From NCBI GenBank assembly GCA_002238565.1, contig MPMP01000002.1, forward strand, positions 1-64,000: a DNA stretch of 64,000 nt, given 5' to 3'. The position numbers and the translations under genes were made by a program. Numbering within the stretch: the stretch's first letter is position 1; the number at the start of each line of letters is the position of its first letter. The DNA comes from Albidovulum sp. bin36 (GTDB lineage: Bacteria > Pseudomonadota > Alphaproteobacteria > Rhodobacterales > Rhodobacteraceae). This document shows, piece after piece, positions 1 to 64,000 of the stretch. The notes beneath the pieces are model-generated. The model was not told the DNA's origin. It saw nothing but the letters and a program-made list of their open reading frames with translations, and made no database searches.

Positions 1-402
1 TACGTCTACTCCCCCGACCATGTCCGCGCGCACGTGTTTCTTTGCATGCTGGCACTGCACGTGGAATGGCACATGCGCCGGCGCCTCGCGCCGCTCCTGT
101 TCGAGGATGACGACCGCGCGGGCGCCCTGGCGCAGCGGAACTCGCCGGTGGAGACGGCCCGGCCGTCGGAATCCGCCCGGCGGAAGGCCGCCACAAAGCG
201 CACCGCAGACGACCTGCCGGCCCACAGCTTCCGCACGCTGCTCGACGATCTCTCGGGGATGGTGCTGAACCAGATGCGCCTGCCGGGCTATGGCGAAAGC
301 CTGCTGTCCGTCGTCACCAAGCCGACCCCGGTCCAGAAACGGGCGTTCCAGCTTCTCGGAGTGGACCCCGACCGGAACGTTCCCATAAGATTGACAGGTT
401 GA
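1..402 (+). CDS. IS1634-family transposase, C-terminal part (5' end outside window)
   Basis: The reading frame is open from base 1 (YVYSPDHVRAH...) to the stop at 402, so this is the last ~133 codons of a longer gene. The segments VRAHVFLCMLALHVEWHMRR, then FRTLLDDLSGMVLNQ, then KPTPVQKRAFQLLGV near the end, match the C-terminal end of IS1634/IS4-group DDE transposases as I know them. The catalytic residues lie upstream and cannot be judged. In the family it cuts and pastes its own IS. I could not recognise a terminal inverted repeat between the stop and about 500, so the right boundary of the element is not fixed. The ATG used by the ORF track at 34 is internal. Confidence 0.82.
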   Translation, partial: YVYSPDHVRAHVFLCMLALHVEWHMRRRLAPLLFEDDDRAGALAQRNSPVETARPSESARRKAATKRTADDLPAHSFRTLLDDLSGMVLNQMRLPGYGESLLSVVTKPTPVQKRAFQLLGVDPDRNVPIRLTG

Positions 403-765
403 ACGGCCGCCGCAGGGCCGGAAAACCCTTAAAAACCAGCAGGTTGGTCATGGAATCCTTCTTCAGATACCCCTGAAGTTCCGCCTAAAGAATGAATGCG
501 TAACGATTCAGCGAATCATTGCGCATTCCCGACGCCGATTCTGTCGCGCTCGACATCCTGGGCTTGCGTCCGTCGATTGCCACTGCTCCCCGGCTTCAAG
601 CCGAAGCATTCCGGGCCATCGCCGAGTTTCTATTCGACAATGGCGAGCATCCTATGCGGTTGGACCGGGCCACGACGCGCATTCCCGGCGCTTGCTCCAG
701 TCATTTGGGCGGAAAGCAAACCCGCAATTCGCGTTCCATGCCCGGCCCTTGCTTCGCACTCTCGC
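403..765. other. Gap between transposase end and DUF4389 gene; no gene recognised
   Basis: About 360 bases follow the transposase stop and should include the right end of the IS. A short palindromic patch (CTTCAG/CTGAAG) lies near 461-477, but I could not pair it with the missing left end. The ORFs here (496-975, 519-779) show no familiar composition and overlap the real gene on the other strand. I see nothing else. Confidence 0.5.
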
Positions 766-1398
766 CTATTTCAAGCTAAATGGAGGATAGCGGTCCGTCA
801 GCATCATGAATGCATAGGCGGATACGCGCGCAAACCATCGCATAACGCCCTCGACATAGTCGAAAAGCGGTTTAGGGTAGTTTCCGGTGAACAGTATGGA
901 CAGCCAGGCCAGAAACACCGCGATGATCAGGCCGATGCTCAAGAAAGCCAAAACGATATAGTGAGGAATCGCTAGCGCCCACTTGAATAGCGGCATCCAT
1001 CTATTAAGGTCCTCCTGCGCATTCGGGTAGTCCAGCTCCAAGTGGTAGGACTGCTCGTCCTCAGTAGACGGATATAAGTCCGTCATAAGAAAGATGTAAG
1101 TAAAAACGCGCCCGCCAAATCGCGAAAATTCGAGGAAAAAATCGAACCACCATCTCGGGTATCGCTGGCGAACCAGTATCATAAGCGCCGTAGCAATGCT
1201 CAACGCTCCGAAAATGCCGATCCCGGCCAACCCGGCGTCATGGCCATTATCGACATATGTTCCGCTAGGCACGCCAACCAAAAAAAATAGGAATAGAATG
1301 GGAATGGCTAAAACAATGCGGAACAATGCAGTCAAGCGGTTAAACTCGCTGGGCCGGTCGATAGTCAGCCTTGCCGGGTAGAAATCTCCGTTCGACAT
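766..1398 (-). CDS. DUF4389 domain membrane protein
   Basis: 210-residue membrane protein of unknown function. I moved the start to the ATG at 1398 (MSNGDFYPARL), which has a strong GGAGGTG Shine-Dalgarno just upstream; the longer ORF adds 59 unlikely residues. Hydrophobic segments lie at about 26-44, 57-75 and 140-170. Two similar blocks follow the membrane parts (RYPRWWFDF..RVFTYIFLMTDLYP and NYPKPLFDY..RVSAYAFMMLTDRYPP), consistent with the duplicated DUF4389 unit. It stands alone between an IS remnant and a secreted hydrolase on the same strand. No role can be given beyond an inner-membrane location. Confidence 0.82.
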   Translation of the reverse strand: MSNGDFYPARLTIDRPSEFNRLTALFRIVLAIPILFLFFLVGVPSGTYVDNGHDAGLAGIGIFGALSIATALMILVRQRYPRWWFDFFLEFSRFGGRVFTYIFLMTDLYPSTEDEQSYHLELDYPNAQEDLNRWMPLFKWALAIPHYIVLAFLSIGLIIAVFLAWLSILFTGNYPKPLFDYVEGVMRWFARVSAYAFMMLTDRYPPFSLK

Positions 1399-1599
1399 TT
1401 TGCACCTCCAATTTCGCGCAACCGCTTTTACCCCAGAATTGAAGCAGTTCAATGGGAATTTTTCGGATTTCGCTAGCCGCAAGGAGGAGATCAAAAGCGC
1501 GTTATACCTGACAATGCCGTAGTAAAACCTCAATTTGCCGAAGCTGCGATTGTCGAGCAGTCCGAGCGCACACATCGCGACTACGGGAATTCCAATGAA

Positions 1600-2039
1600 T
1601 GGTTGAATAGAGATTTAGGAGTCTGCCGCATGGTTGCGGTTCGTCATTCGAAGGCGACTCGGTCGTGCTGTCCTATGGATCGGACGAAGGCAATGATAGG
1701 AATTTTCTCGGCATCTCGTACTGAACTCCACCGAGTTTTCGCGACAACGGCACGGTCTGCGCAGAATGCCCCGGCCTATTCGAACTTGACGGCAGAAGGG
1801 TGCTGGTCGCGAGCATCGTTGGATGCCGCGAGCCCGAAATCGGAAAAAATCCTGCAGTATGCTTGGCTGGGAGACTTCCGAGACGATGTCTTTGTTCCCG
1901 AAGGCGGCCCGCAGCTATTCGACATCGGCGGCGGCCGCGAATTCCGGTTCGACAATTGCCTATCAAAAGATCGGGCGGCCGGGCGAGATTCAATGGCAAG
2001 AGCGCATCCGCGCATGTTCAAAACGCTATCGCTTGCCTT
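1600..2039 (+). pseudogene. Possible decayed gene fragment, family not identified
   Basis: The 640-base gap between two minus-strand genes has protein-like stretches on the plus strand that switch frame. SFEGDSVVLSYGSDEGN ends at a TGA near 1728. The same frame then reads RDNGTVCAECPGLFELDGRR followed by VLVASIVGC. Another frame continues WLGDFRDDVFVPEGG and GGGREFRFDNCLSKD. The order and acidic/glycine-rich composition suggest one gene broken by a stop and frameshifts. The LFELDGRRVLVASIVG part faintly recalls the end of trypsin-like proteases, but I do not trust that. It could also be chance open frames. Confidence 0.25.
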
Positions 2040-2921
2040 TTATTGATCCGATATCGTCAGCTTCGCCGCGATCAGGCAGTGGTCGGGCTGATCGTATTCA
2101 TTGGGCAGTTCCTCGAAGGAACCGGGCACTACGCGCTCTTTCGCTTTCGGGCCTGCAACCAAATGGTCGATAAAATTTTTATACCTAGGATCGCAGCGCG
2201 CTCCGATGCCTCGGGTCAATAGATGAAGTTCGCCTGCCGATGTCGAGGACAGTTTGTTCCAGCCCCAGTCATCGGGAACGGCGAGATTTCTGTTGAAATC
2301 GCCTAAAATGAAGAATGGCCGACCGGAGCTCCATTGATCTTCAATCCAGGCATTCAAGACTTCGAGTTGCTTTCGGAGCGTCTTGCATGCCTCGGCTCTT
2401 CGCTCCTCGCCGTCTTCCTTCGTGCTCCAGCAGCCGGTCTTCAAGTGAATGGACAGCATGCGAATTCCTGCGCCATTGCCAATGGTAATGCCCGTTCCCC
2501 ACCGCGCAAAACTGTTTCCCAGCGCAAGTTCGACTAGATCGTCGTTTCGAGAGTATTCGATCCCTCGCCGAATGGCGAAGCCGGTTGCCAAATGCTTTAA
2601 ATACCTGCCGGGCCAGTCCCAGCACTCGCTAATGTCGCCCGTCTCCGGGCGGCTGGAAATCTCGACAGCCCATTCGTCCTCTGGAAACACGCGCCGCGCC
2701 GCGGCGAGATTCTCGACTTCCTGGAACGCAACCAGGTCGACTCCCGATTTCTCGATTTGCTCCCTGATCGCGGCATAGTCCGCTTCAATGCGCGGCTCGC
2801 ACCCTTCCATATCGGAATCGTTCAAATGCTCAAGATTCCATGCGCCGATTTTCAATTCCGCGGCATGGGCCGCAGAGACGGCGAAAACGGCGGCTAGCGC
2901 CAAGCTCTTGAATGCGCGCAT
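2040..2921 (-). CDS. Secreted endonuclease/exonuclease/phosphatase (EEP) family protein
   Basis: 293 residues. A classic signal peptide (MRAFKSLALAAVFAVSAAHA) sends it to the periplasm or outside. The EEP fold motifs appear in order: GAWNLEHL, FQEVEN (metal-binding Glu), LSIHLKTGC, ILGDFNRNL (Asp/Asn), a D-x-L near IDHLVAG, and QPDHCLIAA with the catalytic His. The family cleaves phosphodiester or phosphomonoester bonds with Mg2+. Substrates range from DNA to phospholipids, and the sequence does not tell which. It is monocistronic as far as I can see, with repeat copy A just beyond its start. Confidence 0.87.
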   Translation of the reverse strand: MRAFKSLALAAVFAVSAAHAAELKIGAWNLEHLNDSDMEGCEPRIEADYAAIREQIEKSGVDLVAFQEVENLAAARRVFPEDEWAVEISSRPETGDISECWDWPGRYLKHLATGFAIRRGIEYSRNDDLVELALGNSFARWGTGITIGNGAGIRMLSIHLKTGCWSTKEDGEERRAEACKTLRKQLEVLNAWIEDQWSSGRPFFILGDFNRNLAVPDDWGWNKLSSTSAGELHLLTRGIGARCDPRYKNFIDHLVAGPKAKERVVPGSFEELPNEYDQPDHCLIAAKLTISDQ

Positions 2922-3013
2922 TCAAACCTCCCGAAATTGCGGATGCCGCGTTAGCGTATGGACCCGATTTCAATCATGGATTTCCAACGATGTCGAGCGG
3001 CGATTGAATGAAA

Positions 3014-3134
3014 GGTGTAGCCCAAAATGATTGATTGGGCCGAATGTGAGCTTCCGACCTTCCAGCCCATAAAGAGGCGCGCTGCTATAGGAATACTTTC
3101 TCGCATCGCTTTGCAACAAGATTGAGATACACCC
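3014..3134. repeat. Dispersed ~121 bp repeat, copy A (MITE-like)
   Basis: Matches copy B at 59990-60113 with six substitutions and one 3-base indel (CAT present once here, twice in B). The ends form an imperfect inverted repeat: GGTGTAGC at the left and GATACACC at the right. A hairpin GCCCAA/TTGGGC lies inside the left end. The minus strand keeps an open frame through the element (QSDARKYSYSSAPLYGLEG). No target duplication is evident. Flanks outside the element do not match those of copy B. Confidence 0.85.
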
Positions 3135-3234
3135 CTTTTCCCTTGGCGCCTTGACTGGGGTTATGGTCGCCGCTATCGCCGTGGCCAATGGGAAGGCTCC
3201 AGCAAAGCCACCCGAAGCCGTAAGGAGGCGAAAG

Positions 3235-3555
3235 GTGAATAGTACGATCTGGTTGTCCTACGACCTCGGGGTGAGCGGAGACTACGAAGGGATCTATTCG
3301 TGGCTTGAGAATCACGGTGCAAAGGAATGTGGTTCGAACGTCGCCTTCCTGAAGAACTACGAGTTCGACGGCGACCTGCTGGAGTTCCTGAAGACGGATG
3401 TCTGCGAGGCGGTCACGCTGAACCGGCGTTCGCGCATCTACGTCATATTCAATGACGACGGCCGCACGCGAGGCCAATACCTGGTGGGAAAACGAAAATC
3501 TCCGCCGTGGACTGGTTTCGGGGATGAACTGGAGCAGGAATTGGATGGAAACTGA
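3235..3555 (+). CDS. Small Cas2/VapD-like (ferredoxin-fold) protein, probable partner of PIN nuclease
   Basis: 106 residues from a GTG at 3235, chosen because AAGGAGG sits six bases upstream; the ORF track start at 3151 has no such site. The order beta (TIWLSYDL), helix (GDYEGIYSWLENHGAKECG), beta (SNVAFLKNYEF), helix (LLEFLKTDVCEAV), beta (SRIYVIF) and a final strand (GQYLVGKRK) looks like the ferredoxin-like fold of Cas2 and VapD. That is my inference from pattern, not a match. I know similar hypothetical proteins next to PIN genes. It shares one base (TGATG) with the PIN gene, so the two are translationally coupled. It occupies the position of an antitoxin but looks like no standard antitoxin. 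Confidence 0.75.
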   Translation: MNSTIWLSYDLGVSGDYEGIYSWLENHGAKECGSNVAFLKNYEFDGDLLEFLKTDVCEAVTLNRRSRIYVIFNDDGRTRGQYLVGKRKSPPWTGFGDELEQELDGN

Positions 3556-3977
3556 TGGTTGGTCCGGAGCGAGTGCTGGTCGATTCGGGGTTCTTCATCG
3601 CGCTGTTCAATGAGCGGGACCAGCATCACGAATCCGCGCGCCGGCTGGAAAAATGGCTTGATTTCATGCCGATCGTTCTTCCTTGGCCTATCCTGTACGA
3701 AACGGTGAACACGCGCCTTGCGCGGCGCCCGGCGAACCTGGCGAGGTTCGGTGCGATTGCACGTTCGCCGGAAACGGCATTGCTGGATGACTCGCTCTAT
3801 AGGGAGGAATCGTTTGCAACCGTGCTGGCGCAGGACGCCAATGTCGGGCTGAGCTTGGTCGATGCTGTTCTCTGCAACATCATTGAAGACGCAAACGTAG
3901 CCATATCCGCAATGCTGACGTTCAACGAACGAGACTTCCTCGCGGCCCCTGCCACCAGTATAACGTCGAGTTGCTAA
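3555..3977 (+). CDS. PIN-domain ribonuclease (VapC-like toxin candidate)
   Basis: 140 residues. The four acidic positions expected of a PIN nuclease are visible: D10 in VLVDSGFFIALF, E49 in LYETVNTRL, D103 in SLVDAVL, and D127 in FNERDF. PIN proteins cut RNA with Mg2+ or Mn2+; VapC toxins usually cut tRNA or rRNA. Its start overlaps the stop of the Cas2-like gene by one base. Longer members of this type are also annotated simply as PIN-domain proteins, so a toxin role is inferred from the operon layout. No DNA-binding antitoxin of the AbrB, RHH or Phd class is nearby. Confidence 0.85.
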   Translation: MVGPERVLVDSGFFIALFNERDQHHESARRLEKWLDFMPIVLPWPILYETVNTRLARRPANLARFGAIARSPETALLDDSLYREESFATVLAQDANVGLSLVDAVLCNIIEDANVAISAMLTFNERDFLAAPATSITSSC

Positions 3978-4220
3978 ACTGAATTCGCGGAGTCTAAGGG
4001 CGAAACATGACACAGCGCTTCAGCCGACGCGCATCCCGCTACGCGGCTTTGGCTGGGCCCGAGCGTGGTCATTGGATCGCGTAGGGCAGTGATCCAAATA
4101 AAGTTGCCAACTGCACCCTGGCGAAGCCCGTTTCTGCGGAATGATGCGCCCGGCACGTGGCAGAGTAATTCTCGTCAGCGTCTTTAGCTGCGGAGAAATA
4201 TGTCTATCGGGAGCATGGGA

Positions 4221-4430
4221 ATGAGTAAGGACGACATGAGATTGAATGTATTGGCGAAGTATGGATTGACTGATGATATTGCGTATTGAGCAATTGAAGC
4301 AGCTCAAAAGGTTGTTAAAGAATCAGGACTAGACGGGTTGTTTATTGCTTCACTAGAAATCAGCGAGATACCACCAGATGTGCTACATGAAGCACAAAAC
4401 ACTAGGGTGTGGCTATCGTCGCGTTTGTGA
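4221..4430 (+). pseudogene. AT-rich small ORF interrupted by one in-frame TGA
   Basis: From ATG 4221 the frame reads MSKDDMRLNVLAKYGLTDDI then AY, a TGA at 4287-4289, then AIEAAQKVVKESGLDGL and FIASLEISEIPPDVLHEA, ending at TGA 4428. Composition is protein-like on both sides of the stop, and the stretch is clearly more AT-rich than its surroundings, suggesting transferred DNA. If the TGA were a sense codon this would be a 69-residue helical protein. A simple nonsense mutation is the likeliest reading. I do not recognise the family. The remaining gap (3978-4220 and 4431-4758) holds nothing I can support. Confidence 0.35.
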
Positions 4431-4758
4431 CTGAATTCGTCAAGTTTGTGATTGATTTACGGATGAACAGGGCGGGCGTTGGCAGAGATGTTACTCAGTG
4501 CCCGAGGGTGTAAACCAATTTGGTTGAAAAGGGGGTGCGGGAAAGATTGCCAAGGAAGGCCGCCGCTTTGAATGAAAGATTTGAATTGGGCTCTTCAATT
4601 CAAATCAATGCGATGCTTCCAAGGCGCGCTGCCGGCTTCGAGATCGCCGCCTCGACCGGAATCGCGCTCGCAAAAAAACGCTTGCAATGCATTGTCCGCG
4701 CCTGTAATTGGTTCGCTTCATCTCGTCGTCGCCGGTCATCCGGTAATTTATGCGGACA

Positions 4759-4833
<75 letters not shown>

Positions 4834-4899
4834 TGTCGATAAAAGCCGGTATCGGAATTTCCCGGACGATGTCGCGCACGGTAAATCGGAGGTAGGCCC

Positions 4900-5025
4900 A
4901 TGAAGGTCAAGAATTCACTTCGCTCCCTAAAAGCGCGCCATCGCGCTTGTCGAGTTGTTCGTCGAAAGGGCCGGATATACGTGATCAACAAGCAGCAGGG
5001 CCGGTTCAAGGCGAGGCAAGGCTAG
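4900..5025 (+). CDS. rpmJ: 50S ribosomal protein L36 (bL36, 41-residue form)
   Basis: Short gene missed by the ORF track. ATG at 4900 is preceded by CGGAGG. The product [20 protein letters not shown] continues [20 protein letters not shown] and ends in G. That is the 41-residue L36 form lacking the CXXC zinc pattern of the 38-residue form. It binds 23S rRNA in the large subunit. It sits 66 bases after tRNA-Val on the same strand, a common alphaproteobacterial arrangement as I recall, and the converging PaaK-like gene ends 65 bases downstream. Confidence 0.95.
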
Positions 5026-5090
5026 TCAATTGATCTCGCTCGAGGCTGCGGCTGCATAGCGTCGGCCGCAAGATTCGATCGGCAAATTCG

Positions 5091-6329
5091 TCAATTTCGG
5101 TAATCCCGCCGGTCGTCGATTACCTTCCCGTCCCTTGGCAGCGATCCAGGGCTGCATATCTCGATCTTTCCGGACAGTTTTAGAATCTCCCGGACGGTTT
5201 GATCGTAGGGCTGCGGATTCGTGGACTCGGATTCCAGCTTGACGACCATCGAGTCCATTTCATTTTCGCGAATCACGACGACGCGCGCCGAACGGACTTC
5301 CGGATGCCTGCCAACGATTTCGGCTACTTGCTCCGGCCTGACGAACATACCCTTGACTTTCGCGGTTTGGTCCGCGCGCCCCTTCCAGCCCGAAATCCTC
5401 GCGTTGGTTCGTCCGCAGGGGCTCTGACCGGGAACGAATGAGGATAGATCCCCGGTTGCGAGTCGAACAATGGGATTATCTTCATTCAGGACCGTTACGA
5501 CCACTTCGCCAATCGCGCCCGGCTCGACCGGATTGCCCGTTCCAGGGGTTACGATTTCGACAACGGCCCCTTCGTCGACAACCATCGGCTCGCCGGCAAC
5601 GGTCTCGTAGGCGATGTTTCCCAGTTCGGCAGTCGCATAGCATTGCCGGCACTCGATGCCTCGATCTTCATATTCCCGGCGTAGAGACGGGAAGAGCGCG
5701 CCTCCGCTTACGACGGCTTTGCGCATTCTCGGCAGTTTCAGATTTAATTCATCCGCCTTTTCGAGAATAATTTTGAGATAGTCCGGCGTGCCGGCGTAGG
5801 CGGTCGCGCCGGTATCGGAAGCTACGCGAGCCTGCACCTCGGTATTGCCGGTGCCCGCCGGAATTACCGTCGCGCCAACCGCCCGAGCCGCGTTTTCGAA
5901 CATGGTTCCTCCGGGAGTAAGATGATACGAAAAGCAGTTCTGAACGATATCGCCGCGCCCGATGCCGCTAGCAAACAGGAATCGACCCAATCGCCACCAG
6001 TCGCGCGCGAAACTTCCCGCTTCGTAGATAGGACCCGGCGACTGAAAAATATAGTCCGCATCCGAAGGGTCAATCGCCGAAAATCCGCCGAAAGGCGGGT
6101 CTTCCGACTGCTTTCGAACCATTTCCGACTTTCTGAGCACGGGCAGGCGCGCCAAATCGACTGCGGAGCGAATAGTATCGGATTCATCCGGAAGGAGATT
6201 TTGCAATGCCGGCACGGTCGCCCTTGCGCGGCGAATTAGCTTCGGAAGCAGGATCGCCAGGCTGGCCGCGCGCTCATCCGCCGATCTTGTCTCAAGCTCG
6301 TCGTAGCTAGGAATCTTTGCTTCCTCCAA
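5091..6329 (-). CDS. Phenylacetate-CoA ligase (PaaK)-like adenylate-forming enzyme
   Basis: 412 residues from a TTG at 6329; no in-frame ATG gives a complete N-terminus. Recognisable PaaK-family parts are the ROARLPVLRKSE-type start (DLARLPVLRKSEM), FQSPGPIYEAG replacing the usual SSGTTG loop, CFSYHLTPGGTMFENAARAVG, YAGTPDYLKIIL, the GRADQTAKVKGMFV hinge and a final DRRDYRN. The family joins CoA to aryl or other carboxylic acids with ATP. The altered phosphate loop suggests a substrate other than phenylacetate. Last gene of the liv block: its start overlaps the upstream small gene by 23 bases, so it is coupled to the transporter. Confidence 0.85.
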   Translation of the reverse strand: MEEAKIPSYDELETRSADERAASLAILLPKLIRRARATVPALQNLLPDESDTIRSAVDLARLPVLRKSEMVRKQSEDPPFGGFSAIDPSDADYIFQSPGPIYEAGSFARDWWRLGRFLFASGIGRGDIVQNCFSYHLTPGGTMFENAARAVGATVIPAGTGNTEVQARVASDTGATAYAGTPDYLKIILEKADELNLKLPRMRKAVVSGGALFPSLRREYEDRGIECRQCYATAELGNIAYETVAGEPMVVDEGAVVEIVTPGTGNPVEPGAIGEVVVTVLNEDNPIVRLATGDLSSFVPGQSPCGRTNARISGWKGRADQTAKVKGMFVRPEQVAEIVGRHPEVRSARVVVIRENEMDSMVVKLESESTNPQPYDQTVREILKLSGKIEICSPGSLPRDGKVIDDRRDYRN

Positions 6330-6627
6330 TTGAAAGAACCTGGGGCTTGGAACCTGGAATCCTGCGGATTTCTTCTCGGACTTCCATCTCGAGCTTGACC
6401 GTGGCCACGTGCCAGCCGAGCGAACCGAGCCTGCCGAGGTCGGACGGGATCAGTCGACCGCGAACAAGATCGGTCAATTCGGAGAACTTTGCATCGCTCT
6501 CGCGCAGGACTTCAAGAATCGCATTGCGAACGAGATCGAATTTCCATTTCGGGATGCGCGTAGTTCCAGGACGGCCGGGATTCGGGGTTCGGCATGCGAC
6601 GCGCTCGTCGGTCGCTAGTTCAGCCAC
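6307..6627 (-). CDS. Small DUF6958-like protein between transporter ATPase and CoA ligase
   Basis: 106 residues from GTG 6627, with AGGAG seven bases upstream. The layout (a lysine-rich N-terminal PGRPGTTRIPKWKFDLVRNA, helix ILEVLRES, KFSELTDLVRGRL, then GSLGWHVATVKLEMEVREEI) resembles DUF6958 proteins, which I recall as ~100-residue winged-helix-like hypotheticals. It overlaps livF by 13 bases and the CoA ligase by 23, so it is firmly in the operon. A regulatory or enzyme-partner role would be a guess. Confidence 0.6.
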   Translation of the reverse strand: MAELATDERVACRTPNPGRPGTTRIPKWKFDLVRNAILEVLRESDAKFSELTDLVRGRLIPSDLGRLGSLGWHVATVKLEMEVREEIRRIPGSKPQVLSIGGSKDS

Positions 6628-7454
6628 CTTTTTCTCCTGCGATAGCTTCTTACGTCGCGGAACGATTTGCGGCCGGACTCCGACATGCCGAGATAGAATT
6701 CGCGAACATCCGGATTCTTTCTCAGTTCGCTCGCGGGGCCGTCCAGAACCACGCGGCCGGATTCGAGAATATAGCCGTACTGAGCGTATCGAAGCGCGAT
6801 GTTCGTGTTCTGCTCGGCAAGCAGAAACGTAACTCCCTCATTCGCATTCAAATCCCTGACGATCTGAAAGATTTCTTCAACAAGCTGCGGGGCTAGCCCC
6901 ATCGACGGTTCGTCCAGCAAGATCATTTTCGGGCGCGACATCAACGCCCTTCCCAGGACGCACATCTGCTGCTCCCCGCCGGAAGCATATCCCGCCTGCG
7001 ATTTGCGCCGATCCTTCAGCCGAGGAAAGTAGCTGTACACCAAATCCAGATCTCGGGCGATATTCGACGCGCCGTCGCGCCTTGTGAACGCGCCGACGAT
7101 CAGGTTTTCTTCAACCGTTAAATGCTCGAAGCAATGGCGCCCCTCCATAACCTGGATAACGCCCTTGCGTACGAGTTCGGACGGATCGAGATTCTGCACC
7201 GGCTCGCCGTCGTAGGCGATCGACCCCTTGGTCACCTCGCCGCGTTCGGATTTCAAAAGATTCGATACCGCCTTGAGCGTTGTTGTCTTTCCCGCTCCGT
7301 TGCCGCCTAGCAGCGCGACGATTCCGCCCTCGGGAACTTCGAGGCTAACGCCCTTTAGAACGAGAATCACATGATTGTAGATTACTTCGATATTGTTGAC
7401 GCTTAGCAGCGCTTCCCGGCCAAGCTCCGTGTCAGCCGCAAGAATGTCTTGCAT
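6615..7454 (-). CDS. livF: LivF-type ABC transporter ATP-binding protein
   Basis: 279 residues from ATG 7454; the TTG at 7463 is an alternative with poorer spacing. Walker A GGNGAGKTT, signature ASGGEQQM (Ala instead of the usual Leu first), Walker B MILLDEPSMGL and H-loop-region LLAEQN are present. The short LivF form lacks the extra C-terminal LivG tail. It pairs with LivG to power import through LivHM. Aromatic- and dicarboxylic-acid importers of this family use the same parts, and the two CoA ligases in the operon point to an acid rather than leucine as substrate. Confidence 0.92.
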   Translation of the reverse strand: MQDILAADTELGREALLSVNNIEVIYNHVILVLKGVSLEVPEGGIVALLGGNGAGKTTTLKAVSNLLKSERGEVTKGSIAYDGEPVQNLDPSELVRKGVIQVMEGRHCFEHLTVEENLIVGAFTRRDGASNIARDLDLVYSYFPRLKDRRKSQAGYASGGEQQMCVLGRALMSRPKMILLDEPSMGLAPQLVEEIFQIVRDLNANEGVTFLLAEQNTNIALRYAQYGYILESGRVVLDGPASELRKNPDVREFYLGMSESGRKSFRDVRSYRRRKRWLN

Positions 7455-7516
7455 TGATCGCAATTTCCCCGGGATGATGGCCCTCCCGCATTCGGGAGGG
7501 CCGAGTATTCAATAGG

Positions 7517-8803
7517 CTAGCATTCACGCGGCTCTATGTTGTTTTCCGCGGCATATTTTTCCGCGTCCTCCAGGACGAGCCTGTTGATCAGCTCCTTGTC
7601 CGACTGGATGAGGTCGGAAACCAGCTTCCATTCCTTTGCGTGAGCGTCCCACTGCTGGATCCACGCCTTGCCGTCTCCGCCATGATTCTCGCAGCTTACC
7701 GCGAATGGAGGGCCAAAGTTGGGAAATCCATTTGCCGCCATCTTTTCTTCGGTAATCACCAGGTTTTCGAGGCCGTCGCGCATCATCGCGGGAGTGATAT
7801 CCGCGACTCCGTGGATTTCCTGAGCCGTCTTGATTGCTTCGGCGGTTAACATGGCGCCATACGCTCCACGGTTGTATAAAACCGTGCCGGAATGCTCGCC
7901 CGTGCCCGATGCCAGGCCTTTATCAAAGACATGCTTTTGCAAATCGTCAAATATAGGGGCATCCGTGCCGGGACGATGCAGTGCCAAAGCCTTGTAGCCA
8001 TGAGCTCTTTCGCCCGCCGGAAGAACGTCGTTTTCCGATCCCGACCACCAGATTCCGATGAAATTTTCCAGCGGGAACCGAATATTGGCCGCCTCCTGTA
8101 CTGCAACCGCATTCATGATTCCCCAACCCCACATCAAAATATAGTCGGGCTTCTTTCTGCGAATATCGAGCCACTGGGATTTCTGCTCCTGACTTGAAGC
8201 GAAATCGATTGGAACAAAGTCCACTTCAAATCCGTGAATTTTGGCTAGCTCCTCAAGCGTCGGAATTGGCTCCCTTCCGTAGGCGGCGTTGAGATGGACC
8301 AAAGTAACTTTCTTGCCGGCTATGTCGCCTCCGTTGAGATCGAGAATGTGCTTGATCGCGATGGATGCGCCGTCCCAGTAATGGGCCGGAAAATTGAATA
8401 CCCAAGGGAAGTATCTGCCGTTGGCAGCAGCTGTCCGCCCATAGCCCGAGGACAAGATCGGTATGCCCTCCGCCGTACCCTTGGGTATTAGCTGGTAGGT
8501 TATCCCGGTCGACAGAGGCTGATAAACTAGGCTCCCCTGGCCCTTTGTCGACTCGTAGCATTCGACTCCCTTTTGAGTATTGTACGCGGTTTCGCAATCG
8601 ATAACCTGGACCCTGACCCCGCCGATTCCTCCGTCTCGCTCGTTAAGCAATGTCATGTAGTCGTGGAAGCCGTCTCCCGTCGGGATTCCGCCGGGCGAGA
8701 ACGGCCCTGTTCTGTAGCCCAGCCAAGGAATCACAAGGTCGGCGTGCGCAACGGGCGCCGCAAGCGCGCAAATCAAGGCCGCCGCCGTAGCTTTAAGTTT
8801 CAT
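7517..8803 (-). CDS. LivK-type periplasmic substrate-binding protein
   Basis: 428 residues with signal peptide MKLKATAAALICALAAPVAHA and a GGAGGATT ribosome site. The body is a type I periplasmic-binding fold (GIGGVRVQVIDCETAYNTQK, LVYQPLSTGITYQLI, VTLVHLNAAYGREPIPTLEE). This longer form is typical of binding proteins found with PaaK- and acyl-CoA-ligase-linked liv operons rather than of leucine-binding LivK (~370). It contains several cysteines (CETAYN, CYEST, VSCENH, final C), suggesting periplasmic disulfides. It should be the specificity component of the importer encoded around it. Confidence 0.88.
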   Translation of the reverse strand: MKLKATAAALICALAAPVAHADLVIPWLGYRTGPFSPGGIPTGDGFHDYMTLLNERDGGIGGVRVQVIDCETAYNTQKGVECYESTKGQGSLVYQPLSTGITYQLIPKGTAEGIPILSSGYGRTAAANGRYFPWVFNFPAHYWDGASIAIKHILDLNGGDIAGKKVTLVHLNAAYGREPIPTLEELAKIHGFEVDFVPIDFASSQEQKSQWLDIRRKKPDYILMWGWGIMNAVAVQEAANIRFPLENFIGIWWSGSENDVLPAGERAHGYKALALHRPGTDAPIFDDLQKHVFDKGLASGTGEHSGTVLYNRGAYGAMLTAEAIKTAQEIHGVADITPAMMRDGLENLVITEEKMAANGFPNFGPPFAVSCENHGGDGKAWIQQWDAHAKEWKLVSDLIQSDKELINRLVLEDAEKYAAENNIEPREC

Positions 8804-8878
8804 TATTAAATCCTCCGTTGGTATCGGTAGCGTCTCGCAGGATAGCCTTGATGCCGCGCTTAAGCTAGTAAAAAGTGT

Positions 8879-9955
8879 TCAGTGCGGGAACGGCCACAGC
8901 CGAAGCTTTTCCTTGAAAAGCCTGGCAAGATGGGCAAGACCGTGCGGCTCGACAATGAGAAAGAATATGATCAGGGCTCCGACGATTATGAATTCCGAAT
9001 TCGTCGCGATATCGGTCGGCCAAGATAGTTTTCCGACAAGCAAGTTCTTCAGCAAGACCGGCAGGAGGACGATAAACGCGGCTCCCGCGAACGATCCGAA
9101 AATCGATCCGAGCCCGCCGATGATAACCATGAAAAGAACTAGAAAAGATTGATTGATCCCGAAGGCTTCCGACGCCTCCACCGCTCCCAGGTAAACGCTG
9201 AAAAATAGCGCGCCTGCGATTCCGACGAAAAAAGATGAAACGGCGAAAGCCTGCAATTTCGCCTTCAGCGGATTCACGCCGATAATCTCGGCGGCGATAT
9301 CCATATCCCGGATCGCCATCCAGCTGCGTCCCACGGACCCCCGGGTCAAGTTTCTGGCCAGCCAAGCGAGAGCGAATGCGAAGGCCAGGCAAATCAAGTA
9401 TTTTGCCCAGGGCTCGGTATAGGGCCCAGTAACGGGAAATCCCAAAACGGTTCTTTCCGGCACCGTGATTTGGCCGGATGCCGAATAATTGTAGAACCAG
9501 GGGAAGCTATTGAACAGCCAGACTAGAAAAAATTGCGCCGCCAGGGTCGCGACGGCCAAGTAGAAGCCTTTAATTCTAAGGGAGGGAAGGCCGAAAATAA
9601 TTCCGACGCCCGCGGTTATCGCGCCCGAAAGGACAATGCAGAATATGATGTTCAGATCCGGGAATGCCGTCATTAGCTTGTAGCAGCCATAAGCTCCAAC
9701 CGCCATGAAGCCGCCGGTGCCCAGAGAAATCTGCCCGCAATATCCCGTCAGAATATTCAAACCCAGCGCCGCGATCGACCAAACCAAGACAGGAACAAGG
9801 ACGGCATTCGCCCAGTAGTCGTTGATAACGAGCGGCACGACGACGACTAGCACCGCTAGAATCGCGTAGTAGCGATACTTGTCGAACGAAATCGGGAAGG
9901 TTTGGCTGTCGTCCGGATAGCTCGTCCGGAACTCTCCCGCTTCTCGGTACAGCAT
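8879..9955 (-). CDS. livM: LivM-type ABC transporter permease
   Basis: 358 residues, ATG at 9955, three bases after the livH stop. Many membrane segments are visible (YYAILAVLVVVVPLV, ILTGYCGQISLGTGGFMAVG, FALAWLARNL, LVLFMVIIGGLGSIFGSF, IIVGALIIFFLIVEPHGL). GQISLGTGGFMAVGAYG and the GGLGSIFG loop are LivM hallmarks. It forms the channel with LivH in the inner membrane. The C-terminus is close to the usual length. Confidence 0.93.
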   Translation of the reverse strand: MLYREAGEFRTSYPDDSQTFPISFDKYRYYAILAVLVVVVPLVINDYWANAVLVPVLVWSIAALGLNILTGYCGQISLGTGGFMAVGAYGCYKLMTAFPDLNIIFCIVLSGAITAGVGIIFGLPSLRIKGFYLAVATLAAQFFLVWLFNSFPWFYNYSASGQITVPERTVLGFPVTGPYTEPWAKYLICLAFAFALAWLARNLTRGSVGRSWMAIRDMDIAAEIIGVNPLKAKLQAFAVSSFFVGIAGALFFSVYLGAVEASEAFGINQSFLVLFMVIIGGLGSIFGSFAGAAFIVLLPVLLKNLLVGKLSWPTDIATNSEFIIVGALIIFFLIVEPHGLAHLARLFKEKLRLWPFPH

Positions 9956-9958
9956 CGT

Positions 9959-10945
9959 TCAGACCCTCTCGATGATTTTTTCGCCGAACAAGCCTTGCGG
10001 GCGAAAGACCAGAAACACCAGCGCGAGCACGTAGGCGAACCAATTCTCGGTCGCGCCTCCAATGACGGGATTCATGAAGAAGTCGAAAAGTTTTTCGCCG
10101 ACGCCGATAATGATCCCGCCGAGAATCGCTCCGGGTATCGACGTGAATCCGCCGAGCATCAATACCGGAAGAGCCTTGAGCGCGATGAGGGACAGCGAAA
10201 ACTGAACGCCGGATTTCGCTCCCCACATGATGCCGGCCGCCAGGCCCACTATTCCCGCGATCGACCAGATCACGACCCAGATATAGCGAAGCGAAATTCC
10301 GACCGACAGGGCGGCCTGATGGTCGTCGGCGACGGCTCGAAGCGCGCGGCCGATCTTCGAATACTGGAAAAACAGAACCAGCGACAGCACCAGAACCGCT
10401 GCGACGCAGGCGGCTGCGACATCAAGCCTGTCGATAAAGAACCCGTATCCGAAATGATCGTATGTGACGCGTTCGACGGTATCGGAAATTCCGACGGGAA
10501 GCGGGAGATCTATGGCCTTGATTTCCCCGCCCCACATCAGCTCCCCGAATCCTTCAAGGAAATACGCAAGGCCGATGGTGGCCATGAACAGGATCACCGG
10601 CTCCTGGTTGATCAGGAATTTTAGAATGAATTTTTCCACGGCCATTGCAAGGACGACCATGACGACCGCCGACAACGCGATCGCGGCGACAGCCGGCAAG
10701 TTCCAGCCGAAATTGTAGATGTGGGTGCCGAAAATCGCATTTATAAGGTGCGCGAAAGGAACCTGCCCCGACTGCAGTCCGACGAGAGTCAGAGCGGCGA
10801 AGAGGACCATGATCCCCTGAGCGTAGTTGAATACTCCGGAGGCTTTGAAAATAAGCACGAATCCGAGGGCGACAAGCGAATACAGAATGCCTGTCATCAG
10901 CCCGTTGAGCGAAACTTCGATTGCATACAGCAGCTGTTCGATCAA
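9959..10945 (-). CDS. livH: LivH-type ABC transporter permease
   Basis: 328 residues from a TTG at 10945, which has GAGGAG upstream; the next in-frame Met would cut the first helix. The LivH pattern is intact: LNGLMTGILYSLVALGFVLIFKASGVFNYAQG, then ALRAVADDHQAALSVGI, LKALPVLMLGGFTSIPGAILGG at the coupling loop, and VLALVFLVFRPQGLFGEKI at the end. It lies 11 bases downstream of livG. It forms the inner-membrane pore with LivM. Confidence 0.93.
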   Translation of the reverse strand: MIEQLLYAIEVSLNGLMTGILYSLVALGFVLIFKASGVFNYAQGIMVLFAALTLVGLQSGQVPFAHLINAIFGTHIYNFGWNLPAVAAIALSAVVMVVLAMAVEKFILKFLINQEPVILFMATIGLAYFLEGFGELMWGGEIKAIDLPLPVGISDTVERVTYDHFGYGFFIDRLDVAAACVAAVLVLSLVLFFQYSKIGRALRAVADDHQAALSVGISLRYIWVVIWSIAGIVGLAAGIMWGAKSGVQFSLSLIALKALPVLMLGGFTSIPGAILGGIIIGVGEKLFDFFMNPVIGGATENWFAYVLALVFLVFRPQGLFGEKIIERV

Positions 10946-10956
10946 TGCGAGGCTCC

Positions 10957-11769
10957 TCAGTGCGGAACGCCGAGATAGGCGTCGATGACATCCTGGTTCT
11001 TCCGGATTTCCCCGGGCTTGCCGTCGCCGATTTTCTTTCCGTAGTCCATCACCACGATTCTATCCGAAATGTCCATCACGACTCCCATATCGTGCTCGAT
11101 AAGGGCGATCGTCGTTCCGAATTCGTCGTTGACGTCCAGAATAAAGCGGCTCATGTCCTCCTTTTCCTCGACGTTCATGCCGGCCATGGGCTCGTCGAGA
11201 AGCAGCAACCTCGGCTCCGCAGCCAGCGCGCGGCCCAGCTCCACGCGCTTTTGCAGCCCGTAGGGCAACGTGCCGACGGGAACCTTCCTAATCGCCTGAA
11301 TGCCGAGGAAGTCGATGATTTCCTCCGCTTTTTCGCGATGCGCGGATTCTTCGCGCTCCGCCGATCCCCACCACAGGGCCTGCGCGGCGAATGACGATTT
11401 CATGAGCGTCATTCTGCCTGTCATGATGTTGTCCAGCGTCGTCATTCTCTTGAACAGGGCGATGTTCTGGAACGTGCGGGCTATGCCCAGCGCCGCGACG
11501 CGGTGAGGCCGCATGAACGGCCGCACCTCTCCGCGGAACAGGATATTCCCCTCCTGCGGATGATAGAATCCCGAGATGACGTTGAGCATGGAGGACTTTC
11601 CGGCGCCGTTCGGACCGATTATCGCCCTGATCTCCCCTTCCCGGATATCGAACGACACATCCGAGATTGCGAGGACTCCTCCGAATCGCAGCGTAATTCC
11701 CCTGAGTTCCATCAAGGGAGGCTTCGACTCGCCCATCGAAGCTCTTTCGCTGCCGGCCACGTCGCCCAT
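10957..11769 (-). CDS. livG: LivG-type ABC transporter ATP-binding protein
   Basis: 270 residues, ATG at 11769; a second ATG (MGESKPPLMEL) 33 bases in is possible. Walker A GPNGAGKSSMLN, the LivG-type signature LPYGLQKRVELGRAL, Walker B LLLLDEPMAGM, and the typical DFGTTIALIEHDMGVVMDIS. It ends with the DAYLGVPH tail seen in LivG proteins. It energises the importer with LivF. The acyl-CoA synthetase stop lies 39 bases upstream in the same operon. Confidence 0.93.
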   Translation of the reverse strand: MGDVAGSERASMGESKPPLMELRGITLRFGGVLAISDVSFDIREGEIRAIIGPNGAGKSSMLNVISGFYHPQEGNILFRGEVRPFMRPHRVAALGIARTFQNIALFKRMTTLDNIMTGRMTLMKSSFAAQALWWGSAEREESAHREKAEEIIDFLGIQAIRKVPVGTLPYGLQKRVELGRALAAEPRLLLLDEPMAGMNVEEKEDMSRFILDVNDEFGTTIALIEHDMGVVMDISDRIVVMDYGKKIGDGKPGEIRKNQDVIDAYLGVPH

Positions 11770-11808
11770 TCGGCTCGCTCCGCTCCTGTTCTTTTGTCCG
11801 GCGCGCCG

Positions 11809-13782
11809 TCAGGCCGCCATTTCCAAATGCGCTCCGGGCGCGCGGACGTCGCAAATTCTCAAAGTCGCGGCAATGCTTCCCTTGCGGCCGTCCTCGTAGG
11901 TTACTTCCGATTCCAAATAAACTTCGCTCTTGCCGCCGTAAAACGCGTCGACGATCTCCGAATACTTGTCTTCGATAGCGTTTCTCCTGACTTTTCTGGT
12001 GCGAGTCAATTCGCCGTCGTCGGCATCGAGCTCCTTGTGGAGAATGACGAATCGCCTGATCGCGCAACCCGCCAGCTGTTCATCCGACGAGAGGCTTTCG
12101 TTCACGCGCTCCACATTCGCGAGTATCATATCGTAGACCTGAGGATGCTGCGCGAGCTCCTGGTAGGATGCGTAGGCGATATTGTTTCGCTCGGCCCAAT
12201 TCCCGACGGCGGCGAGGTCGATGTTGACGACGGCGGTGCAGAATGGCCGTTCGTTGCCGAATACTACGGCTTCCAGTACGTTCGGGAAGAACTTTAGCTT
12301 GTTTTCCACGAATTTCGGCGCGAACAGGCCGCCATTCGCCGTCTTTCCGACATCTTTCGCCCGGTCGATTATGCGGAGATGGCCGGTTTCGGATTCAATG
12401 TAGCCGGCATCGCCGGTCGCGACCCACCCCTCGGCATCCTTCGTCGAATCGGTCGACTCGGGATTCTTGTAGTACTCCGCGAACGCGCCCGGCGACCTGA
12501 AGTAGACCTCGCCCCTGTCGTCGATTCGAATTTCGACGCCGGGGCTCGGCACGCCGACGGTTTCCGAATGCACTTCTCCGTCGGGCTGCTGGGTAATGAA
12601 GACCGACGCTTCGGTTTGCCCGTAAAGCTGCTTCAGGTTTATGCCTATCGAGCGATAGAAATCGAAAATCTCCGGGCCGATGGCCTCGCCCGCCGTATAG
12701 CCGACGCGAATGTTCGTGAAGCCCAGCACGTTGCGCAGCGGGCCGTAGACGCAAATGTCGCCGATCCGGTAGAGCAGCCGGTCCGCGGCCGACAGGCGCT
12801 TGCCCGAAAGCCGCGCCGGCCCGCATTTGGCGGCATGATCCATGAAGAACTTGAACATGGCGCGCTTTATCGCGCTTGCGTCCTCCATTCTGATCATCAC
12901 CGAAGTAAGGATGGATTCGAAAATCCTAGGCGGCGCGAAGTAATAGGTCGGGCCGATTTCCTTCAAATCCGTCATCATCGTATCGGCCGATTCCGGGCAG
13001 TTCACGCAGAACCCGCACCAATAGGCTTGCCCTAGAGAGAATATGAAGTCTCCAACCCACGCCATCGGCAAGTAAGCCAACACGGAATCGGTTCTGCGAA
13101 GCGAATCGAACTCCGAGGAGGAGCGCGAGGATTCGACAATATTCCGGTGCGATAGGACAACGCCTTTCGGCCTTCCCGTCGTTCCCGACGTATACAGCAT
13201 GACGCATGTAGAGTCGCTATTGACCAGGCTTCTTCTACGCTCCAGTTCCGGGCGAAGCCTCTGCATTTCGGCTTGTCCCCGCCTCTGAATATCTCCGAGG
13301 CTCGCGATTTTCGAATGATCGTAGTTGCGCAGGCCCCGAGGGTCCAGGTAGGCGATATGCCGGATCGAAGGCAGGGACTCCTTCAATTCCAATACCTTGT
13401 CCACCTGCTCCTGGTCGCCCGCGACGACGTATCGGGCGCCGCAATGATCCAGCGCGTAAGCCATTTCGGATGCGACGGCATCCTGATAAAGCGGAACCGG
13501 CACTGCGCCGATCATCTGCGCGGCAACCATGGACCAGTACAGATGAGGCCGATTTCGGCCGATCACTGCGACATGGTCGCCCTCTTCGACGCCGAGGCGC
13601 AAAAATCCTAGCGCCAGATCTTCTGTTTCCTGCTTGACCTCGCTCCAGGTCCAGCTTTGCCAGATGCCGTATTCCTTTTCCCGGTTCGCGGTCGCGCTTC
13701 CGAATTCCCTCGCATTGCGCGAGAGCAAGTCCGGGATCGTCAGCGAATCACTCGACATGGCGTTTTCCGGGGTCGGCGACAT
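11809..13782 (-). CDS. AMP-dependent acyl-CoA synthetase, long-chain type (657 aa)
   Basis: ATG 13782 or 13758. The AMP-binding motif MLYTSGTTGRPKGVVLSHRN is perfect. Further signatures are YLPMAWVGDFIFSL, LKQLYGQTEAS, GEVYFRSPG, GWVATGDAGYIE and IIDRAKDVGKTANGG. This is the long-chain fatty-acyl-CoA synthetase subgroup, which activates a carboxylate to acyl-AMP and then acyl-CoA. Members of this size sit beside liv operons in many alphaproteobacteria in my recollection. The second CoA ligase at the far end of the operon implies two acids or two steps. It begins 60 bases after the FDH-type gene. Confidence 0.9.
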   Translation of the reverse strand: MSPTPENAMSSDSLTIPDLLSRNAREFGSATANREKEYGIWQSWTWSEVKQETEDLALGFLRLGVEEGDHVAVIGRNRPHLYWSMVAAQMIGAVPVPLYQDAVASEMAYALDHCGARYVVAGDQEQVDKVLELKESLPSIRHIAYLDPRGLRNYDHSKIASLGDIQRRGQAEMQRLRPELERRRSLVNSDSTCVMLYTSGTTGRPKGVVLSHRNIVESSRSSSEFDSLRRTDSVLAYLPMAWVGDFIFSLGQAYWCGFCVNCPESADTMMTDLKEIGPTYYFAPPRIFESILTSVMIRMEDASAIKRAMFKFFMDHAAKCGPARLSGKRLSAADRLLYRIGDICVYGPLRNVLGFTNIRVGYTAGEAIGPEIFDFYRSIGINLKQLYGQTEASVFITQQPDGEVHSETVGVPSPGVEIRIDDRGEVYFRSPGAFAEYYKNPESTDSTKDAEGWVATGDAGYIESETGHLRIIDRAKDVGKTANGGLFAPKFVENKLKFFPNVLEAVVFGNERPFCTAVVNIDLAAVGNWAERNNIAYASYQELAQHPQVYDMILANVERVNESLSSDEQLAGCAIRRFVILHKELDADDGELTRTRKVRRNAIEDKYSEIVDAFYGGKSEVYLESEVTYEDGRKGSIAATLRICDVRAPGAHLEMAA

Positions 13783-13842
13783 CCGCTTGCGGCTTCGACC
13801 GTATACGCCGGCCCCGACCCGGCGCTGTGGGATAGCGCAATG

Positions 13843-16623
13843 TCACGCACGCACTTCGGCTTGCTGAACTTTTTCAACTTTCACCGCCGCGAATTTGAAC
13901 TCGGGAATCTTTCCGTATGGGTCCAGCGCCGGATTCGTCAGGACGTTCGCGGCGGCCTCGACATACGCAAACGGCACGAAAACGATGTTTTCGGCAATGC
14001 CTCTGTCCGCGCGCGCTTTGATTTCGATCGCTCCTCGCCGCGTCGTCAGCCTGATCGCATCCCCCGCCTCGACTCCGATATTGCGAAGCGTTTTCGGATT
14101 CAAGGAGCACACGGCTTCCGGCTCGACGGCATCGAGTACCGCCGAGCGGCGCGTCATGGATCCGGTGTGCCAGTGTTCAAGCTGGCGCCCCGTGGTCAGT
14201 ATCATCGGAAATTCCTCGCTCGGCCGTTCGGCGGGCGGAACGATGTGCGCGGGCGTGAACTTGCCCTTTCCGCCGGCTCTCGGGAACCCCGATTCGAAAA
14301 CGACCGGCTGGCCGGGGTCGTCCGCCGACAGGCTGGGATAGATGACGGAACTTTCGCTATCGAGCCTGTCCCAGGTGATGTTGTCGAGCGAATTCATCGA
14401 AAGCTTCATTTCTTCGAAAACTTCCTTCGGATGCTCGTATCGCCAAGGCAATCCGAGACGCTTCGCGACTTCGGTCGTTATCCACCAGTCTTCCCTCGCC
14501 ATGCCGGGCGGCGGAACGGCGGGGCGCCCCATTTGGACCTGGCGGTTGGTATTCGTCACTGTGCCGGTTTTTTCCGCGAATGCCGAAGCGGGAAGCACGA
14601 CATCGGCGAAGCCGGCGGTTTCGGTCAGGAAAATATCCTGCACGACGAGATGGTCGAGCATGGCGAGGGCGTCTCGCGCGTGCTCGACATCGGGGTCGGA
14701 CATCGCGGGGTTTTCGCCGAGGACGTACATGCCCTTGACCGAGCCGGCATGGACCGCGTCCATGATTTCCACGACGGTCAGCCCCGGCTGCGAGGAAATG
14801 CCATTCGAGTTCCATATGCCGGCGAACTTCGAGCGGACCGCATCGCTCTCGACGCTTTGGTAGTCCGGGAGAAACATCGGAATGAGCCCGGCGTCGGAAG
14901 CCCCCTGAACATTATTCTGCCCGCGAAGCGGATGCAGGCCGGTTCCCGGACGCCCCACCTGGCCGCACATAAGCGCCAGGCTGATCAGGCATCTGGAATT
15001 GTCGGTTCCGTGCACGTGCTGGGAAATTCCCATGCCCCAGAAAATCATCGACGCCCGGGAACTCGCGAATACGCGGGCGGCCTCGCGCAGAGACTCCGCG
15101 GGGATGCCGCAAACTTCAGACATTTTTTCCGGCTTGAACGCCTGCAGGTGGGCCTTCTCGACCTCCCAGTTCTCGGTGTAGGTCTCGACGTACTGCCGGT
15201 CGAAGAGGCCTTCCTCGACAATCGAGCACATGATCGCATTGAGCATCGCCACGTCGGTTCCCGGACGGAACTGGAGCATGTGCGTCGCGTGCCGGGCGAG
15301 CTCGCTCCTTCGAGGATCCATCACGATAAGCTTGCCGCCGCGTTTGGCGAACTGCTTGAAATATGTCGCGGCGACCGGGTGGTTTTCGATAGGATTGGCG
15401 CCGATGACGATCGCCGCCTCCGCATTGACGATTTCGTTGAAGGTCGCGCTTACGGCTCCCGAGCCTACGTTTTCAAGAAGCGCCGCAACCGAGGACGCGT
15501 GGCAGAGACGCGTGCAGTGATCCACATTGTTGTGGCCGAATCCCTGCCTGATCAGCTTTTGGAACAGGTACGCCTCCTCATTCGTGCATTTGGCCGACCC
15601 GAATCCGGCGACCGACGCGCCGCCGGCGTCCTTGCGCAGCCTTCCCAGCCCGGCCGCCGCCGCATCGAGCGCCTCGTCCCAGGTCGCCTCCCTAAAATGC
15701 GTCCACGGATTGGCCGGGTCCGCATTCAATCCCTTTGGAGGCGCATCCGCTCTTCGTATCATCGGCTTCAGCAGCCGGTGCGGATGATAGACATAGTCGA
15801 AGCCGAATCGCCCCTTTACGCACAGCCGCTGCTCATTCGAATATCCGTCGGCGCCGTTTACGTAGAGGATTCTATCGTCTTTGATCTTCAGGTCGATCTG
15901 GCAGCCGACCCCGCAAAACGGGCATATGCTCTTGACCTCCCGGTCCGCGGATTCGCTGTCGCCGCAATTGTTTTCGTCCATAACCGACGCCGGCATCAGC
16001 GCCCCGGTCGGGCAAGCCTGCACGCACTCCCCGCATGCAACGCACGTCGAGGCGCCCATGGGGTCTTTGAAATCGAAAGCGATCTCCGAATCTCGGCCGC
16101 GTCCGGACATGCCGATGACATCGTTGACCTGCACTTCCCGGCAGGCCCTCACGCAAAGATTGCAGTGAATGCACGCATCCAAATTTACGCGCATCGCCGG
16201 ATGAGTCGCATCCGATTCCGGCAAATTCGCTTTCCCGATCGACGGGAAGCGGCTGCTCGCCAGCCCGGCGGCGCCCGCGGTCTTCCAAAGCCTCGAAGAC
16301 CGGTCTCTCGCAAGGCTTCGATCGGGCTGGTCGGCCAAAAGCAGTTCAACGACCAGGCTTCTCGATTTCTCGGCGCGTCGGCTGCTCGCCTTGACCACCA
16401 TTCCGTCGGCGGGCTTCCTTATGCAGGATGCGGCCAGCGTCCGCTCGCCTTCGATTTCAACCATGCAGGCTCGGCAATTGCCGTCCGGCCGGTACCCGGG
16501 ATCGTCGGAATGACATAAATGAGGAATGTCCACGCCTAGTTTTCTCGCCGCCTGCCAAATGGTTTCCCCGGGCTCGGCGCAAGCCTTCCTTCCATCCAGC
16601 TCGAATTCTATTTTCCGGGACAA
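13843..16623 (-). CDS. Formate dehydrogenase alpha-type molybdopterin oxidoreductase (FdsA-like)
   Basis: I place the start at TTG 16623 (926 aa), because GAGGAG lies six bases upstream; the ORF track adds 17 residues. In order: an N-terminal 2Fe-2S ferredoxin domain (HLCHSDDPGYRPDGNCRAC), NuoG-like 4Fe-4S clusters (CIHCNLCVRAC, CVACGECVQACP), the 4Fe-4S of the catalytic domain (CPFCGVGC), a cysteine-type active site HCTRLCHASSV with no selenocysteine, and a molydopterin-guanine-binding C-terminus. This matches the alpha subunit of NAD-linked formate dehydrogenases. The beta and gamma diaphorase subunits and the FdhD sulfurase are absent here. Its position at the head of the liv/CoA-ligase operon is unusual, so another substrate is possible. 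Confidence 0.85.
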   Translation of the reverse strand: MSRKIEFELDGRKACAEPGETIWQAARKLGVDIPHLCHSDDPGYRPDGNCRACMVEIEGERTLAASCIRKPADGMVVKASSRRAEKSRSLVVELLLADQPDRSLARDRSSRLWKTAGAAGLASSRFPSIGKANLPESDATHPAMRVNLDACIHCNLCVRACREVQVNDVIGMSGRGRDSEIAFDFKDPMGASTCVACGECVQACPTGALMPASVMDENNCGDSESADREVKSICPFCGVGCQIDLKIKDDRILYVNGADGYSNEQRLCVKGRFGFDYVYHPHRLLKPMIRRADAPPKGLNADPANPWTHFREATWDEALDAAAAGLGRLRKDAGGASVAGFGSAKCTNEEAYLFQKLIRQGFGHNNVDHCTRLCHASSVAALLENVGSGAVSATFNEIVNAEAAIVIGANPIENHPVAATYFKQFAKRGGKLIVMDPRRSELARHATHMLQFRPGTDVAMLNAIMCSIVEEGLFDRQYVETYTENWEVEKAHLQAFKPEKMSEVCGIPAESLREAARVFASSRASMIFWGMGISQHVHGTDNSRCLISLALMCGQVGRPGTGLHPLRGQNNVQGASDAGLIPMFLPDYQSVESDAVRSKFAGIWNSNGISSQPGLTVVEIMDAVHAGSVKGMYVLGENPAMSDPDVEHARDALAMLDHLVVQDIFLTETAGFADVVLPASAFAEKTGTVTNTNRQVQMGRPAVPPPGMAREDWWITTEVAKRLGLPWRYEHPKEVFEEMKLSMNSLDNITWDRLDSESSVIYPSLSADDPGQPVVFESGFPRAGGKGKFTPAHIVPPAERPSEEFPMILTTGRQLEHWHTGSMTRRSAVLDAVEPEAVCSLNPKTLRNIGVEAGDAIRLTTRRGAIEIKARADRGIAENIVFVPFAYVEAAANVLTNPALDPYGKIPEFKFAAVKVEKVQQAEVRA

Positions 16624-16979
16624 TTCAAACTCCTCGAATCGCTTTCCGCCAGGTTGGAGGCATCCCCGATGCAATTTCGAAAAATGCTTCAGCGCCCGAG
16701 TGTAGCAATGTCGATTGCGCTAGTCCATGCCAAAAATTCGTTCGATCTGCGCAGTTACGCCATTCCCGCGCATCCCGTCCGCGCAGGCGCCGCGTACTGG
16801 CGGTACGCGTCCCGAGCGGCTATATTTCAGTTTAGGAACATCGCAGGCGGCGATTGAGCGGCGAGACGGCGCGGGGCTCCGCCCGGCCTCTATTCCCGCG
16901 GCAGGAACCGCTCGAAAAATTACTGCGAAGGCGGCCTCGAATATGGCGCAGCCGGTGCGAATTCGGTAGGAATCGAAGC
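16624..16979. other. Divergent intergenic region, FDH-type gene and mutL
   Basis: About 355 bases carrying the promoters of two divergent units. I could not pick out convincing -35/-10 pairs. The ORF-track extension of mutL back to 16854 runs through this region and has no ribosome site or conserved residues. Nothing else is seen. Confidence 0.5.
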
Positions 16980-18827
16980 ATGATCCCAGACCGCGTAGCG
17001 ACCAAGCCCTCGAACAGACCGATCAAGCTTCTCGACGAGGTTTCCGTCAACCGCATCGCGGCGGGCGAAGTCATCGAAAGGCCGGCCGCCGCCGTCAAGG
17101 AAGTCATCGAGAATTCCATCGACGCGGAAGCTTCGCGCATAGACGTCGAATTTTCCAACGGCGGCAAGTCGCTGATCCGGGTTTCGGACAATGGCCATGG
17201 CATCGGCGAACGCGATCTGCCGCTCGCCATCGCCAGGCACGCGACATCGAAAATCGACGGCTCGGACCTCCTCGAAATCGATACCTTCGGCTTTCGCGGC
17301 GAAGCGCTGCCTTCGATGGGCGCGGCCGGCCGGCTAACTTTAACCTCGCGGCGAATGGACGCGGCCTCGGCCTTTTCGATAACGGTCGACGGCGGTTCGG
17401 TGTCGGACGTAAGGCCCGCGGCTCTCCAGGAGGGAACCGTTGTCGAACTGGAGCGATTGTTCCATGCGACTCCGGCCCGCCTGAAATTCCTTCGCTCCGA
17501 CAGCGCCGAAGCGAGAGCCATTGTTTCGACGGTCAGGAATTTGGCCATGGCTCAGCCCGAAATCGCAATTTACTTGTCCGAAGTTACATCTGGCGGAAAG
17601 CCTAGAGCCGTATTGAAGGTCGACGCGGAAAAGGGCGAATGGGGTCAGGCGATGTTCTCCAGGCTTCGCAAACTTATTGGAAGGGACTTCGCCGAGAACT
17701 GCGTTGCGGTGGATTCCTCCGGGGGCGGAGTCCGCGTGTTCGGATTTTCGTCGCTTCCGACATTTTCCCGCGGCGCCGCTACCCAGCAGCATTTGTTTGT
17801 CAACCGGAGGCCGGTCCGCGACAAGCTTCTGCACGGCTCGCTTCGCGCCGCCTACCTGGATGTGCTTCCGAAGGGACGCTATCCTGTCGCGGCGATTTTT
17901 CTGGATTGCCCTCCCCGCCTAGTCGATGTCAACGTGCACCCTGCCAAATCGGAAGTTCGCTTCCGCGATCCGCAATCGGTTAGGAATCTGATGGTTGCCG
18001 GAATTCGGCGGGCACTGGAATCGCAAGGGCATCGGACCTCTTCGACCATATCGGATGCGATGGCCGGGGCATTTCGCCCCGAGGGAGGCGCAAGCGGCGA
18101 TTTCAGCGACCGGTTCGATCGATTTCACAGGGGCGATTCCGCAATTCCGCGCGGCCGGGGCGGAAGCGGCGCTCATCAGCCCGCTTTAACCGATTCATTG
18201 CCTTTCGACTCGCCGCCCGAACCTCGGAGCGTCGAACCGCCTCCCGGCGCTCTTTTAGGAGTCGCTCGGGCGCAGATTCACCAAAACTACGTCGTTTCCG
18301 AAACCAGCGCCGGGATGGCGATAATCGACCAGCACGCCGCTCATGAAAGACTGGCCTATGAAGACCTCAAGCGGCAGTTCCAAAAAAAGGCGGTCGAGGT
18401 TCAAGCGCTGCTAATTCCGGAAATCGTCGATATGCTTGAGCCGGAACGAACCAGACTGCTTGAAGCCGCGCAAACGCTGAAATCCCTCGGCCTCGAGATT
18501 CAGCCCTTCGGACCGGGCGCGATCGCCGTTCAGTCCATCCCGGCAATTCTACAGGGCGCCAACTGCAAGAACCTGATTCAGGACATCGTCGACGAACTCG
18601 ACGGAGGCGAGGCCGCGCTCGCCGTGGAAAAGCGCATCAACGAGATCCTAAGCCGGATGGCTTGCCATGGTTCCGTTCGGGCGGGGCGCGTATTGAGCGG
18701 CGATGAAATGAACGCATTGCTACGAAGAATGGAAGAAACGCCGAACTCCGGCCAATGCAACCATGGCCGCCCGACCTATATATCTCTAAGCCTCCAGGAA
18801 ATCGAAAAACTATTCCAGCGACGATAG
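16980..18827 (+). CDS. mutL: DNA mismatch repair endonuclease MutL
   Basis: 615 residues from ATG 16980, the start consistent with family length. The N-terminal GHKL ATPase is intact: LLDEVSVNRIAAGEVIERPA, EVIENSIDAEA, RVSDNGHGI and DTFGFRGEALPSM. VNVHPAKSEVRFRD closes the transducer domain, followed by a low-complexity linker. The C-terminal domain has the metal motif DQHAAHERLAYE, fitting DQHA(X)2E(X)4E of endonuclease-competent MutL, plus ACHGSVRAG and QCNHGRPTYI. It therefore should nick the daughter strand itself, as expected in bacteria without MutH. Single gene, divergent from the FDH block. Confidence 0.96.
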   Translation: MIPDRVATKPSNRPIKLLDEVSVNRIAAGEVIERPAAAVKEVIENSIDAEASRIDVEFSNGGKSLIRVSDNGHGIGERDLPLAIARHATSKIDGSDLLEIDTFGFRGEALPSMGAAGRLTLTSRRMDAASAFSITVDGGSVSDVRPAALQEGTVVELERLFHATPARLKFLRSDSAEARAIVSTVRNLAMAQPEIAIYLSEVTSGGKPRAVLKVDAEKGEWGQAMFSRLRKLIGRDFAENCVAVDSSGGGVRVFGFSSLPTFSRGAATQQHLFVNRRPVRDKLLHGSLRAAYLDVLPKGRYPVAAIFLDCPPRLVDVNVHPAKSEVRFRDPQSVRNLMVAGIRRALESQGHRTSSTISDAMAGAFRPEGGASGDFSDRFDRFHRGDSAIPRGRGGSGAHQPALTDSLPFDSPPEPRSVEPPPGALLGVARAQIHQNYVVSETSAGMAIIDQHAAHERLAYEDLKRQFQKKAVEVQALLIPEIVDMLEPERTRLLEAAQTLKSLGLEIQPFGPGAIAVQSIPAILQGANCKNLIQDIVDELDGGEAALAVEKRINEILSRMACHGSVRAGRVLSGDEMNALLRRMEETPNSGQCNHGRPTYISLSLQEIEKLFQRR

Positions 18828-19210
18828 ATTGCGCGCTCTCGATAGCTGGCTCGGCTTCGATCGGCGCGAATCGTTTCGCAACCGCGCCGAGTCCTAGACG
18901 CGGACTCCGAATGCCAGGCAAAAGGGCCTATTAACAAAATTTAAGGGCCGACGCGGATTCTTGCGATCGCTTCCATTCGAATTCGCGCTGGAATGCAGCG
19001 CGGCGTCCGCTCTAGCCGGCTGCAATCCCCGGCCATCCTTGAACGCTGCAGACCGGACGCTTGACCGCGCCGCCGAGCTCGCAGTCCGGCGCCTGGACTT
19101 GACGGGCAGCCAGCAGAGATCCGATGCGTCTGCGATCGGAATTGTCTCTAAACCCGGGTCGGCGCGGCGGTCGAACGACTCGCTGTTCGATTTTCCCGTA
19201 TTTCGTCCGG
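18828..19210. other. Gap between mutL and M16-family gene; nothing recognised
   Basis: The two genes converge on this 383-base stretch. The ORF 18961-19245 on the plus strand has no ribosome site and overlaps the M16 gene. I saw no strong hairpin with a T tract. It may hold degenerate sequence, but I cannot name it. Confidence 0.4.
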
Positions 19211-20521
19211 CTAGTCGCTATCCGCAGCCATCATCCATCCGGTAACGGACCTTTTCTTGTCAAATACCCGCTTTGCCACGTCGACAATGTATTCGCCTGT
19301 CAATTCTCCGACGATTTCAGGCCATTCCTGAATGTCCTCGACCGTCAGGGCCTGCCCGTATTTCATGGCTTGCATCAAGGCCTGCGAGCTTTCACTTTGC
19401 CGACTCGCCTGCAATTGCGCCTGAACGCGCTTTAAGTCGTTCGGATCAGGGCCATTCTCCAGAAAATCGTCGAGAACTTCATCCAAAGCAGCTTCCGCCG
19501 CCAATAGCGACACGCCTCTAGCGGGCATGACGAAAACGCCGAACGAAAACTCATCGAAGGAAGTGCCGACATAGCTTGCCGACGTATGCAGGGCCAGCAT
19601 CCGTTCCCTAACCAGCTCGCGCGCAAAGATGGACTCGATTTTTTCGCCGCCCAGCAATTCCTCGGCAACCATCAAGGCAGCGGCGGAACTCTGGTCGCCC
19701 GCATCTCGCTTCGGAGCAAGGTAGTGCCGTACCAAGTACGGCATCTCCGCTCTCTCATCCTTGTAAATCAATCGCGTTTCGACGCGATGAGGCGGTTCGG
19801 CGGGACGCGACCTCGGTCTGATTCCCGGAACTCGTTCAATGGACCCGAAGTGCTTTCCGGCTAGATTCAGAACCTCCCTGGGGGCGACGTCGCCCGCGAC
19901 CACTAGAATTGCATTATTCGGCGCGAAGTGGCGGCGGAAAAAATCTATTGCGTCCTCAGCGGATAGTTTTTCGATTTCGTGCGGCCACCCCTTGACCGGA
20001 ATTCCATACGGGTGGTTCATGAAAAGCGCGGCCAATCGCTGTTCCCCGAAAAGCATGTGCGGATTCGTTTCTCTTTCCTTCTTTTGCGCAAAATGGATTT
20101 CGGACCGAATCGCCTCGAATTCCTGCCGGTTGACTACGACGCCCATCATTCTATTCGCTTCGAACTGCATCATTCGTTCCAGATGCGCATTGGCGCCCAG
20201 CTGAAGAAAGGAAGTATAGTCGTAGTAGCAGAAAACCTTGGTCCCGCCGATGCCTGCGATCTGTTCGGAAGAGTTTTTCTCCGCGCCGCCAACCATCAAC
20301 TGTCCTACGAGGTTTGCGACGCCCGACTTGCCGGGAGGCTCGTCGGCCGCGCCGACACGATACCAGACGGTGTGAGCGACATCGGATTGGCTTCGATTCT
20401 CGATGACTACGATCTCGAGCCCGTTTTCAAGCCTGAAAGAAGAAACGCTTTCGCTTGCCTCGCCCCAGGTAGCAATAATATTGCTTGCGACAATCAAAGC
20501 TGCGGCGAATCCAGATCGCAT
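19211..20521 (-). CDS. M16-family (insulinase-like) protein with lost zinc motif, probable pseudo-peptidase
   Basis: 436 residues from ATG 20521, with GAGGGGG nine bases upstream, giving signal peptide MRSGFAAALIVASNIIATWGEA. The M16 fold is clear: FRLENGLEIVVIENRS, VWYRVGAADEPPGKSGVA, NHPYGIPVKGWPHEIEKLS, FFRRHFAPNNAILVVAGDV and LVRHYLAPKR. At residues 70-74, where active members have HxxEH, the sequence is NLVGQ, so both His ligands and the catalytic Glu are gone. Many alphaproteobacteria carry two adjacent M16 genes, one catalytic and one not, acting as a heterodimer. Here I see no partner in the window. It may be a structural or binding protein. Confidence 0.88.
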   Translation of the reverse strand: MRSGFAAALIVASNIIATWGEASESVSSFRLENGLEIVVIENRSQSDVAHTVWYRVGAADEPPGKSGVANLVGQLMVGGAEKNSSEQIAGIGGTKVFCYYDYTSFLQLGANAHLERMMQFEANRMMGVVVNRQEFEAIRSEIHFAQKKERETNPHMLFGEQRLAALFMNHPYGIPVKGWPHEIEKLSAEDAIDFFRRHFAPNNAILVVAGDVAPREVLNLAGKHFGSIERVPGIRPRSRPAEPPHRVETRLIYKDERAEMPYLVRHYLAPKRDAGDQSSAAALMVAEELLGGEKIESIFARELVRERMLALHTSASYVGTSFDEFSFGVFVMPARGVSLLAAEAALDEVLDDFLENGPDPNDLKRVQAQLQASRQSESSQALMQAMKYGQALTVEDIQEWPEIVGELTGEYIVDVAKRVFDKKRSVTGWMMAADSD

Positions 20522-20786
20522 ACTCGTTGCCCCCTCGACTAGTCTCAAGCCAAGCAATAAAATCTAAATCGCGGGCGATCAAGATTGTTCACTGAAAGGT
20601 TACCGGGCGATCACGCTCGCTTCAAGAAATCGCGGCTTGGCTCGCGACGCGGTTTTCGGCTCATAGGGTTACTTGCCGGCGCCGGTCCGGCGATTGGCCT
20701 ACAAGAAAGGCGGCATGCCAAATCTACCTGGATGCGGCCGCTTCGAGCAATGCCTAGCCGCCCGGCCCCTGCACCGGTTTTCCGCC

Positions 20787-21365
20787 TCAAGATTCCGCCC
20801 GCGCTTCTCCAAGCCGATTTATCTCGCCCACGAAGCGTTCGCGAATGACGCACGGATCCATGCCGATTACGGGCACGTCCACATTGCCGGATTCACATTT
20901 GGACACGATAATCGTCATCGAACCGGAAGCCAGGGCCTTCTCAAGTTCATCGGCGGTTTGTTCGGCGGCGCATTCGACGACGCTCTCGCAACCGCACGCT
21001 CTCGCGACGTCCGCTAGCGAAGTCTTGCGTCCGGCATAGGTGGGCTGATCGCCCGTGGAGCCGTAGGAGCCGTTGTCAATGATCAAGAGCGTAAAGTTGT
21101 CCGCCGGGTTGTTTGCGATCGTAGAAAGCGTAGCAAGATTGGTCAGAACCGAGCCGTCGCCCTCGATCGCAACGACCGGGGATTTCTGCGCAAGCGCAAG
21201 TCCGAGTCCGATCGACGAGCACAATCCCATTGTGCCCAGCATATAGAAGTTGGACGGCTGATCGAGAATTTCATAGAGCTCCTGCGAGGGCGAGCCTATG
21301 TTGCAGACGACCAAACGACCCCGAACAATCGGAGCGATCGCTTTCAAGACATCGTAGCGAATCAT
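20787..21365 (-). CDS. comE: Sulfopyruvate decarboxylase-type beta subunit (TPP-binding)
   Basis: 192 residues from ATG 21365, with GGAGGAG upstream; it overlaps the alpha gene by four bases (ATGA). The TPP/Mg motif GDGSVLTNLATLSTIANN through FTLLIIDNGSYGS is present. GTMGLCSSIGLGLALAQKSP and TGDQPTYAGRKTSLADVARA are typical of ComE and of the C-terminal half of phosphonopyruvate decarboxylase. With ComD it would decarboxylate 3-sulfopyruvate to sulfoacetaldehyde, a step in sulfolactate and dihydroxypropanesulfonate use. No xsc, no sulfolactate dehydrogenase and no phosphonate gene is in the window, so the substrate is inferred from family only. Confidence 0.82.
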   Translation of the reverse strand: MIRYDVLKAIAPIVRGRLVVCNIGSPSQELYEILDQPSNFYMLGTMGLCSSIGLGLALAQKSPVVAIEGDGSVLTNLATLSTIANNPADNFTLLIIDNGSYGSTGDQPTYAGRKTSLADVARACGCESVVECAAEQTADELEKALASGSMTIIVSKCESGNVDVPVIGMDPCVIRERFVGEINRLGEARAES

Positions 21366-21868
21366 TCCGCGCTCCTCCAAAACGCCGCATCGGCCAAAAT
21401 CGCCACCGGCTTGCCGCACATGTACGAATGCTTGATGATCGAATCCAGGTCTTCCAGCTGGTCTACATTCCTGAAGTGGTAGGCGGGAATGTGCAGCTGA
21501 TTTAGAATCGCCTTGGTGTGCAGCGCCATTTCGACCTGGCAAGCCACTTTTTCGCCGATTTCTCCTCGATAGCTAATAAGCATCGGCAAAGGAATTCTAT
21601 AGAACTGTATCAGGGTCGCGAGAGAGTTCACGACCACGCCAAGCGCGGTATTCTGCATAATTATGCAGGATCGAATTCCGCCCATATAGGCGCCGGCGCA
21701 CAATCCCATTCCCTCGTCTTCCTTGTTGGAAGGAACGTGAAGGATAGATTTCGAATTCTCGACCAGCTCAATGACGCCTGCGAGTTGCTTGCAGGGTACC
21801 GAAGTCGCGAATCCAATGCCGTTTTCGACCAGGCAGTCCACAATGCGCCGGTCTGTCAGGGTGGCCAT
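21362..21868 (-). CDS. comD: Sulfopyruvate decarboxylase-type alpha subunit (PYR domain)
   Basis: 168 residues. It is the pyrimidine-binding half of a split TPP decarboxylase: IVDCLVENGIGFATSVPCKQL, then PSNKEDEGMGLCAGAYMGG with the acidic residues that activate TPP, MQNTALGVVVNSLATLIQFY, and ISYRGEIGEK. This matches ComD. The gene lies directly before comE with a four-base overlap, so the two chains are made together and should form the heteromeric enzyme. The pair interrupts what is otherwise an M16/lspA neighbourhood, suggesting insertion. Confidence 0.82.
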   Translation of the reverse strand: MATLTDRRIVDCLVENGIGFATSVPCKQLAGVIELVENSKSILHVPSNKEDEGMGLCAGAYMGGIRSCIIMQNTALGVVVNSLATLIQFYRIPLPMLISYRGEIGEKVACQVEMALHTKAILNQLHIPAYHFRNVDQLEDLDSIIKHSYMCGKPVAILADAAFWRSAE

Positions 21869-21991
21869 GTCGAAGTATTGTCCTTTCGCTTGAAGCGCTC
21901 GAGTTCAAGAATCCATGCGAGCGCCTGTGGTCTTTCTACGCATTCCATGCGCATATGCTACGTACATTGCGGCGGGGCAAGCAAATTTCCA

Positions 21992-22465
21992 CTAGCCGCT
22001 TCGCTCGAGCCTTGCGGAAAAAAGCGCGATACCGGCCGCGCCGCAAACGATCGCGATATCCGCGAAGTTGAACACCCAGGGATTTACGATTCCGCAGCAC
22101 GAAACGTTTAGAAAATCGGCGACGGCCCCCTCCGCCGCACGGTCAATCGCATTGCCTACCGCCCCGCCGACCACGCAGCCCGCAAGCGATTTAGAAATTG
22201 CGGATTTGGCCCTGCGTGTGCCCCACCAAACCAGAACCGCCGATATTGCAATGGCGAAGCCTACGAAAACCCAGCGAAGATAATCGGAATCATCAGCGAA
22301 TATTCCGAAATTTATCCCTCTGTTCCACACCATTTTGAAATTCAGGAAAGGCGGGAACATTTCAATGCTTCCCAATTCACGAAGATTCAAGCTGTTTACG
22401 ACATAGGATTTCGTAGCTTGATCAATAGCTAATACAATCAGTGCGGATGCGAACAAACTAGGCAT
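21992..22465 (-). CDS. lspA: Lipoprotein signal peptidase II
   Basis: 157 residues with four membrane spans. All LspA blocks are present: VLAIDQATKSYV, WNRGINFGIF, GGAVGNAIDR, VADFLNV (first catalytic Asp) and FNFADIAIV (second catalytic Asp). It cleaves signal peptides of diacylglyceryl-modified prolipoproteins in the inner membrane, and its likely clients include the lipoprotein encoded at 26.2-26.8 kb. It is separated from that gene by the proXWV block. Confidence 0.96.
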   Translation of the reverse strand: MPSLFASALIVLAIDQATKSYVVNSLNLRELGSIEMFPPFLNFKMVWNRGINFGIFADDSDYLRWVFVGFAIAISAVLVWWGTRRAKSAISKSLAGCVVGGAVGNAIDRAAEGAVADFLNVSCCGIVNPWVFNFADIAIVCGAAGIALFSARLERSG

Positions 22466-22572
22466 CGGTCGAAATCACCGACCCTTCGCCGCCGCTGCGC
22501 TCGGCGCTTATTCGGCTGCGGCGAGAACTTTCCGATTCTGCGGCGCTACAGGGCAAATTCGGATTCCCGGGC

Positions 22573-23616
22573 TTAACGATAGGCTTTTTCTTTTTTAGAG
22601 GGTTCCGGCTTCGCCACGGCTTCGATCATGGCTTCCAACGTAACCGAGCCTGTGATTGCTCCATTCATGGAAACGGCCGCTTCGGTCGCCTTGGCGTTGT
22701 TCAAAATTTGAAGAGCCTCTTCGATTTTCGCACTGGATTCGACTTGGCAGGACAATTCCTTTGGCGTCGAAGTTGAAACCGAATCGACTAAAAGCACTCG
22801 GGCGCGATTGATTTCCTGAATAAAGTCCGAAACGTAATCGTCGACGGGCTTGAGAATGATTTCTTGAGGCGTTCCCTGCTGAACGACCGCGCCGTCTCTC
22901 AATATAACGATCGAATCTCCGATTCGAAGGGCCTCGTCCAAGTCGTGCGTAATGAAGATAATCGTCTTGTGCAGCTCGTCCTGCAATTCAAGCAGCACAT
23001 TCTGCATGTCCGTCCGAATCAGAGGATCGAGCGCCGAAAAGGCTTCGTCCATAAGAAGGATCTCGGCATCGGTCGCCAAAGCCCTGGCAAGTCCCACTCT
23101 TTGCTGCATTCCGCCTGAAAGCTGAGCCGGATAATGGGATTCGAATCCGGACAAACCTACTGCGTCGATCCAGCGCTGCGCTCTGTCCCGGGCTTGGTCC
23201 TTCGCGACTTTCTGGATGTTGAGGCCGTACATAACATTGTCGACGACCGATCGATGCGGCAGCAGCGCGAATTTCTGAAATACCATGGATGCCTTGAAAC
23301 GGCGGAAGTCGCGCAGTTGCTCGTCCGCCATGCCCAGTACGTTTTCCCCGTCCACCAGGATTTCGCCCTCCGTCGGCTCAATCAACCGGTTGACGTGACG
23401 GATTAGCGTGGATTTTCCCGATCCCGACAATCCCATGATTACCTGGACATGCCTTTCCTTGATTTCGATATTTACATCGTTCAAGCCGAGGACGTGCCGG
23501 TGCTTTTCGAGGAGCTCCTGCTTGCCCATGCCGTTCTCGACATGGGCCACCATTTTCTTCGGGTTTCCGCCAAAAATTTTGAAGAGATTTTTTATTGAAA
23601 CCTTGCTGTCAGACAC
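22573..23616 (-). CDS. proV: Betaine/proline-type ABC transporter ATP-binding protein
   Basis: 347 residues from GTG 23616, with GGAGG upstream. Walker A GLSGSGKSTLIRHVN, Q-loop MVFQKFALLPHRSV, signature LSGGMQQRVGLARAL and Walker B ILLMDEAFSALDPLIR. The N-terminal stretch FKIFGGNPKK is ProV/OpuAA-specific. A C-terminal ~70-residue region (VESSAKIEEALQILNNAK) stands where the tandem CBS domains are, but is short enough to be a single degenerate CBS unit. It overlaps proW by eight bases. It drives uptake of betaine-like compatible solutes. Confidence 0.92.
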   Translation of the reverse strand: MSDSKVSIKNLFKIFGGNPKKMVAHVENGMGKQELLEKHRHVLGLNDVNIEIKERHVQVIMGLSGSGKSTLIRHVNRLIEPTEGEILVDGENVLGMADEQLRDFRRFKASMVFQKFALLPHRSVVDNVMYGLNIQKVAKDQARDRAQRWIDAVGLSGFESHYPAQLSGGMQQRVGLARALATDAEILLMDEAFSALDPLIRTDMQNVLLELQDELHKTIIFITHDLDEALRIGDSIVILRDGAVVQQGTPQEIILKPVDDYVSDFIQEINRARVLLVDSVSTSTPKELSCQVESSAKIEEALQILNNAKATEAAVSMNGAITGSVTLEAMIEAVAKPEPSKKEKAYR

Positions 23617-24499
23617 CGTGGCCTCCCTCCCGATGCTTCTGCAGCCGTCTGCCGTAGCTCTGAGACACTCTGTCGAAAATGATAGCGATCGCTACAATCG
23701 CCAGGCCGTTCATCATTCCGAGCGCCAAGTACTGGTTGCTAATCGCTCTAAGGACTGGAACTCCTAGGCCGGGAACGCCGATCATGGCGGCGATTACAAC
23801 CATCGAGAGCGCCATCATAATCGTCTGGTTGACTCCTGCGAATATATTGGGAAGGGCAAGTGGCATCTGAACATTGAACAGCCTTTCCCGATAGCTAGAT
23901 CCAAAGGCGTCCGCGGCTTCCAGGACATCCTTATCCACAAGCCGGATGCCCAGATTCGTGAGACGGACTATCGGCGGGACTGCGTAGACGCATACCGCGA
24001 TGAGACCCGGCACCTTTCCAATTCCCAGCAGCATAACGACGGGTATCAAGTAAACGAAGCTGGGAATCGTCTGCATGATGTCCAAGACCGGCAGTATCGC
24101 CGACTGAACGCGGTCGTTGCGCGCCATCAGTATTCCGAAAGGAATGCCGACGGCGATGCAGATCAATGTCGCGACCGACACGATGGCCAGCGTCGACATC
24201 GTGTCCTCCCACATATCCAAGTAACCTATGAATAGGAAGGCGGCGATCGTTCCGGCTACCAGCCACCAATTGCGCGATCCAATCCAGGCGAGGGCGCCGA
24301 TAACGACGAGCACAACCGGCCAGGGAGTCTCGACCAGCAAGTCCTGAAACCATTTCAGAAACATAAGCAGGGGATGGAAAATATTCTCTATGAGCTCTCC
24401 GTATTCGCGGGAGAAATCCCGGAAAGAGCCGTCGATACCCTTTTTAAGGTCGCGGAGCGCCTGGCGCTCCATTGTTGGAAATTCAGTGAAAAAGCTCAT
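23609..24499 (-). CDS. proW: Betaine/proline-type ABC transporter permease
   Basis: 296 residues. The hydrophilic N-terminus is followed by PWPVVLVVIGALAWIG, LWEDTMSTLAIVSVATLICIAVGIPFGILMARN, the ProW signatures LDIMQTIPSFVYLIPVVMLLGIG and VPPIVRLTNLGIR, and the coupling loop EAADAFGSSYRERLFNVQMPLALPNIF. It forms the inner-membrane channel with ProV and takes substrate from ProX. It lies 117 bases after the proX stop. Confidence 0.94.
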   Translation of the reverse strand: MSFFTEFPTMERQALRDLKKGIDGSFRDFSREYGELIENIFHPLLMFLKWFQDLLVETPWPVVLVVIGALAWIGSRNWWLVAGTIAAFLFIGYLDMWEDTMSTLAIVSVATLICIAVGIPFGILMARNDRVQSAILPVLDIMQTIPSFVYLIPVVMLLGIGKVPGLIAVCVYAVPPIVRLTNLGIRLVDKDVLEAADAFGSSYRERLFNVQMPLALPNIFAGVNQTIMMALSMVVIAAMIGVPGLGVPVLRAISNQYLALGMMNGLAIVAIAIIFDRVSQSYGRRLQKHREGGHGV

Positions 24500-24616
24500 G
24501 GAAATTCCGATTTCCGGTCAGTCGTTCGCGTTGCGCCCCGCCGACAATCAAGCAGCGAGGCGACTTTTTATGTCCGGAATTTTATCTCCGAGGAACGGGA
24601 TGATTTGTCGCGGTCG

Positions 24617-25627
24617 CTAAATCGACGACTTAACCTTTTCGGCGACCTCGGGAGATACCCACTTCGTCCAGATTTCTTCGCGAGTCAACAGGAATTCGAT
24701 TGCGGCGTCTTCGCCGCCGGCTTGCTCTTCCGTCATATAGACGAGCATTTCGTTCATGACCTGGCCCGGGTAAATCCGGCTCATTAAATAATCCGAGGAC
24801 ACGCCGCCGGTTTGCATAAAGTTGTCGGTAACGACCGTATGCACTTCGGAGTGAGTCCAGGACGACGGCTGCGGATCAGCGCATTCCTGTTCGGATTTTA
24901 CGATGCATCCGTCCCAATTCTCGCTTCCCGCGAAAGGCACGCCAAAAGGCACTAGGTACATTGAGTACTTGCCGATCAGTGTTGTCGGCGACCAATAGTA
25001 CCCGAACCAGTTCTCGCCGCGTTCGACGGCTTTCGCCATGGATCCGTCGAGGCCGGCCGACGAACCCGGATCCACTAGGATCCAGCCCTTTTCTTCCATG
25101 TCAAATGCGCGAAACAAATTCGCGTTGGCCAGCTGGCAGCCCCATCCCGCGGGGCAGCCTACGAACGCGCCCTTCGACGAGTCTTCCGGGTGGGGGAAGA
25201 GATCCGGGCGTCCGAGAACATCCAGCACAGTCTCCAGTTCCGGATTATTGTCGCGGGTATAGGGCGGTATCCACCATCCTTCGCCGAGTTCCGTTATCGG
25301 GCCATTCACCAGCGAATGCAGCCTGCCCTCGTCGATGGCAATTGCAAGAGGTTCGCGAACGGCATTAACCCAAAGCTCCGGCGCAACATCTGGCTCGCCC
25401 TTCTCGTTCATCGACGCGAAAGTCGTAACCGTGGCGCCAGGAATCAATTCCACTTCGCAGCCGAATCCGTTTTCTAGAATAATCGCGTCGACGTTTGCCA
25501 TCAATTCGGCCGACGGCCAGTTCATTTCGGCGATTGTCAAGGAACCGCATTCCTCTGCCGAAGCCGCGGATGCCAGCATGGCCGCACTCGCGAATCCGCC
25601 CAATAGGGCCATAATTTTTCTATTCAT
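24617..25627 (-). CDS. proX: Betaine-type ABC transporter substrate-binding protein
   Basis: 336 residues. I chose ATG 25627 (MNRKIMALLGGFASAAMLAS), which gives a clean signal peptide; the ORF track start adds 18 residues. OpuAC-type features are SLTIAEMNWPSAELMANVD, FGCEVELIPGATVTT, a Trp-rich body (GWWIPPYTRDNN, PAGWGCQLAN, NWFGYYWSP) that would give the aromatic cage for a quaternary amine, and four or more cysteines. It is first in the proXWV operon. The exact ligand (glycine betaine, proline betaine, choline or DMSP) cannot be read from sequence. Confidence 0.9.
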   Translation of the reverse strand: MNRKIMALLGGFASAAMLASAASAEECGSLTIAEMNWPSAELMANVDAIILENGFGCEVELIPGATVTTFASMNEKGEPDVAPELWVNAVREPLAIAIDEGRLHSLVNGPITELGEGWWIPPYTRDNNPELETVLDVLGRPDLFPHPEDSSKGAFVGCPAGWGCQLANANLFRAFDMEEKGWILVDPGSSAGLDGSMAKAVERGENWFGYYWSPTTLIGKYSMYLVPFGVPFAGSENWDGCIVKSEQECADPQPSSWTHSEVHTVVTDNFMQTGGVSSDYLMSRIYPGQVMNEMLVYMTEEQAGGEDAAIEFLLTREEIWTKWVSPEVAEKVKSSI

Positions 25628-26249
25628 TATTGCTTGCTCCATCATTGCGTATAGCGTTTTCTCTACCATGCTATCGGGCAAAACAGAAGTGCTAAATCCT
25701 TTTACGACGAAACTGGTTGATTAGCGACAATACTGGTTGAATTCTCCAGCCGGAATCAATCGGTTCGCATTTCAATGCGACTATTTCGCCGGCCCCTTCG
25801 ACGACCGGCGGCCCCCGGTCGCACCACCTAAATTGAGTTCCGCCATCCGTACCGGGTGCGCTGCCAGGATGTAGCTTCAGACGGGTTTGACTGTCCGCTT
25901 ACGGGTTCAAGCGGGGATGCGGCGCTCGCAAACGGAGGTCGGCTCGACTTTGGCGGGACAGATCAGGCTTGCCCGCAATTTAGTCCCGGCGCCGGGCCTG
26001 AAGGCCTATTGTCCAACCGGGGTCCATTCAGCATGAAACCCGTCCGCGCTAAATTCATTGACGACCGCGTTCCGGAAAACCTAACGCGCGGCGACTGACA
26101 GGCCCATACGGGAATGTCAGCAAGCTTTGCGCGTGCGCGGCAAAACTGATGAAGAGCTAATTCAATCGGCGCCGAGCGATCGCGAAAGCCGCCATCGCGC
26201 CGGATATTTAACCATGCCAACCCTAGTCAAGGGATCTTTCTCGGCGCAG
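25628..26249. other. Intergenic region upstream of proX; no gene seen
   Basis: About 620 bases between the proX start and the end of the BamF-like gene, holding the proX promoter and the repeats listed separately. The short ORFs here (25856-26098, 25963-26220, 26127-26354) lack ribosome sites and familiar composition. The length is unusual for this neighbourhood and fits an insertion point. Confidence 0.45.
25712..25740. promoter_or_regulatory. Two ACTGGTTGA direct repeats, 20-base period, upstream of proX
   Basis: ACTGGTTGA occurs at 25712-25720 and again at 25732-25740, exactly 20 bases (two helical turns) apart and about 85-115 bases before the proX start. Bases just outside also agree (AATT/ATT). 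Such spacing suits a dimeric regulator on one DNA face. No regulator gene is next door, and chance is possible. Confidence 0.3.
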
Positions 26250-26804
26250 CTATTCCGTGTCATCCGGTTTCGTTGCGGCAATCGACGCTTCGGCCCCCGG
26301 GGTCTTTATGCCCAGCCTCTTGGCGCGAAAAAACTCGGCTTCCTGATCAAGTGAAAAAGGCGCATACGCTCGGTAGTATATGTTCGTGTTGAAAAGCTTT
26401 TCCATTAATCTGCCGTCGTTCCTGCGGCGAAACTCCAAATCCTCGCTTGCCAGAACGCCGCGGATGTTCTTGATCAACCCTCCCCGGCTTGCGTAGCGAA
26501 TCAAGGCGACATCGGCTTCCGGAACTGTTCGGTCGCGCAATGTGGCATTCGGGTCGCCGTCAAGCGCCTGAATCACGTCCAGTTCAGGCTTGGGATACGC
26601 TCGATCGACGCCGCCGGTTCGCGGCTCAGGGAGACGACCTAGGGATTGGGGCAATTCCAAAGGATTGGAGGGCATAACGCCTAGTTCGTCAGGCGAACCG
26701 GTCGATTTGAATTCAAGAAGCTGAGGGTCGTCGGAACCCGAGCAACCCGCGGCCAATGCGATTGCAGCGCATCCGGCCACCAGCATAGATTTCATTCCCA
26801 ACAT
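26250..26804 (-). CDS. DUF3035 lipoprotein, BamF-like outer-membrane assembly subunit
   Basis: 184 residues if started at ATG 26804 (GGGG six bases upstream); 26822 is possible. Lipoprotein signal MLVAGCAAIALAAGC gives a lipidated Cys and an outer-membrane inner-leaflet location. The conserved part is PDELGVMPSNPLELPQSLGRLPEP, a glutamine-free acidic stretch, then PEADVALIRYASR and LGIKTPGAE near the end. These are features of PF11233 (DUF3035), which I recall being renamed BamF for an alphaproteobacterial BAM-complex subunit. It lies upstream of purH's end on the same strand. Confidence 0.8.
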   Translation of the reverse strand: MLGMKSMLVAGCAAIALAAGCSGSDDPQLLEFKSTGSPDELGVMPSNPLELPQSLGRLPEPRTGGVDRAYPKPELDVIQALDGDPNATLRDRTVPEADVALIRYASRGGLIKNIRGVLASEDLEFRRRNDGRLMEKLFNTNIYYRAYAPFSLDQEAEFFRAKRLGIKTPGAEASIAATKPDDTE

Positions 26805-26934
26805 TTTGAACCCCGCCGACATCTCCGGTTTTCAGAACCCGCAATTTCGTGCCTTTCGGGAAGAATTGCAAGCTATTTAGAAGGGCGCCCCAATCGCTTC
26901 AGCGCTAAATCACCAATTTCGGAACCAATTCCAT

Positions 26935-28524
26935 TCAATGTCTGAAACTGCGAATTCCGGAAAACGCCATGGCGATGCCAACCCTGTTCGCCTCGTCAAT
27001 GACCTCTTGATCGCGAATTGATCCTCCCGGCTGAACAACTGCGGCCGCGCCGGCTTCGGCTACCACCGCCAAACCGTCGGCAAACGGAAAAAATGCATCC
27101 GATGCCGCGACGAGCGATTTTGCGCCTTCATTGCGTCCCGGATCAGCGGATTTAAGCATAGCCCTGGCTTTGCGGGCCGCCTCTCGGGCCGCGTCGACGC
27201 GGCTGGTTTGCCCTGCGCCAATGCCGAGGGTCGCGCCGCCGCTCGCCAATACGACTGCATTGGATTTCGCGTGCTTGGCAACAATCCACGCGAAAAGAAG
27301 ATCTTCAATTTGCGCTTGCGTTGGCGCGATGTCCGTAACAATCGTCATATCCGAACGATTCAGCGAAGCGGAATCGCGTTCCTGAACAAGAAAACCTCCT
27401 GAAATTCGCTTGTAGTCCCGGTCGCCTCGTTCAGCGTCGATGAGCCCGCCCGCCGAAAACACTCTTGAGTTCGGACGGGCGGCAAGAACCTCCAGCGCGG
27501 ATCGTTCAACATTCGGCGCAATGACGACTTCCATGAAATTCTTGATTATTCGGGCGGCCGCTTCCGGGTCCAGCGTTCGATTGAATGCTACCACTCCCCC
27601 GAATGCGGAAAGCCGGTCGCAGTCCAATGCCTTCCTAAATGCCCTCGAGCACGATTCGGCGACCGCGGCGCCGCACGGATTGCCGTGCTTGACGATTGCG
27701 CATGCCGCATGCGACGCCGGGTCGAATTCCGATACCAGCCCGAATGCCGCGTCCGCGTCGGCCAGATTGTTGTAGCCCGGCGGGCTACCCTGCAGCTGCG
27801 AAGCCGCAACGACGGTTCCCGGGTGCTCGCCGAGCGAATAGAGAGCCGCCCGCTGGTGCGGATTTTCGCCGTATCGGAGCTTTTTCTTCAAGCGCAATTG
27901 CATCGAGCGCATTTCGGTAAATTCGCCGGCATCGCTATTCGAAATCCATTCCGCGATCGAGGCGTCGTACCGGGACGCTAGCGCGAACGCCCTGCCGGCC
28001 CGGTCGCGACGAAATTTCAAACTGGTCGCGCCGTCGAGCGCGGACATCTCGGCCATCAGCGAGCCGTAGTCGCCCGGGTCGACCGCGACGGCAACGAATT
28101 CATGGTTCTTCGCCGCGGCTCTGATCATCGACGGCCCGCCTATATCGATGTTGTCGATGCACTCCTTGAAATCGCCCGATGCGGCCGCCCGCTCGAAGGG
28201 ATAGAGGTTTACGACTGCGAGATCGATCCCCTTCAAACCGAGGCCGCGCATCTCGTCCAGGTGGTTCTTGTCGTCTCGCGAAAATAGAATCGGCGCGAAA
28301 ACGGCGGGATGCAGAGTCTTGACCCGACCGCCCAGAATTTCCGGAAATCCAGTCGCATCGGCGATTTCAGTTACAGCTATTCCAGCCGAGCCTACCGCTT
28401 TCGAAGTGCCGCCCGTGGCGATTATCTCAACCCCGAATCCGTCAAGAAAGCGAGCCAATTCAATTATCCCGGTCTTGTCGAATGCCGACAACAGCGCTCG
28501 TCGAACCTTGATCGAATCATTCAT
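26935..28524 (-). CDS. purH: Bifunctional AICAR formyltransferase / IMP cyclohydrolase
   Basis: 529 residues from ATG 28524 (MNDSIKVRRALLSAFDKTG); the track start at 28551 is a TTG inside the previous gene. The N-terminal IMP cyclohydrolase domain has ATGGTSKA, GGRVKTLHP, NLYPFE and NIDIGGPSMIRAAAKN. The C-terminal transformylase domain has RYGENPHQ, GYNNLADADAA, VKHGNPCG, SAFGGVVAFN and KSNAVVLA. Catalyses the last two steps of purine synthesis. It starts 24 bases after the heparinase-like stop, in the rsmB-heparinase-purH order common in alphaproteobacteria. Confidence 0.97.
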   Translation of the reverse strand: MNDSIKVRRALLSAFDKTGIIELARFLDGFGVEIIATGGTSKAVGSAGIAVTEIADATGFPEILGGRVKTLHPAVFAPILFSRDDKNHLDEMRGLGLKGIDLAVVNLYPFERAAASGDFKECIDNIDIGGPSMIRAAAKNHEFVAVAVDPGDYGSLMAEMSALDGATSLKFRRDRAGRAFALASRYDASIAEWISNSDAGEFTEMRSMQLRLKKKLRYGENPHQRAALYSLGEHPGTVVAASQLQGSPPGYNNLADADAAFGLVSEFDPASHAACAIVKHGNPCGAAVAESCSRAFRKALDCDRLSAFGGVVAFNRTLDPEAAARIIKNFMEVVIAPNVERSALEVLAARPNSRVFSAGGLIDAERGDRDYKRISGGFLVQERDSASLNRSDMTIVTDIAPTQAQIEDLLFAWIVAKHAKSNAVVLASGGATLGIGAGQTSRVDAAREAARKARAMLKSADPGRNEGAKSLVAASDAFFPFADGLAVVAEAGAAAVVQPGGSIRDQEVIDEANRVGIAMAFSGIRSFRH

Positions 28525-28547
28525 TGCGAATGGATGCCCGGTTCCCG

Positions 28548-30293
28548 TCAATGTCGGCTGCCTTGAAGAACGCCGGCGTCGGCCCCGCCGATCTTTTCAA
28601 AGGACCAGCTTACCTGGGATGCGGCGCCTGCGACAATCGAAGCCAGTACGATCTGCTTGGACTTCCTTTCAACGCAGCTTCGCTCGTCGAAATAGACGCT
28701 ATCCTCCAGGTCCAGCCTGGCATCGCCGGAAAATCGAAACCGCCACTCGTCGCCATCGCCCGTAAAAAGAGAAATTTCACTGGCGAGATTAGAAATTTCA
28801 GCTTCAACCGCGTAATGCAAATGGAACCGAGTCAAGCAATCGAACGCTGATAAATTTCTCTTATTCGCGGCTTCGTTCAATACTTTCCGATCCTCGTCGG
28901 AATTCGGCCAGATCGTATCCTCGCCCCAAAGCCGGCGACCGAAGCCGTCAAGACCCAGGCGTCGCATATGCGTCAGCCCGTGGAACGGCCTATAGCCGTC
29001 GTGGCTGGCAATTAAAGTCTGCCCGTCTTTTCCCGGCAATTGCTCGACTCTTACGTTTTTCGGAACCAATACGAGAATATCCCGGTCATCCCGCCTAAGC
29101 GACCACGGCGAGGACATGGTGGATGAGGAGCAGTGATCGACTTCAACCGTGCTGTGGCTCCTGGTTTCCCGCCATTCGACGCTCCTTTTCGCCCCGAACA
29201 ACTCCGCGCTGCCGCAATTCACGACCAGCGCATGGTTTCTCGAGTGCATTTCAAGCGCCAGCGTGCTGGCGTGTCCGCGATCCGAGTTCCAGCCGGACGG
29301 AGGAGGCGCCGCGTCGACGATTATGCTGATGTCGCCTCCTACGAGCCTCGCATAGCCCATTGCCAGCTTGCCCTTCGCAAATCCGCGGCTGCCCGACGAC
29401 GAAAGGAATGAATCCAGCAAACCGTCGGCGACCGCTCGGCCCCCGTGGAACCGAGGCAGTTCGCCGCTTTTATGCCTGAGGCTGCGCAATACGGCCGCAA
29501 TTCTAGAAACCGCATTTCGAATTTCAGCCGGCGGCAGCACGCCTTTTGACGAGAGCTCGCCGCCGACCCATATCAAGAGCAAGCCGATTCTGAGCAGTTC
29601 CTCGGGATTTCGGCTAACGATTCCCCCGTCTGAATCAACAACTCTAGAGCAGGCGTCCGCCAGCATTCTCGTTTCGAACGCAACCGGTTCGCCATAGTCG
29701 CCGATCGCCAATTCCACGCGGATTAGCCGCGCGAGGACTTCTATTCGACTCCAATCCATTTTTTGAGACTTCAAGCGCCGCCGCAGAAATTTCGTATGCC
29801 CGCCGATCGAAGCCGCCAGGCCCCCGGGCGATCCGCTGCTTCCGGCGGTCAATAGATTCCAGTTCGCGACCATGCGGGTCGCCCTCCGGCTCGCAACGAG
29901 CGGATTCCAGCCGGCGCCGCGGCCGGCTCCGAAGCGACTTAGCCAGTCGCCGGTCCATTTTCGGGCCATGGCGACAGCTTCCAGGCTCCTTAGCGAAGCG
30001 AGGTCGTCGAGCCAATCGAAGGATTGCACGGTTTCCTGAAGACCCTCGCGGTCATGCCTGATGTCCCAGATCGACGATTCCTGAATATCGAAGCGAACGC
30101 CGTTGAAATAATACGCGCCTTCAAGCAGCGACCGGCCCTTGTCGGCGCTGCCGGAAGGCCATGGCTCGGCGCGAACCGCCTCCATGCTGACGTCGCTCGC
30201 GGACGGAAGCGCCTTGGCCCAGAGGCCGTCCCAGAAGGAACTGCCTTTGGCCGCCGGCCAGAATTCCAAGCCTGACATTTCCGAATTTTCCAT
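28548..30293 (-). CDS. Heparinase II/III family protein
   Basis: 581 residues. An N-terminal alpha/alpha-toroid part (FNGVRFDIQESSIWDIRHDR, SRFGAGRGAGWNPLVASRR, WNLL, GGLAASIGGHTKFLRRRL) is followed by the beta-rich heparinase II/III part (GYARLVGGDISIIVDAAPPP, HASTLALEMHSRNHALVVNCG, RETRSHSTVEVDH, HDGYRPFHGLTHMRRL). The alphaproteobacterial versions beside rsmB and purH lack a signal peptide, as here, and their substrate is not known to me. Coupled with purH downstream. Confidence 0.88.
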   Translation of the reverse strand: MENSEMSGLEFWPAAKGSSFWDGLWAKALPSASDVSMEAVRAEPWPSGSADKGRSLLEGAYYFNGVRFDIQESSIWDIRHDREGLQETVQSFDWLDDLASLRSLEAVAMARKWTGDWLSRFGAGRGAGWNPLVASRRATRMVANWNLLTAGSSGSPGGLAASIGGHTKFLRRRLKSQKMDWSRIEVLARLIRVELAIGDYGEPVAFETRMLADACSRVVDSDGGIVSRNPEELLRIGLLLIWVGGELSSKGVLPPAEIRNAVSRIAAVLRSLRHKSGELPRFHGGRAVADGLLDSFLSSSGSRGFAKGKLAMGYARLVGGDISIIVDAAPPPSGWNSDRGHASTLALEMHSRNHALVVNCGSAELFGAKRSVEWRETRSHSTVEVDHCSSSTMSSPWSLRRDDRDILVLVPKNVRVEQLPGKDGQTLIASHDGYRPFHGLTHMRRLGLDGFGRRLWGEDTIWPNSDEDRKVLNEAANKRNLSAFDCLTRFHLHYAVEAEISNLASEISLFTGDGDEWRFRFSGDARLDLEDSVYFDERSCVERKSKQIVLASIVAGAASQVSWSFEKIGGADAGVLQGSRH

Positions 30294-30381
30294 GCGAACC
30301 CAATCGAGCGACGGTCGCCGCCGCGCGCTTCCATAAGCGATTCCGTGTCAATTGGCACTGCCGGAGCAATCGATCGGCCGT

Positions 30382-31698
30382 TCAGATTTTCGCCAGCGCC
30401 GCCGAGTAGAAACCGTCCATGCCTCCCAATTCCGGCCAATAGTCGGGACGAAGGCGAATTCCTCCGTCTGCCGTTTGCCAGTCCTTTTCGAGACCGAGAT
30501 GAACCGGGTCGATTCGCTTGACTGCAATTTCGCGGCTGCTTAAGAATTTTTCTACGCGCAGTTCGCCTTCCTCGGCCAGCAGGGAACACGTGCAGTAAAG
30601 AACAACGCCGCCCGGTTTCAAGAGTTCAAACGCTTTTTCGAGCAATCGATCCTGAAGTGATGTCAGTTCGCCAAGCGATTTTTCGTCCCGCACGAATGGG
30701 ATGTCGGGATTCCTCCGAATCGTGCCGGACGACGAGCACGGCGCATCGACAACAACCGCGTCGAAATTCCCGCACCGGCTCCATTTCAGCGCATCCATCT
30801 CGACAATATCCGCGGACAATCCGGTTCGTTTTAAATTCGCTTTCAGCAATTCAAGGCGGGCGGCCGAGATGTCGCATGCGGTTACATTCGCGCCGGACGA
30901 CGCGAGCTGCATTGTTTTGCCGCCCGGCGCCGCGCACATGTCGAGAATCCGCTTTCCGGACACGTCGCCTAGCATTCGAGCGGGAACGGCAGCCGCCATG
31001 TCCTGCACCCACCAGCGCCCTTCCTCGTAGCCAGGAAGGTTCGAGACCATTCGATTTCTCGGCATGCGAATACTGCCGGTGGGAAGCAATTCTCCGCAAA
31101 GCCGCAAAGCAATTTCTTCAGCCGAACCGGGGTCGGAGGGGGTTACGTCCAGCGGCGCGCCGTTTTCGTGCGCGGCTTCAATCGCTTTCAGAACCTTCCC
31201 GCCGAATTGGTTTTTGATCGGAGCCGACATCCATTTGGGAAGCCTGTTCGCCGCTGCGGATGTCCAATGCATCCTTCCCTCGGTCGCGACCTGGCGCAAA
31301 ACCGCGTTGGCCAGCCCGTTCAGCTTCCTTGAGCCGGAGCGTTCGCCCATGAGCATGACGCCCTGGTCAACGACAGCGTAGATAGCGCGGTCATGGCAAA
31401 ATATTTCAGCGACGGAAAGGCGAAGCGAATTCTTCGCCCGTCCCTTCAAGGGCTTCGACATGAATACGCTCAAAACAGAATCGATCCGGTTCAAGTGCCT
31501 CAGCGCGAACTTGGCCAGGCGCATGGCCGCCGCCCTATCCTGCGGCTCGAATTTCGCTAATCGCGGCCATTCCGCTAGAATCGACAGCGGAACGCCCTCG
31601 ATGACTACGCCGTCGAGCAATTCCGCCGCTAGCATTCGCTCGATGGAGGGCGATTTTCTCGCTTTGGCTCCCGCCGCGGCCCTTCGCTTGCCGGACAT
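30382..31698 (-). CDS. rsmB: 16S rRNA (cytosine-967-C5)-methyltransferase
   Basis: 438 residues from ATG 31698; a GTG sits directly before it. An N-terminal NusB-like helical domain (ALRHLNRIDSVLSVFM, SVAEIFCHDRAIYAVVDQGVML) leads into a SAM methyltransferase: GRWWVQDMAAAVPARML, MCAAPGGKTMQLAS (SAM loop), VVVDAPCSSSGTIRRNPDI with one active-site Cys, and LYCTCSLLAEEGE with the other. It methylates C967 in helix 31 of 16S rRNA. It diverges from the small SDHAF4-like gene. Confidence 0.95.
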   Translation of the reverse strand: MSGKRRAAAGAKARKSPSIERMLAAELLDGVVIEGVPLSILAEWPRLAKFEPQDRAAAMRLAKFALRHLNRIDSVLSVFMSKPLKGRAKNSLRLSVAEIFCHDRAIYAVVDQGVMLMGERSGSRKLNGLANAVLRQVATEGRMHWTSAAANRLPKWMSAPIKNQFGGKVLKAIEAAHENGAPLDVTPSDPGSAEEIALRLCGELLPTGSIRMPRNRMVSNLPGYEEGRWWVQDMAAAVPARMLGDVSGKRILDMCAAPGGKTMQLASSGANVTACDISAARLELLKANLKRTGLSADIVEMDALKWSRCGNFDAVVVDAPCSSSGTIRRNPDIPFVRDEKSLGELTSLQDRLLEKAFELLKPGGVVLYCTCSLLAEEGELRVEKFLSSREIAVKRIDPVHLGLEKDWQTADGGIRLRPDYWPELGGMDGFYSAALAKI

Positions 31699-31724
31699 CA
31701 CGACTCTACTCTAGGATAGACGAC

Positions 31725-31922
31725 ATGCATGATGCGCGAAATGTCACGGAATCAAATCCTGGAAACTTGCCGGCCGCGGCCTTGCGAGCCTTGAAGGAGG
31801 CGGAGGAACGGCGAATCGGCAAGCATTCCCAAGACAGAGCCCTTGAGATCGGAGGCCGCTCCGGTCCCGATCCCGTTCGATTCGGAGACTGGGAAAAAAA
31901 CGGAATCGCATATGATTTTTGA
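31725..31922 (+). CDS. DUF1674 / SDHAF4-like succinate dehydrogenase assembly factor
   Basis: 65 residues. The C-terminal signature EIGGRSGPDPVRFGDWEKNG ending IAYDF is the hallmark of the DUF1674/SDHAF4 family, with a charged N-terminal helix (RALKEAEERRIGKH). In mitochondria the protein binds FAD-loaded SdhA to help form the SdhAB dimer and limit radical damage; the bacterial role is assumed alike. Divergent from rsmB with only 26 bases between starts, and converging on dapB. SDH genes are not in the window. Confidence 0.9.
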   Translation: MHDARNVTESNPGNLPAAALRALKEAEERRIGKHSQDRALEIGGRSGPDPVRFGDWEKNGIAYDF

Positions 31923-31987
31923 AAGCGGCGCGGCTGCGCTTCCAGTTTCCGAGCCGGATTCGCCGATCGCGCCGGCGTCGGCCAAAG

Positions 31988-32797
31988 TCAAAGCGAAAGC
32001 ACATCTCGCATGCTGTATTCGCCGGGCGGCCGGTCCAGTCCCCAGAGTGCCGCCTTGAGCGCTCCATGCGCGTAAATCGCCCTGTTGGTCGCTATGTGCC
32101 TTAATACGATTCGCTCGCCCTCCGCTGCGAAAATCACGTCGTGCTCGCCCGTTACGTCGCCGCCCCGCACCGCCGAGAATCCTATGGAGCCCCGCTTTCG
32201 CGGACCCGTAATGCCGTCGCGCCCCCGCACCGCGACGTCTTTGAGGATTTGGCCGCGCCCTTCGGCCGCCGCCTGGCCGAGCATTATCGCCGTTCCCGAA
32301 GGGGCGTCGACCTTGTGCCGGTGATGAGTTTCGAGAATTTCCACGTCGAAGTCTTCGTCCAGGGACCGGGCCACGGTTTTGACTATGTTCAGCAAAAGGT
32401 TGACACCCAGGCTCATATTGCCGGCCCGCACGATGGTCGTGTGCCTCGCCGCGGCGGAAATCCGTTCAAGGTCGGTGTCTTCAAATCCCGTTGATCCGAT
32501 CACGTGCACGCATTTGGCTTGCGCGCAAAGCTCCGCAAGCTCTACGCTGGCCGCAGGAGCCGTGAAATCGATGAACGCCCTGATGCCGGCGAAGATTTCC
32601 AGCGGGTCGTCGCGAACGATGATGCCGTTCCCGGCGCCGCCCGCGCAAACGCCGAGATCCCGTCCTATCCATTCATGGCCCGGCCTTTCCGTTGCGCCGC
32701 GCAGGCTGGCCCTGCCGCTGGCCGCGACGGTTTCCGAGATTAATCTTCCCATCCGCCCCGAAACTCCGGCAACGGCGATGCCCGGCAATTCTTCCAT
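31988..32797 (-). CDS. dapB: 4-hydroxy-tetrahydrodipicolinate reductase
   Basis: 269 residues. N-terminal nucleotide site [12 protein letters not shown] (GxxGxxG), [24 protein letters not shown], the catalytic [15 protein letters not shown] block with the His and the Lys-Xaa-Asp-Ala-Pro-Ser-Gly core, then the substrate-binding [17 protein letters not shown]. It reduces HTPA with NAD(P)H in lysine and diaminopimelate synthesis. Divergent from rbfA across about 110 bases. Confidence 0.96.
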
Positions 32798-32907
32798 CGA
32801 GTTCTTTCCCTTGTTTCAGCAATCGCTATCGTCTATCGCTGTCGCGTCTTTATTGCAAAGGCGCATGGGATCGCTGCAAAGAGGAAGCATTGCAAGCGGA
32901 GGGGCTC

Positions 32908-33312
32908 GTGGCAAGAAACATCTACAGCGGCAAGGACAGAAGCCAGCGGCAGCTGCGCGTAGGCGAAACCGTAAGGCGAACGCTGGCCCCGATTGTCGCG
33001 CAAGGGTTCGGCGACGACCTGAATTACCAGAACGTTTCAATTACGGTCGGCGAAGTGCGCATGTCGCCGGACCTTCGACGAGCCACGGTTTTCGTACTTC
33101 CGCTCGGCGGCGAGCAGGCCGAGGAAGTCGTTGCCGCCCTGAACAAGGAACGAGCGGAAATCCGGCGCTGCATCAACAAGCAATTGACGCTAAAATATTC
33201 GCCTGCGCTGAAATTCGAATTGGATACGACGTTCGACAGGCTGGAAAAGACGCGGCGGCTGTTCGAACTCGAAGAAGTGCGCCGCGACCTAGAAAAAGCC
33301 GAAGAACATTGA
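32908..33312 (+). CDS. rbfA: Ribosome-binding factor A
   Basis: 134 residues from GTG 32908, which has GGAGGGG upstream; the ORF track start at 32692 lies inside dapB on the other strand. RQLRVGETVRRTLAPIVAQG, VSITVGEVRMSPDLRRATVFVLPLGG and SPALKFELDTTFDRLEKTRRLFE are RbfA's KH-like fold. It helps 30S maturation near the 5' end of 16S rRNA. The last codons overlap the truB start (TTGA). Confidence 0.94.
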   Translation: MARNIYSGKDRSQRQLRVGETVRRTLAPIVAQGFGDDLNYQNVSITVGEVRMSPDLRRATVFVLPLGGEQAEEVVAALNKERAEIRRCINKQLTLKYSPALKFELDTTFDRLEKTRRLFELEEVRRDLEKAEEH

Positions 33313-34265
33313 GTCGCCGATCAAGAAAGCGCCGCGAATTCGGCCGCGACATTTCCGGATGGGTGGCCGTTGACAAGCCCGCCGGGCATTCGTCGGTCGA
33401 AACTCTGAACAAGACCAAGAAATCCTTTTCGGCGCGAAAGGCGGGGCATGCCGGGACTTTGGATCGCGCGGCCAGCGGCATTCTCGCGGTTGCATTCGGA
33501 GAGGCGACCAAGACGGTGCCTTACCTGACGGACGCTCTCAAGACATACAGGTTTACAGTCAGGTTCGGCCAATCGACCGACACCTGCGATGCCGACGGCG
33601 AAGTCGTTGCCACGTCGGAAAGCCGTCCGTCCGAAGCCGACATCTTGAATGCGCTTGCGGAATTCCGCGGCAATATTATGCAGGTGCCGCCCAAATTTTC
33701 CGCAATCAAGATCGATGGCGTAAGAGCGCATGAGCGAGCCCGAAGCGGAGAAGATTTCACGCCGGAAGCCAGAGCGCTGTTCGTCGCGGAGCTGGAGATG
33801 CTCGGCCGGCCCGACGCCGATCATGCGGAATTCCTGCTCACATGCGGCAAGGGAGGCTACGTTCGCTCTATCGCGCGGGACCTCGGCGAGTCGCTCGGAT
33901 GCCTCGGCCATGCCGGTTCCCTAAGACGCATTCGATCCGGGCCGTTCGACGAGGAGTCCTGCCTTGCGCTGGAAACCGTCGAAGAATTGTCCGGATCCCC
34001 GGAACTGGACGAATTCCTTTTACCGCTCGAAACGGTGCTGATCGATCTGCCGGAACTCCGCTGCACCGCCGGCGCGGCCGCGCAATTGCGAAACGGCACC
34101 CCCGCGCCGGTGTTCGGCGACTTTCCGGATTACGGAGGAGAGGCTTGGGTATCCAGCGGCGGACGCGCGGTCGCCATCGGTGAATTTCGATCAGGCGAGC
34201 TAATTCCGAAGCGCGTATTTCGGGATTCCAAGGCGAGCGGCCGCCAATCCGAAGCTATCGAATGA
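33309..34265 (+). CDS. truB: tRNA pseudouridine-55 synthase
   Basis: 318 residues from TTG 33309, overlapping the rbfA stop. This start gives SRRSRKRREFGRDISGWVAV, the usual basic alphaproteobacterial TruB beginning, while the track's 628-residue frame is an artefactual extension. Catalytic block KAGHAGTLDRAASGILAVAF, then TYRFTVRFGQSTDTCDADG, QVPPKFSAIKIDGVRAHERAR, GGYVRSIARDLGE. It makes pseudouridine 55 in the T loop of tRNA, and is cotranscribed with rbfA as is usual. Confidence 0.95.
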   Translation: MSRRSRKRREFGRDISGWVAVDKPAGHSSVETLNKTKKSFSARKAGHAGTLDRAASGILAVAFGEATKTVPYLTDALKTYRFTVRFGQSTDTCDADGEVVATSESRPSEADILNALAEFRGNIMQVPPKFSAIKIDGVRAHERARSGEDFTPEARALFVAELEMLGRPDADHAEFLLTCGKGGYVRSIARDLGESLGCLGHAGSLRRIRSGPFDEESCLALETVEELSGSPELDEFLLPLETVLIDLPELRCTAGAAAQLRNGTPAPVFGDFPDYGGEAWVSSGGRAVAIGEFRSGELIPKRVFRDSKASGRQSEAIE

Positions 34266-34311
34266 AACCGCAAGTCCGGGGCATCGGAACGAAAGCGGGA
34301 AGCGCCGAAGC

Positions 34312-34827
34312 GTGATCATTCGGAACCATACTGAAAACGGCGTTCGCAGCGTTGCGGAGTACTCGAGCTGCGAGCGATACCGGTTCAAATTGCAGCGCAG
34401 CTGGCGCGAGTCCGATACCGGCATCTTGTTTATCATGCTGAACCCTTCAACCGCCACGGAATTGAGGAACGACCCGACGGTTGAGCGCTGCGAAAGGCGG
34501 GCGAGATCGATGGGGCACGGCGCCTATCGAGTATGCAATATCTTTGGCTGGCGCGACACCAGCCCCGCCGAATTGAAACGGGCCCGAGACCCGGTAGGAC
34601 GCGGCAACGACGAAGCGATACTGGAGTCAAGCGATTGGGCCGACGCAATCGTATGCGCATGGGGAAATCACGGAAGCCATATGAATAGAGGCAGGGAGGT
34701 AGAGGCTCTTCTTCGCGATGCCGGCAAGGAATTGATGCACCTTGGATTGACTAAAATCGGCCAGCCGCAGCATCCGCTGTACATTTCCTATGCCAAGTCG
34801 CCCGTTCCTTGGACGCAAGGCGGATAG
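34312..34827 (+). CDS. DUF1643 domain protein
   Basis: 171 residues from GTG 34312. ILFIMLNPSTATELRNDPTVERCERRAR, then YRVCNIFGWRDTSPAELKRA, AIVCAWGNHG and PQHPLYISYAKSPVPW at the end are the DUF1643 pattern. The family looks like a distant uracil-DNA-glycosylase-type fold (the MLNPS block recalls it), but the function is unknown to me. It follows truB by 46 bases and may be read with it. Confidence 0.85.
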   Translation: MIIRNHTENGVRSVAEYSSCERYRFKLQRSWRESDTGILFIMLNPSTATELRNDPTVERCERRARSMGHGAYRVCNIFGWRDTSPAELKRARDPVGRGNDEAILESSDWADAIVCAWGNHGSHMNRGREVEALLRDAGKELMHLGLTKIGQPQHPLYISYAKSPVPWTQGG

Positions 34828-35019
34828 CCTGACGCCTTGCAGGAGAGAAGAATATGCCGGTCATCCAAAGGACCGGGCTAGTCCGCCGCGCTCGAGTTCG
34901 GCGCTTTCCGCGGAATTCCGAGCCGCTAAAGCCATTCGGCTTCCCCGGGAGTTCGGGAACAATGACGCAAAGTCTGCTAGTGTTGGATTTCAGCGGCGTA
35001 GCTGCCGGGGGCTGACGAA

Positions 35020-35937
35020 ATGATCGAGTTCAGAGAATTTGACAAAATCAGGATTTTCACGAACGGAATCAATCTCTCCGCGCGGGTCGGAGGAAGCGGC
35101 CCTCCGCTCCTGCTACTGCACGGCTTTCCGCAGAACGGAAACTGCTGGGGGAAAATCGCTCCGGCGCTGTCCGAAAGCTATACGTGCATCGCGCCCGATT
35201 TGAGGGGCTATGGCGAAAGCGACAAGCCCGAGGACGATCCGAAGCACAGCTCGTATTCCAAGCGGACGATGGCCATGGATATTGCCGGAATTCTGGATTT
35301 CCTAGGCTTCGACAAAGTTCGAATTGCAGGGCACGACCGAGGCGCGAGAGTGGCCTATCGATTCGCACTGGATCATCCGAACCGGGTGGCGAAGCTCGCC
35401 ATCCTCGACGTCGTGCCGACCGGAGACTTCTGGGCGGGCTGGAACGCGGAAATCGCCATAAGCGCCTATCACTGGACGTTTCTCGCGCAGCCGTCGCCGC
35501 TGCCGGAAAATATGATTTTAGCGGACCCGGATTCATTCGTCGACTGGACTATCGCTAGCTGGACGGCCCAAAAGTCATTGAGTCCTTTCGATTCGGCGTC
35601 GCTCGAGTCCTATCGAAGCCAGGCGCGCGAACGCGATTGCGTAGCCGCAATGTGCGCCGACTACAGAGCGGGCGCCTTCTTGGATCGACGTGTCGACAAC
35701 GAAGATCGGCTGCGCGGGCGAATTATTCAATGCCCCGTTCATTTTATTTGGAGCGAGCGCGGCTTCCCCGCGAAAACTCCCGATCCCCTGGGAATCTGGA
35801 GGCGCTGGGCCGCGAACCTGACCGGCGAAATGATAAGGGGAAGCGGACATTTTATCATGGAGGAGCAACCGGAGGAAGCCGCCGGCGCGCTTTTGCGGTT
35901 TTTCGGAGACTCCGAGTCGAGATCAGGCGCCAAGTAG
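35020..35937 (+). CDS. Fluoroacetate/haloacetate dehalogenase-like alpha/beta hydrolase
   Basis: 305 residues, GGGGG upstream of ATG 35020. HGFPQNGNCW gives the oxyanion region. The nucleophile elbow GHDRGAR carries D106 with R107 and R110, which in fluoroacetate dehalogenase bind the carboxylate. D130 and H277 (GSGHFIMEEQPEE) complete the triad. H151, W152 (AYHWTFLAQP), W181 (ASWT) and Y215 (CADYRAGA) match the fluoride-stabilising pocket of the Rhodopseudomonas enzyme at a constant offset of about four. The family converts haloacetate to glycolate and halide. Monocistronic as far as I see. No halide exporter lies nearby. Confidence 0.88.
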   Translation: MIEFREFDKIRIFTNGINLSARVGGSGPPLLLLHGFPQNGNCWGKIAPALSESYTCIAPDLRGYGESDKPEDDPKHSSYSKRTMAMDIAGILDFLGFDKVRIAGHDRGARVAYRFALDHPNRVAKLAILDVVPTGDFWAGWNAEIAISAYHWTFLAQPSPLPENMILADPDSFVDWTIASWTAQKSLSPFDSASLESYRSQARERDCVAAMCADYRAGAFLDRRVDNEDRLRGRIIQCPVHFIWSERGFPAKTPDPLGIWRRWAANLTGEMIRGSGHFIMEEQPEEAAGALLRFFGDSESRSGAK

Positions 35938-36246
35938 GAAGCCGCGGAATTTCAGGAGTCCCGGCAAAGCTCCACGCTCCTTGGATCATCCGGTCCCGAT
36001 TGGCTTCGGACTCGGACAACCTCGGCTTTTTCGCGACGGCTTCGGGGCCGGCCATGAACGATGGCCGCGAAATGCCGAAAATAAATTCGAATTATTTCCC
36101 AAACAGCGCAAAAGTAGTTGCGAAAGCGCTTTATTTCCTAATTTGGCTGCAATATAAGCGGCGGTCGCTCGCACGGCGCGAGGATTCAACTGGGACGGCT
36201 GGACGACATCCTGGCTTGCCCGAAGGCATTAAATCACGGAGAAACG
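35938..36246. other. Upstream region of rpsO; no gene seen
   Basis: About 310 bases that should hold the rpsO promoter and possibly the end of the hydrolase transcript. The ORF overlapping it (35637-36311) is a shadow of the hydrolase frame. No hairpin with a T tract stands out. Confidence 0.45.
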
Positions 36247-36516
36247 ATGTCGATATCTTCTGCCGAAAAGGCTCGCCTCATCAAGGAATTCGCGACGAGC
36301 GAAAACGATAAGGGATCGCCCGAAGTCCAAGTCGCCATACTGACTTCCCGGATAAAGACGCTTACGGAACACTTCAAAATTCACAAGAAGGACAATCATT
36401 CCAGGCTGGGCCTCAAGAACATGGTCGCTCAACGCCGGAAACTCCTCGATTACGTGAAACGAAAGAACGAGGACAGATATCAAACCCTCATTAAGCGACT
36501 CGGACTTCGGCGCTAG
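36247..36516 (+). CDS. rpsO: 30S ribosomal protein S15
   Basis: 89 residues, standard length. CGGAG precedes the [63 protein letters not shown] and [12 protein letters not shown] are the full S15 sequence pattern. It binds the central domain of 16S rRNA. The rpsO-pnp order is conserved widely in bacteria. Confidence 0.97.
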
Positions 36517-36580
36517 GACCACCGGAGCCGGAATCGTTCGGCTACCACTGGTCTATCGGTCGGGAACCAATCCCGAACCG
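36517..36580 (+). promoter_or_regulatory. Two hairpins between rpsO and pnp
   Basis: Directly after the rpsO stop, GACCA..AGCCG pairs with CGGCT..TGGTC across an eight-base loop (36517-36553). A second stem CGGTCGGGA pairs with TCCCGAACCG (one bulge; 36557-36580) and is followed by TTCAGTTTTCAAATTT. In enterobacteria this interval holds the rpsO terminator and the RNase III site by which PNPase controls its own mRNA. The second hairpin could be a leaky terminator and the first a processing site. That is inference from position and folding by eye. Confidence 0.5.
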
Positions 36581-36717
36581 GTTCAGTTTTCAAATTTCGG
36601 CAGCTGAAATTATTGTTCATGCCGTTTTTGAAATTCATTTTAATATCCGGGCACCGAGAAAAACCAGCGTGCCCAATCGACCGATTCTAGGAACAATCGG
36701 TATCTGAAAGGCAAGAA

Positions 36718-38841
36718 ATGTTTGAAATTATCAAAAAGCAAATTCAGTGGGGCGACGAAACGCTTGCATTGGAAACCGGCAAGATCGCCCGCCAGGCCGA
36801 CGGCAGCGTTTTGGCGACTCTTGGCGAAACTAGCGTTCTCGCAGCCGTAACCTTTTCAAAGACGATGAAGCCGGATCAGGATTTCTTTCCGCTTACGGTT
36901 CATTACCAGGAGAAATACTACGCGTCGGGGAAAATTCCGGGCGGATTTTTCAAGCGCGAAGCGCGTCCAACTGAAAAGGAAACGCTGACCTCGCGCCTGA
37001 TCGACCGACCAATCCGTCCCTTGTTCGCTGACGGATTCATGAACGAGGTCCAGGTAATCTGCACAGTGCTCTCGCACGACCTCGTCAACGACCCGGACAT
37101 ACTGGCCATGATCGCTGCCTCTGCGGCGCTTACAATCTCCGGCGTTCCGTTTCTTGGTCCGATCGCCGCAGTTCGCGTGGGATTTTCGCGGGGCGAATAT
37201 GTCTTGAACCCGGTTGTTGACGACATGGACAACCTGCGCGCCAAGCCGGAGCAAAAACTCGATCTAGTCGTCGCCGGCACGCGCGATGCCGTAATGATGG
37301 TGGAATCCGAGGCTTATGAGTTGTCGGAAGACGAAATGCTTGGAGCGGTTCAGTTCGGGCACGAAAGCATCCAGCCCGTAATTGACCTCATTGTTGATCT
37401 GGCCGAAACCGCCGCCAAGCCGCCATTCGAATTCGAGCAGCCGAGCTACGGCGACTTGCTGGAACGCGTAAAGGATCTCGGAACCGAATCCGTAAGGCAG
37501 GCGTATTCAATCAACGACAAGCTTGCAAGACGGGATGCTCTCGCCGGCGCCCGAGCCGATATCGTGCGCACGCTGCCGGACCTTGACAGGGACAACTCCA
37601 ATCTGCCGGATGCGCTCAAGAAATTGGAGTCGGAAGTCCTGCGCGGCGGCATAATTGGCGGCGGCTCTCGAATTGACGGAAGAGATACCGCTACCGTTCG
37701 ACCGATTTCCTGCGAAGTAGGCTTTTTGCCGAGAACGCACGGGTCCGCTCTGTTTACCAGGGGAGAAACCCAGGCGATCGTGGTTACAACGCTCGGCACG
37801 GGAGAAGACGAGCAGATTGTCGATGCTCTGCACGGCAATTTTCGCTCGAACTTTTTGCTCCACTACAACTTCCCGCCTTATTCGGTCGGTGAATCGGGTA
37901 GGTTCGGCCCGCCGGGGCGCCGTGAAATCGGGCACGGCAAACTTGCCTGGCGAGCTCTCCAGGCAGTGCTGCCGGATGCCGGGGACTTCCCGTACACGAT
38001 CAGGGTCGTCTCTGAAATCTCGGAGTCGAACGGTTCGTCCTCAATGGCCTCCGTATGCGGTTCATCTCTTTCGATGATGGATGCGGGCGTGCCGCTCAAG
38101 GCCCCGGTCGCCGGCATAGCCATGGGCCTGATACTCGAAAGCGACGGTCAGTTCGCGGTTCTAACCGACATATTGGGCGATGAAGATCACCTGGGAGACA
38201 TGGATTTCAAGGTGGCGGGTACGGAACGCGGAATCACGTCGCTTCAAATGGACATAAAGGTCGCCGGCATTACAGCCGAAATCATGGCAAAAGCCCTGGC
38301 TCAGGCGAAAGATGCGAGATTGCATATTCTCGGCCTCATGGCGAACTCGATTACCGAGGCCGGCGAATTTTCAGTTCACGCGCCCCGAATTGAAACTATG
38401 TCGATCCCGCAGGACAAAATTAGAGAGGTCATCGGCACAGGCGGAAAAGTCATTCGAGAAATCGTGGAGACATCCGGAGCCAAAGTCGATGTAAACGACG
38501 ACGGAATAATCAAGATCGCATCGCCAAACTCGGAAGCCATTTCCAAGGCTTACGACATGATTCACGCAATCGTCGCCGAGCCCGAGGTTGGAAAGATTTA
38601 CAACGGCAAAGTCGTAAAGCTTATGGATTTCGGAGCTTTCGTAAACTTTTTCGGAAAGCGCGACGGCCTGGTTCATATTAGCCAAATAAATGAATCGCGC
38701 CTGCGCCACCCATCGGATGTCCTGAAGGAAGGGCAAGAAGTGAAGGTCAAGCTACTCGGTTTCGACGACCGCGGCAAAGTCAAGCTTTCGATGAAGCAAG
38801 TCGACCAAAAAACCGGAAAGCCCAACAGACCCTTCTCTTGA
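36718..38841 (+). CDS. pnp: Polyribonucleotide nucleotidyltransferase (PNPase)
   Basis: 707 residues. The first RNase PH domain starts [39 protein letters not shown] opens the second, with [23 protein letters not shown] and [19 protein letters not shown] at the active site. A KH domain ([15 protein letters not shown]) and an S1 domain ([20 protein letters not shown]) follow. It degrades mRNA 3' to 5' with phosphate and is a core part of the degradosome. C-terminal tail short ([10 protein letters not shown]). Confidence 0.97.
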
Positions 38842-39309
38842 CCAAAAGCTGGGATTTTCCGAATTCGCAGCCGCCGCAACAGAAAATAGAGTTCTTTCCC
38901 GACGCGCGGTCTACGCGGCAGCGAAACGCCTGAACGCGGATTGGCCTTCGATATAGTTCCAAAATCAAGGTTGAATGGTTCTTGATTGCGGCGACGGTTT
39001 CGGCGAGCGCAGACAACCGGATCGGCTATAGCGCTTGCGGCGCGAGTCTTGGCATCGCGGAATATTATTGACGCTTCCGGCGGCCGCCCTCCGTTCAAGA
39101 TTCGCGCTTGTCCTCGCGTAACGCGGGGATCGCGGCGACGCGGTGCCATAAAATTTGTAAATTTTGCCATTGCGGCTTTAACGGGGAATCAAGCCTGTTC
39201 CGGTTTCCGGCTGCAGATCGCACCGAGAATTTCAATTGCCTTGCCCGACAGAATTTGATGAGCGAATTGCGTTCTGTTTGAAGGATCGCCGAAGCCGGAG
39301 ACTTGGGAA
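38842..39309. other. Gap between pnp and accessory island; no gene seen
   Basis: About 470 bases. ORFs 38986-39258 and those on the minus strand have no ribosome sites or recognisable composition. It marks the edge between housekeeping genes and the 39.3-43.1 kb accessory island. No terminator or attachment repeat could be pointed out by eye. Confidence 0.4.
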
Positions 39310-40854
39310 ATGAGCGATCCAAACACGGACAACATCCTTGAACTGGAAGTGAATGATTTTGGCCCGATCGCCGAAGCCAAGATTGATCCGCGCCCGTTAA
39401 CTGTATTCATCGGGCCAAGTAACACCGGAAAATCCTATCTGGCAATTCTGATCTATGCATTGCACCGGTATTTCAGTAGCCGTGGCTGGCCTGGAGGTCG
39501 ACGTTTTTCTCGAAGTTCGCCATTGCTTCACGGATTCGAAGCTAGTGAACTGGCCATGAATTCCATCAATGGGCTCCACGAATTTGCGGAAAGCTTAATC
39601 GCGGACACCGAAAAGCCGTCATTAGAAGAAGGCATTGCTCTTCCAGGATCGGTTATGGATGCAATTCGTTCCGGACTTGAAGAGCAAGGCCCATATTTCG
39701 GCAATGAAGTCGCGCGATGCTTCGGCATTGAAGAGGGCGGGGCGCTGATCCGTAAAGGCGGCAAGGGTGCCGCGCGAATTGGATTTCGCATGCCTCGCAA
39801 GAGTGATGTCGCGCCAATCGAACACGGATTAACCATTGGAACACAGGACAGCGAGTTCAATACCAAATTCCCCCTGAGCACCGAATTGCATGTCGGTGCC
39901 GGGAATGAGGACTACGCTGTCAAGGAGTTGCAAAGCTTGGCGATGGATATGATTTCGCCAGGTGGTCAAAACGAAGATCGTGCGAATTTTTATGCTTGGA
40001 GGCTATTGGAGGTCATAGCCGATCATTTCAGTCCCCAAATCGTCGGACCCTTGCATCGGCCGGCGTTCTATCTCCCTGCCGATCGGACCGGAATAATGCA
40101 CGCCCACAGCGTGGTTGTCAGTGCCTTGATTAAAAATGCCGCAATGACCGGGCTGCGTCCGGCCGCACAAACGCCCATGCTTTCGGGTGTTCTGGCAGAT
40201 TTTCTCGAACAGTTGATCAATCTCGATCTTCGAAGGAGCCTACGCCGAAATTTTCAACACGATCTCGACAAGCGGATCGAACGATCCATACTCCATGGAT
40301 CGATAGGCGTGGATAAATCCGAGACAATCGGCTACCCGCGCTTCACGTACAGGCCAGAAAGGTGGAACGACAGTCTTTCCTTGATGAACGCTTCTTCGAT
40401 GGTTTCAGAACTAGCGCCTGTAGTGCTGTACCTGCGCCATGTGGTCGGTCCCGGAAATGTACTTATCGTAGAGGAACCGGAAGCGCATTTGCATCCGGCA
40501 ATGCAAGTTCAATTCACTCGTCAAATTGCAGCGTTTATTAAGAATGGTATCAGGGTAATCCTCACCACGCATAGTGAATGGGTACTTGAGGAACTCTCTA
40601 ACATCGTTCATCGGTCTGAACTCTCAACCCTAAATCGAGACGCCGCGGATGAAACCAAGACCGCGTTGCATCCCGACAGCGTGGGGGTATGGCTTTTCAA
40701 ACAAAGGAAACACCCAACAGGATCATTGATTCAGGAAATAAAATTGGACAAAGAAACCGGCCTCTTTCCGACAGACTATGATTTTGTCAGCGAGGAGCTA
40801 TACAATGAAAGCGCGAAAATCTTCAGTCGCATTCAGAAAGAGACCGTCAATTGA
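39310..40854 (+). CDS. OLD-like AAA family ATPase (possible defence gene)
   Basis: 514 residues. ABC/SMC-type ATPase with an early Walker A (VFIGPSNTGKSYLAILIYAL, ~residues 33-50) after ELEVNDFGPIAEAKI, a signature-like LMNASSMVSELAPVVLYLRH, Walker B VLIVEEPEAHLHPAMQV (~383-399) and H-loop TTHSEWVLEELSN. That is the pattern of AAA_15/AAA_21 OLD-type ATPases. There is no TOPRIM nuclease domain at the C-terminus, unlike OLD or GajA, so an effector would have to come from a partner. Base composition and codon use look a little less GC-rich than the neighbours. A small ORF overlaps its 3' end with a strong ribosome site. Phage-defence roles are known for such genes but are not shown here. Confidence 0.85.
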   Translation: MSDPNTDNILELEVNDFGPIAEAKIDPRPLTVFIGPSNTGKSYLAILIYALHRYFSSRGWPGGRRFSRSSPLLHGFEASELAMNSINGLHEFAESLIADTEKPSLEEGIALPGSVMDAIRSGLEEQGPYFGNEVARCFGIEEGGALIRKGGKGAARIGFRMPRKSDVAPIEHGLTIGTQDSEFNTKFPLSTELHVGAGNEDYAVKELQSLAMDMISPGGQNEDRANFYAWRLLEVIADHFSPQIVGPLHRPAFYLPADRTGIMHAHSVVVSALIKNAAMTGLRPAAQTPMLSGVLADFLEQLINLDLRRSLRRNFQHDLDKRIERSILHGSIGVDKSETIGYPRFTYRPERWNDSLSLMNASSMVSELAPVVLYLRHVVGPGNVLIVEEPEAHLHPAMQVQFTRQIAAFIKNGIRVILTTHSEWVLEELSNIVHRSELSTLNRDAADETKTALHPDSVGVWLFKQRKHPTGSLIQEIKLDKETGLFPTDYDFVSEELYNESAKIFSRIQKETVN

Positions 40855-40954
40855 CAGGATCTGTTGCGGGACTGATGGAGAAAGCATTGACCGAATCAAT
40901 GACTTCACGTGGAGCAATGTAGAATTGAGGTCAGTTCACTCCATTACCGACTAG
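40805..40954 (+). CDS. Small ORF overlapping the end of the ATPase gene
   Basis: 49 residues, missed by the ORF track. ATG 40805 has GAGGAGC eight bases upstream and overlaps the ATPase gene by 50 bases in another frame, typical of translational coupling. Product MKARKSSVAFRKRPSIDRIC then CGTDGESIDRINDFTWSNVE and LRSVHSITD. I do not recognise it. It may be the first half of a longer partner protein whose rest lies in a different frame (next entry), or a complete short peptide. Confidence 0.45.
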   Translation: MKARKSSVAFRKRPSIDRICCGTDGESIDRINDFTWSNVELRSVHSITD

Positions 40955-41100
40955 ACTCAGCGATTGACCATGCTGAAGGATCGGATATGCGCGTTCGGAT
41001 CGTCGATATCGTCGGTCGATCAGCCCGTGTCGAGTGTTCTATGCGCGGCGAGGAAGCCGATAAGCACTGTTCATTCCATAAAAAAATCGGTCATAATTAG
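40909..41100 (+). CDS. Small ORF downstream of ATPase, possibly 3' half of a frameshifted gene
   Basis: 63 residues from a GTG at 40909 without a good ribosome site. The sequence DMRVRIVDIVGRSARVECSM and EEADKHCSFHKK looks protein-like with two alternating strands and a Cys/His end. It overlaps the previous ORF in another frame. One insertion or deletion near 40910-40960 would join the two into a ~95-residue protein. Unknown family. Confidence 0.35.
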   Translation: MEQCRIEVSSLHYRLDSAIDHAEGSDMRVRIVDIVGRSARVECSMRGEEADKHCSFHKKIGHN

Positions 41101-41102
41101 AT

Positions 41103-41630
41103 CTAGTCGCCATTGTTCGAAGGAAAGGCGTACCTGAAAGTACAGCATGGAGCGCCAGCCATGATCGTGTCTTTTCTGTCAAGCTTCGCGTCGTGATTGA
41201 ACCCTTCGATCAAAGCAAAGTCTCGATTGCAGGACAGGAGCGCACCTAGATCCTGCATCCCGAGGTCGCGATAGAGTTCGGCATAGCGACACCGCGTCAC
41301 ATTGAAATCGAACCGGGTTTCCGACTTTTCAATGACTTCAATCTCCATTGCGCCGTCTTTTTGCCAATGGCGCAATGTATCTGCGAACGAATCCAAGGAT
41401 GAACCATGATCCGCGGCCAGATTCGCACCTTCGTTTCGCGCTAGTTCGACGATAGTATTCGAGAGAATTCCCTCGACTTTTTCACGACCGAATTCTTCCA
41501 TGAGAGCCTTCAATAAAGGCGCCAGTATTCTAGCCTCGACCTCGCGACGCTTGAGAACGCCCAACTGCTGGGAAAGCTTGTCCGGCGGCGAATTTGACTC
41601 CACGATAATCCCTTTCCGCCTTTCGGCCAC
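41103..41630 (-). CDS. L-2-amino-thiazoline-4-carboxylic acid (ATC) hydrolase family protein
   Basis: 175 residues from GTG 41630. A helical N-terminal half ([23 protein letters not shown]) leads to [39 protein letters not shown] and [16 protein letters not shown], the hallmark of the ATC hydrolase family (PF14196 as I recall). The named member opens the thiazoline ring on the way to cysteine; most members are untested. It converges tail to tail with the ATPase small ORF. Metabolic rather than defence function is likely. Confidence 0.82.
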
Positions 41631-41684
41631 GACTAAATCCGTTCCAAGATTGTATAATTCGATAAAATTTCCATGTAAATTATC

Positions 41685-42082
41685 ATGAATCTACGCGCGC
41701 ACCAGCCGGGCAGCCGGGAGCGCGACGACAACTTCGCGGCTGGAATCGCCTACTGCGACTCGCTGCCGCCGCTGGACTCGCCGGGCAAGCGGCGACGGCG
41801 CTAGGGCCGCAATCTCGCAATCCGCATGCTGGACTTCAGGGAGTAGGCGCTGCTCTTCGCGTGCGACCCCTCGGTTCCGGCAGCCACGACCTGCCGGAGC
41901 GCGCCCTGCGGATGCGCAAGATCCAGCGGAAGATTTCCGGCTGTTACCGAAACGGGACAAGCGCGGTGGTCCGGGCGAACCTGAGGATGATGCTGAAGAC
42001 GGCGCTCAAGCAGGACTGGAACGCATTGGAGACGCTCGAGGCGGGCCCGGCGGCTGCAGCGGTCAAGCTGAAGACGTCGTAG
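41685..42082 (+). pseudogene. IS66-family transposase remnant, C-terminal
   Basis: The last frame reads ERALRMRKIQRKISGCYRNG, VRANLRMMLKTALKQDWNAL, ETLEAG, matching the AERDLRMMKVRQKISGCFR end of IS66 TnpC. Just upstream, in another frame, GRNLAIRMLDFRE*ALLFACDPSVP corresponds to the preceding helix and VPFDNN block, with TAG stops in between. So the copy has at least two stops and one frameshift and lacks most of the gene. The start coordinate is approximate. It shows past IS activity inside the island. Confidence 0.72.
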
Positions 42083-42353
42083 CCAAGCTTCCAAACGAAT
42101 CTCGCCCATAAGATGCCGAGCGGTCGCACGACGGTCGAATCTCGACGTGAAAATCCGAATCCCACGGGAAAAAAGATGGAAATTGGAACGTGACTAGTTA
42201 CCGAATTTGTTGAATTTCGCCCGAAACCCGCTTTCCTGCACACGGAGCGAGGAAAGCGATCTGAAAATCTTTCCATCATCCCGATCTCGTTTCATGCATC
42301 CTCGTTGCGCTGTGAAAGTGGTTTTTACCGGATCGCCTTTTTGCAGCCAGTAT

Positions 42354-42689
42354 TCAGCTGCCATTCACATCCTCGCCAGCATCAGAGAAATTGGTAATGG
42401 CCACGCTGCCATTCGGGAATTTGGCCACGATGTTCAATTCGCCGCCCATCGCTTCAATGCAGGAGCGAAGATTGGAGACATACATATCCATTCGCGTTTC
42501 CAGCCTGGCAACGGTCGGCGCTCTCACTTTTAGAACCTCTCCAACTGCCTTCCGTGTCATGGCCCGCGCCTTCCGCAACTCGTGAAGGGGCATTGCTGCG
42601 CGAAGCTCCTTCTTCCGGGCCTCAATCCGTTTCCGGCGTTCAGGAGGAAAATTCTCTGTCAGCCCGATAACGGCGTAATGTCCACTCAT
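42354..42689 (-). CDS. XRE/HTH antitoxin (HigA-like)
   Basis: 111 residues. An N-terminal helical part leads to an HTH (LRKARAMTRKAVGEVLKVRA then PTVARLETRMDMYVSNLRSC, ~38-78) and the tail GGELNIVAKFPNGSVAITNF, the usual layout of HigA-type antitoxins whose toxin gene comes first. ATG 42689 overlaps the toxin stop by four bases. Such proteins neutralise the toxin and repress their own promoter. Here the toxin is broken, so the antitoxin may be an orphan. Confidence 0.85.
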   Translation of the reverse strand: MSGHYAVIGLTENFPPERRKRIEARKKELRAAMPLHELRKARAMTRKAVGEVLKVRAPTVARLETRMDMYVSNLRSCIEAMGGELNIVAKFPNGSVAITNFSDAGEDVNGS

Positions 42690-43048
42690 GGGATCTCTCC
42701 TTCGTATTTCAGTTCCTGCAGGTGTTCATCGTAGAGCCGGTCAACCCGCGGCAAGAGCCTTTCGTAAAATCGGTCGTCGCCTGTCTTATCTCCGCCGATC
42801 AGCAAAATGGCCGCGCGTTTCGGGTCAAAGGCGTAGAATATGCGAATGGGATTGCCGGCGCTTTGGGCACGAAGTTCGCGCATGCGACTGTGCAGTGAAC
42901 CCGCTACTCCCGAAGAAAAGGGAAACTGCAGTTCGGAACCATGCTCATCCAGCAATTAATCTACTGCAACAATGTCGTCCTGTTCGTTCTCTGCAAGCTC
43001 CGTCCGCCAATCTCTGAACTCATTCATGTATTCGACATCCGAAGCCAT
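42686..43048 (-). pseudogene. HigB/RelE-type toxin gene with in-frame TAA
   Basis: From ATG 43048 the frame reads MASDVEYMNEFRDWRTELAE then NEQDDIVAVD, a TAA at 42956-42958, and LLDEHGSELQFPFSSGVAGS, HSRMRELRAQSAGNPIRIFY, FDPKRAAILLIGGDKTGDDR, YERLLPRVDRLYDEHLQELK. On both sides of the stop it follows the HigB pattern, and the stop falls where family members have a residue before LL-x-x-x-G. The ORF track only shows the downstream half (42686-42955 from TTG). The mRNA-cleaving toxin is therefore probably inactive unless the stop is read through or the residue is a sequencing error. Confidence 0.8.
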
Positions 43049-43545
43049 ATATTCCGTTACTCCATCAGTGGAAACTTGACAAGGTTTCCGCGACTCTCAA
43101 ACTCCCTGCCGACAGTCTGCCCAGTACTGCGGCGAAATTGCGCGTGAGACGAGCCGGATCCGTACAGCGTCCCGGAAATGTGACCCGCCAATTAGCCTTC
43201 GGACATCCTCTTGGGCTAGCCGCGGGAATCGCGGTTGCCGCGTTGAAGGCCAAAGTCCTTGCGCAGGTCGTCGGCCGGGTTCCGAGGCTCCCTTCAGCAA
43301 ACCGAGTTAACCAAGTCGGGATGAAAGCCCGAGCACAGCTAGTTGTTTGACTGTCCGTGTTGCGAGCCGCCAGTCGCCATGTCCTTTAAATCTCTATAGG
43401 CGGTGCACTCTACGGCTTTGTCCGAGGAGATTCGTTTTCGCAAACAACCGGGCGATTTGATGTATGGAGCTGTCTTCGGACAAAAGGAGTGGCTGCAACT
43501 CGATCACGCGTGCCTGTGCCTTAGGCGGCAATTTAAGAGCGCGAA
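43049..43545. other. Gap between toxin pseudogene and rluA; nothing recognised
   Basis: About 500 bases at the right edge of the accessory island. ORFs 43138-43350 and 43403-43621 have no ribosome sites and no known features. No IS end or direct repeat was spotted. Confidence 0.4.
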
Positions 43546-44199
43546 TCAAAACGGGCACTTGGCTTCATACTGGACCGCCTTGCCTCCAATCGGATGCCTG
43601 AACTCCAACCGCTCGGCATGAAGCTGCAGCCGGTCGGCAGCGGACGCGGCGCGGTCATCGGCATATAGCCGGTCGCCGAGGACGGGATGCCCGATTTCCT
43701 TCATGTGGACCCGAAGCTGATGGCTTCGCCCGGTCTCGGGAAACAAAAAGAGGCGGGTAGCGAGCTGTTCACGGCAAATCACTTGCCATCTAGTGGTGGC
43801 GGACCTACCGTTCAGCATATCGATTTTTTGCTTGGGACGGTTCGGCCAGTCGGCTGACAAAGGAAACTTGATTACGCCTCCGGACTCGGCGACGTGGCCG
43901 AATACTCTCGCGACATATGTTTTTTTGACTATTCTTTTTTCGAATTGGATGCCAAGATTCCGTTGCGCCGCTCTCGTCATGGCGAAAACCATCAGGCCGG
44001 ACGTCGACATATCAAGCCGATGAACAAGCAAAGCTCCAGAGTATTCAGCTTTTACGCGAGATTCCAGGCAGTCGGAGAGGTCCGCGCTCTTTCCGGGAAC
44101 CGAAAGCAGCCCGGACGGTTTGTCGACCAGCAACAAGGCGCCGTCTCGGTATACAACGGATAGGGGTTCGCAAGGCGGCGAATAGCGAAAGCCGCTCAT
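43546..44199 (-). CDS. RluA-family pseudouridine synthase
   Basis: 217 residues, the short RluA form without an S4 domain. VYRDGALLLVDKPSGLLSVPG, catalytic block LLVHRLDMSTSGLMVFA with the conserved Asp, VKKTYVARVFGHV, LFPETGRSHQLRVHMKEIGHPVLGDRLYA. RluA itself modifies 23S U746 and tRNA U32, and this length and motif set fit it best. The ATG overlaps the zapE stop by four bases, so the two are coupled. Confidence 0.9.
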   Translation of the reverse strand: MSGFRYSPPCEPLSVVYRDGALLLVDKPSGLLSVPGKSADLSDCLESRVKAEYSGALLVHRLDMSTSGLMVFAMTRAAQRNLGIQFEKRIVKKTYVARVFGHVAESGGVIKFPLSADWPNRPKQKIDMLNGRSATTRWQVICREQLATRLFLFPETGRSHQLRVHMKEIGHPVLGDRLYADDRAASAADRLQLHAERLEFRHPIGGKAVQYEAKCPF

Positions 44200-45293
44200 G
44201 CCATGGATCGGGTCTCGCTTTCGCCCCAGCCGAAGCTTTGCATCTCCTGCAGTCGCGAAACAGTTCGCTGAAATGCGAACGCCCCCTCGCCTTCGATATA
44301 CAATTTATCGGGCTCGGCATCCGCCGACGCGAATAGCTTTACTCCAGAATCATACAATGCGTCGATAAGCATTATGAACCGCCTTGCCTCATTGTAATTA
44401 GCACGAGAGAGTATCGGAATCTCGTCCAGCATCAGAACTCGCACGTATTTCGCAAGCTCTAGATAGTCGCCCGGGCCTAGCGGCTGGCCGCACAACTCCC
44501 AAAAACTGGCTCGCGCCACGCCGTTTCTAAATCGCGAGATGCCGACTTCACGACCCGTTACCTTCAATACAAGGGTTGTAGGCTCGCCTCCCGCCAAGGC
44601 CAGCCAAATTCGGTCCATTTCTTGATCGGCGGATTCATTCGCAGGGCAAAAGTACTTTCTCTCTCCCATTATTCGATTCTGGCGGTAGTCCGTTTCGCCA
44701 GCCAGGCGATGAACTGTCATTTTCTCGTGCAATAGATCAATGAAGGGCAAGAAGAGATTTCGATTCAGACCGTTTTCGTAGAGCCTTTCGGGAGCTTTGT
44801 TTGCCGTCGTGCAAATCGCCACGCCGGAGTCGAATAGACAGGCGAACAAGCGGCCAACGATCATTGCGTCGGCGATATCCTCAATTTGCATCTCGTCAAG
44901 GCACAGCAGCCGACTGTTGACTGAAATCTCTTTCGCAACAGGAGGTATCGCGTCGCTTACGCCCGTTTTTCGAACTTCGTGAAGACTCGAATGAATGCTC
45001 TGCATGAATTCCAGAAAATGAACTCGACTTTTTCTTTCAATCGGCGCTTTTTCGTAGAACATATCCATTAGCATGGACTTGCCGCAGCCGACGCTTCCCC
45101 AAATATAGAGCCCTTTGACGTTCGAATTGGTTTTTCGGCTAAAGATCCCCTTAATCAGGCTAGAGTCCCTGCTTCCATCCTTGATTCTTGATGCAAGCAT
45201 CTCCAGTTCGCCGACAGCGGCGAGTTGATCCCGATCCGCTTGAATTCGTCCATCGGCAACCCGAATATTGTAAGATTCCAGGATTGAATTCAC
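44196..45293 (-). CDS. zapE: ZapE/AFG1-family ATPase
   Basis: 365 residues from GTG 45293, which has GGCGGAG upstream and gives the usual start (NSILESYNIRVADGRIQADR DQL); the longer track ORF begins with unrelated residues. Walker A YIWGSVGCGKSMLMDMFY, HFLEFMQSIH, Walker B LLCLDEMQIEDIADAMIV, TTANKAPERLYENGLNR, and the conserved tail DYLELAKYVRVLMLDEIP then RFIMLIDALYDSGVKLF. ZapE acts on the Z ring in E. coli, and the mitochondrial homologue handles misfolded inner-membrane proteins. Operon with rluA. Confidence 0.92.
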   Translation of the reverse strand: MNSILESYNIRVADGRIQADRDQLAAVGELEMLASRIKDGSRDSSLIKGIFSRKTNSNVKGLYIWGSVGCGKSMLMDMFYEKAPIERKSRVHFLEFMQSIHSSLHEVRKTGVSDAIPPVAKEISVNSRLLCLDEMQIEDIADAMIVGRLFACLFDSGVAICTTANKAPERLYENGLNRNLFLPFIDLLHEKMTVHRLAGETDYRQNRIMGERKYFCPANESADQEMDRIWLALAGGEPTTLVLKVTGREVGISRFRNGVARASFWELCGQPLGPGDYLELAKYVRVLMLDEIPILSRANYNEARRFIMLIDALYDSGVKLFASADAEPDKLYIEGEGAFAFQRTVSRLQEMQSFGWGESETRSMA

Positions 45294-46523
45294 TTGCTCC
45301 GCCCAAAAATGAAAATCGATTAACGTTGTACGAAACAAGAGAATTCCGTAGCTGCCCCGGCAATTGGTTGCAAGCAATTCGAAAATGGCGCGGCGCTTTC
45401 CGGACAGGCGATTCCGGCGCCATGGAACTACGCCGACTTGCGCGTGCCGCCTGCCGAAATCGATCGCTGCAAGGGATCAGGAAAAATTCAGCCGGGTTTT
45501 GGGCGATTGCTCCGAAACCGTCTTTATACGTCTCGGCACCTCCGGTCGAATAGCAATTCGAACAAAGCGTTAATTGATCCATAGGACCGTGGTCGCAAAG
45601 ACTGCGGTTAGTCGATAGTGGGTTCAAGCCGCGGCAAAGAATGCAAACCACTTCCGCCACGCAGCGGAATTACTCAGGATCAATTTTGGTTTCGCGTGCG
45701 AAATCAATCAAAAATCAAGATAGTAGATCTTGCGTTATTTCGACATTGCGCCCGAGGGCGACAAGACCCAAACTGACGGCGATAGAATGCCGTTCGGCCG
45801 TATTCCTTGCCAGCCGACCTCCGCAATCGAGAAGCGCTAAAGGAATTTCATCGTCGACATGCATGGCGGAAAAATGGACTTTAGGCGTTCTTGAGAATTC
45901 AAACCCCGGCAGTAGCTTTCGGTAATTCCGGGATCCTGCCCTGACCCGAGCATTTCGCCAGAAACCGCATTCGAATGAATGATCGCAAAAACTATCGCCC
46001 ATTGGAAGAACCCTCGATTGGGCGCGAAATTTTCCGCGGCGGAACTAGCGGCCATTCGTGATCGGGAACGCTGCAGGCAAGGCTTATCCCAGCTTGCTTG
46101 CGCGCGCCAAAAGGCGGTTATCGCCATCCGAACAGCTGCGATTGCAGGGAGTCCTGGAACTGTTCGAGATTATTGGCAAATACGGCTAAATTCGTACTCG
46201 ACTTGGAAATGCGATTCCCGTGCATCCGAAGCCGAGAGATCGAGGAATTGCCTTGCGCTAAAACCTTTGCTCGAAGGGACGAAACAGCATCCGCGGGATT
46301 ATATTCCGCGGTGCTTGCGGCTTGTTGGAAGATCGAAGCTGAACCCGATCGGCGAGCGGGGCTTGTTGCGGCAACCGCAAATCTCGCCCTTTAGAACGAA
46401 TAGAACGAGGAATTTGGGCCAAGCTTGCCTCGGAGCCTGGGAAGCTAGTTTCCTATGAGCCGGATCGCGACCGCGAAAATTCGCGTCGTTGCATGCCCGT
46501 GTTACTCAAGCTATAGCCGCTGC
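45294..46523. other. 1.2 kb region without a supported gene
   Basis: Several medium ORFs on both strands (45715-46002, 45641-45925, 45979-46458, 45160-45660) overlap each other and share no recognisable composition or ribosome sites. It is among the longest empty stretches here and may be an eroded gene. It lies between the divergent zapE and MFS genes, so both promoters should be inside. Confidence 0.4.
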
Positions 46524-47774
46524 ATGGACAAGGCACGGATACCGCTCTTTACTCCCGTTCTTATAGCGGGCTCCCTGATTATTCTCTTGAGCTTTGCGAT
46601 CCGCGCAAGTTTCGGCGTGTTCCAGATTCCCATTGCCGAGGAATTCGGATGGCTTCGCGTTGAGTTTTCCCTAGCCATAGCCATACAGAATCTCGCGTGG
46701 GGCGTTGGCCAGCCGATTTTTGGAGCCATTGGCGAAAAGCTGGGCGATCGGTTGGCGATTATACTTGGAGCGATTATCTACGCCGCGGGACTTCTATTGT
46801 CGAGTTTCGCCGTTACGCCTGAAGCGCACCAATTCTATGAGATCCTGGTCGGGTTCGGAATTGCCGGCACCGGGTTCGGCGTGATCCTTAGCGTTGTCGG
46901 ACGAGCAAGTTCCGACGAAAATCGCTCGCTGTCGCTTGGCATTGCAACCGCAGCAGGTTCGCTGGGCCAAGTTTTCGGAGCGCCGGTAGCCCAGTGGATG
47001 CTGGGATTCATGACCTGGCAGCTGGTATTCATCGCCTTCGCTTTCATCATTCTTTCCGTTCTGTTCGCAATTCCGTTCATTCGCGGGCCGAATACGTCCT
47101 CCCGGCAAATGCTGGAGGAAAGCCTAGGGCAGATCCTCGGCAAAGCCTGGCGCGATCCGTCCTTTACCTTGATTTTCGTCGGCTTTTTTTCCTGCGGCTA
47201 CCAGATTGCGTTTCTAACTGCGCACTTCCCGGCTCTAGTTACCGAAATGTGCAGCGCGATCGACCCGTCGAGCACGCTTGCGGCGCTGGGCATAACGACC
47301 ACGTCGTCGCTCGGGGCCATTGCGATCGCGCTGGTAGGATTGGCAAATATAATCGGCACGGTGGCGGCAGGATGGCTGGGCAAATACTTCCCGAAGAAAT
47401 ACCTCCTTGCTCTCATTTACACCGCGCGAACCATTGTTTCGGCCATATTCATCCTCCTGCCTATTACGCCGACAACTGTTATCGTTTTTTCTTTCGTCAT
47501 GGGTTTGCTTTGGCTTGCGACGATACCTCTAACAAGCGGTTTGATTGCGCACATTTACGGCCTGCGCTATATGGGCACGCTTTACGGAATCATTTTCTTT
47601 TCCCACCAAATTGGAGGATTCCTCGGCGTGTGGCTAGGCGGCAATCTCTACGACGCGTACGGCAACTACACGGTCGTCTGGTGGGTGGGCATAGCAGTCG
47701 GCGCCTTGTCGGCCGTCGTGCATCTTCCGGTCAACGAAATGCCATTGAGATCTAGGCGGCGGGCGGCGGTCTAG
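46524..47774 (+). CDS. MFS transporter (oxalate/formate antiporter-like subgroup)
   Basis: 416 residues from ATG 46524 (MDKARIPLFTPVLIAGSLII); the track start adds 23 unlikely residues. Twelve hydrophobic segments by eye. SFAIRASFGVFQIPIAEEFGW, IQNLAWGVGQPIFGAIGEKLGDR and GFGIAGTGFGVILSVVGR fit the OFA/monocarboxylate-like MFS branch. The last cytoplasmic tail is basic (RSRRRAAV). The substrate is unknown, with small carboxylates most likely from the branch. No partner gene in the same direction except the SnoaL-like gene 193 bases on. Confidence 0.82.
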   Translation: MDKARIPLFTPVLIAGSLIILLSFAIRASFGVFQIPIAEEFGWLRVEFSLAIAIQNLAWGVGQPIFGAIGEKLGDRLAIILGAIIYAAGLLLSSFAVTPEAHQFYEILVGFGIAGTGFGVILSVVGRASSDENRSLSLGIATAAGSLGQVFGAPVAQWMLGFMTWQLVFIAFAFIILSVLFAIPFIRGPNTSSRQMLEESLGQILGKAWRDPSFTLIFVGFFSCGYQIAFLTAHFPALVTEMCSAIDPSSTLAALGITTTSSLGAIAIALVGLANIIGTVAAGWLGKYFPKKYLLALIYTARTIVSAIFILLPITPTTVIVFSFVMGLLWLATIPLTSGLIAHIYGLRYMGTLYGIIFFSHQIGGFLGVWLGGNLYDAYGNYTVVWWVGIAVGALSAVVHLPVNEMPLRSRRRAAV

Positions 47775-47967
47775 AAGTCGCGCCTGAAATGCCGAATGAT
47801 TGGTTGCCGCCATGGTCGAATCATCGTCTTCGCGATTAAACCGAGCCGGCGTTCGCCGGTCTTCTGGATTCGACTCTGGCAAGTCACGTTCCAGCATTTG
47901 AAGGAAGCCTTAGCCAATCCGTCGGCAATTCGAACCCGTTGAACGAAAGAGCCTAGGAGTAATAATT

Positions 47968-48993
47968 TTGAGTTCCAGCCCGCACGAAAGAAACAAGGCT
48001 GCTTTGCGGCCATTGCGAAACGCTCTTTACAATGGCGACATGCAGGCGGCGGAGAATGCGGTCAAATCAATTTTCGCCGAAAACGCGCTGATCCAATTGA
48101 CCTATCCTTTCGAAACCCTAAGCGGGCCCGAGCAGCTCTCGCAGGACGTATTCGCGTCTCTAGCGAATGCCTTTCCCGACCTCGAACGGCGCGACACGAT
48201 TGTCATCGGAGGCGCGGCCTCGAACGGGTCCGTCTGGGTTGGCTGCTGCGGATACTATACCGGATCGTTCCGGCGCCCATGGCTCGATATTCCGCCGACA
48301 GGCCACCAGGCATCCATGCGATTCCACGAGTTTTTCAGGTTCGAATCGGAACAGGTCGTCGAAATGCAGGCGCTTTGGGACATTCCCGAACTCATGATGC
48401 AGGCGCGCGCTTGGCCCATGTCCCCTAGCCTGGGCCGGGAATGGCACGTGCCTGGCCCGGCCACGCAGGACGGCCTTCTCCCGAACCTCGCCGGCGGAAA
48501 CTGCGAAGTTAGCCTGAACATCGTCAGCAGCATGCTCGCGGCGCTCGGAAAGTTCGCCGAAGGCGGCGTCGAAGCCATGCGGCTGCCGGACTACTGGCAT
48601 CCCGCCTGCAGCTGGTACGGCCCGGCTGGAATCGGCACTTGCCGCGGAATTCAAGGATTCCGCGATTGGCATCAAATTCCGTTCTTGAACGCGATGCCGG
48701 ATCGCATCGGTTCGCTCGGAGCGGGAAATTTGTTTGCGGAAGGCGATTATGTCGGCTTTACGGCCTGGCCCGGCATGCGAATGACGATTAGCGGCGATGG
48801 CTGGCTGGGCATCGCGCCGTCGAACCGGAAAATCACGATGCGAAGCCTGGATTTCTGGCGATGCGAAGGCGATTTAATTCGCGAAAACTGGGTGCTCGTG
48901 GATATTCTGGATGTCTATTCGCAAATCGGAGTCGACGTATTTGCGAGAATGCGCGAATTCAACAAGGCACGCGGGACGCATCCGGGAAATTGA
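47968..48993 (+). CDS. SnoaL-like (NTF2-fold) double-domain protein
   Basis: 341 residues from TTG 47968, with AGGAG ten bases upstream. The first half (NALYNGDMQAAENAVKSIFA, ENALIQLTYPFETLSGPEQ, WLDIPPTGHQASMRFHEFFRF) and second half (LPDYWHPACSWYGPAGIGTC, GDYVGFTAWPGMRMTISGDG, DFWRCEGDLIRENWVLVDIL) each look like a SnoaL/NTF2 cone fold. The family includes polyketide cyclases and many untested proteins found with catabolic genes. No catabolic partner is evident here apart from the MFS gene. Confidence 0.8.
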   Translation: MSSSPHERNKAALRPLRNALYNGDMQAAENAVKSIFAENALIQLTYPFETLSGPEQLSQDVFASLANAFPDLERRDTIVIGGAASNGSVWVGCCGYYTGSFRRPWLDIPPTGHQASMRFHEFFRFESEQVVEMQALWDIPELMMQARAWPMSPSLGREWHVPGPATQDGLLPNLAGGNCEVSLNIVSSMLAALGKFAEGGVEAMRLPDYWHPACSWYGPAGIGTCRGIQGFRDWHQIPFLNAMPDRIGSLGAGNLFAEGDYVGFTAWPGMRMTISGDGWLGIAPSNRKITMRSLDFWRCEGDLIRENWVLVDILDVYSQIGVDVFARMREFNKARGTHPGN

Positions 48994-49051
48994 AGAATGA
49001 GCCGCGCGGGCCGCAATAGAATCCGCGCAAGTCGAATTCAGATTTTGCCGA

Positions 49052-49885
49052 TCAAGATTTGCCGGCGGCTTGGCGATGGAACTTGATGTGGCTCTCGATG
49101 AAGGACATGATAAAGAAATAGCTGTGGTCGTATCCCTCCCGCAAGTGAAACGAGCCGTTCTGGCGGACATCGGCCATCGCTTGCATCAATGATCCGGGCA
49201 TTAGAAGATCGTAGAACGGGTCCTTCGTTCCCTGATCGATTAGAATCGGACCGGGAAATCCCGTCTCCTTCATAAGAATCGTGGAATCAAACCGCTCCCA
49301 AACCGATTCGTCCTCGCCCAGATACGCTAGAAACTGCTTGCGCCCCCAATCGGATTTCGTCGGATTCGCTATCGGCGCGAATGCCGAGACCGATCGAAAC
49401 CTATCCGGATTCGACATGGCGACCGTCAATGCGCCGTGTCCGCCCATCGAATGGCCGCAAATGCCTTGCAGTTCGGGCGACAGCGGAAAACTGGAAAAAA
49501 TCAATTTCGGAAGTTCGGATTCGATATATTTGCGCATTCCGTAATTTTTTGCCCAAGGCTCTTCAGTCGCATCTACGTAAAAGCCTGCGCCTTTTCCAAG
49601 ATCGTAGGCTTCGTCATCCGGAACCGAGTCGCCGCGAGGCGACGTGTCCGGAAAAACAATTGCGACTCGGTGGCGATTGGCAAAATATTGCGCCATTGAT
49701 TTGAGCATGGCGTTTTCGTGCGTGCAGGTTAGGCCCGAAAGAAACCAGATGACGGGAGTCGCATCGTTCCTGCAATCGGCCGGAAGAAACAACCCGAACG
49801 TCATATCGCATTGGCAAGATGTCGACTTATGCTTGTAGACGCCCTGAACGCCGTCGAAGCATTTGTTTTCCGAGACGATTTCCAT
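49052..49885 (-). CDS. fghA: S-formylglutathione hydrolase
   Basis: 277 residues with AGGGGTGA upstream. Esterase D pattern: NKCFDGVQGVYKHKSTSCQC, WFLSGLTCTHENAMLK, VFPDTSPRGDSV, GKGAGFYVDATEEPW, catalytic Ser in GHSMGGHGALTVA, Asp in DQGTKDPF, His in GYDHSYFFI. It hydrolyses S-formylglutathione to formate and glutathione, the second step after AdhC/FrmA, whose gene lies 2 kb away on the same strand with mbfA between them. Confidence 0.95.
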   Translation of the reverse strand: MEIVSENKCFDGVQGVYKHKSTSCQCDMTFGLFLPADCRNDATPVIWFLSGLTCTHENAMLKSMAQYFANRHRVAIVFPDTSPRGDSVPDDEAYDLGKGAGFYVDATEEPWAKNYGMRKYIESELPKLIFSSFPLSPELQGICGHSMGGHGALTVAMSNPDRFRSVSAFAPIANPTKSDWGRKQFLAYLGEDESVWERFDSTILMKETGFPGPILIDQGTKDPFYDLLMPGSLMQAMADVRQNGSFHLREGYDHSYFFIMSFIESHIKFHRQAAGKS

Positions 49886-50345
49886 AATTTCACCCCTTTG
49901 AGGAACTGGAATAGAGCGGGATTGAGCGGTTTTCTAAAATCCGGCGATTTCAGCCCGGAGCCGGGACGCCATTCGAAAAAATTTTCCGGCCGACAGCGAA
50001 ATCAGGGAGTCCCGCGACCCGCGCACGCTATAGGCGAAATGCGCATCGGGGTTCAAGGGGGTCATATTCCTGCGCCAATCGCATAAAGCAGGCTGCTTCC
50101 GTCCGAACGCTATTCGCCGAGCTTAGCGATTGCGGAACGTGCCTTTGCCCTCCCATTCGACGGATTCGGCCCATGCCTCCTCCGGATTCGCAATTGCCTA
50201 AAGGATTTCCGCCGCCCGGCATCCGGAATGTGAAAGTAGACATGCTGATTCGAGCGCCTCGATCAAGAATACGGCGCGAAATATTTCGCCGCCCGCTTCG
50301 AACGGTCCCGCATTGAGCGGCGCACGAACCGAACAGACGGAAAAG
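49886..50345. other. Gap between fghA and mbfA; no gene seen
   Basis: About 460 bases. It carries the fghA promoter and the end of the mbfA transcript. The ORFs (49811-50086, 50028-50243) have no supporting features. Confidence 0.4.
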
Positions 50346-51323
50346 CTATGCTACGCCGATGGCGATTCCAGCTGCGAATACGAGGGACCCGCCCAAAACG
50401 ACCTGCATGGCCGCGCGGAAAAACGGCGTGTCCATATACTTGTTCTGTATCCATGCGATCGCCCAGAGTTCCAGAAATACGATAACGATCGCAATAGTGG
50501 TCGCGGTCCAGAAATCGGCGATAAGATACGGCAATGCATGGCCTAGCCCGCCGATTGTCGTCATCGTCCCGGATGCCAGCCCGCGCTTGAAAGGCGACCC
50601 CCTGCCGGACAATTGGCCGTCGTCGGACGCGGCTTCGGTAAATCCCATGGAAATTCCCGCGCCAACTGAAGCCGCCAAACCGACGATAAAAGTCGTGGAC
50701 GTATCCCGCGTTGAAAACGCCGTCGCAAAAATCGGCGCGAGAGTCGACACCGATCCGTCCATCAACCCCGCGAGTCCGGGCTGCACCCAAACGAGCACGA
50801 GCTGGCGGCGGGAACGCCGGTTCTCGGAGTCTCGGGCGCCGGAATCGGCGGCTTCTCGATTAAGCGACGCGGCGGTTTCAATATGGCCGATTTCGGCTTC
50901 CGCCAAGTCTGCCAGCAGCTCGCGCGTAGTCGCATCGCGGCTGTGATGCGCCGCCTTCCTGTAGAACTCGGACGCCTGCCGCTCCATCGCTTCGGCTTCG
51001 GCGCGAATTTTATTCAATCCCAGGTTTTCAACCAGCCAAATCGGCCTTCGGCTGTAGAATCCGGCCACGTGCTCTCGCCGAATTAACGGAATCAGGTCTC
51101 CGAATCGCCGCTTGTGCAGTTCGATCAAGAGGCGCCTATGGCTCGACTCTTCGTCCGCCATACTGTCAAACATCGCGGCGGCCTGAGGATAGTCGCTTCT
51201 TAGCTTTTCGGCATAAGTTCGATAGATCCTGCCGTCGTCTTCTTCGGACGAGATGGCGAGAGCCAGGATTTCTTGCTCGCTGAGATCCTGAAAACGGCGC
51301 CTGAATGGGAATCCCGGTAGCAA
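50346..51323 (-). CDS. mbfA: Membrane-bound ferritin / iron exporter MbfA
   Basis: 325 residues from TTG 51323, with GGAGG eight bases upstream. An N-terminal ferritin-like domain has repeated acidic/His motifs (ISSEEDDGRIYRTYAEKLR, MADEESSHRRLL, EAEAMERQASEFYRKAAHH, LAEAEIGHIETAA). It is fused to a VIT1/CCC1 membrane domain (QPGLAGLMDGSVSTLAPIFA, ASVGAGISMGFTEAASDDG, VIVFLELWAIAWIQNKYMDT). MbfA proteins in rhizobia export iron under excess and acid stress and are Irr-regulated. I looked for an Irr-type box upstream and could not find one. A 7-bp stem AAGCCGG/CCGGCTT sits at 51395-51411. Confidence 0.9.
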   Translation of the reverse strand: MLPGFPFRRRFQDLSEQEILALAISSEEDDGRIYRTYAEKLRSDYPQAAAMFDSMADEESSHRRLLIELHKRRFGDLIPLIRREHVAGFYSRRPIWLVENLGLNKIRAEAEAMERQASEFYRKAAHHSRDATTRELLADLAEAEIGHIETAASLNREAADSGARDSENRRSRRQLVLVWVQPGLAGLMDGSVSTLAPIFATAFSTRDTSTTFIVGLAASVGAGISMGFTEAASDDGQLSGRGSPFKRGLASGTMTTIGGLGHALPYLIADFWTATTIAIVIVFLELWAIAWIQNKYMDTPFFRAAMQVVLGGSLVFAAGIAIGVA

Positions 51324-51783
51324 CTTGTTCGCCTCCGGCGGAAATCCTAGCCTATCGCGCGAATTTATATGCTTGTCGCACCCTTTTCAATGCCAAGCCG
51401 GAATCCGGCTTAGCGTCCGATTCGACTACCGAAAAATTGATCGGAAGCCTCTCCGCAAGCGCCTAAAATCCCAAAGATCGACCGGAATTCAATTCAACTC
51501 GCCATAAGGCTTTATTCGATACGCGCCGATTCGCGCTCAAGACGAGGCGAGAGATGTTCAAGCTCAGCTTGAACCGAATTCAGCAGCGCGCCCGAATTGA
51601 CTGCGGCCTTGAACCAAGTGCGAACAAACAGACGCTTTGCCATTCGAATCGGCGGGGATCGGCAATAATCCATTCGGCATCGGATTCGGGCGCTCGGTTG
51701 GACAGCCGGAACGGCTCTAGAGCCGTTCCGCCAGGATGCGGCACGTCCCGCTGCGGTTCCGCGGGACAAAAGCGCCAGTGGAT
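51324..51783. other. Intergenic region between mbfA and adhC with several inverted repeats
   Basis: About 460 bases without a gene. It holds the mbfA promoter, a hairpin at 51395-51411, a perfect 24-base palindrome (listed separately) and a stem GTCCCGC/GCGGGAC at 51745-51767 followed on the plus strand by AAAA. The last two lie just past the adhC stop, where termination would be expected, but neither has a downstream T run on the minus strand. Confidence 0.5.
51707..51730. repeat. Perfect 24-base palindrome downstream of adhC
   Basis: CGGAACGGCTCT is followed directly by its reverse complement AGAGCCGTTCCG with no spacer. It could form a cruciform or hairpin, act as a terminator stem for adhC, or be a dimer-binding site. 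It is about 54 bases beyond the adhC stop and 380 bases from the mbfA start. Confidence 0.6.
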
Positions 51784-52914
51784 TCAATACACGACGACGG
51801 AACGGATCGACTCGCCCGCATGCATGAGGTCGAATCCGGAATTAATGTCATTGAGCGATAGCGTATGAGTAATCATCGGATCGATCTCGATCTTTCCGTC
51901 CATGTACCAATCCACCATTTTCGGCACGTCCGTCCGTCCGCGCGCGCCGCCGAAAGCCGTACCCTTCCAAACGCGGCCAGTGACAAGCTGGAACGGGCGC
52001 GTCGAAATCTCCGCCCCGGCGGGCGCAACGCCTATGATTATGGACTGGCCCCAGCCTCGGTGGCTGCTTTCGAGGGCCGCGCGCATGACTTGCACGTTTC
52101 CGGTGCAGTCGAATGTATAGTCCGCTCCGCCGGTGGGGTCCGCGCTCGATTTGGTCAAATCCACCAGATAAGCTACAAGATCGCCTTCGACTTCGGCAGG
52201 ATTGACGAAGTGAGTCATGCCGAATTTTTCGCCCCATTCCTTTTTCCCGGGATTGACATCCACGCCGACAATCATGTCGGCTCCGACAAGCCTGAGTCCC
52301 TGGATGACATTCAGGCCGATTCCCCCGAGCCCGAAAACTATTGCCTTGGACCCGGGCTCGACGCCGGCCGTATTCATGACCGCGCCTATTCCGGTTGTTA
52401 CGCCGCACCCGATGTAGCAAATCTTGTCGAATGGCGCGTCCTCGCGAACTTTCGCCACGGCGATTTCAGGAAGAACGGTATGTCTCGAAAACGTTGAGCA
52501 CCCCATGTAATGGAGTATTGGATCTCCATCGAGGGTTGAAAACCTGCTGGTGCCGTCCGGCATCAGGCCTTGGCCCTGCGTCGCTCGGATAGCCGTGCAA
52601 AGATTGGTTTTTCGCGACAGGCAGGAAGGGCATTCCCTGCACTCCGGCGTATACAAGGGAATCACGTGATCGCCTTTGCGAACGGTTGATACTCCGGGTC
52701 CGGTATCAACGACGACGCCGGCGCCTTCATGCCCGAGAATCGCGGGAAAGAGTCCTTCGGGGTCCGCTCCGGAGAGGGTGAACTCGTCGGTGTGGCAAAT
52801 CCCCGTAGCCTTGATTTCGACCAGCACCTCCCCTTCCCTGGGACCTTCCAAATTTACATCCATGATTTCCAGCGGTTTGCCGGCTTCAATCGCAACCGCG
52901 GCGCGTGTCTGCAT
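51784..52914 (-). CDS. frmA: S-(hydroxymethyl)glutathione dehydrogenase / class III alcohol dehydrogenase
   Basis: 376 residues from ATG 52914, preceded by AGGGAG; the track start adds 19 residues. Catalytic zinc: Cys in [10 protein letters not shown], His in LGHEGAGVV and Cys in [11 protein letters not shown]. Structural zinc: the cysteines of [18 protein letters not shown]. Class III marks: [19 protein letters not shown] and [21 protein letters not shown]. It oxidises S-hydroxymethylglutathione with NAD to S-formylglutathione. Also called adhC. Together with fghA it forms the formaldehyde detoxification route, but the two are not one operon here. Confidence 0.96.
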
Positions 52915-53129
52915 GATTAATCTCCCTAAAAAACTAGCATTGGGATATGATTGTAGCAGCACGCCGGTCAATACAAGCGAAAATCAACACGCCGACCCCT
53001 TAATGCAAAATAAATCTCCCCGCTTGCCGGAGAGTCCGGCATCGGAACGGATTCGTTCGCACGCGCATAGTCCTTTACGCCTCGCGCCGCCCTGCTAAAA
53101 TCGAACGGGCGTAAATCAAGGAGACCGAA

Positions 53130-54623
53130 ATGGGAGCAATACTAGCGATCGATCAAGGCACGACTTCAAGCCGTGCAATCGTATTCGACAGCGCCCTCAA
53201 GCCGGTCGCGTCCGGTCAGCGGGAATTCACGCAGATTTTTCCCAGTTCCGGGTGGGTCGAGCACGATCCTTCGGAAATACTTTCGTCAACGATTGAATCC
53301 GCAAATTCCGCGCTGGCGGAAATCGACTCCGATAAAGTCGCGGCGATCGGCATTACGAATCAGCGGGAGACTGTGCTCGTATGGGATAAATCCACCGGAG
53401 CAACGGTCGGCAATGCGATCGTCTGGCAGGATCGGCGCACCTCTTCCATCTGCGAATCGCTGCGCAAGGACGGGCTTGAACCGATTATTGGGGAAAAGTC
53501 GGGATTGCTGCTGGATCCGTATTTTTCGGCATCGAAGCTTTCCTGGATTCTCGACAACGTGAACGGCGCGCGAAACCGGGCCGAGACGGGCGAGCTGCTG
53601 TTCGGTACTGTCGACACCTTTCTGATTTGGAAATTAACCGGCGGGAGGTCGCACGTTACCGATGCCACAAACGCCTCGCGTACGATGCTCTTCAATATCG
53701 GAACGGGCGAATGGGACGACGACCTATTGTCCATCTTCAATATACCGAGATGCATGTTGCCCGAGGTGCGCGATTGCTCGGCGGAATTCGGCAGGTCCGA
53801 CCCGTCGTACTTCGGTCGTTCGATCCCGATCCGCGGCGTCGCCGGAGACCAGCAGGCGGCGACGATCGGCCAAGCTTGCTTCTTGCCGGGAATGCTGAAA
53901 TCGACATACGGCACAGGCTGTTTCGCCCTGCTCAATACGGGCGGAGACCGCGTGGCTTCCGCCAATCGGCTATTGTCGACAATAGCCTACCGACTGGACG
54001 GCAAAACGACCTACGCTCTGGAAGGCTCCATTTTCGTCGCGGGAGCCGCCGTTCAATGGCTGCGAGACGAGCTTAAGCTTATTGGCTCGGCATCGGACAC
54101 CCAATCGCTCGCGGAGTCGGCCGACCCCGGACAAAAGCTGTACCTGGTTCCGGCCTTCACCGGGCTCGGCGCCCCATACTGGGATTCCGAATGCCGAGGA
54201 GCCGTATTCGGCTTGACGCGCGGCAGCGGTCCCGCGGAGTTGGCGCGAGCCGCTCTCGAGAGCGTCGCGTTTCAAACCCGAGATCTTATGGAGGCCATGA
54301 AGGCGGATTGGCCGGAATTGGAGTCCGTAGTCTTGCGCGTGGATGGAGGCATGTCAGCCAGCGACTGGACGATGCAAGCGCTGGCCGACCAGCTAAGCGC
54401 TCCTGTTGACCGGCCGGAAGTCACCGAAACCACCGCATTGGGAGCCGCATACCTCGCCGGGCTGAAATCCGGAATATGCCCGCCGCCGGAGGAATTTTCA
54501 AAGAGCTGGTCGCTGGAGCGCCGATTCGAGCCTCGCATTTCGGCGGCGCGCCGCGATTCCGATTACGCGGGGTGGAAGGATTCCGTCGCCCGCACTCTCG
54601 TCAAGAAAGGAATGCCACGCTAG
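53130..54623 (+). CDS. glpK: Glycerol kinase
   Basis: 497 residues, standard length, with AAGGAG before ATG 53130. [63 protein letters not shown], the FGGY signature region [21 protein letters not shown], and ATP-site residues in [19 protein letters not shown] and [10 protein letters not shown]. It phosphorylates glycerol to glycerol 3-phosphate. No glpF or glpD is next to it. Divergent from adhC. Confidence 0.96.
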
Positions 54624-54854
54624 TTTCACCGTCATTCATTCGAAAGGAACCCAATTTCAATCCGCAATTTCCTATGCCGCGGCCTGTCGCCATGCCCGAG
54701 TTTTCCAGCTCGGCTTTTGCAACTCCAGGACTCGCCAAATAGAAGAAAGACTTGCTTCCGCAAGTCGGCGCTGGCCGCACGGCAGGCTTCGCCTTCGACA
54801 AGCGCAATGGCAAAAACCGAAGCCTCCAGGCTATGCGCTGCGGTTCGATGCCGC

Positions 54855-55532
54855 TTAAAACGGTCGAACAATCACGCCTGCGTAGAATAGCGTGCCAATT
54901 CCGACGGTAAACAGAATGTTGCCCGCGACCGCATGCAGGACCACTGCAAACGGGAACGATCCCCGCACCTCGTAGGCCCAAGCGAATACCAGCCCGCCGG
55001 CAAAGGTCATCAAAGCGACGATCCAGTTCCAGAAGAGCAGATGCGCCAGAGAAAAGACCGACGCATTCAGCAACAGCGCAGCATGCGCAGGCGGCAAGAT
55101 CGGCCCGTACCGGCGAAAGAACAGCGAGCGGAACACAATCTCCTGCGGCAGCGCCGAGAGAAAGGGATAGAGCACCAGGATTGCCAGCCATATTCCAGGA
55201 TTCATGCGGTAGAGCAATAACCATCGACCGGGCAGTGCGGCCATCAGGATCCCTACGGAAACGGCTATCGTGGCAATCGCAAATACCGCTACAAACTTCC
55301 AGTCGATTTTTCTCCAGCCTCGCGCCAGATCGCGCCAGTGAAAGCCCGGCGTGCGGTGCAGCAGGACCATCCCCAATATGGTGCCCGCGAACAGCGCCGG
55401 CAGCATCGCGGATGACGGGAAGTAAACGGCCACAAGGACCGGCGCGGCGAGGAACAGGCACAGAAACTCGATCCAGAGCCGTCGGCGGCGACGTTCGGCG
55501 GAGCGCGGTAGCTCCGATCCTAGAGAAGTCAT
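54855..55532 (-). CDS. CPBP-family intramembrane protease (CAAX-like, QExxxR variant)
   Basis: 225 residues and about six membrane spans. The motif region ALPQEIVFRSLFFRRYGP has Q-E where most family members have E-E, followed by the conserved Arg. The downstream FxxxH is present (FSLAHLLF), and a third motif sits near ASFVL-like SFPFAVVLHAVAGN. The glutamic membrane protease family cleaves or matures prenylated or small peptides. With the first Glu replaced, activity is uncertain, though the QE form is one I have seen in alphaproteobacteria. Converges with glpK. Confidence 0.82.
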   Translation of the reverse strand: MTSLGSELPRSAERRRRRLWIEFLCLFLAAPVLVAVYFPSSAMLPALFAGTILGMVLLHRTPGFHWRDLARGWRKIDWKFVAVFAIATIAVSVGILMAALPGRWLLLYRMNPGIWLAILVLYPFLSALPQEIVFRSLFFRRYGPILPPAHAALLLNASVFSLAHLLFWNWIVALMTFAGGLVFAWAYEVRGSFPFAVVLHAVAGNILFTVGIGTLFYAGVIVRPF

Positions 55533-56347
55533 CGATCCATTTCCGTTCGCTCCCGATCCCGGGATTCCGGCCTCCGAGGAGTGCTGCCCGCAGAGGCATC
55601 GACTTCATCCAACGCAGCTCCATTCAGGCCGGCGCGCATCGGCTCAGGCATGGCAGGCGACGAAATCGCGTATCGTCGGAGGCAAGGGAATGACAAGAGT
55701 GACGGCCAGGCCGCCGGATAGGCAGCCGCGAAGGCGGATTCGCCGGTGGCGGGATCATGCCGTCCGCGGAAAATAAGATTTTCCAGCAGGCGCTCTGCTG
55801 GCAGCCGGCCTAGGATGCGGGGATGCATCCGAGCGGAGCTATGCCCGCCAATGCCGCAGAATCGTATCCCGTCAAGCCGCAATCCCGGCGGGACGGTAGT
55901 CCGCGCGTCTGGCTTCGGTTTCCAAGCATATCGCTGCCGGCGTGCCATCAAACTGCCTCTCTTCCCGCACTGCGCGCAAAGGATCCGTTGCGGAAAATTC
56001 TGCGTACCAGATTTTTGTCGCGGAATAAATTTCGGGGCGAATGGAAACGAGTGCATGCAGGACGCGCGATCTTTCGAGCATGTTCATGATGGCATGCCCG
56101 GGTACTTCGCAATACCGGTTGCGGCTTGTGTTGAGAACCGACTCTCCGGAGCGGCTTGGCAGTGCGAGACTGACGGCCCGAAGCATATGCCGACGCGCAT
56201 GCCGTGAACCGACCGCCGCGGGCTTCGATTTAAAGGTGAGCCCATCGCCTAATCGCGCAAAAATTCCCGGTCGGGCATCCGCCCCGCATGGTGTCGGTCG
56301 ACTGCCTTGATCACATCCTGGACGGCTGGGCTCCGGCGAATTGTCGC
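55533..56347. other. 0.8 kb gap upstream of CPBP gene; no gene seen
   Basis: The overlapping ORFs 55529-56056 (minus), 55746-56207 (plus) and 55872-56186 (minus) have Arg/Pro-rich random composition and no ribosome sites. The promoter of the CPBP gene and the end of the dpp operon should be here. No repeat or RNA gene recognised. Confidence 0.4.
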
Positions 56348-57967
56348 TCAGACCGCTATCGACTTTTCCTGGAAGACCCGGTCTAGCCAGCAGGGATCCA
56401 TCTCAGGCACGGATTTCAGCAGCTTTTCGGTATATTCGGGATGCGGCGGCGACAGGACTTCGTCTTTGATCCCCTGCTCCACCACCCGGCCATTCAGCAT
56501 AACTACGATCTCGTCTGAAATCGCTTCGACCGTTGCTATGTCGTGGGTGATAAACAAGTAGGAAATCCCGCGCTCCCTCTGCTGGCGCATCAGCAGCTGC
56601 AAGATTCCTTCCTGCACGATTTGGTCGAGCGCCGATGTCACTTCGTCGCAGATAATGACGTCCGGCTCCGCCGCAAGCGCCCGGGAAATGCAGATTCTCT
56701 GCTTCTGTCCGCCGGAGAGTTCGCCCGGCAAACGGTCGTAAAACTCCTCGTTCAACTCGATCGACTCGAGCAGCTCGAAGACCTTGGCCTCCTTCTCCTT
56801 GCCCTTTAATCCATGGTAGAATTCAAGCGGCCTCCCGATGATTTCGCCCACTGTCTGGCGGGGGTTCATCGCGGTGTCGGCCATCTGGTAGATCATCTGG
56901 ATTCTGCGCAACTGCTCCTTGCTGCGGTTCTTGATATCGGGCGGCAGCTGGTCGCCGTTAAACAAAACTCTTCCATTCGATGCCGGAAGCAGTCCGGTCA
57001 CCACCCTTGCGGCGGTTGACTTGCCTGAACCGGACTCGCCGACAATCGCAACCGTCCGACCGAGCGGCAGTCTAATCGAAACATCATGCAGAACCTTGGC
57101 CGAACCGCCGTACGAAGCGTCGACATTCTCTATGTCCAGCACGTTCTTCGCAGAACTCTTCGCCTCCTTGCGTAGCGTGCGCACCGCCCACAGCGACTTG
57201 GTATAATCCATTTTGGGCTCGGCCAGCATCTCGCGAGTATCGGCTTCCTCCACTTCGTTACCGTATCGGAGGACCTTTATTCGGTCGGCCATTTGCGCCA
57301 CGACGGCCAGGTCGTGCGTGATGTAGATAGCCGCCGTATTGAAGTTTTCCACGATGTCGCGGATTGCCCCCAGCACCTCGACTTGCGTGGTTACATCGAG
57401 CGCCGTGGTCGGCTCGTCGAAAATTATCAGATCGGGACGGGGCGACAAGGCCATCGCGGTCATGACGCGCTGCAGCTGGCCGCCGGAAACCTGGTGCGGA
57501 TAGCGCTCGCCGATCGAGCCGGGTTCCGGCAATTGAAGCGAAGCATAGAGTTTGCGAGCATCGTCTCTTGCGGTTGAATCGCTACTGATCCCCTCGCGCA
57601 CGGCGGCTGCAACGGTTTGGTCGATCAACTTGTGCGCCGGGTTAAAGGAGGCTGCCGCCGACTGCGCTACGTAGGCGATGCGGGATCCCCAAATGCGCTG
57701 CAGCCGGCTACTGCTCAGTTCGCGCAAATCTATGCCGTCGAAGACGATCGTTCCGCCGGAAATCCGGCAGCCGGGTTGAGTGTAGCCCATGGAGGCTTTG
57801 CCGAGCGTTGATTTGCCGGCGCCTGACTCCCCAATCAAGCCAAGGACCTCTCCCCTGTCCAGACTGAGATCGACCCCCCGGATGATCGGATTCCATTTTT
57901 CGTCCGCAAATCCCTCAATGCGGATGTTCCGCATCTCCAGCAGCCGATCGCCTCCGCTATTGCTCAT
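56348..57967 (-). CDS. Fused double-ATPase of oligopeptide-type ABC transporter (DppD-DppF fusion)
   Basis: 539 residues from ATG 57967. Two complete ABC domains: first Walker [14 protein letters not shown], signature [15 protein letters not shown], Walker [13 protein letters not shown]; second Walker [15 protein letters not shown], signature [15 protein letters not shown], Walker [13 protein letters not shown]. Such fusions drive peptide, opine or nickel importers. The last domain lacks the Cys cluster common in DppF tails. The start overlaps the permease stop by 11 bases. Third and last gene of its operon. Confidence 0.92.
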
Positions 57968-58877
57968 CGCGAATTCCGCTTGTCTTGTGAAGGAACCAGT
58001 CAACTACGAAATTCACCGCAACCGTCAGAAGAGCGATCGCGCCGGCTGGAAGAAGCGGCGTTACGCCGGCCCTTAGGTCAAACTTGGCAAACTGGATCAG
58101 ATTGGCCGTTTCTCGCACCATCGTGCCCCAGTCGGCAGTGGGAGGCTGAATACCGACGCCAAGAAAGCTAAGCGCCGCGATAGTCAGGAAGACGAAGCAG
58201 AATCTTAGACCGAATTCAGCAACCAGCGGAGGCATGATGTTGGGCAGGATTTCCCGCCTCATGATCCAGCCGAGACCTTCGCCGCGCAAGACTGCCGCCT
58301 CGACATATTCCATGACCGCCACATTGATCGCCACCGCCCGCGTTACCCGAAACACGCGAGTGGAATCCAGAACTGCAATGATAATGATCAGCGAACCGGC
58401 CGACGGGCCGACGATCGACAGCAGCATAAGAGCAAAGATCAGACTGGGAATTGCCATCAATACGTCGACGCCTCGGCTGAGCAGCTGATCCAGCCAGCTT
58501 CGATTGATAGCGGCAACCAAGCCTAGCGCTCCCCCGATCAAGAAAGCTAGGAGAGTTGTCAGAAATGCGATTCCTATCGTGTTTCGGGCGCCGTAGATCA
58601 AACGGGATAGCAAATCACGGCCAATTTGGTCGGTTCCGAGCCAGTGATCCGACGACCAGGGCGCGTAGGGATTCGGAAGAACTTCCGCCTCTCCATAGGG
58701 AGCGATCAAGGGCGCAAAGAGCGCAAGAACGATGTAGAATACGATAACGACTAGACCGATTATCGCCGTTGGCGGCGCTTTTTTGAGTTCGACCCATGTC
58801 CTTTGCAGACGCGTCCGGCGCATGCGGACGCTGCCAACCTCCCCCGCGGCGGAATATGAAGTGTTCTTGTCGGTCAT
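57957..58877 (-). CDS. DppC-like ABC transporter permease
   Basis: 306 residues. An N-terminal OppC_N helix (TAIIGLVVIVFYIVLALFAPLIAPY), then LGTDQIGRDLLSRLIYGARNT, a typical DppC phrase, and the binding-protein-dependent permease core (GVDVLMAIPSLIFALMLL, EAAVLRGEGLGWIMRREILP NIMPPL). Its first codons overlap the DppB-like stop by four bases. It pairs with the DppB-like protein in the inner membrane. Confidence 0.93.
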   Translation of the reverse strand: MTDKNTSYSAAGEVGSVRMRRTRLQRTWVELKKAPPTAIIGLVVIVFYIVLALFAPLIAPYGEAEVLPNPYAPWSSDHWLGTDQIGRDLLSRLIYGARNTIGIAFLTTLLAFLIGGALGLVAAINRSWLDQLLSRGVDVLMAIPSLIFALMLLSIVGPSAGSLIIIIAVLDSTRVFRVTRAVAINVAVMEYVEAAVLRGEGLGWIMRREILPNIMPPLVAEFGLRFCFVFLTIAALSFLGVGIQPPTADWGTMVRETANLIQFAKFDLRAGVTPLLPAGAIALLTVAVNFVVDWFLHKTSGIRDEQ

Positions 58878-59851
58878 TTTGGATGGAGAAGCCTGGGATT
58901 GGTGGCGATTCCAATCACGTCGGCAATAAGGTTCAGAAGAATGTAGGTGGCGGCGAAAATCAAGGCGCAGGCCTGCACCACGGGAATGTCGCGCGAACTG
59001 ACGGCGTCAACCATGAGCTGTCCAATGCCGGGATAGACAAAAACGACTTCGACCACGACTACGCCGACTACGAGATAGGCGAGGTTGAACGCGGTGACGG
59101 TTGCAATGGGCGCCCAGGCGTTTGGCAGCGCATGAAAAAGGATGACCCGCATCGGGGATTCTCCCTTAAGTTGCGCCATCTCGATATAGGGAGAGGCGAG
59201 TAAATTGATTATGGCCGCGCGCGTCATGCGCATCAAGTGCGCCACAATTACAAGCGTCAGCGTAAGCGAGGGCAAGGCGGTTTTATATACGCGCTCGCCG
59301 AAACTCATGCCTTGCTGCACATCGGCCAAGCTCGGGAATACGGCCCAGAGCGTGCCGAGCAGGAGAACGAGAATGTAAGCGACAAAGAATTCGGGAAACG
59401 AAATTGTCGTCAATGTCGAGGCGTTGACGATACGATCATAGTACGAATTCCGCCACAGAGCCGCAGTTATTCCAAGAATCAGCGCTAGTGGAACAGCGAC
59501 CACGGCTGTCATGCCGGCGAGGAACAGCGTGTTGGCAAGTCTTGGCGCAATCAGTTCGGCAACAGATCTGGAACGATCCACTCCCGACGCGGCCCGACCG
59601 GAAAAGGAAGTGCCGAAGTCGCCGGTCATGACTGAACCGATCCAGTCGAAATAGCGGATGTAGGAGGGCTGATCCAATCCAAGCTCCTTCCTAAAAGCCG
59701 CGACCGTTTCCGTTGTAGCAGCCTGCCCCAGCACGGCTTCGGCGAAGTCGCCTGGAAGAAACTGGATTGATCCGAATATAATAAGTGAAACGACAAACAG
59801 AGTTAGGAGGCCCAAGAGCAAGCGTTTAATAATTGTCGATACAACTGCCAT
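58874..59851 (-). CDS. DppB-like ABC transporter permease
   Basis: 325 residues. IIKRLLLGLLTLFVVSLIIFGSIQFLPGDFAE opens it, with FRKELGLDQPSYIRYFDWIG and FGTSFSGR, all standard DppB. A core EFFVAYILVLLLGTLWAVFP and the loop IEMAQLKGESPMRVILFHALPN follow. First gene of the minus-strand dpp operon, with its start facing the binding-protein gene across the divergent region that contains repeat copy B. Confidence 0.93.
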   Translation of the reverse strand: MAVVSTIIKRLLLGLLTLFVVSLIIFGSIQFLPGDFAEAVLGQAATTETVAAFRKELGLDQPSYIRYFDWIGSVMTGDFGTSFSGRAASGVDRSRSVAELIAPRLANTLFLAGMTAVVAVPLALILGITAALWRNSYYDRIVNASTLTTISFPEFFVAYILVLLLGTLWAVFPSLADVQQGMSFGERVYKTALPSLTLTLVIVAHLMRMTRAAIINLLASPYIEMAQLKGESPMRVILFHALPNAWAPIATVTAFNLAYLVVGVVVVEVVFVYPGIGQLMVDAVSSRDIPVVQACALIFAATYILLNLIADVIGIATNPRLLHPK

Positions 59852-59989
59852 TCTGTTTCCTTCTATGGTCGCCTTCGGCCAAACGAAGCGACCCGAAACG
59901 CAGGTATTATAACCTCTGGAATGTTGGATGTAAAATCAAGGCAATGCCGCCGCCATGAGGGTGAACGCAGGCGCCGGGCGGTCCGGGCG

Positions 59990-60113
59990 GGTGTAGCCCA
60001 AAGTGGTTGTTTGGGCCGAATGTGAGTTTCCGACCTTCCAGCCCATCATAAAGAGGCGCGCTGCTATAGGAATACTTTCTCGCATCGCTTTGCAACAAGT
60101 TTGAGATGCACCC
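59990..60113. repeat. Dispersed ~124 bp repeat, copy B (MITE-like), in divergent promoter region
   Basis: About 95% identical to copy A at 3014-3134. The ends pair as an imperfect inverted repeat: GGGTGTAGCCCAAAGT at the left and GGGTGCATCTCAAACT on the opposite strand at the right (12 of 16 match). A hairpin GCCCAAA/TTTGGGC with a seven-base loop lies at the left end. The minus strand is open through the element (QSDARKYSYSSAPLYDGLEG). It lies 105 bases before the binding-protein start and 138 bases from the DppB-like start. Confidence 0.85.
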
Positions 60114-60218
60114 GGGCCGGGCTTTCGACTTTGCTTTTTCGAGGCAATAGTGTAAACTCCTACTGAAAGGCGCACGACAACCAGATGCAGCGCCTATCCA
60201 ACGAAAAGGAGTATAGTT

Positions 60219-61829
60219 ATGAAGTCCAGTGCTAAGCGCCACCTTGAGAAGCAGACTCTCAAGCTTCAGCGCGGCCAGATTTCGCGCCGCCAGTTCGTTC
60301 GTTCAGCGGTGACTGCCGGCGTGGTTCTGCCAACCGCGCTAAGCCTGGCCGATCAGGCCATTGCCAATACGCCGTCGATGGGCGGACACTTCAAAGCCGG
60401 GCTTGGTCACGGCTCTACGACGGACTCGCTTGATCCGGCAACCTATGAAAACGGGTTCATGACCATGGCTTCGTTTTCGCTATACAACCATATGACCGAA
60501 GTCGGGCCCGACGGCCAATTGCGACCGGAACTGGTAGAAAGCTACGAAGCGACGCCGGACGCAAAGAATTGGATTTTCAAAGTCCGTTCAGGAGTGGAAT
60601 TCCATAATGGCAAGACACTTGACGCCGAAGATATCGTCGCGTCGCTCAACTATCACAGGGGACCGGACTCTAAATCGGCAGCAAAAGGCAATCTTTCCGG
60701 CGTTGAGGTACTCCGCGCCGATGGCGACAATGTGATTGCCGAGCTGAACGAAGGCAATGCCGACTTTCCAGTTCTGCTCAGCGACTATCATTTCACCATC
60801 CGACCATCCTCGGAAGGAACAATCGACCCGACATCGCCAATAGGCACAGGCCCATACTCGTACGTCAATTTCGACCCCGGCGTCCGATTGGAAGGCGCCC
60901 GCAATCCAAATTATTTCAAGCCTGACACTGCATTCTTCGACAGCATTGAAATCCTGTCGATCATTGACGTGACGGCGCGCCAGAATGCTGCGCTAAACGA
61001 CGAGGTCGATGCGATCGACCGGGTGGATCCCAAGACCGTAGCGCTTCTCAGTCGAGCGCCGCACTTGGCCATACTTGAAACGACCGGCACGCTCCACTAC
61101 ACTTTCCCGATGAGAGTCGACACGGCTCCGTTCGACAATTTGCATCTCCGCACCGCACTGAAGCTTGCGGTGAAGCGACAGGAACTGGTTGACAAGATCC
61201 TTTTCGGCCACGGGGCGCTCGGCAATGACCATCCGATTTCGACGGCCAATCAATTCCATGCATCGAACATTCCGCAAAGGGAATTCGATCCTGACATGGC
61301 GAGGCACCATTATCAGCAGTCCGGTCACAGCGGCCCGATCCAACTCTCGGCCTCTGATGCGGCTTTCGCCGGCGCCGTCGATGCAGCGCAGTTGATCGCA
61401 GCGTCTGCTGCCGAGTGCGGAATTGAAATCGAAGTAATTCGCGAACCGTCAGACGGCTACTGGTCGAATGTCTGGAACAAAAAGCCTTGGGGCGCCTGCT
61501 ATTGGGGCGGACGACCGACCGAGGACTGGATGTTCTCGTCGGCCTACATCGCTGAAACTGAGTGGAACGACACGGCCTGGCGGGATACCGAAGGTGCGAT
61601 AAAGTTCAACCAAATCGTCGTACAGGCTCGTTCCGAACTCGATTCCGACAAGCGGCGCGCTCTCTACGAAGAGGCGCAACTTCTGATTCGCGACGACGGG
61701 GGCGCGCTGGTCCCGATGTTTGCCAATCACATCCACGCGCTCAACAGGCGCATCGGCCATTCCGACGATGTAGCTGCAAATTGGCAAATGGACGGGTCCA
61801 AGGCGACCGAACGCTGGTGGTTCGTATAA
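60219..61829 (+). CDS. Oligopeptide-type ABC transporter binding protein (SBP_bac_5) with Tat signal
   Basis: 536 residues, AAGGAG upstream. The N-terminus carries a twin-arginine motif and hydrophobic stretch (ISRRQFVRSAVTAGVVLPTA), so it is exported folded by Tat. The body is family 5: LDPATYENGFMTMASFSLYN, FKVRSGVEFHNGKTLDAEDI, GTGPYSYVNFDPGVRLEGARNPNYF, PFDNLHLRTALKLAVKRQEL. It ends at FV after WQMDGSKATERWW. Divergent from dppBC-DF, it should feed that transporter. Ligand unknown, with peptides, opines or polyamine-like amines possible. Confidence 0.92.
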   Translation: MKSSAKRHLEKQTLKLQRGQISRRQFVRSAVTAGVVLPTALSLADQAIANTPSMGGHFKAGLGHGSTTDSLDPATYENGFMTMASFSLYNHMTEVGPDGQLRPELVESYEATPDAKNWIFKVRSGVEFHNGKTLDAEDIVASLNYHRGPDSKSAAKGNLSGVEVLRADGDNVIAELNEGNADFPVLLSDYHFTIRPSSEGTIDPTSPIGTGPYSYVNFDPGVRLEGARNPNYFKPDTAFFDSIEILSIIDVTARQNAALNDEVDAIDRVDPKTVALLSRAPHLAILETTGTLHYTFPMRVDTAPFDNLHLRTALKLAVKRQELVDKILFGHGALGNDHPISTANQFHASNIPQREFDPDMARHHYQQSGHSGPIQLSASDAAFAGAVDAAQLIAASAAECGIEIEVIREPSDGYWSNVWNKKPWGACYWGGRPTEDWMFSSAYIAETEWNDTAWRDTEGAIKFNQIVVQARSELDSDKRRALYEEAQLLIRDDGGALVPMFANHIHALNRRIGHSDDVAANWQMDGSKATERWWFV

Positions 61830-62832
61830 TCTCCGAGCAATAATGGAGCGTTTCCGCTCGAAATGACATAAATTCGCCGCGGCCGCAGGATTTCTGCGGC
61901 CGCTGCTCCTCGCGACAATCCAAAGAGTTCGAATGGACTACGACCGTGTGCGAAAGTCCAGTTCGAACCGGAGTCGCCGTCAACCCGCCATCGGAAAACC
62001 AAACAACTCCGCCCGGCGGCCCATGGCAAGGGACCACGCGCGACCATTCGCCCCCAGTACTTTTAAGCTGTCTGCCAAACTGCTCGGCGCAAGGCGCAGA
62101 GCAAAGCTGAGCGCCCGCCGAGTTCCAAAACAGGAAATGTCTACATTTCCAGCAACTCGGACTTCAGGCGAAGGGTCGTGGCGCACCCTGTTTCGGCTTG
62201 GCTTCGCACTTTCGCCAACGAACCGGACGGTGCAAATCGTCGAAACATAGAGACTGCCCAAGGTCGCACCCCACAAGCGGGCTATCGTCCATATTAAATT
62301 GCTGCGATGGCAAACCCGGACAGGCAATGGAAATCCATTGTTTCCGGCGCAGCGTAAATTTTCCCGTTGCAGCGCCGCGTTCTCAAAATTCCGATAGTAC
62401 TGACAAGTTGCGACTTTTTGCAGCGACCAATTCCTGGAACGCCCCGCCCCGGCAAATCCACTGCCTAGATAAGTAGTCAACCTGCACGCGCAAGATGGTC
62501 TGGTGAATTGCGACCTGCGACTCCGCGTCGCTACGTCGGCCATTGCGACGAATTTCCGGATTTGCTGCAATTGCTGGAATGGCGGCTGAATCCTCGCGCT
62601 ATGCATCTTGCCCGAAGCCGGCGGTTGCCCGGCGGCTTACTGTGATCTGAATTGCAGATTTCGAGAGTGTTTTCAGTTTGGCCGGACGAGTCGAGCGCGG
62701 TCGGCGCTTGCCCAGTCTCTTCGCTCGGCTGCCGATGCAAGCCAAGAAGGAGTTGAAGAAGAATTTCTCTATAGGTAAAGTCGAATTTAAATCCTCGGAA
62801 CTGGGTAAATTACGGAAAGAGAAGGCGACGTT
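61830..62832. other. 1 kb gap between binding protein and DUF1989 gene
   Basis: Apart from the hairpin at 61879-61903 I see nothing supportable. The 208-residue minus-strand ORF (61980-62606) has Arg/Ser-rich shadow-like composition and no ribosome site. The DUF1989 promoter must lie at the right end. Confidence 0.4.
61879..61903 (+). terminator. Strong hairpin after the binding-protein gene
   Basis: GCGGCCGCAG, loop GATTT, then CTGCGGCCGC: a perfect 10-bp GC-rich stem 50 bases past the stop codon. It is followed by TGCTCCTCGCG rather than a T run, so it is either a U-less terminator or an mRNA 3'-end stabiliser. Confidence 0.6.
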
Positions 62833-63429
62833 ATGGGCACAATTCAGACTATTCCCGCACGGGACGGAAGAGCAACTCGCCTAGCCGCGGGGCAGCGCAT
62901 CCGCATAATCAACACGCATGGCGAACAGGTGGTCGACACCTGGGCGTTTTGCGACGGCAATATAGCGGAATACATGGCCATGGACGCGACCCGCGCGTTC
63001 AATTTACGCATGTCGCCAAAGGTAGGCGATTTTCTTTTGACCAATAGGCGACGAAAAATTCTATTGCTCGAGGACGACACAACCCCTGGAAATCACGATA
63101 CGCAAATGGCCGCGTGCGACCGGTGGAGGTATCATTTGCTAGGCGTCGAGGGCTACCACGACAATTGCGCCGACAACTTAATTGGCGGCCTCTCGTCGCT
63201 GGGGTTGGAAGCAACGCACGTCCCGTCGCCTTTGAATCTGTTTATGAATATCCCTTGGACGCAGGAGGGCGGGCTTAGTTTCGACCCGCCGGTTTCTCGT
63301 CCCGGCGACTACGTGGTGCTGCGCGCGGAATTCGATTGCATCGTCGCCATGTCAGCGTGCCCTCAGGACATACTTCCAATTAACGGCAGATCTGGAAACC
63401 CCACAGAAGCCCACTTCGAGGTCTTTTAG
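62833..63429 (+). CDS. DUF1989 (urea carboxylase-associated family) protein
   Basis: 198 residues, with AGAAGG before ATG 62833. LAAGQRIRIINTHGEQVVDTWAF, NLRMSPKVGDFLLTNRRRKIL, EDDTTPGNHDTQMAACDRWR, GYHDNCADNL, SPLNLFMNIPW and FDCIVAMSACPQDILPING are the family's conserved blocks, including likely metal-binding Cys/His/Asp. Members sit with urea carboxylase or guanidine and amine genes and are thought to be hydrolases or carriers of unsettled function. No urea or guanidine gene is in view. Confidence 0.9.
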   Translation: MGTIQTIPARDGRATRLAAGQRIRIINTHGEQVVDTWAFCDGNIAEYMAMDATRAFNLRMSPKVGDFLLTNRRRKILLLEDDTTPGNHDTQMAACDRWRYHLLGVEGYHDNCADNLIGGLSSLGLEATHVPSPLNLFMNIPWTQEGGLSFDPPVSRPGDYVVLRAEFDCIVAMSACPQDILPINGRSGNPTEAHFEVF

Positions 63430-63849
63430 TTAATTTTAGTCAACGCGATGATGGAACCGGCCTATCGGCGCAAAAACCATAGATTTTCCTGATTAATATC
63501 CTGCGCAAGCCGAATTTTGGCCGCGCCGCAAGCCTGAATTCCCAACTGTACTAATTGATATGAATTCGCCTAGGAATCAGTCCCGGGCGAGTTCGTCTTC
63601 GGACCCGCCTTAATGGCGGCTTGATCCCCGCGTCCCGGGATCTTTCCCTTCCGGCGTCGATTTCCGCCCCCAGGTACCGTCGGCCAAGGGCTTCTTCGGG
63701 CGTTGCCTCGCCCTGCCCGATAGCCATAAATTTCAGACGCCCTGACCTCGTAAATTCCTTCGAGTTGAACCAGGGTCGATTTTTCCAGCCGTTGAAGGAG
63801 TTTTGTCAAAAAGGGGCTTGACCGGAGCGTCGCCGACGGCTAATATGTC
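63430..63849. other. Gap before right-edge ORF; nothing recognised
   Basis: About 420 bases. The minus-strand ORF 63570-63809 is basic and low in complexity and lacks a ribosome site. Confidence 0.4.
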
Positions 63850-64000
63850 ATGAACCCATTATTGGGACCCATGATCACACTCCCGCTTCACCCCGCCGAA
63901 GCCGTGCAAATCGGCTCCTCCTGCTTTTCTTTCGCAGCGCTCGACGGCAAAATCTTCTATTTCTCGGACCTCGAGGCGTACGCCCTCCCTCCGTTCCGGG
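63850..64000 (+). CDS. N-terminus of an unidentified protein, cut by the window edge
   Basis: An open frame from ATG 63850 (or ATG 63871) runs past the last base. MITLPLHPAEAVQIGSSCFS then FAALDGKIFYFSDLEAYALP PFR. The opening strand pair followed by the DGKIFYFSDLEAY segment reminds me of the N-terminal cap before the helix-turn-helix in some IS transposases, but too little is visible to name it. A short CCCA-TTA-TGGG inverted repeat lies just inside the ATG. Confidence 0.4.
   Translation, partial: MNPLLGPMITLPLHPAEAVQIGSSCFSFAALDGKIFYFSDLEAYALPPFR

Follow-up and report, generated by a model that had tools for sequence, protein, structure and literature searches.

The short element that occurs twice in the window (the whole 64,000-nucleotide stretch of DNA that was analysed, from contig MPMP01000002.1 of Albidovulum sp. 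bin36) is very probably a 122-bp non-autonomous MITE that derives from an insertion sequence (IS) of the ISKra4 group (prokaryotic Mutator-like, p-MULT 4) and tends to insert upstream of promoters. The MITE carries neither a transposase nor a usable ORF, and it does not itself code for anything functional. The original prediction, made from the window alone, had favoured a MITE mobilised in trans while leaving room for a small conserved ORF, a transposase scrap or a structured RNA, and had named the lack of further copies, or of sharp ends, as what would speak against the MITE. Both further copies and sharp ends were found, and the many dispersed copies, their inverted repeats and 9-bp target duplications, and the presence of the parent type in the same genome support the reading as a MITE that would be mobilised in trans.

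Searching the whole 5.6-Mb genome with the element returned 36 matches, 30 of which are near full length and six partial. The near-full-length copies show 88-100% identity, with a mean pairwise identity of 93.5%, and they fall into at least two subfamilies. Their consensus is 122 bp long with the sharp ends GGGTGTA...TACACCC, terminal inverted repeats that are perfect over these heptamers (GGGTGTA/TACACCC) and imperfect across ~20 bp. When the copies were aligned together with their flanks, every copy began and ended at the identical base, and the flanks diverged there. A 9-bp target duplication accompanies 21 of the 30 copies, being perfect in 17 and carrying one mismatch in four (the second copy of the window, copy B, among them); by our own arithmetic, chance alone would give a 9-bp match with no more than one mismatch at about 1 per 10,000 sites. 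A recognisable duplication is missing in the other nine copies. The same sequence recurs unchanged in three copies (L012, L014 and L015) at different loci, each with a perfect duplication that differs from the others, indicating that transposition was fairly recent. Two copies on contigs C103 and C136 (L022 and L026) belong to 1.3-kb stretches, MITE included, with 92% identity to each other, and are a single insertion copied via segmental duplication. Five of the 30 insertions lie inside ORFs of more than 200 aa, as judged from ORF-based gene calls in which such ORFs may or may not be genes.

The origin of the MITE can be traced to larger elements in the same genome. Scanning the genome with the terminal sequence identified several other elements that share GGGTGTA ends. 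The two ends of one of these, a 1692-bp IS (L051:4707-6398), align to the left ~62 bp and the right ~62 bp of the MITE, and in this alignment the two halves of the MITE meet at an AAGAG overlap. The MITE would thus have arisen by a deletion between the outer ~62 bp of each end of such an IS. The transposase of the L051 element is decayed, and its minus-strand reading ends in DFMDWKVGLSQAA-stop. The MITE retains a trace of this C-terminus, which in copy B lies as follows:

60004 to 60051 (approximate), minus strand: non-functional remnant of the transposase C-terminus; FMGWKVGNSHSAQST in the MITE consensus, DFMDWKVGLSQAA-stop in the parent

Within this remnant of ~45 bp, the minus-strand FMGWKVG of the MITE matches DFMDWKVG at the end of the L051 transposase. 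The earlier idea of a transposase scrap is therefore correct insofar as one minus-strand frame holds a remnant, but this is not the frame that had been singled out.

A second IS, at L035:9952-11656, is complete, with a length of 1705 bp, a 555-codon open frame and flanking gattgatgg duplications, and it is the most promising source of a functional transposase in this genome. The C-terminal parts of both transposases match the NCBIfam ISKra4 model (E 8e-50 for L051 and 7e-52 for L035), although both fragments alone score below the curated cut-off; against ISLre2 the same two transposases match more weakly (5.5e-11 and 2.1e-18). Across the genome the ISKra4 model has 24 matches, two of them above the curated cut-off. 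Pfam returned a UPF0236 match for the L035 IS and no match for the L051 transposase. The parental transposase itself has 48 matches in the genome, most of them decayed. Many of the ISKra4-type ends are located no more than ~500 bp from the end of a contig (for example on C63, C82, C107, C113 and C139), which suggests that the assembly broke at these repeats and that copy numbers are underestimated.

A 437-bp element (L050:9445-9881) is a larger internal-deletion derivative that keeps both ends, and it is an intermediate of the expected kind. With only ~79% identity between the left end of the MITE and the surviving parent copy at L051, the MITE probably descends directly from a sister of that element; no intact copy of this exact direct parent was found in the genome. 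Moreover, the MITE shares the first 13 nt of its left end (GGGTGTAGCCCAA) with the second IS type (F2, the L035 type), a match that counts against naming one particular mobilising transposase.

Both copies that had been recognised in the window, with unrelated flanks, are real. Their boundaries had been placed one base short. The identity of ~95% first given for the pair is close when the gap is ignored, and BLAST gives 93% counting the gap. Copy B and its surroundings comprise the following features:

59989 to 60113, plus strand: MITE copy B, 125 bp, the 122-bp consensus plus a CAT insertion
59980 to 59988, no strand: left target-site duplication of copy B, GGTCCGGGC, matching the right flank at 8 of 9 positions
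60114 to 60122, no strand: right target-site duplication of copy B, GGGCCGGGC
60131 to 60136, plus strand: candidate -35 box TTGCTT, 17 nt past the right end of copy B, fitting the ISKra4 target rule
60153 to 60158, plus strand: candidate -10 box TAAACT, at a spacing of 16, upstream of the gene at 60219
60219 to 61829, plus strand: ABC-transporter solute-binding protein (SBP_bac_5), downstream neighbour of copy B
58874 to 59851, minus strand: ABC transporter permease (BPD_transp_1), divergent neighbour of copy B

The CAT insertion is private to copy B, being absent from the other 29 aligned copies. As had been proposed, copy B lies in a divergent promoter region, between the permease and solute-binding-protein genes and with a candidate -35 box beyond its right end. 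The corresponding features of the first copy, copy A, and one isolated IS end elsewhere in the window are these:

3013 to 3134, plus strand: MITE copy A, 122 bp, with no recognisable target duplication
3151 to 3156, plus strand: candidate -35 box TTGACT, exactly 16 nt past the right end of copy A
3174 to 3179: TATCGC, a weak -10 box behind this TTGACT
4506 to 4571, plus strand: isolated end, ~66 bp, of a parent-type ISKra4 element (F4 end), sharing 87% identity with the corresponding end of L050

In copy A the first G of the element is replaced by A, and the copy has lost its target duplication. Its promoter candidate lies upstream of a small ORF, after which comes a gene that matches a PIN domain below threshold. 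These two occupy positions 3235 to 3977, directly downstream of copy A, and are possibly a toxin-antitoxin pair.

The placement of both window copies relative to candidate -35 boxes recurs across the family. An outward-facing TTGAC lies 16-17 nt from an end in 10 of the 30 copies, at exactly 16 nt in eight and at 17 nt in two. Compared with random genomic positions, as opposed to intergenic ones, the 10 copies with TTGAC at 15-17 nt stand against 0.16 expected (never more than two in 1000 random sets), and the looser TTGA/TTGC occurs at this distance in 18 of 30 copies against 1.7 expected. With regard to a mere intergenic bias, 10 of the 14 outward TTGACs found 9-54 nt from the ends sit at 16-17 nt, and this clustering at one offset argues against it. 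In addition, the -10 scores behind the TTGACs at 16-17 nt exceed those behind other genomic TTGACs (0 of 20,000 resamples were as high), so it is probable that promoters lie here and that TTGAC is more than a recognition word. For some 12-20 of the 30 sites, no clear promoter lies where the rule would place it. The orientation of the MITE relative to the promoter is mixed, in that either end may face it. Five other ISKra4-type elements in the genome (L046, L049, L054, L043 and L039) obey the same rule, with TTGAC at 16-17 nt.

This target rule is one that has been published for the family. Insertions of ISKra4-group elements are found upstream of sigmaA promoters, which may adjoin either side of the element; the promoter signal lies 13-17 bp from the ends, the duplications are 8-9 bp long and the inverted repeats 18-39 bp (PMC3942029, Guerillot et al. 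2014). The MITE shares with them GGG...CCC ends, inverted repeats of ~20 bp, 9-bp duplications and a position upstream of sigmaA-type promoters that may adjoin either end, and the parent transposases in this genome match the ISKra4 model; it differs in having no transposase and a length of only 122 bp, and its inverted repeats, while within the published range, are imperfect. The threshold of PMC3942029, promoters 13-17 bp from the inverted repeat in more than 20% of sites, is exceeded with 10 of 30 sites for TTGAC and 18 of 30 for TTGA/TTGC, as scored by our TTGAC search in place of that study's promoter model. The TnGBS ICEs and the ISLre2 family (p-MULT 3) resemble the MITE in inserting 15-17 bp upstream of -35 boxes (PMC3942029). 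However, they do so in one orientation, with IRr by the promoter, whereas the MITE uses both ends, as published for near-symmetric ISKra4 elements, and ISLre2 fits the parent transposases less well than ISKra4. ISKra4 and ISLre2 elements also favour positions 50-250 bp from genes (PMC9208149). The agreement between the target rule seen here and the published ISKra4/TnGBS rule provides independent confirmation of the family.

Tight spacing between the copies and -35 boxes could also be produced by selection, if copies were retained as upstream regulatory modules that offer a binding site or an outward -35 element and if target choice played no part in the spacing. Consistent with such a role, each end of the MITE bears an outward-facing hexamer resembling TTGAGA or TTGGGC. 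The same 16-17-nt spacing is seen in the genome for full-length IS and for other MITE families, however, and the spacing rule is known for the transposase from unrelated species (PMC3942029). The mixed orientation to the promoter and the involvement of differing, apparently unrelated genes likewise tell against retention as modules, which we judge to be very unlikely.

A promoter-upstream MITE of the ISKra4 group would work as follows. Since both terminal inverted repeats are kept, an ISKra4-type transposase could cut and insert the MITE in trans. Insertion duplicates 9 bp and, as the statistics show, prefers sites that place an end 16-17 nt upstream of a -35 box, in either orientation. The MITE would then sit at about position -52, leaving the core promoter intact and replacing the DNA upstream of the promoter. 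With the core promoter spared, the cost of insertion would be low, and insertion may detach promoters from upstream regulation. A wider proposal is that the MITE and its sister families amount to genome-wide insertions ~52 nt upstream of transcription starts, rewiring several genes at once. This we consider unlikely; if true, rewiring would work through replaced activator sites or a supplied outward -35 element.

We also considered whether a small minus-strand ORF, the QSDARKYSYSSAPLY frame, is what is kept and spread, as four of the six substitutions between copies A and B had been reported to fall at third positions of this frame. Codon constraint was assessed in all six frames over the 30 copies, with a context correction for the QSDARKYSYSSAPLY frame. 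The third-position pattern fails at this scale, where 12 of the 20 distinct substitutions within QSDARKYSYSSAPLY alter a residue. Across the whole frame, 27 of 61 distinct substitutions are silent against 17 expected, with a nominal p of 0.004 that becomes ~0.03 after allowing for six frames, and 28 of the 30 copies keep the frame open. Against an ORF, the frame is lost in the other two copies, it has no start codon, it spans both inverted repeats, and in the parent IS its equivalent contains a stop upstream of the transposase. The true transposase-remnant frame is unconstrained (10 silent substitutions against 15.8 expected). The silent excess, which falls in minus-strand frame 0 (59989 to 60113) and not in the transposase-remnant frame, survives the context correction; it is a small unexplained signal, at most weak, and we do not take it as evidence of a protein. 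A conserved ORF is thus not convincingly supported, and we regard it as extremely unlikely.

A structured RNA or cis-regulatory leader has an equally slender chance of being correct. The inverted-repeat ends can pair into a hairpin, and the terminal hairpin that had been read as a separate constraint consists of these paired repeats. Shuffled sequences fold as well as single copies do (z -0.92 and -0.56), the 30-copy alignment contains one compensatory cell among ~1000 and yields no covariation-supported conserved structure, and an Rfam search of the locus gave no relevant match. Furthermore, copies are found to both sides of promoters and ahead of the -35 boxes, which places them outside the transcript that would be regulated.

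Beyond its host the MITE was absent from 60 relatives, including the only other species of the genus, and from ~385 genomes sampled across the class, bar one chance-like 23-bp match. Pattern scans of genome, viral and plasmid sequence collections did not find the element, and a related-locus search with the parent transposase confirmed no relatives. In the sister species, which lacks the element, the orthologous interval is only ~69% identical (coding parts), too diverged for a clean empty site.

An earlier description of an ISKra4-group MITE was not found in the open-access papers searched, which is weak evidence that such a MITE is novel. MITEAba12 is reported to be likewise short, non-autonomous, IS-derived and present in several copies (PMC6382973); it is a separate element of Moraxellaceae. 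What marks the present MITE among bacterial MITEs is its ISKra4-type parent together with the promoter-spacing rule. That rule had previously been read from full elements of the superfamily, and its presence in a protein-less element of 122 bp implies that it travels with the ends and the transposase and not with other IS cargo. The 30 sites constitute a natural record of promoter positions in an organism without mapped promoters, and so tiny a donor makes it easier to test whether the transposase contacts RNA polymerase, as has been suggested.

The genome contains other short elements with related features. A second short family of 141-154 bp (L043:419-559, L040:4618-4758, L039:9800-9953 and L047:4444-4584) has ISKra4-like ends, GGGTGTARCCCAGATT, and 9-bp duplications. 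A third short element of 192 bp (L048:671-862) has GGGTGCAGTCCAA ends and the duplication gacggcgag, and an element of ~191 bp at L041:9859 is related to it.
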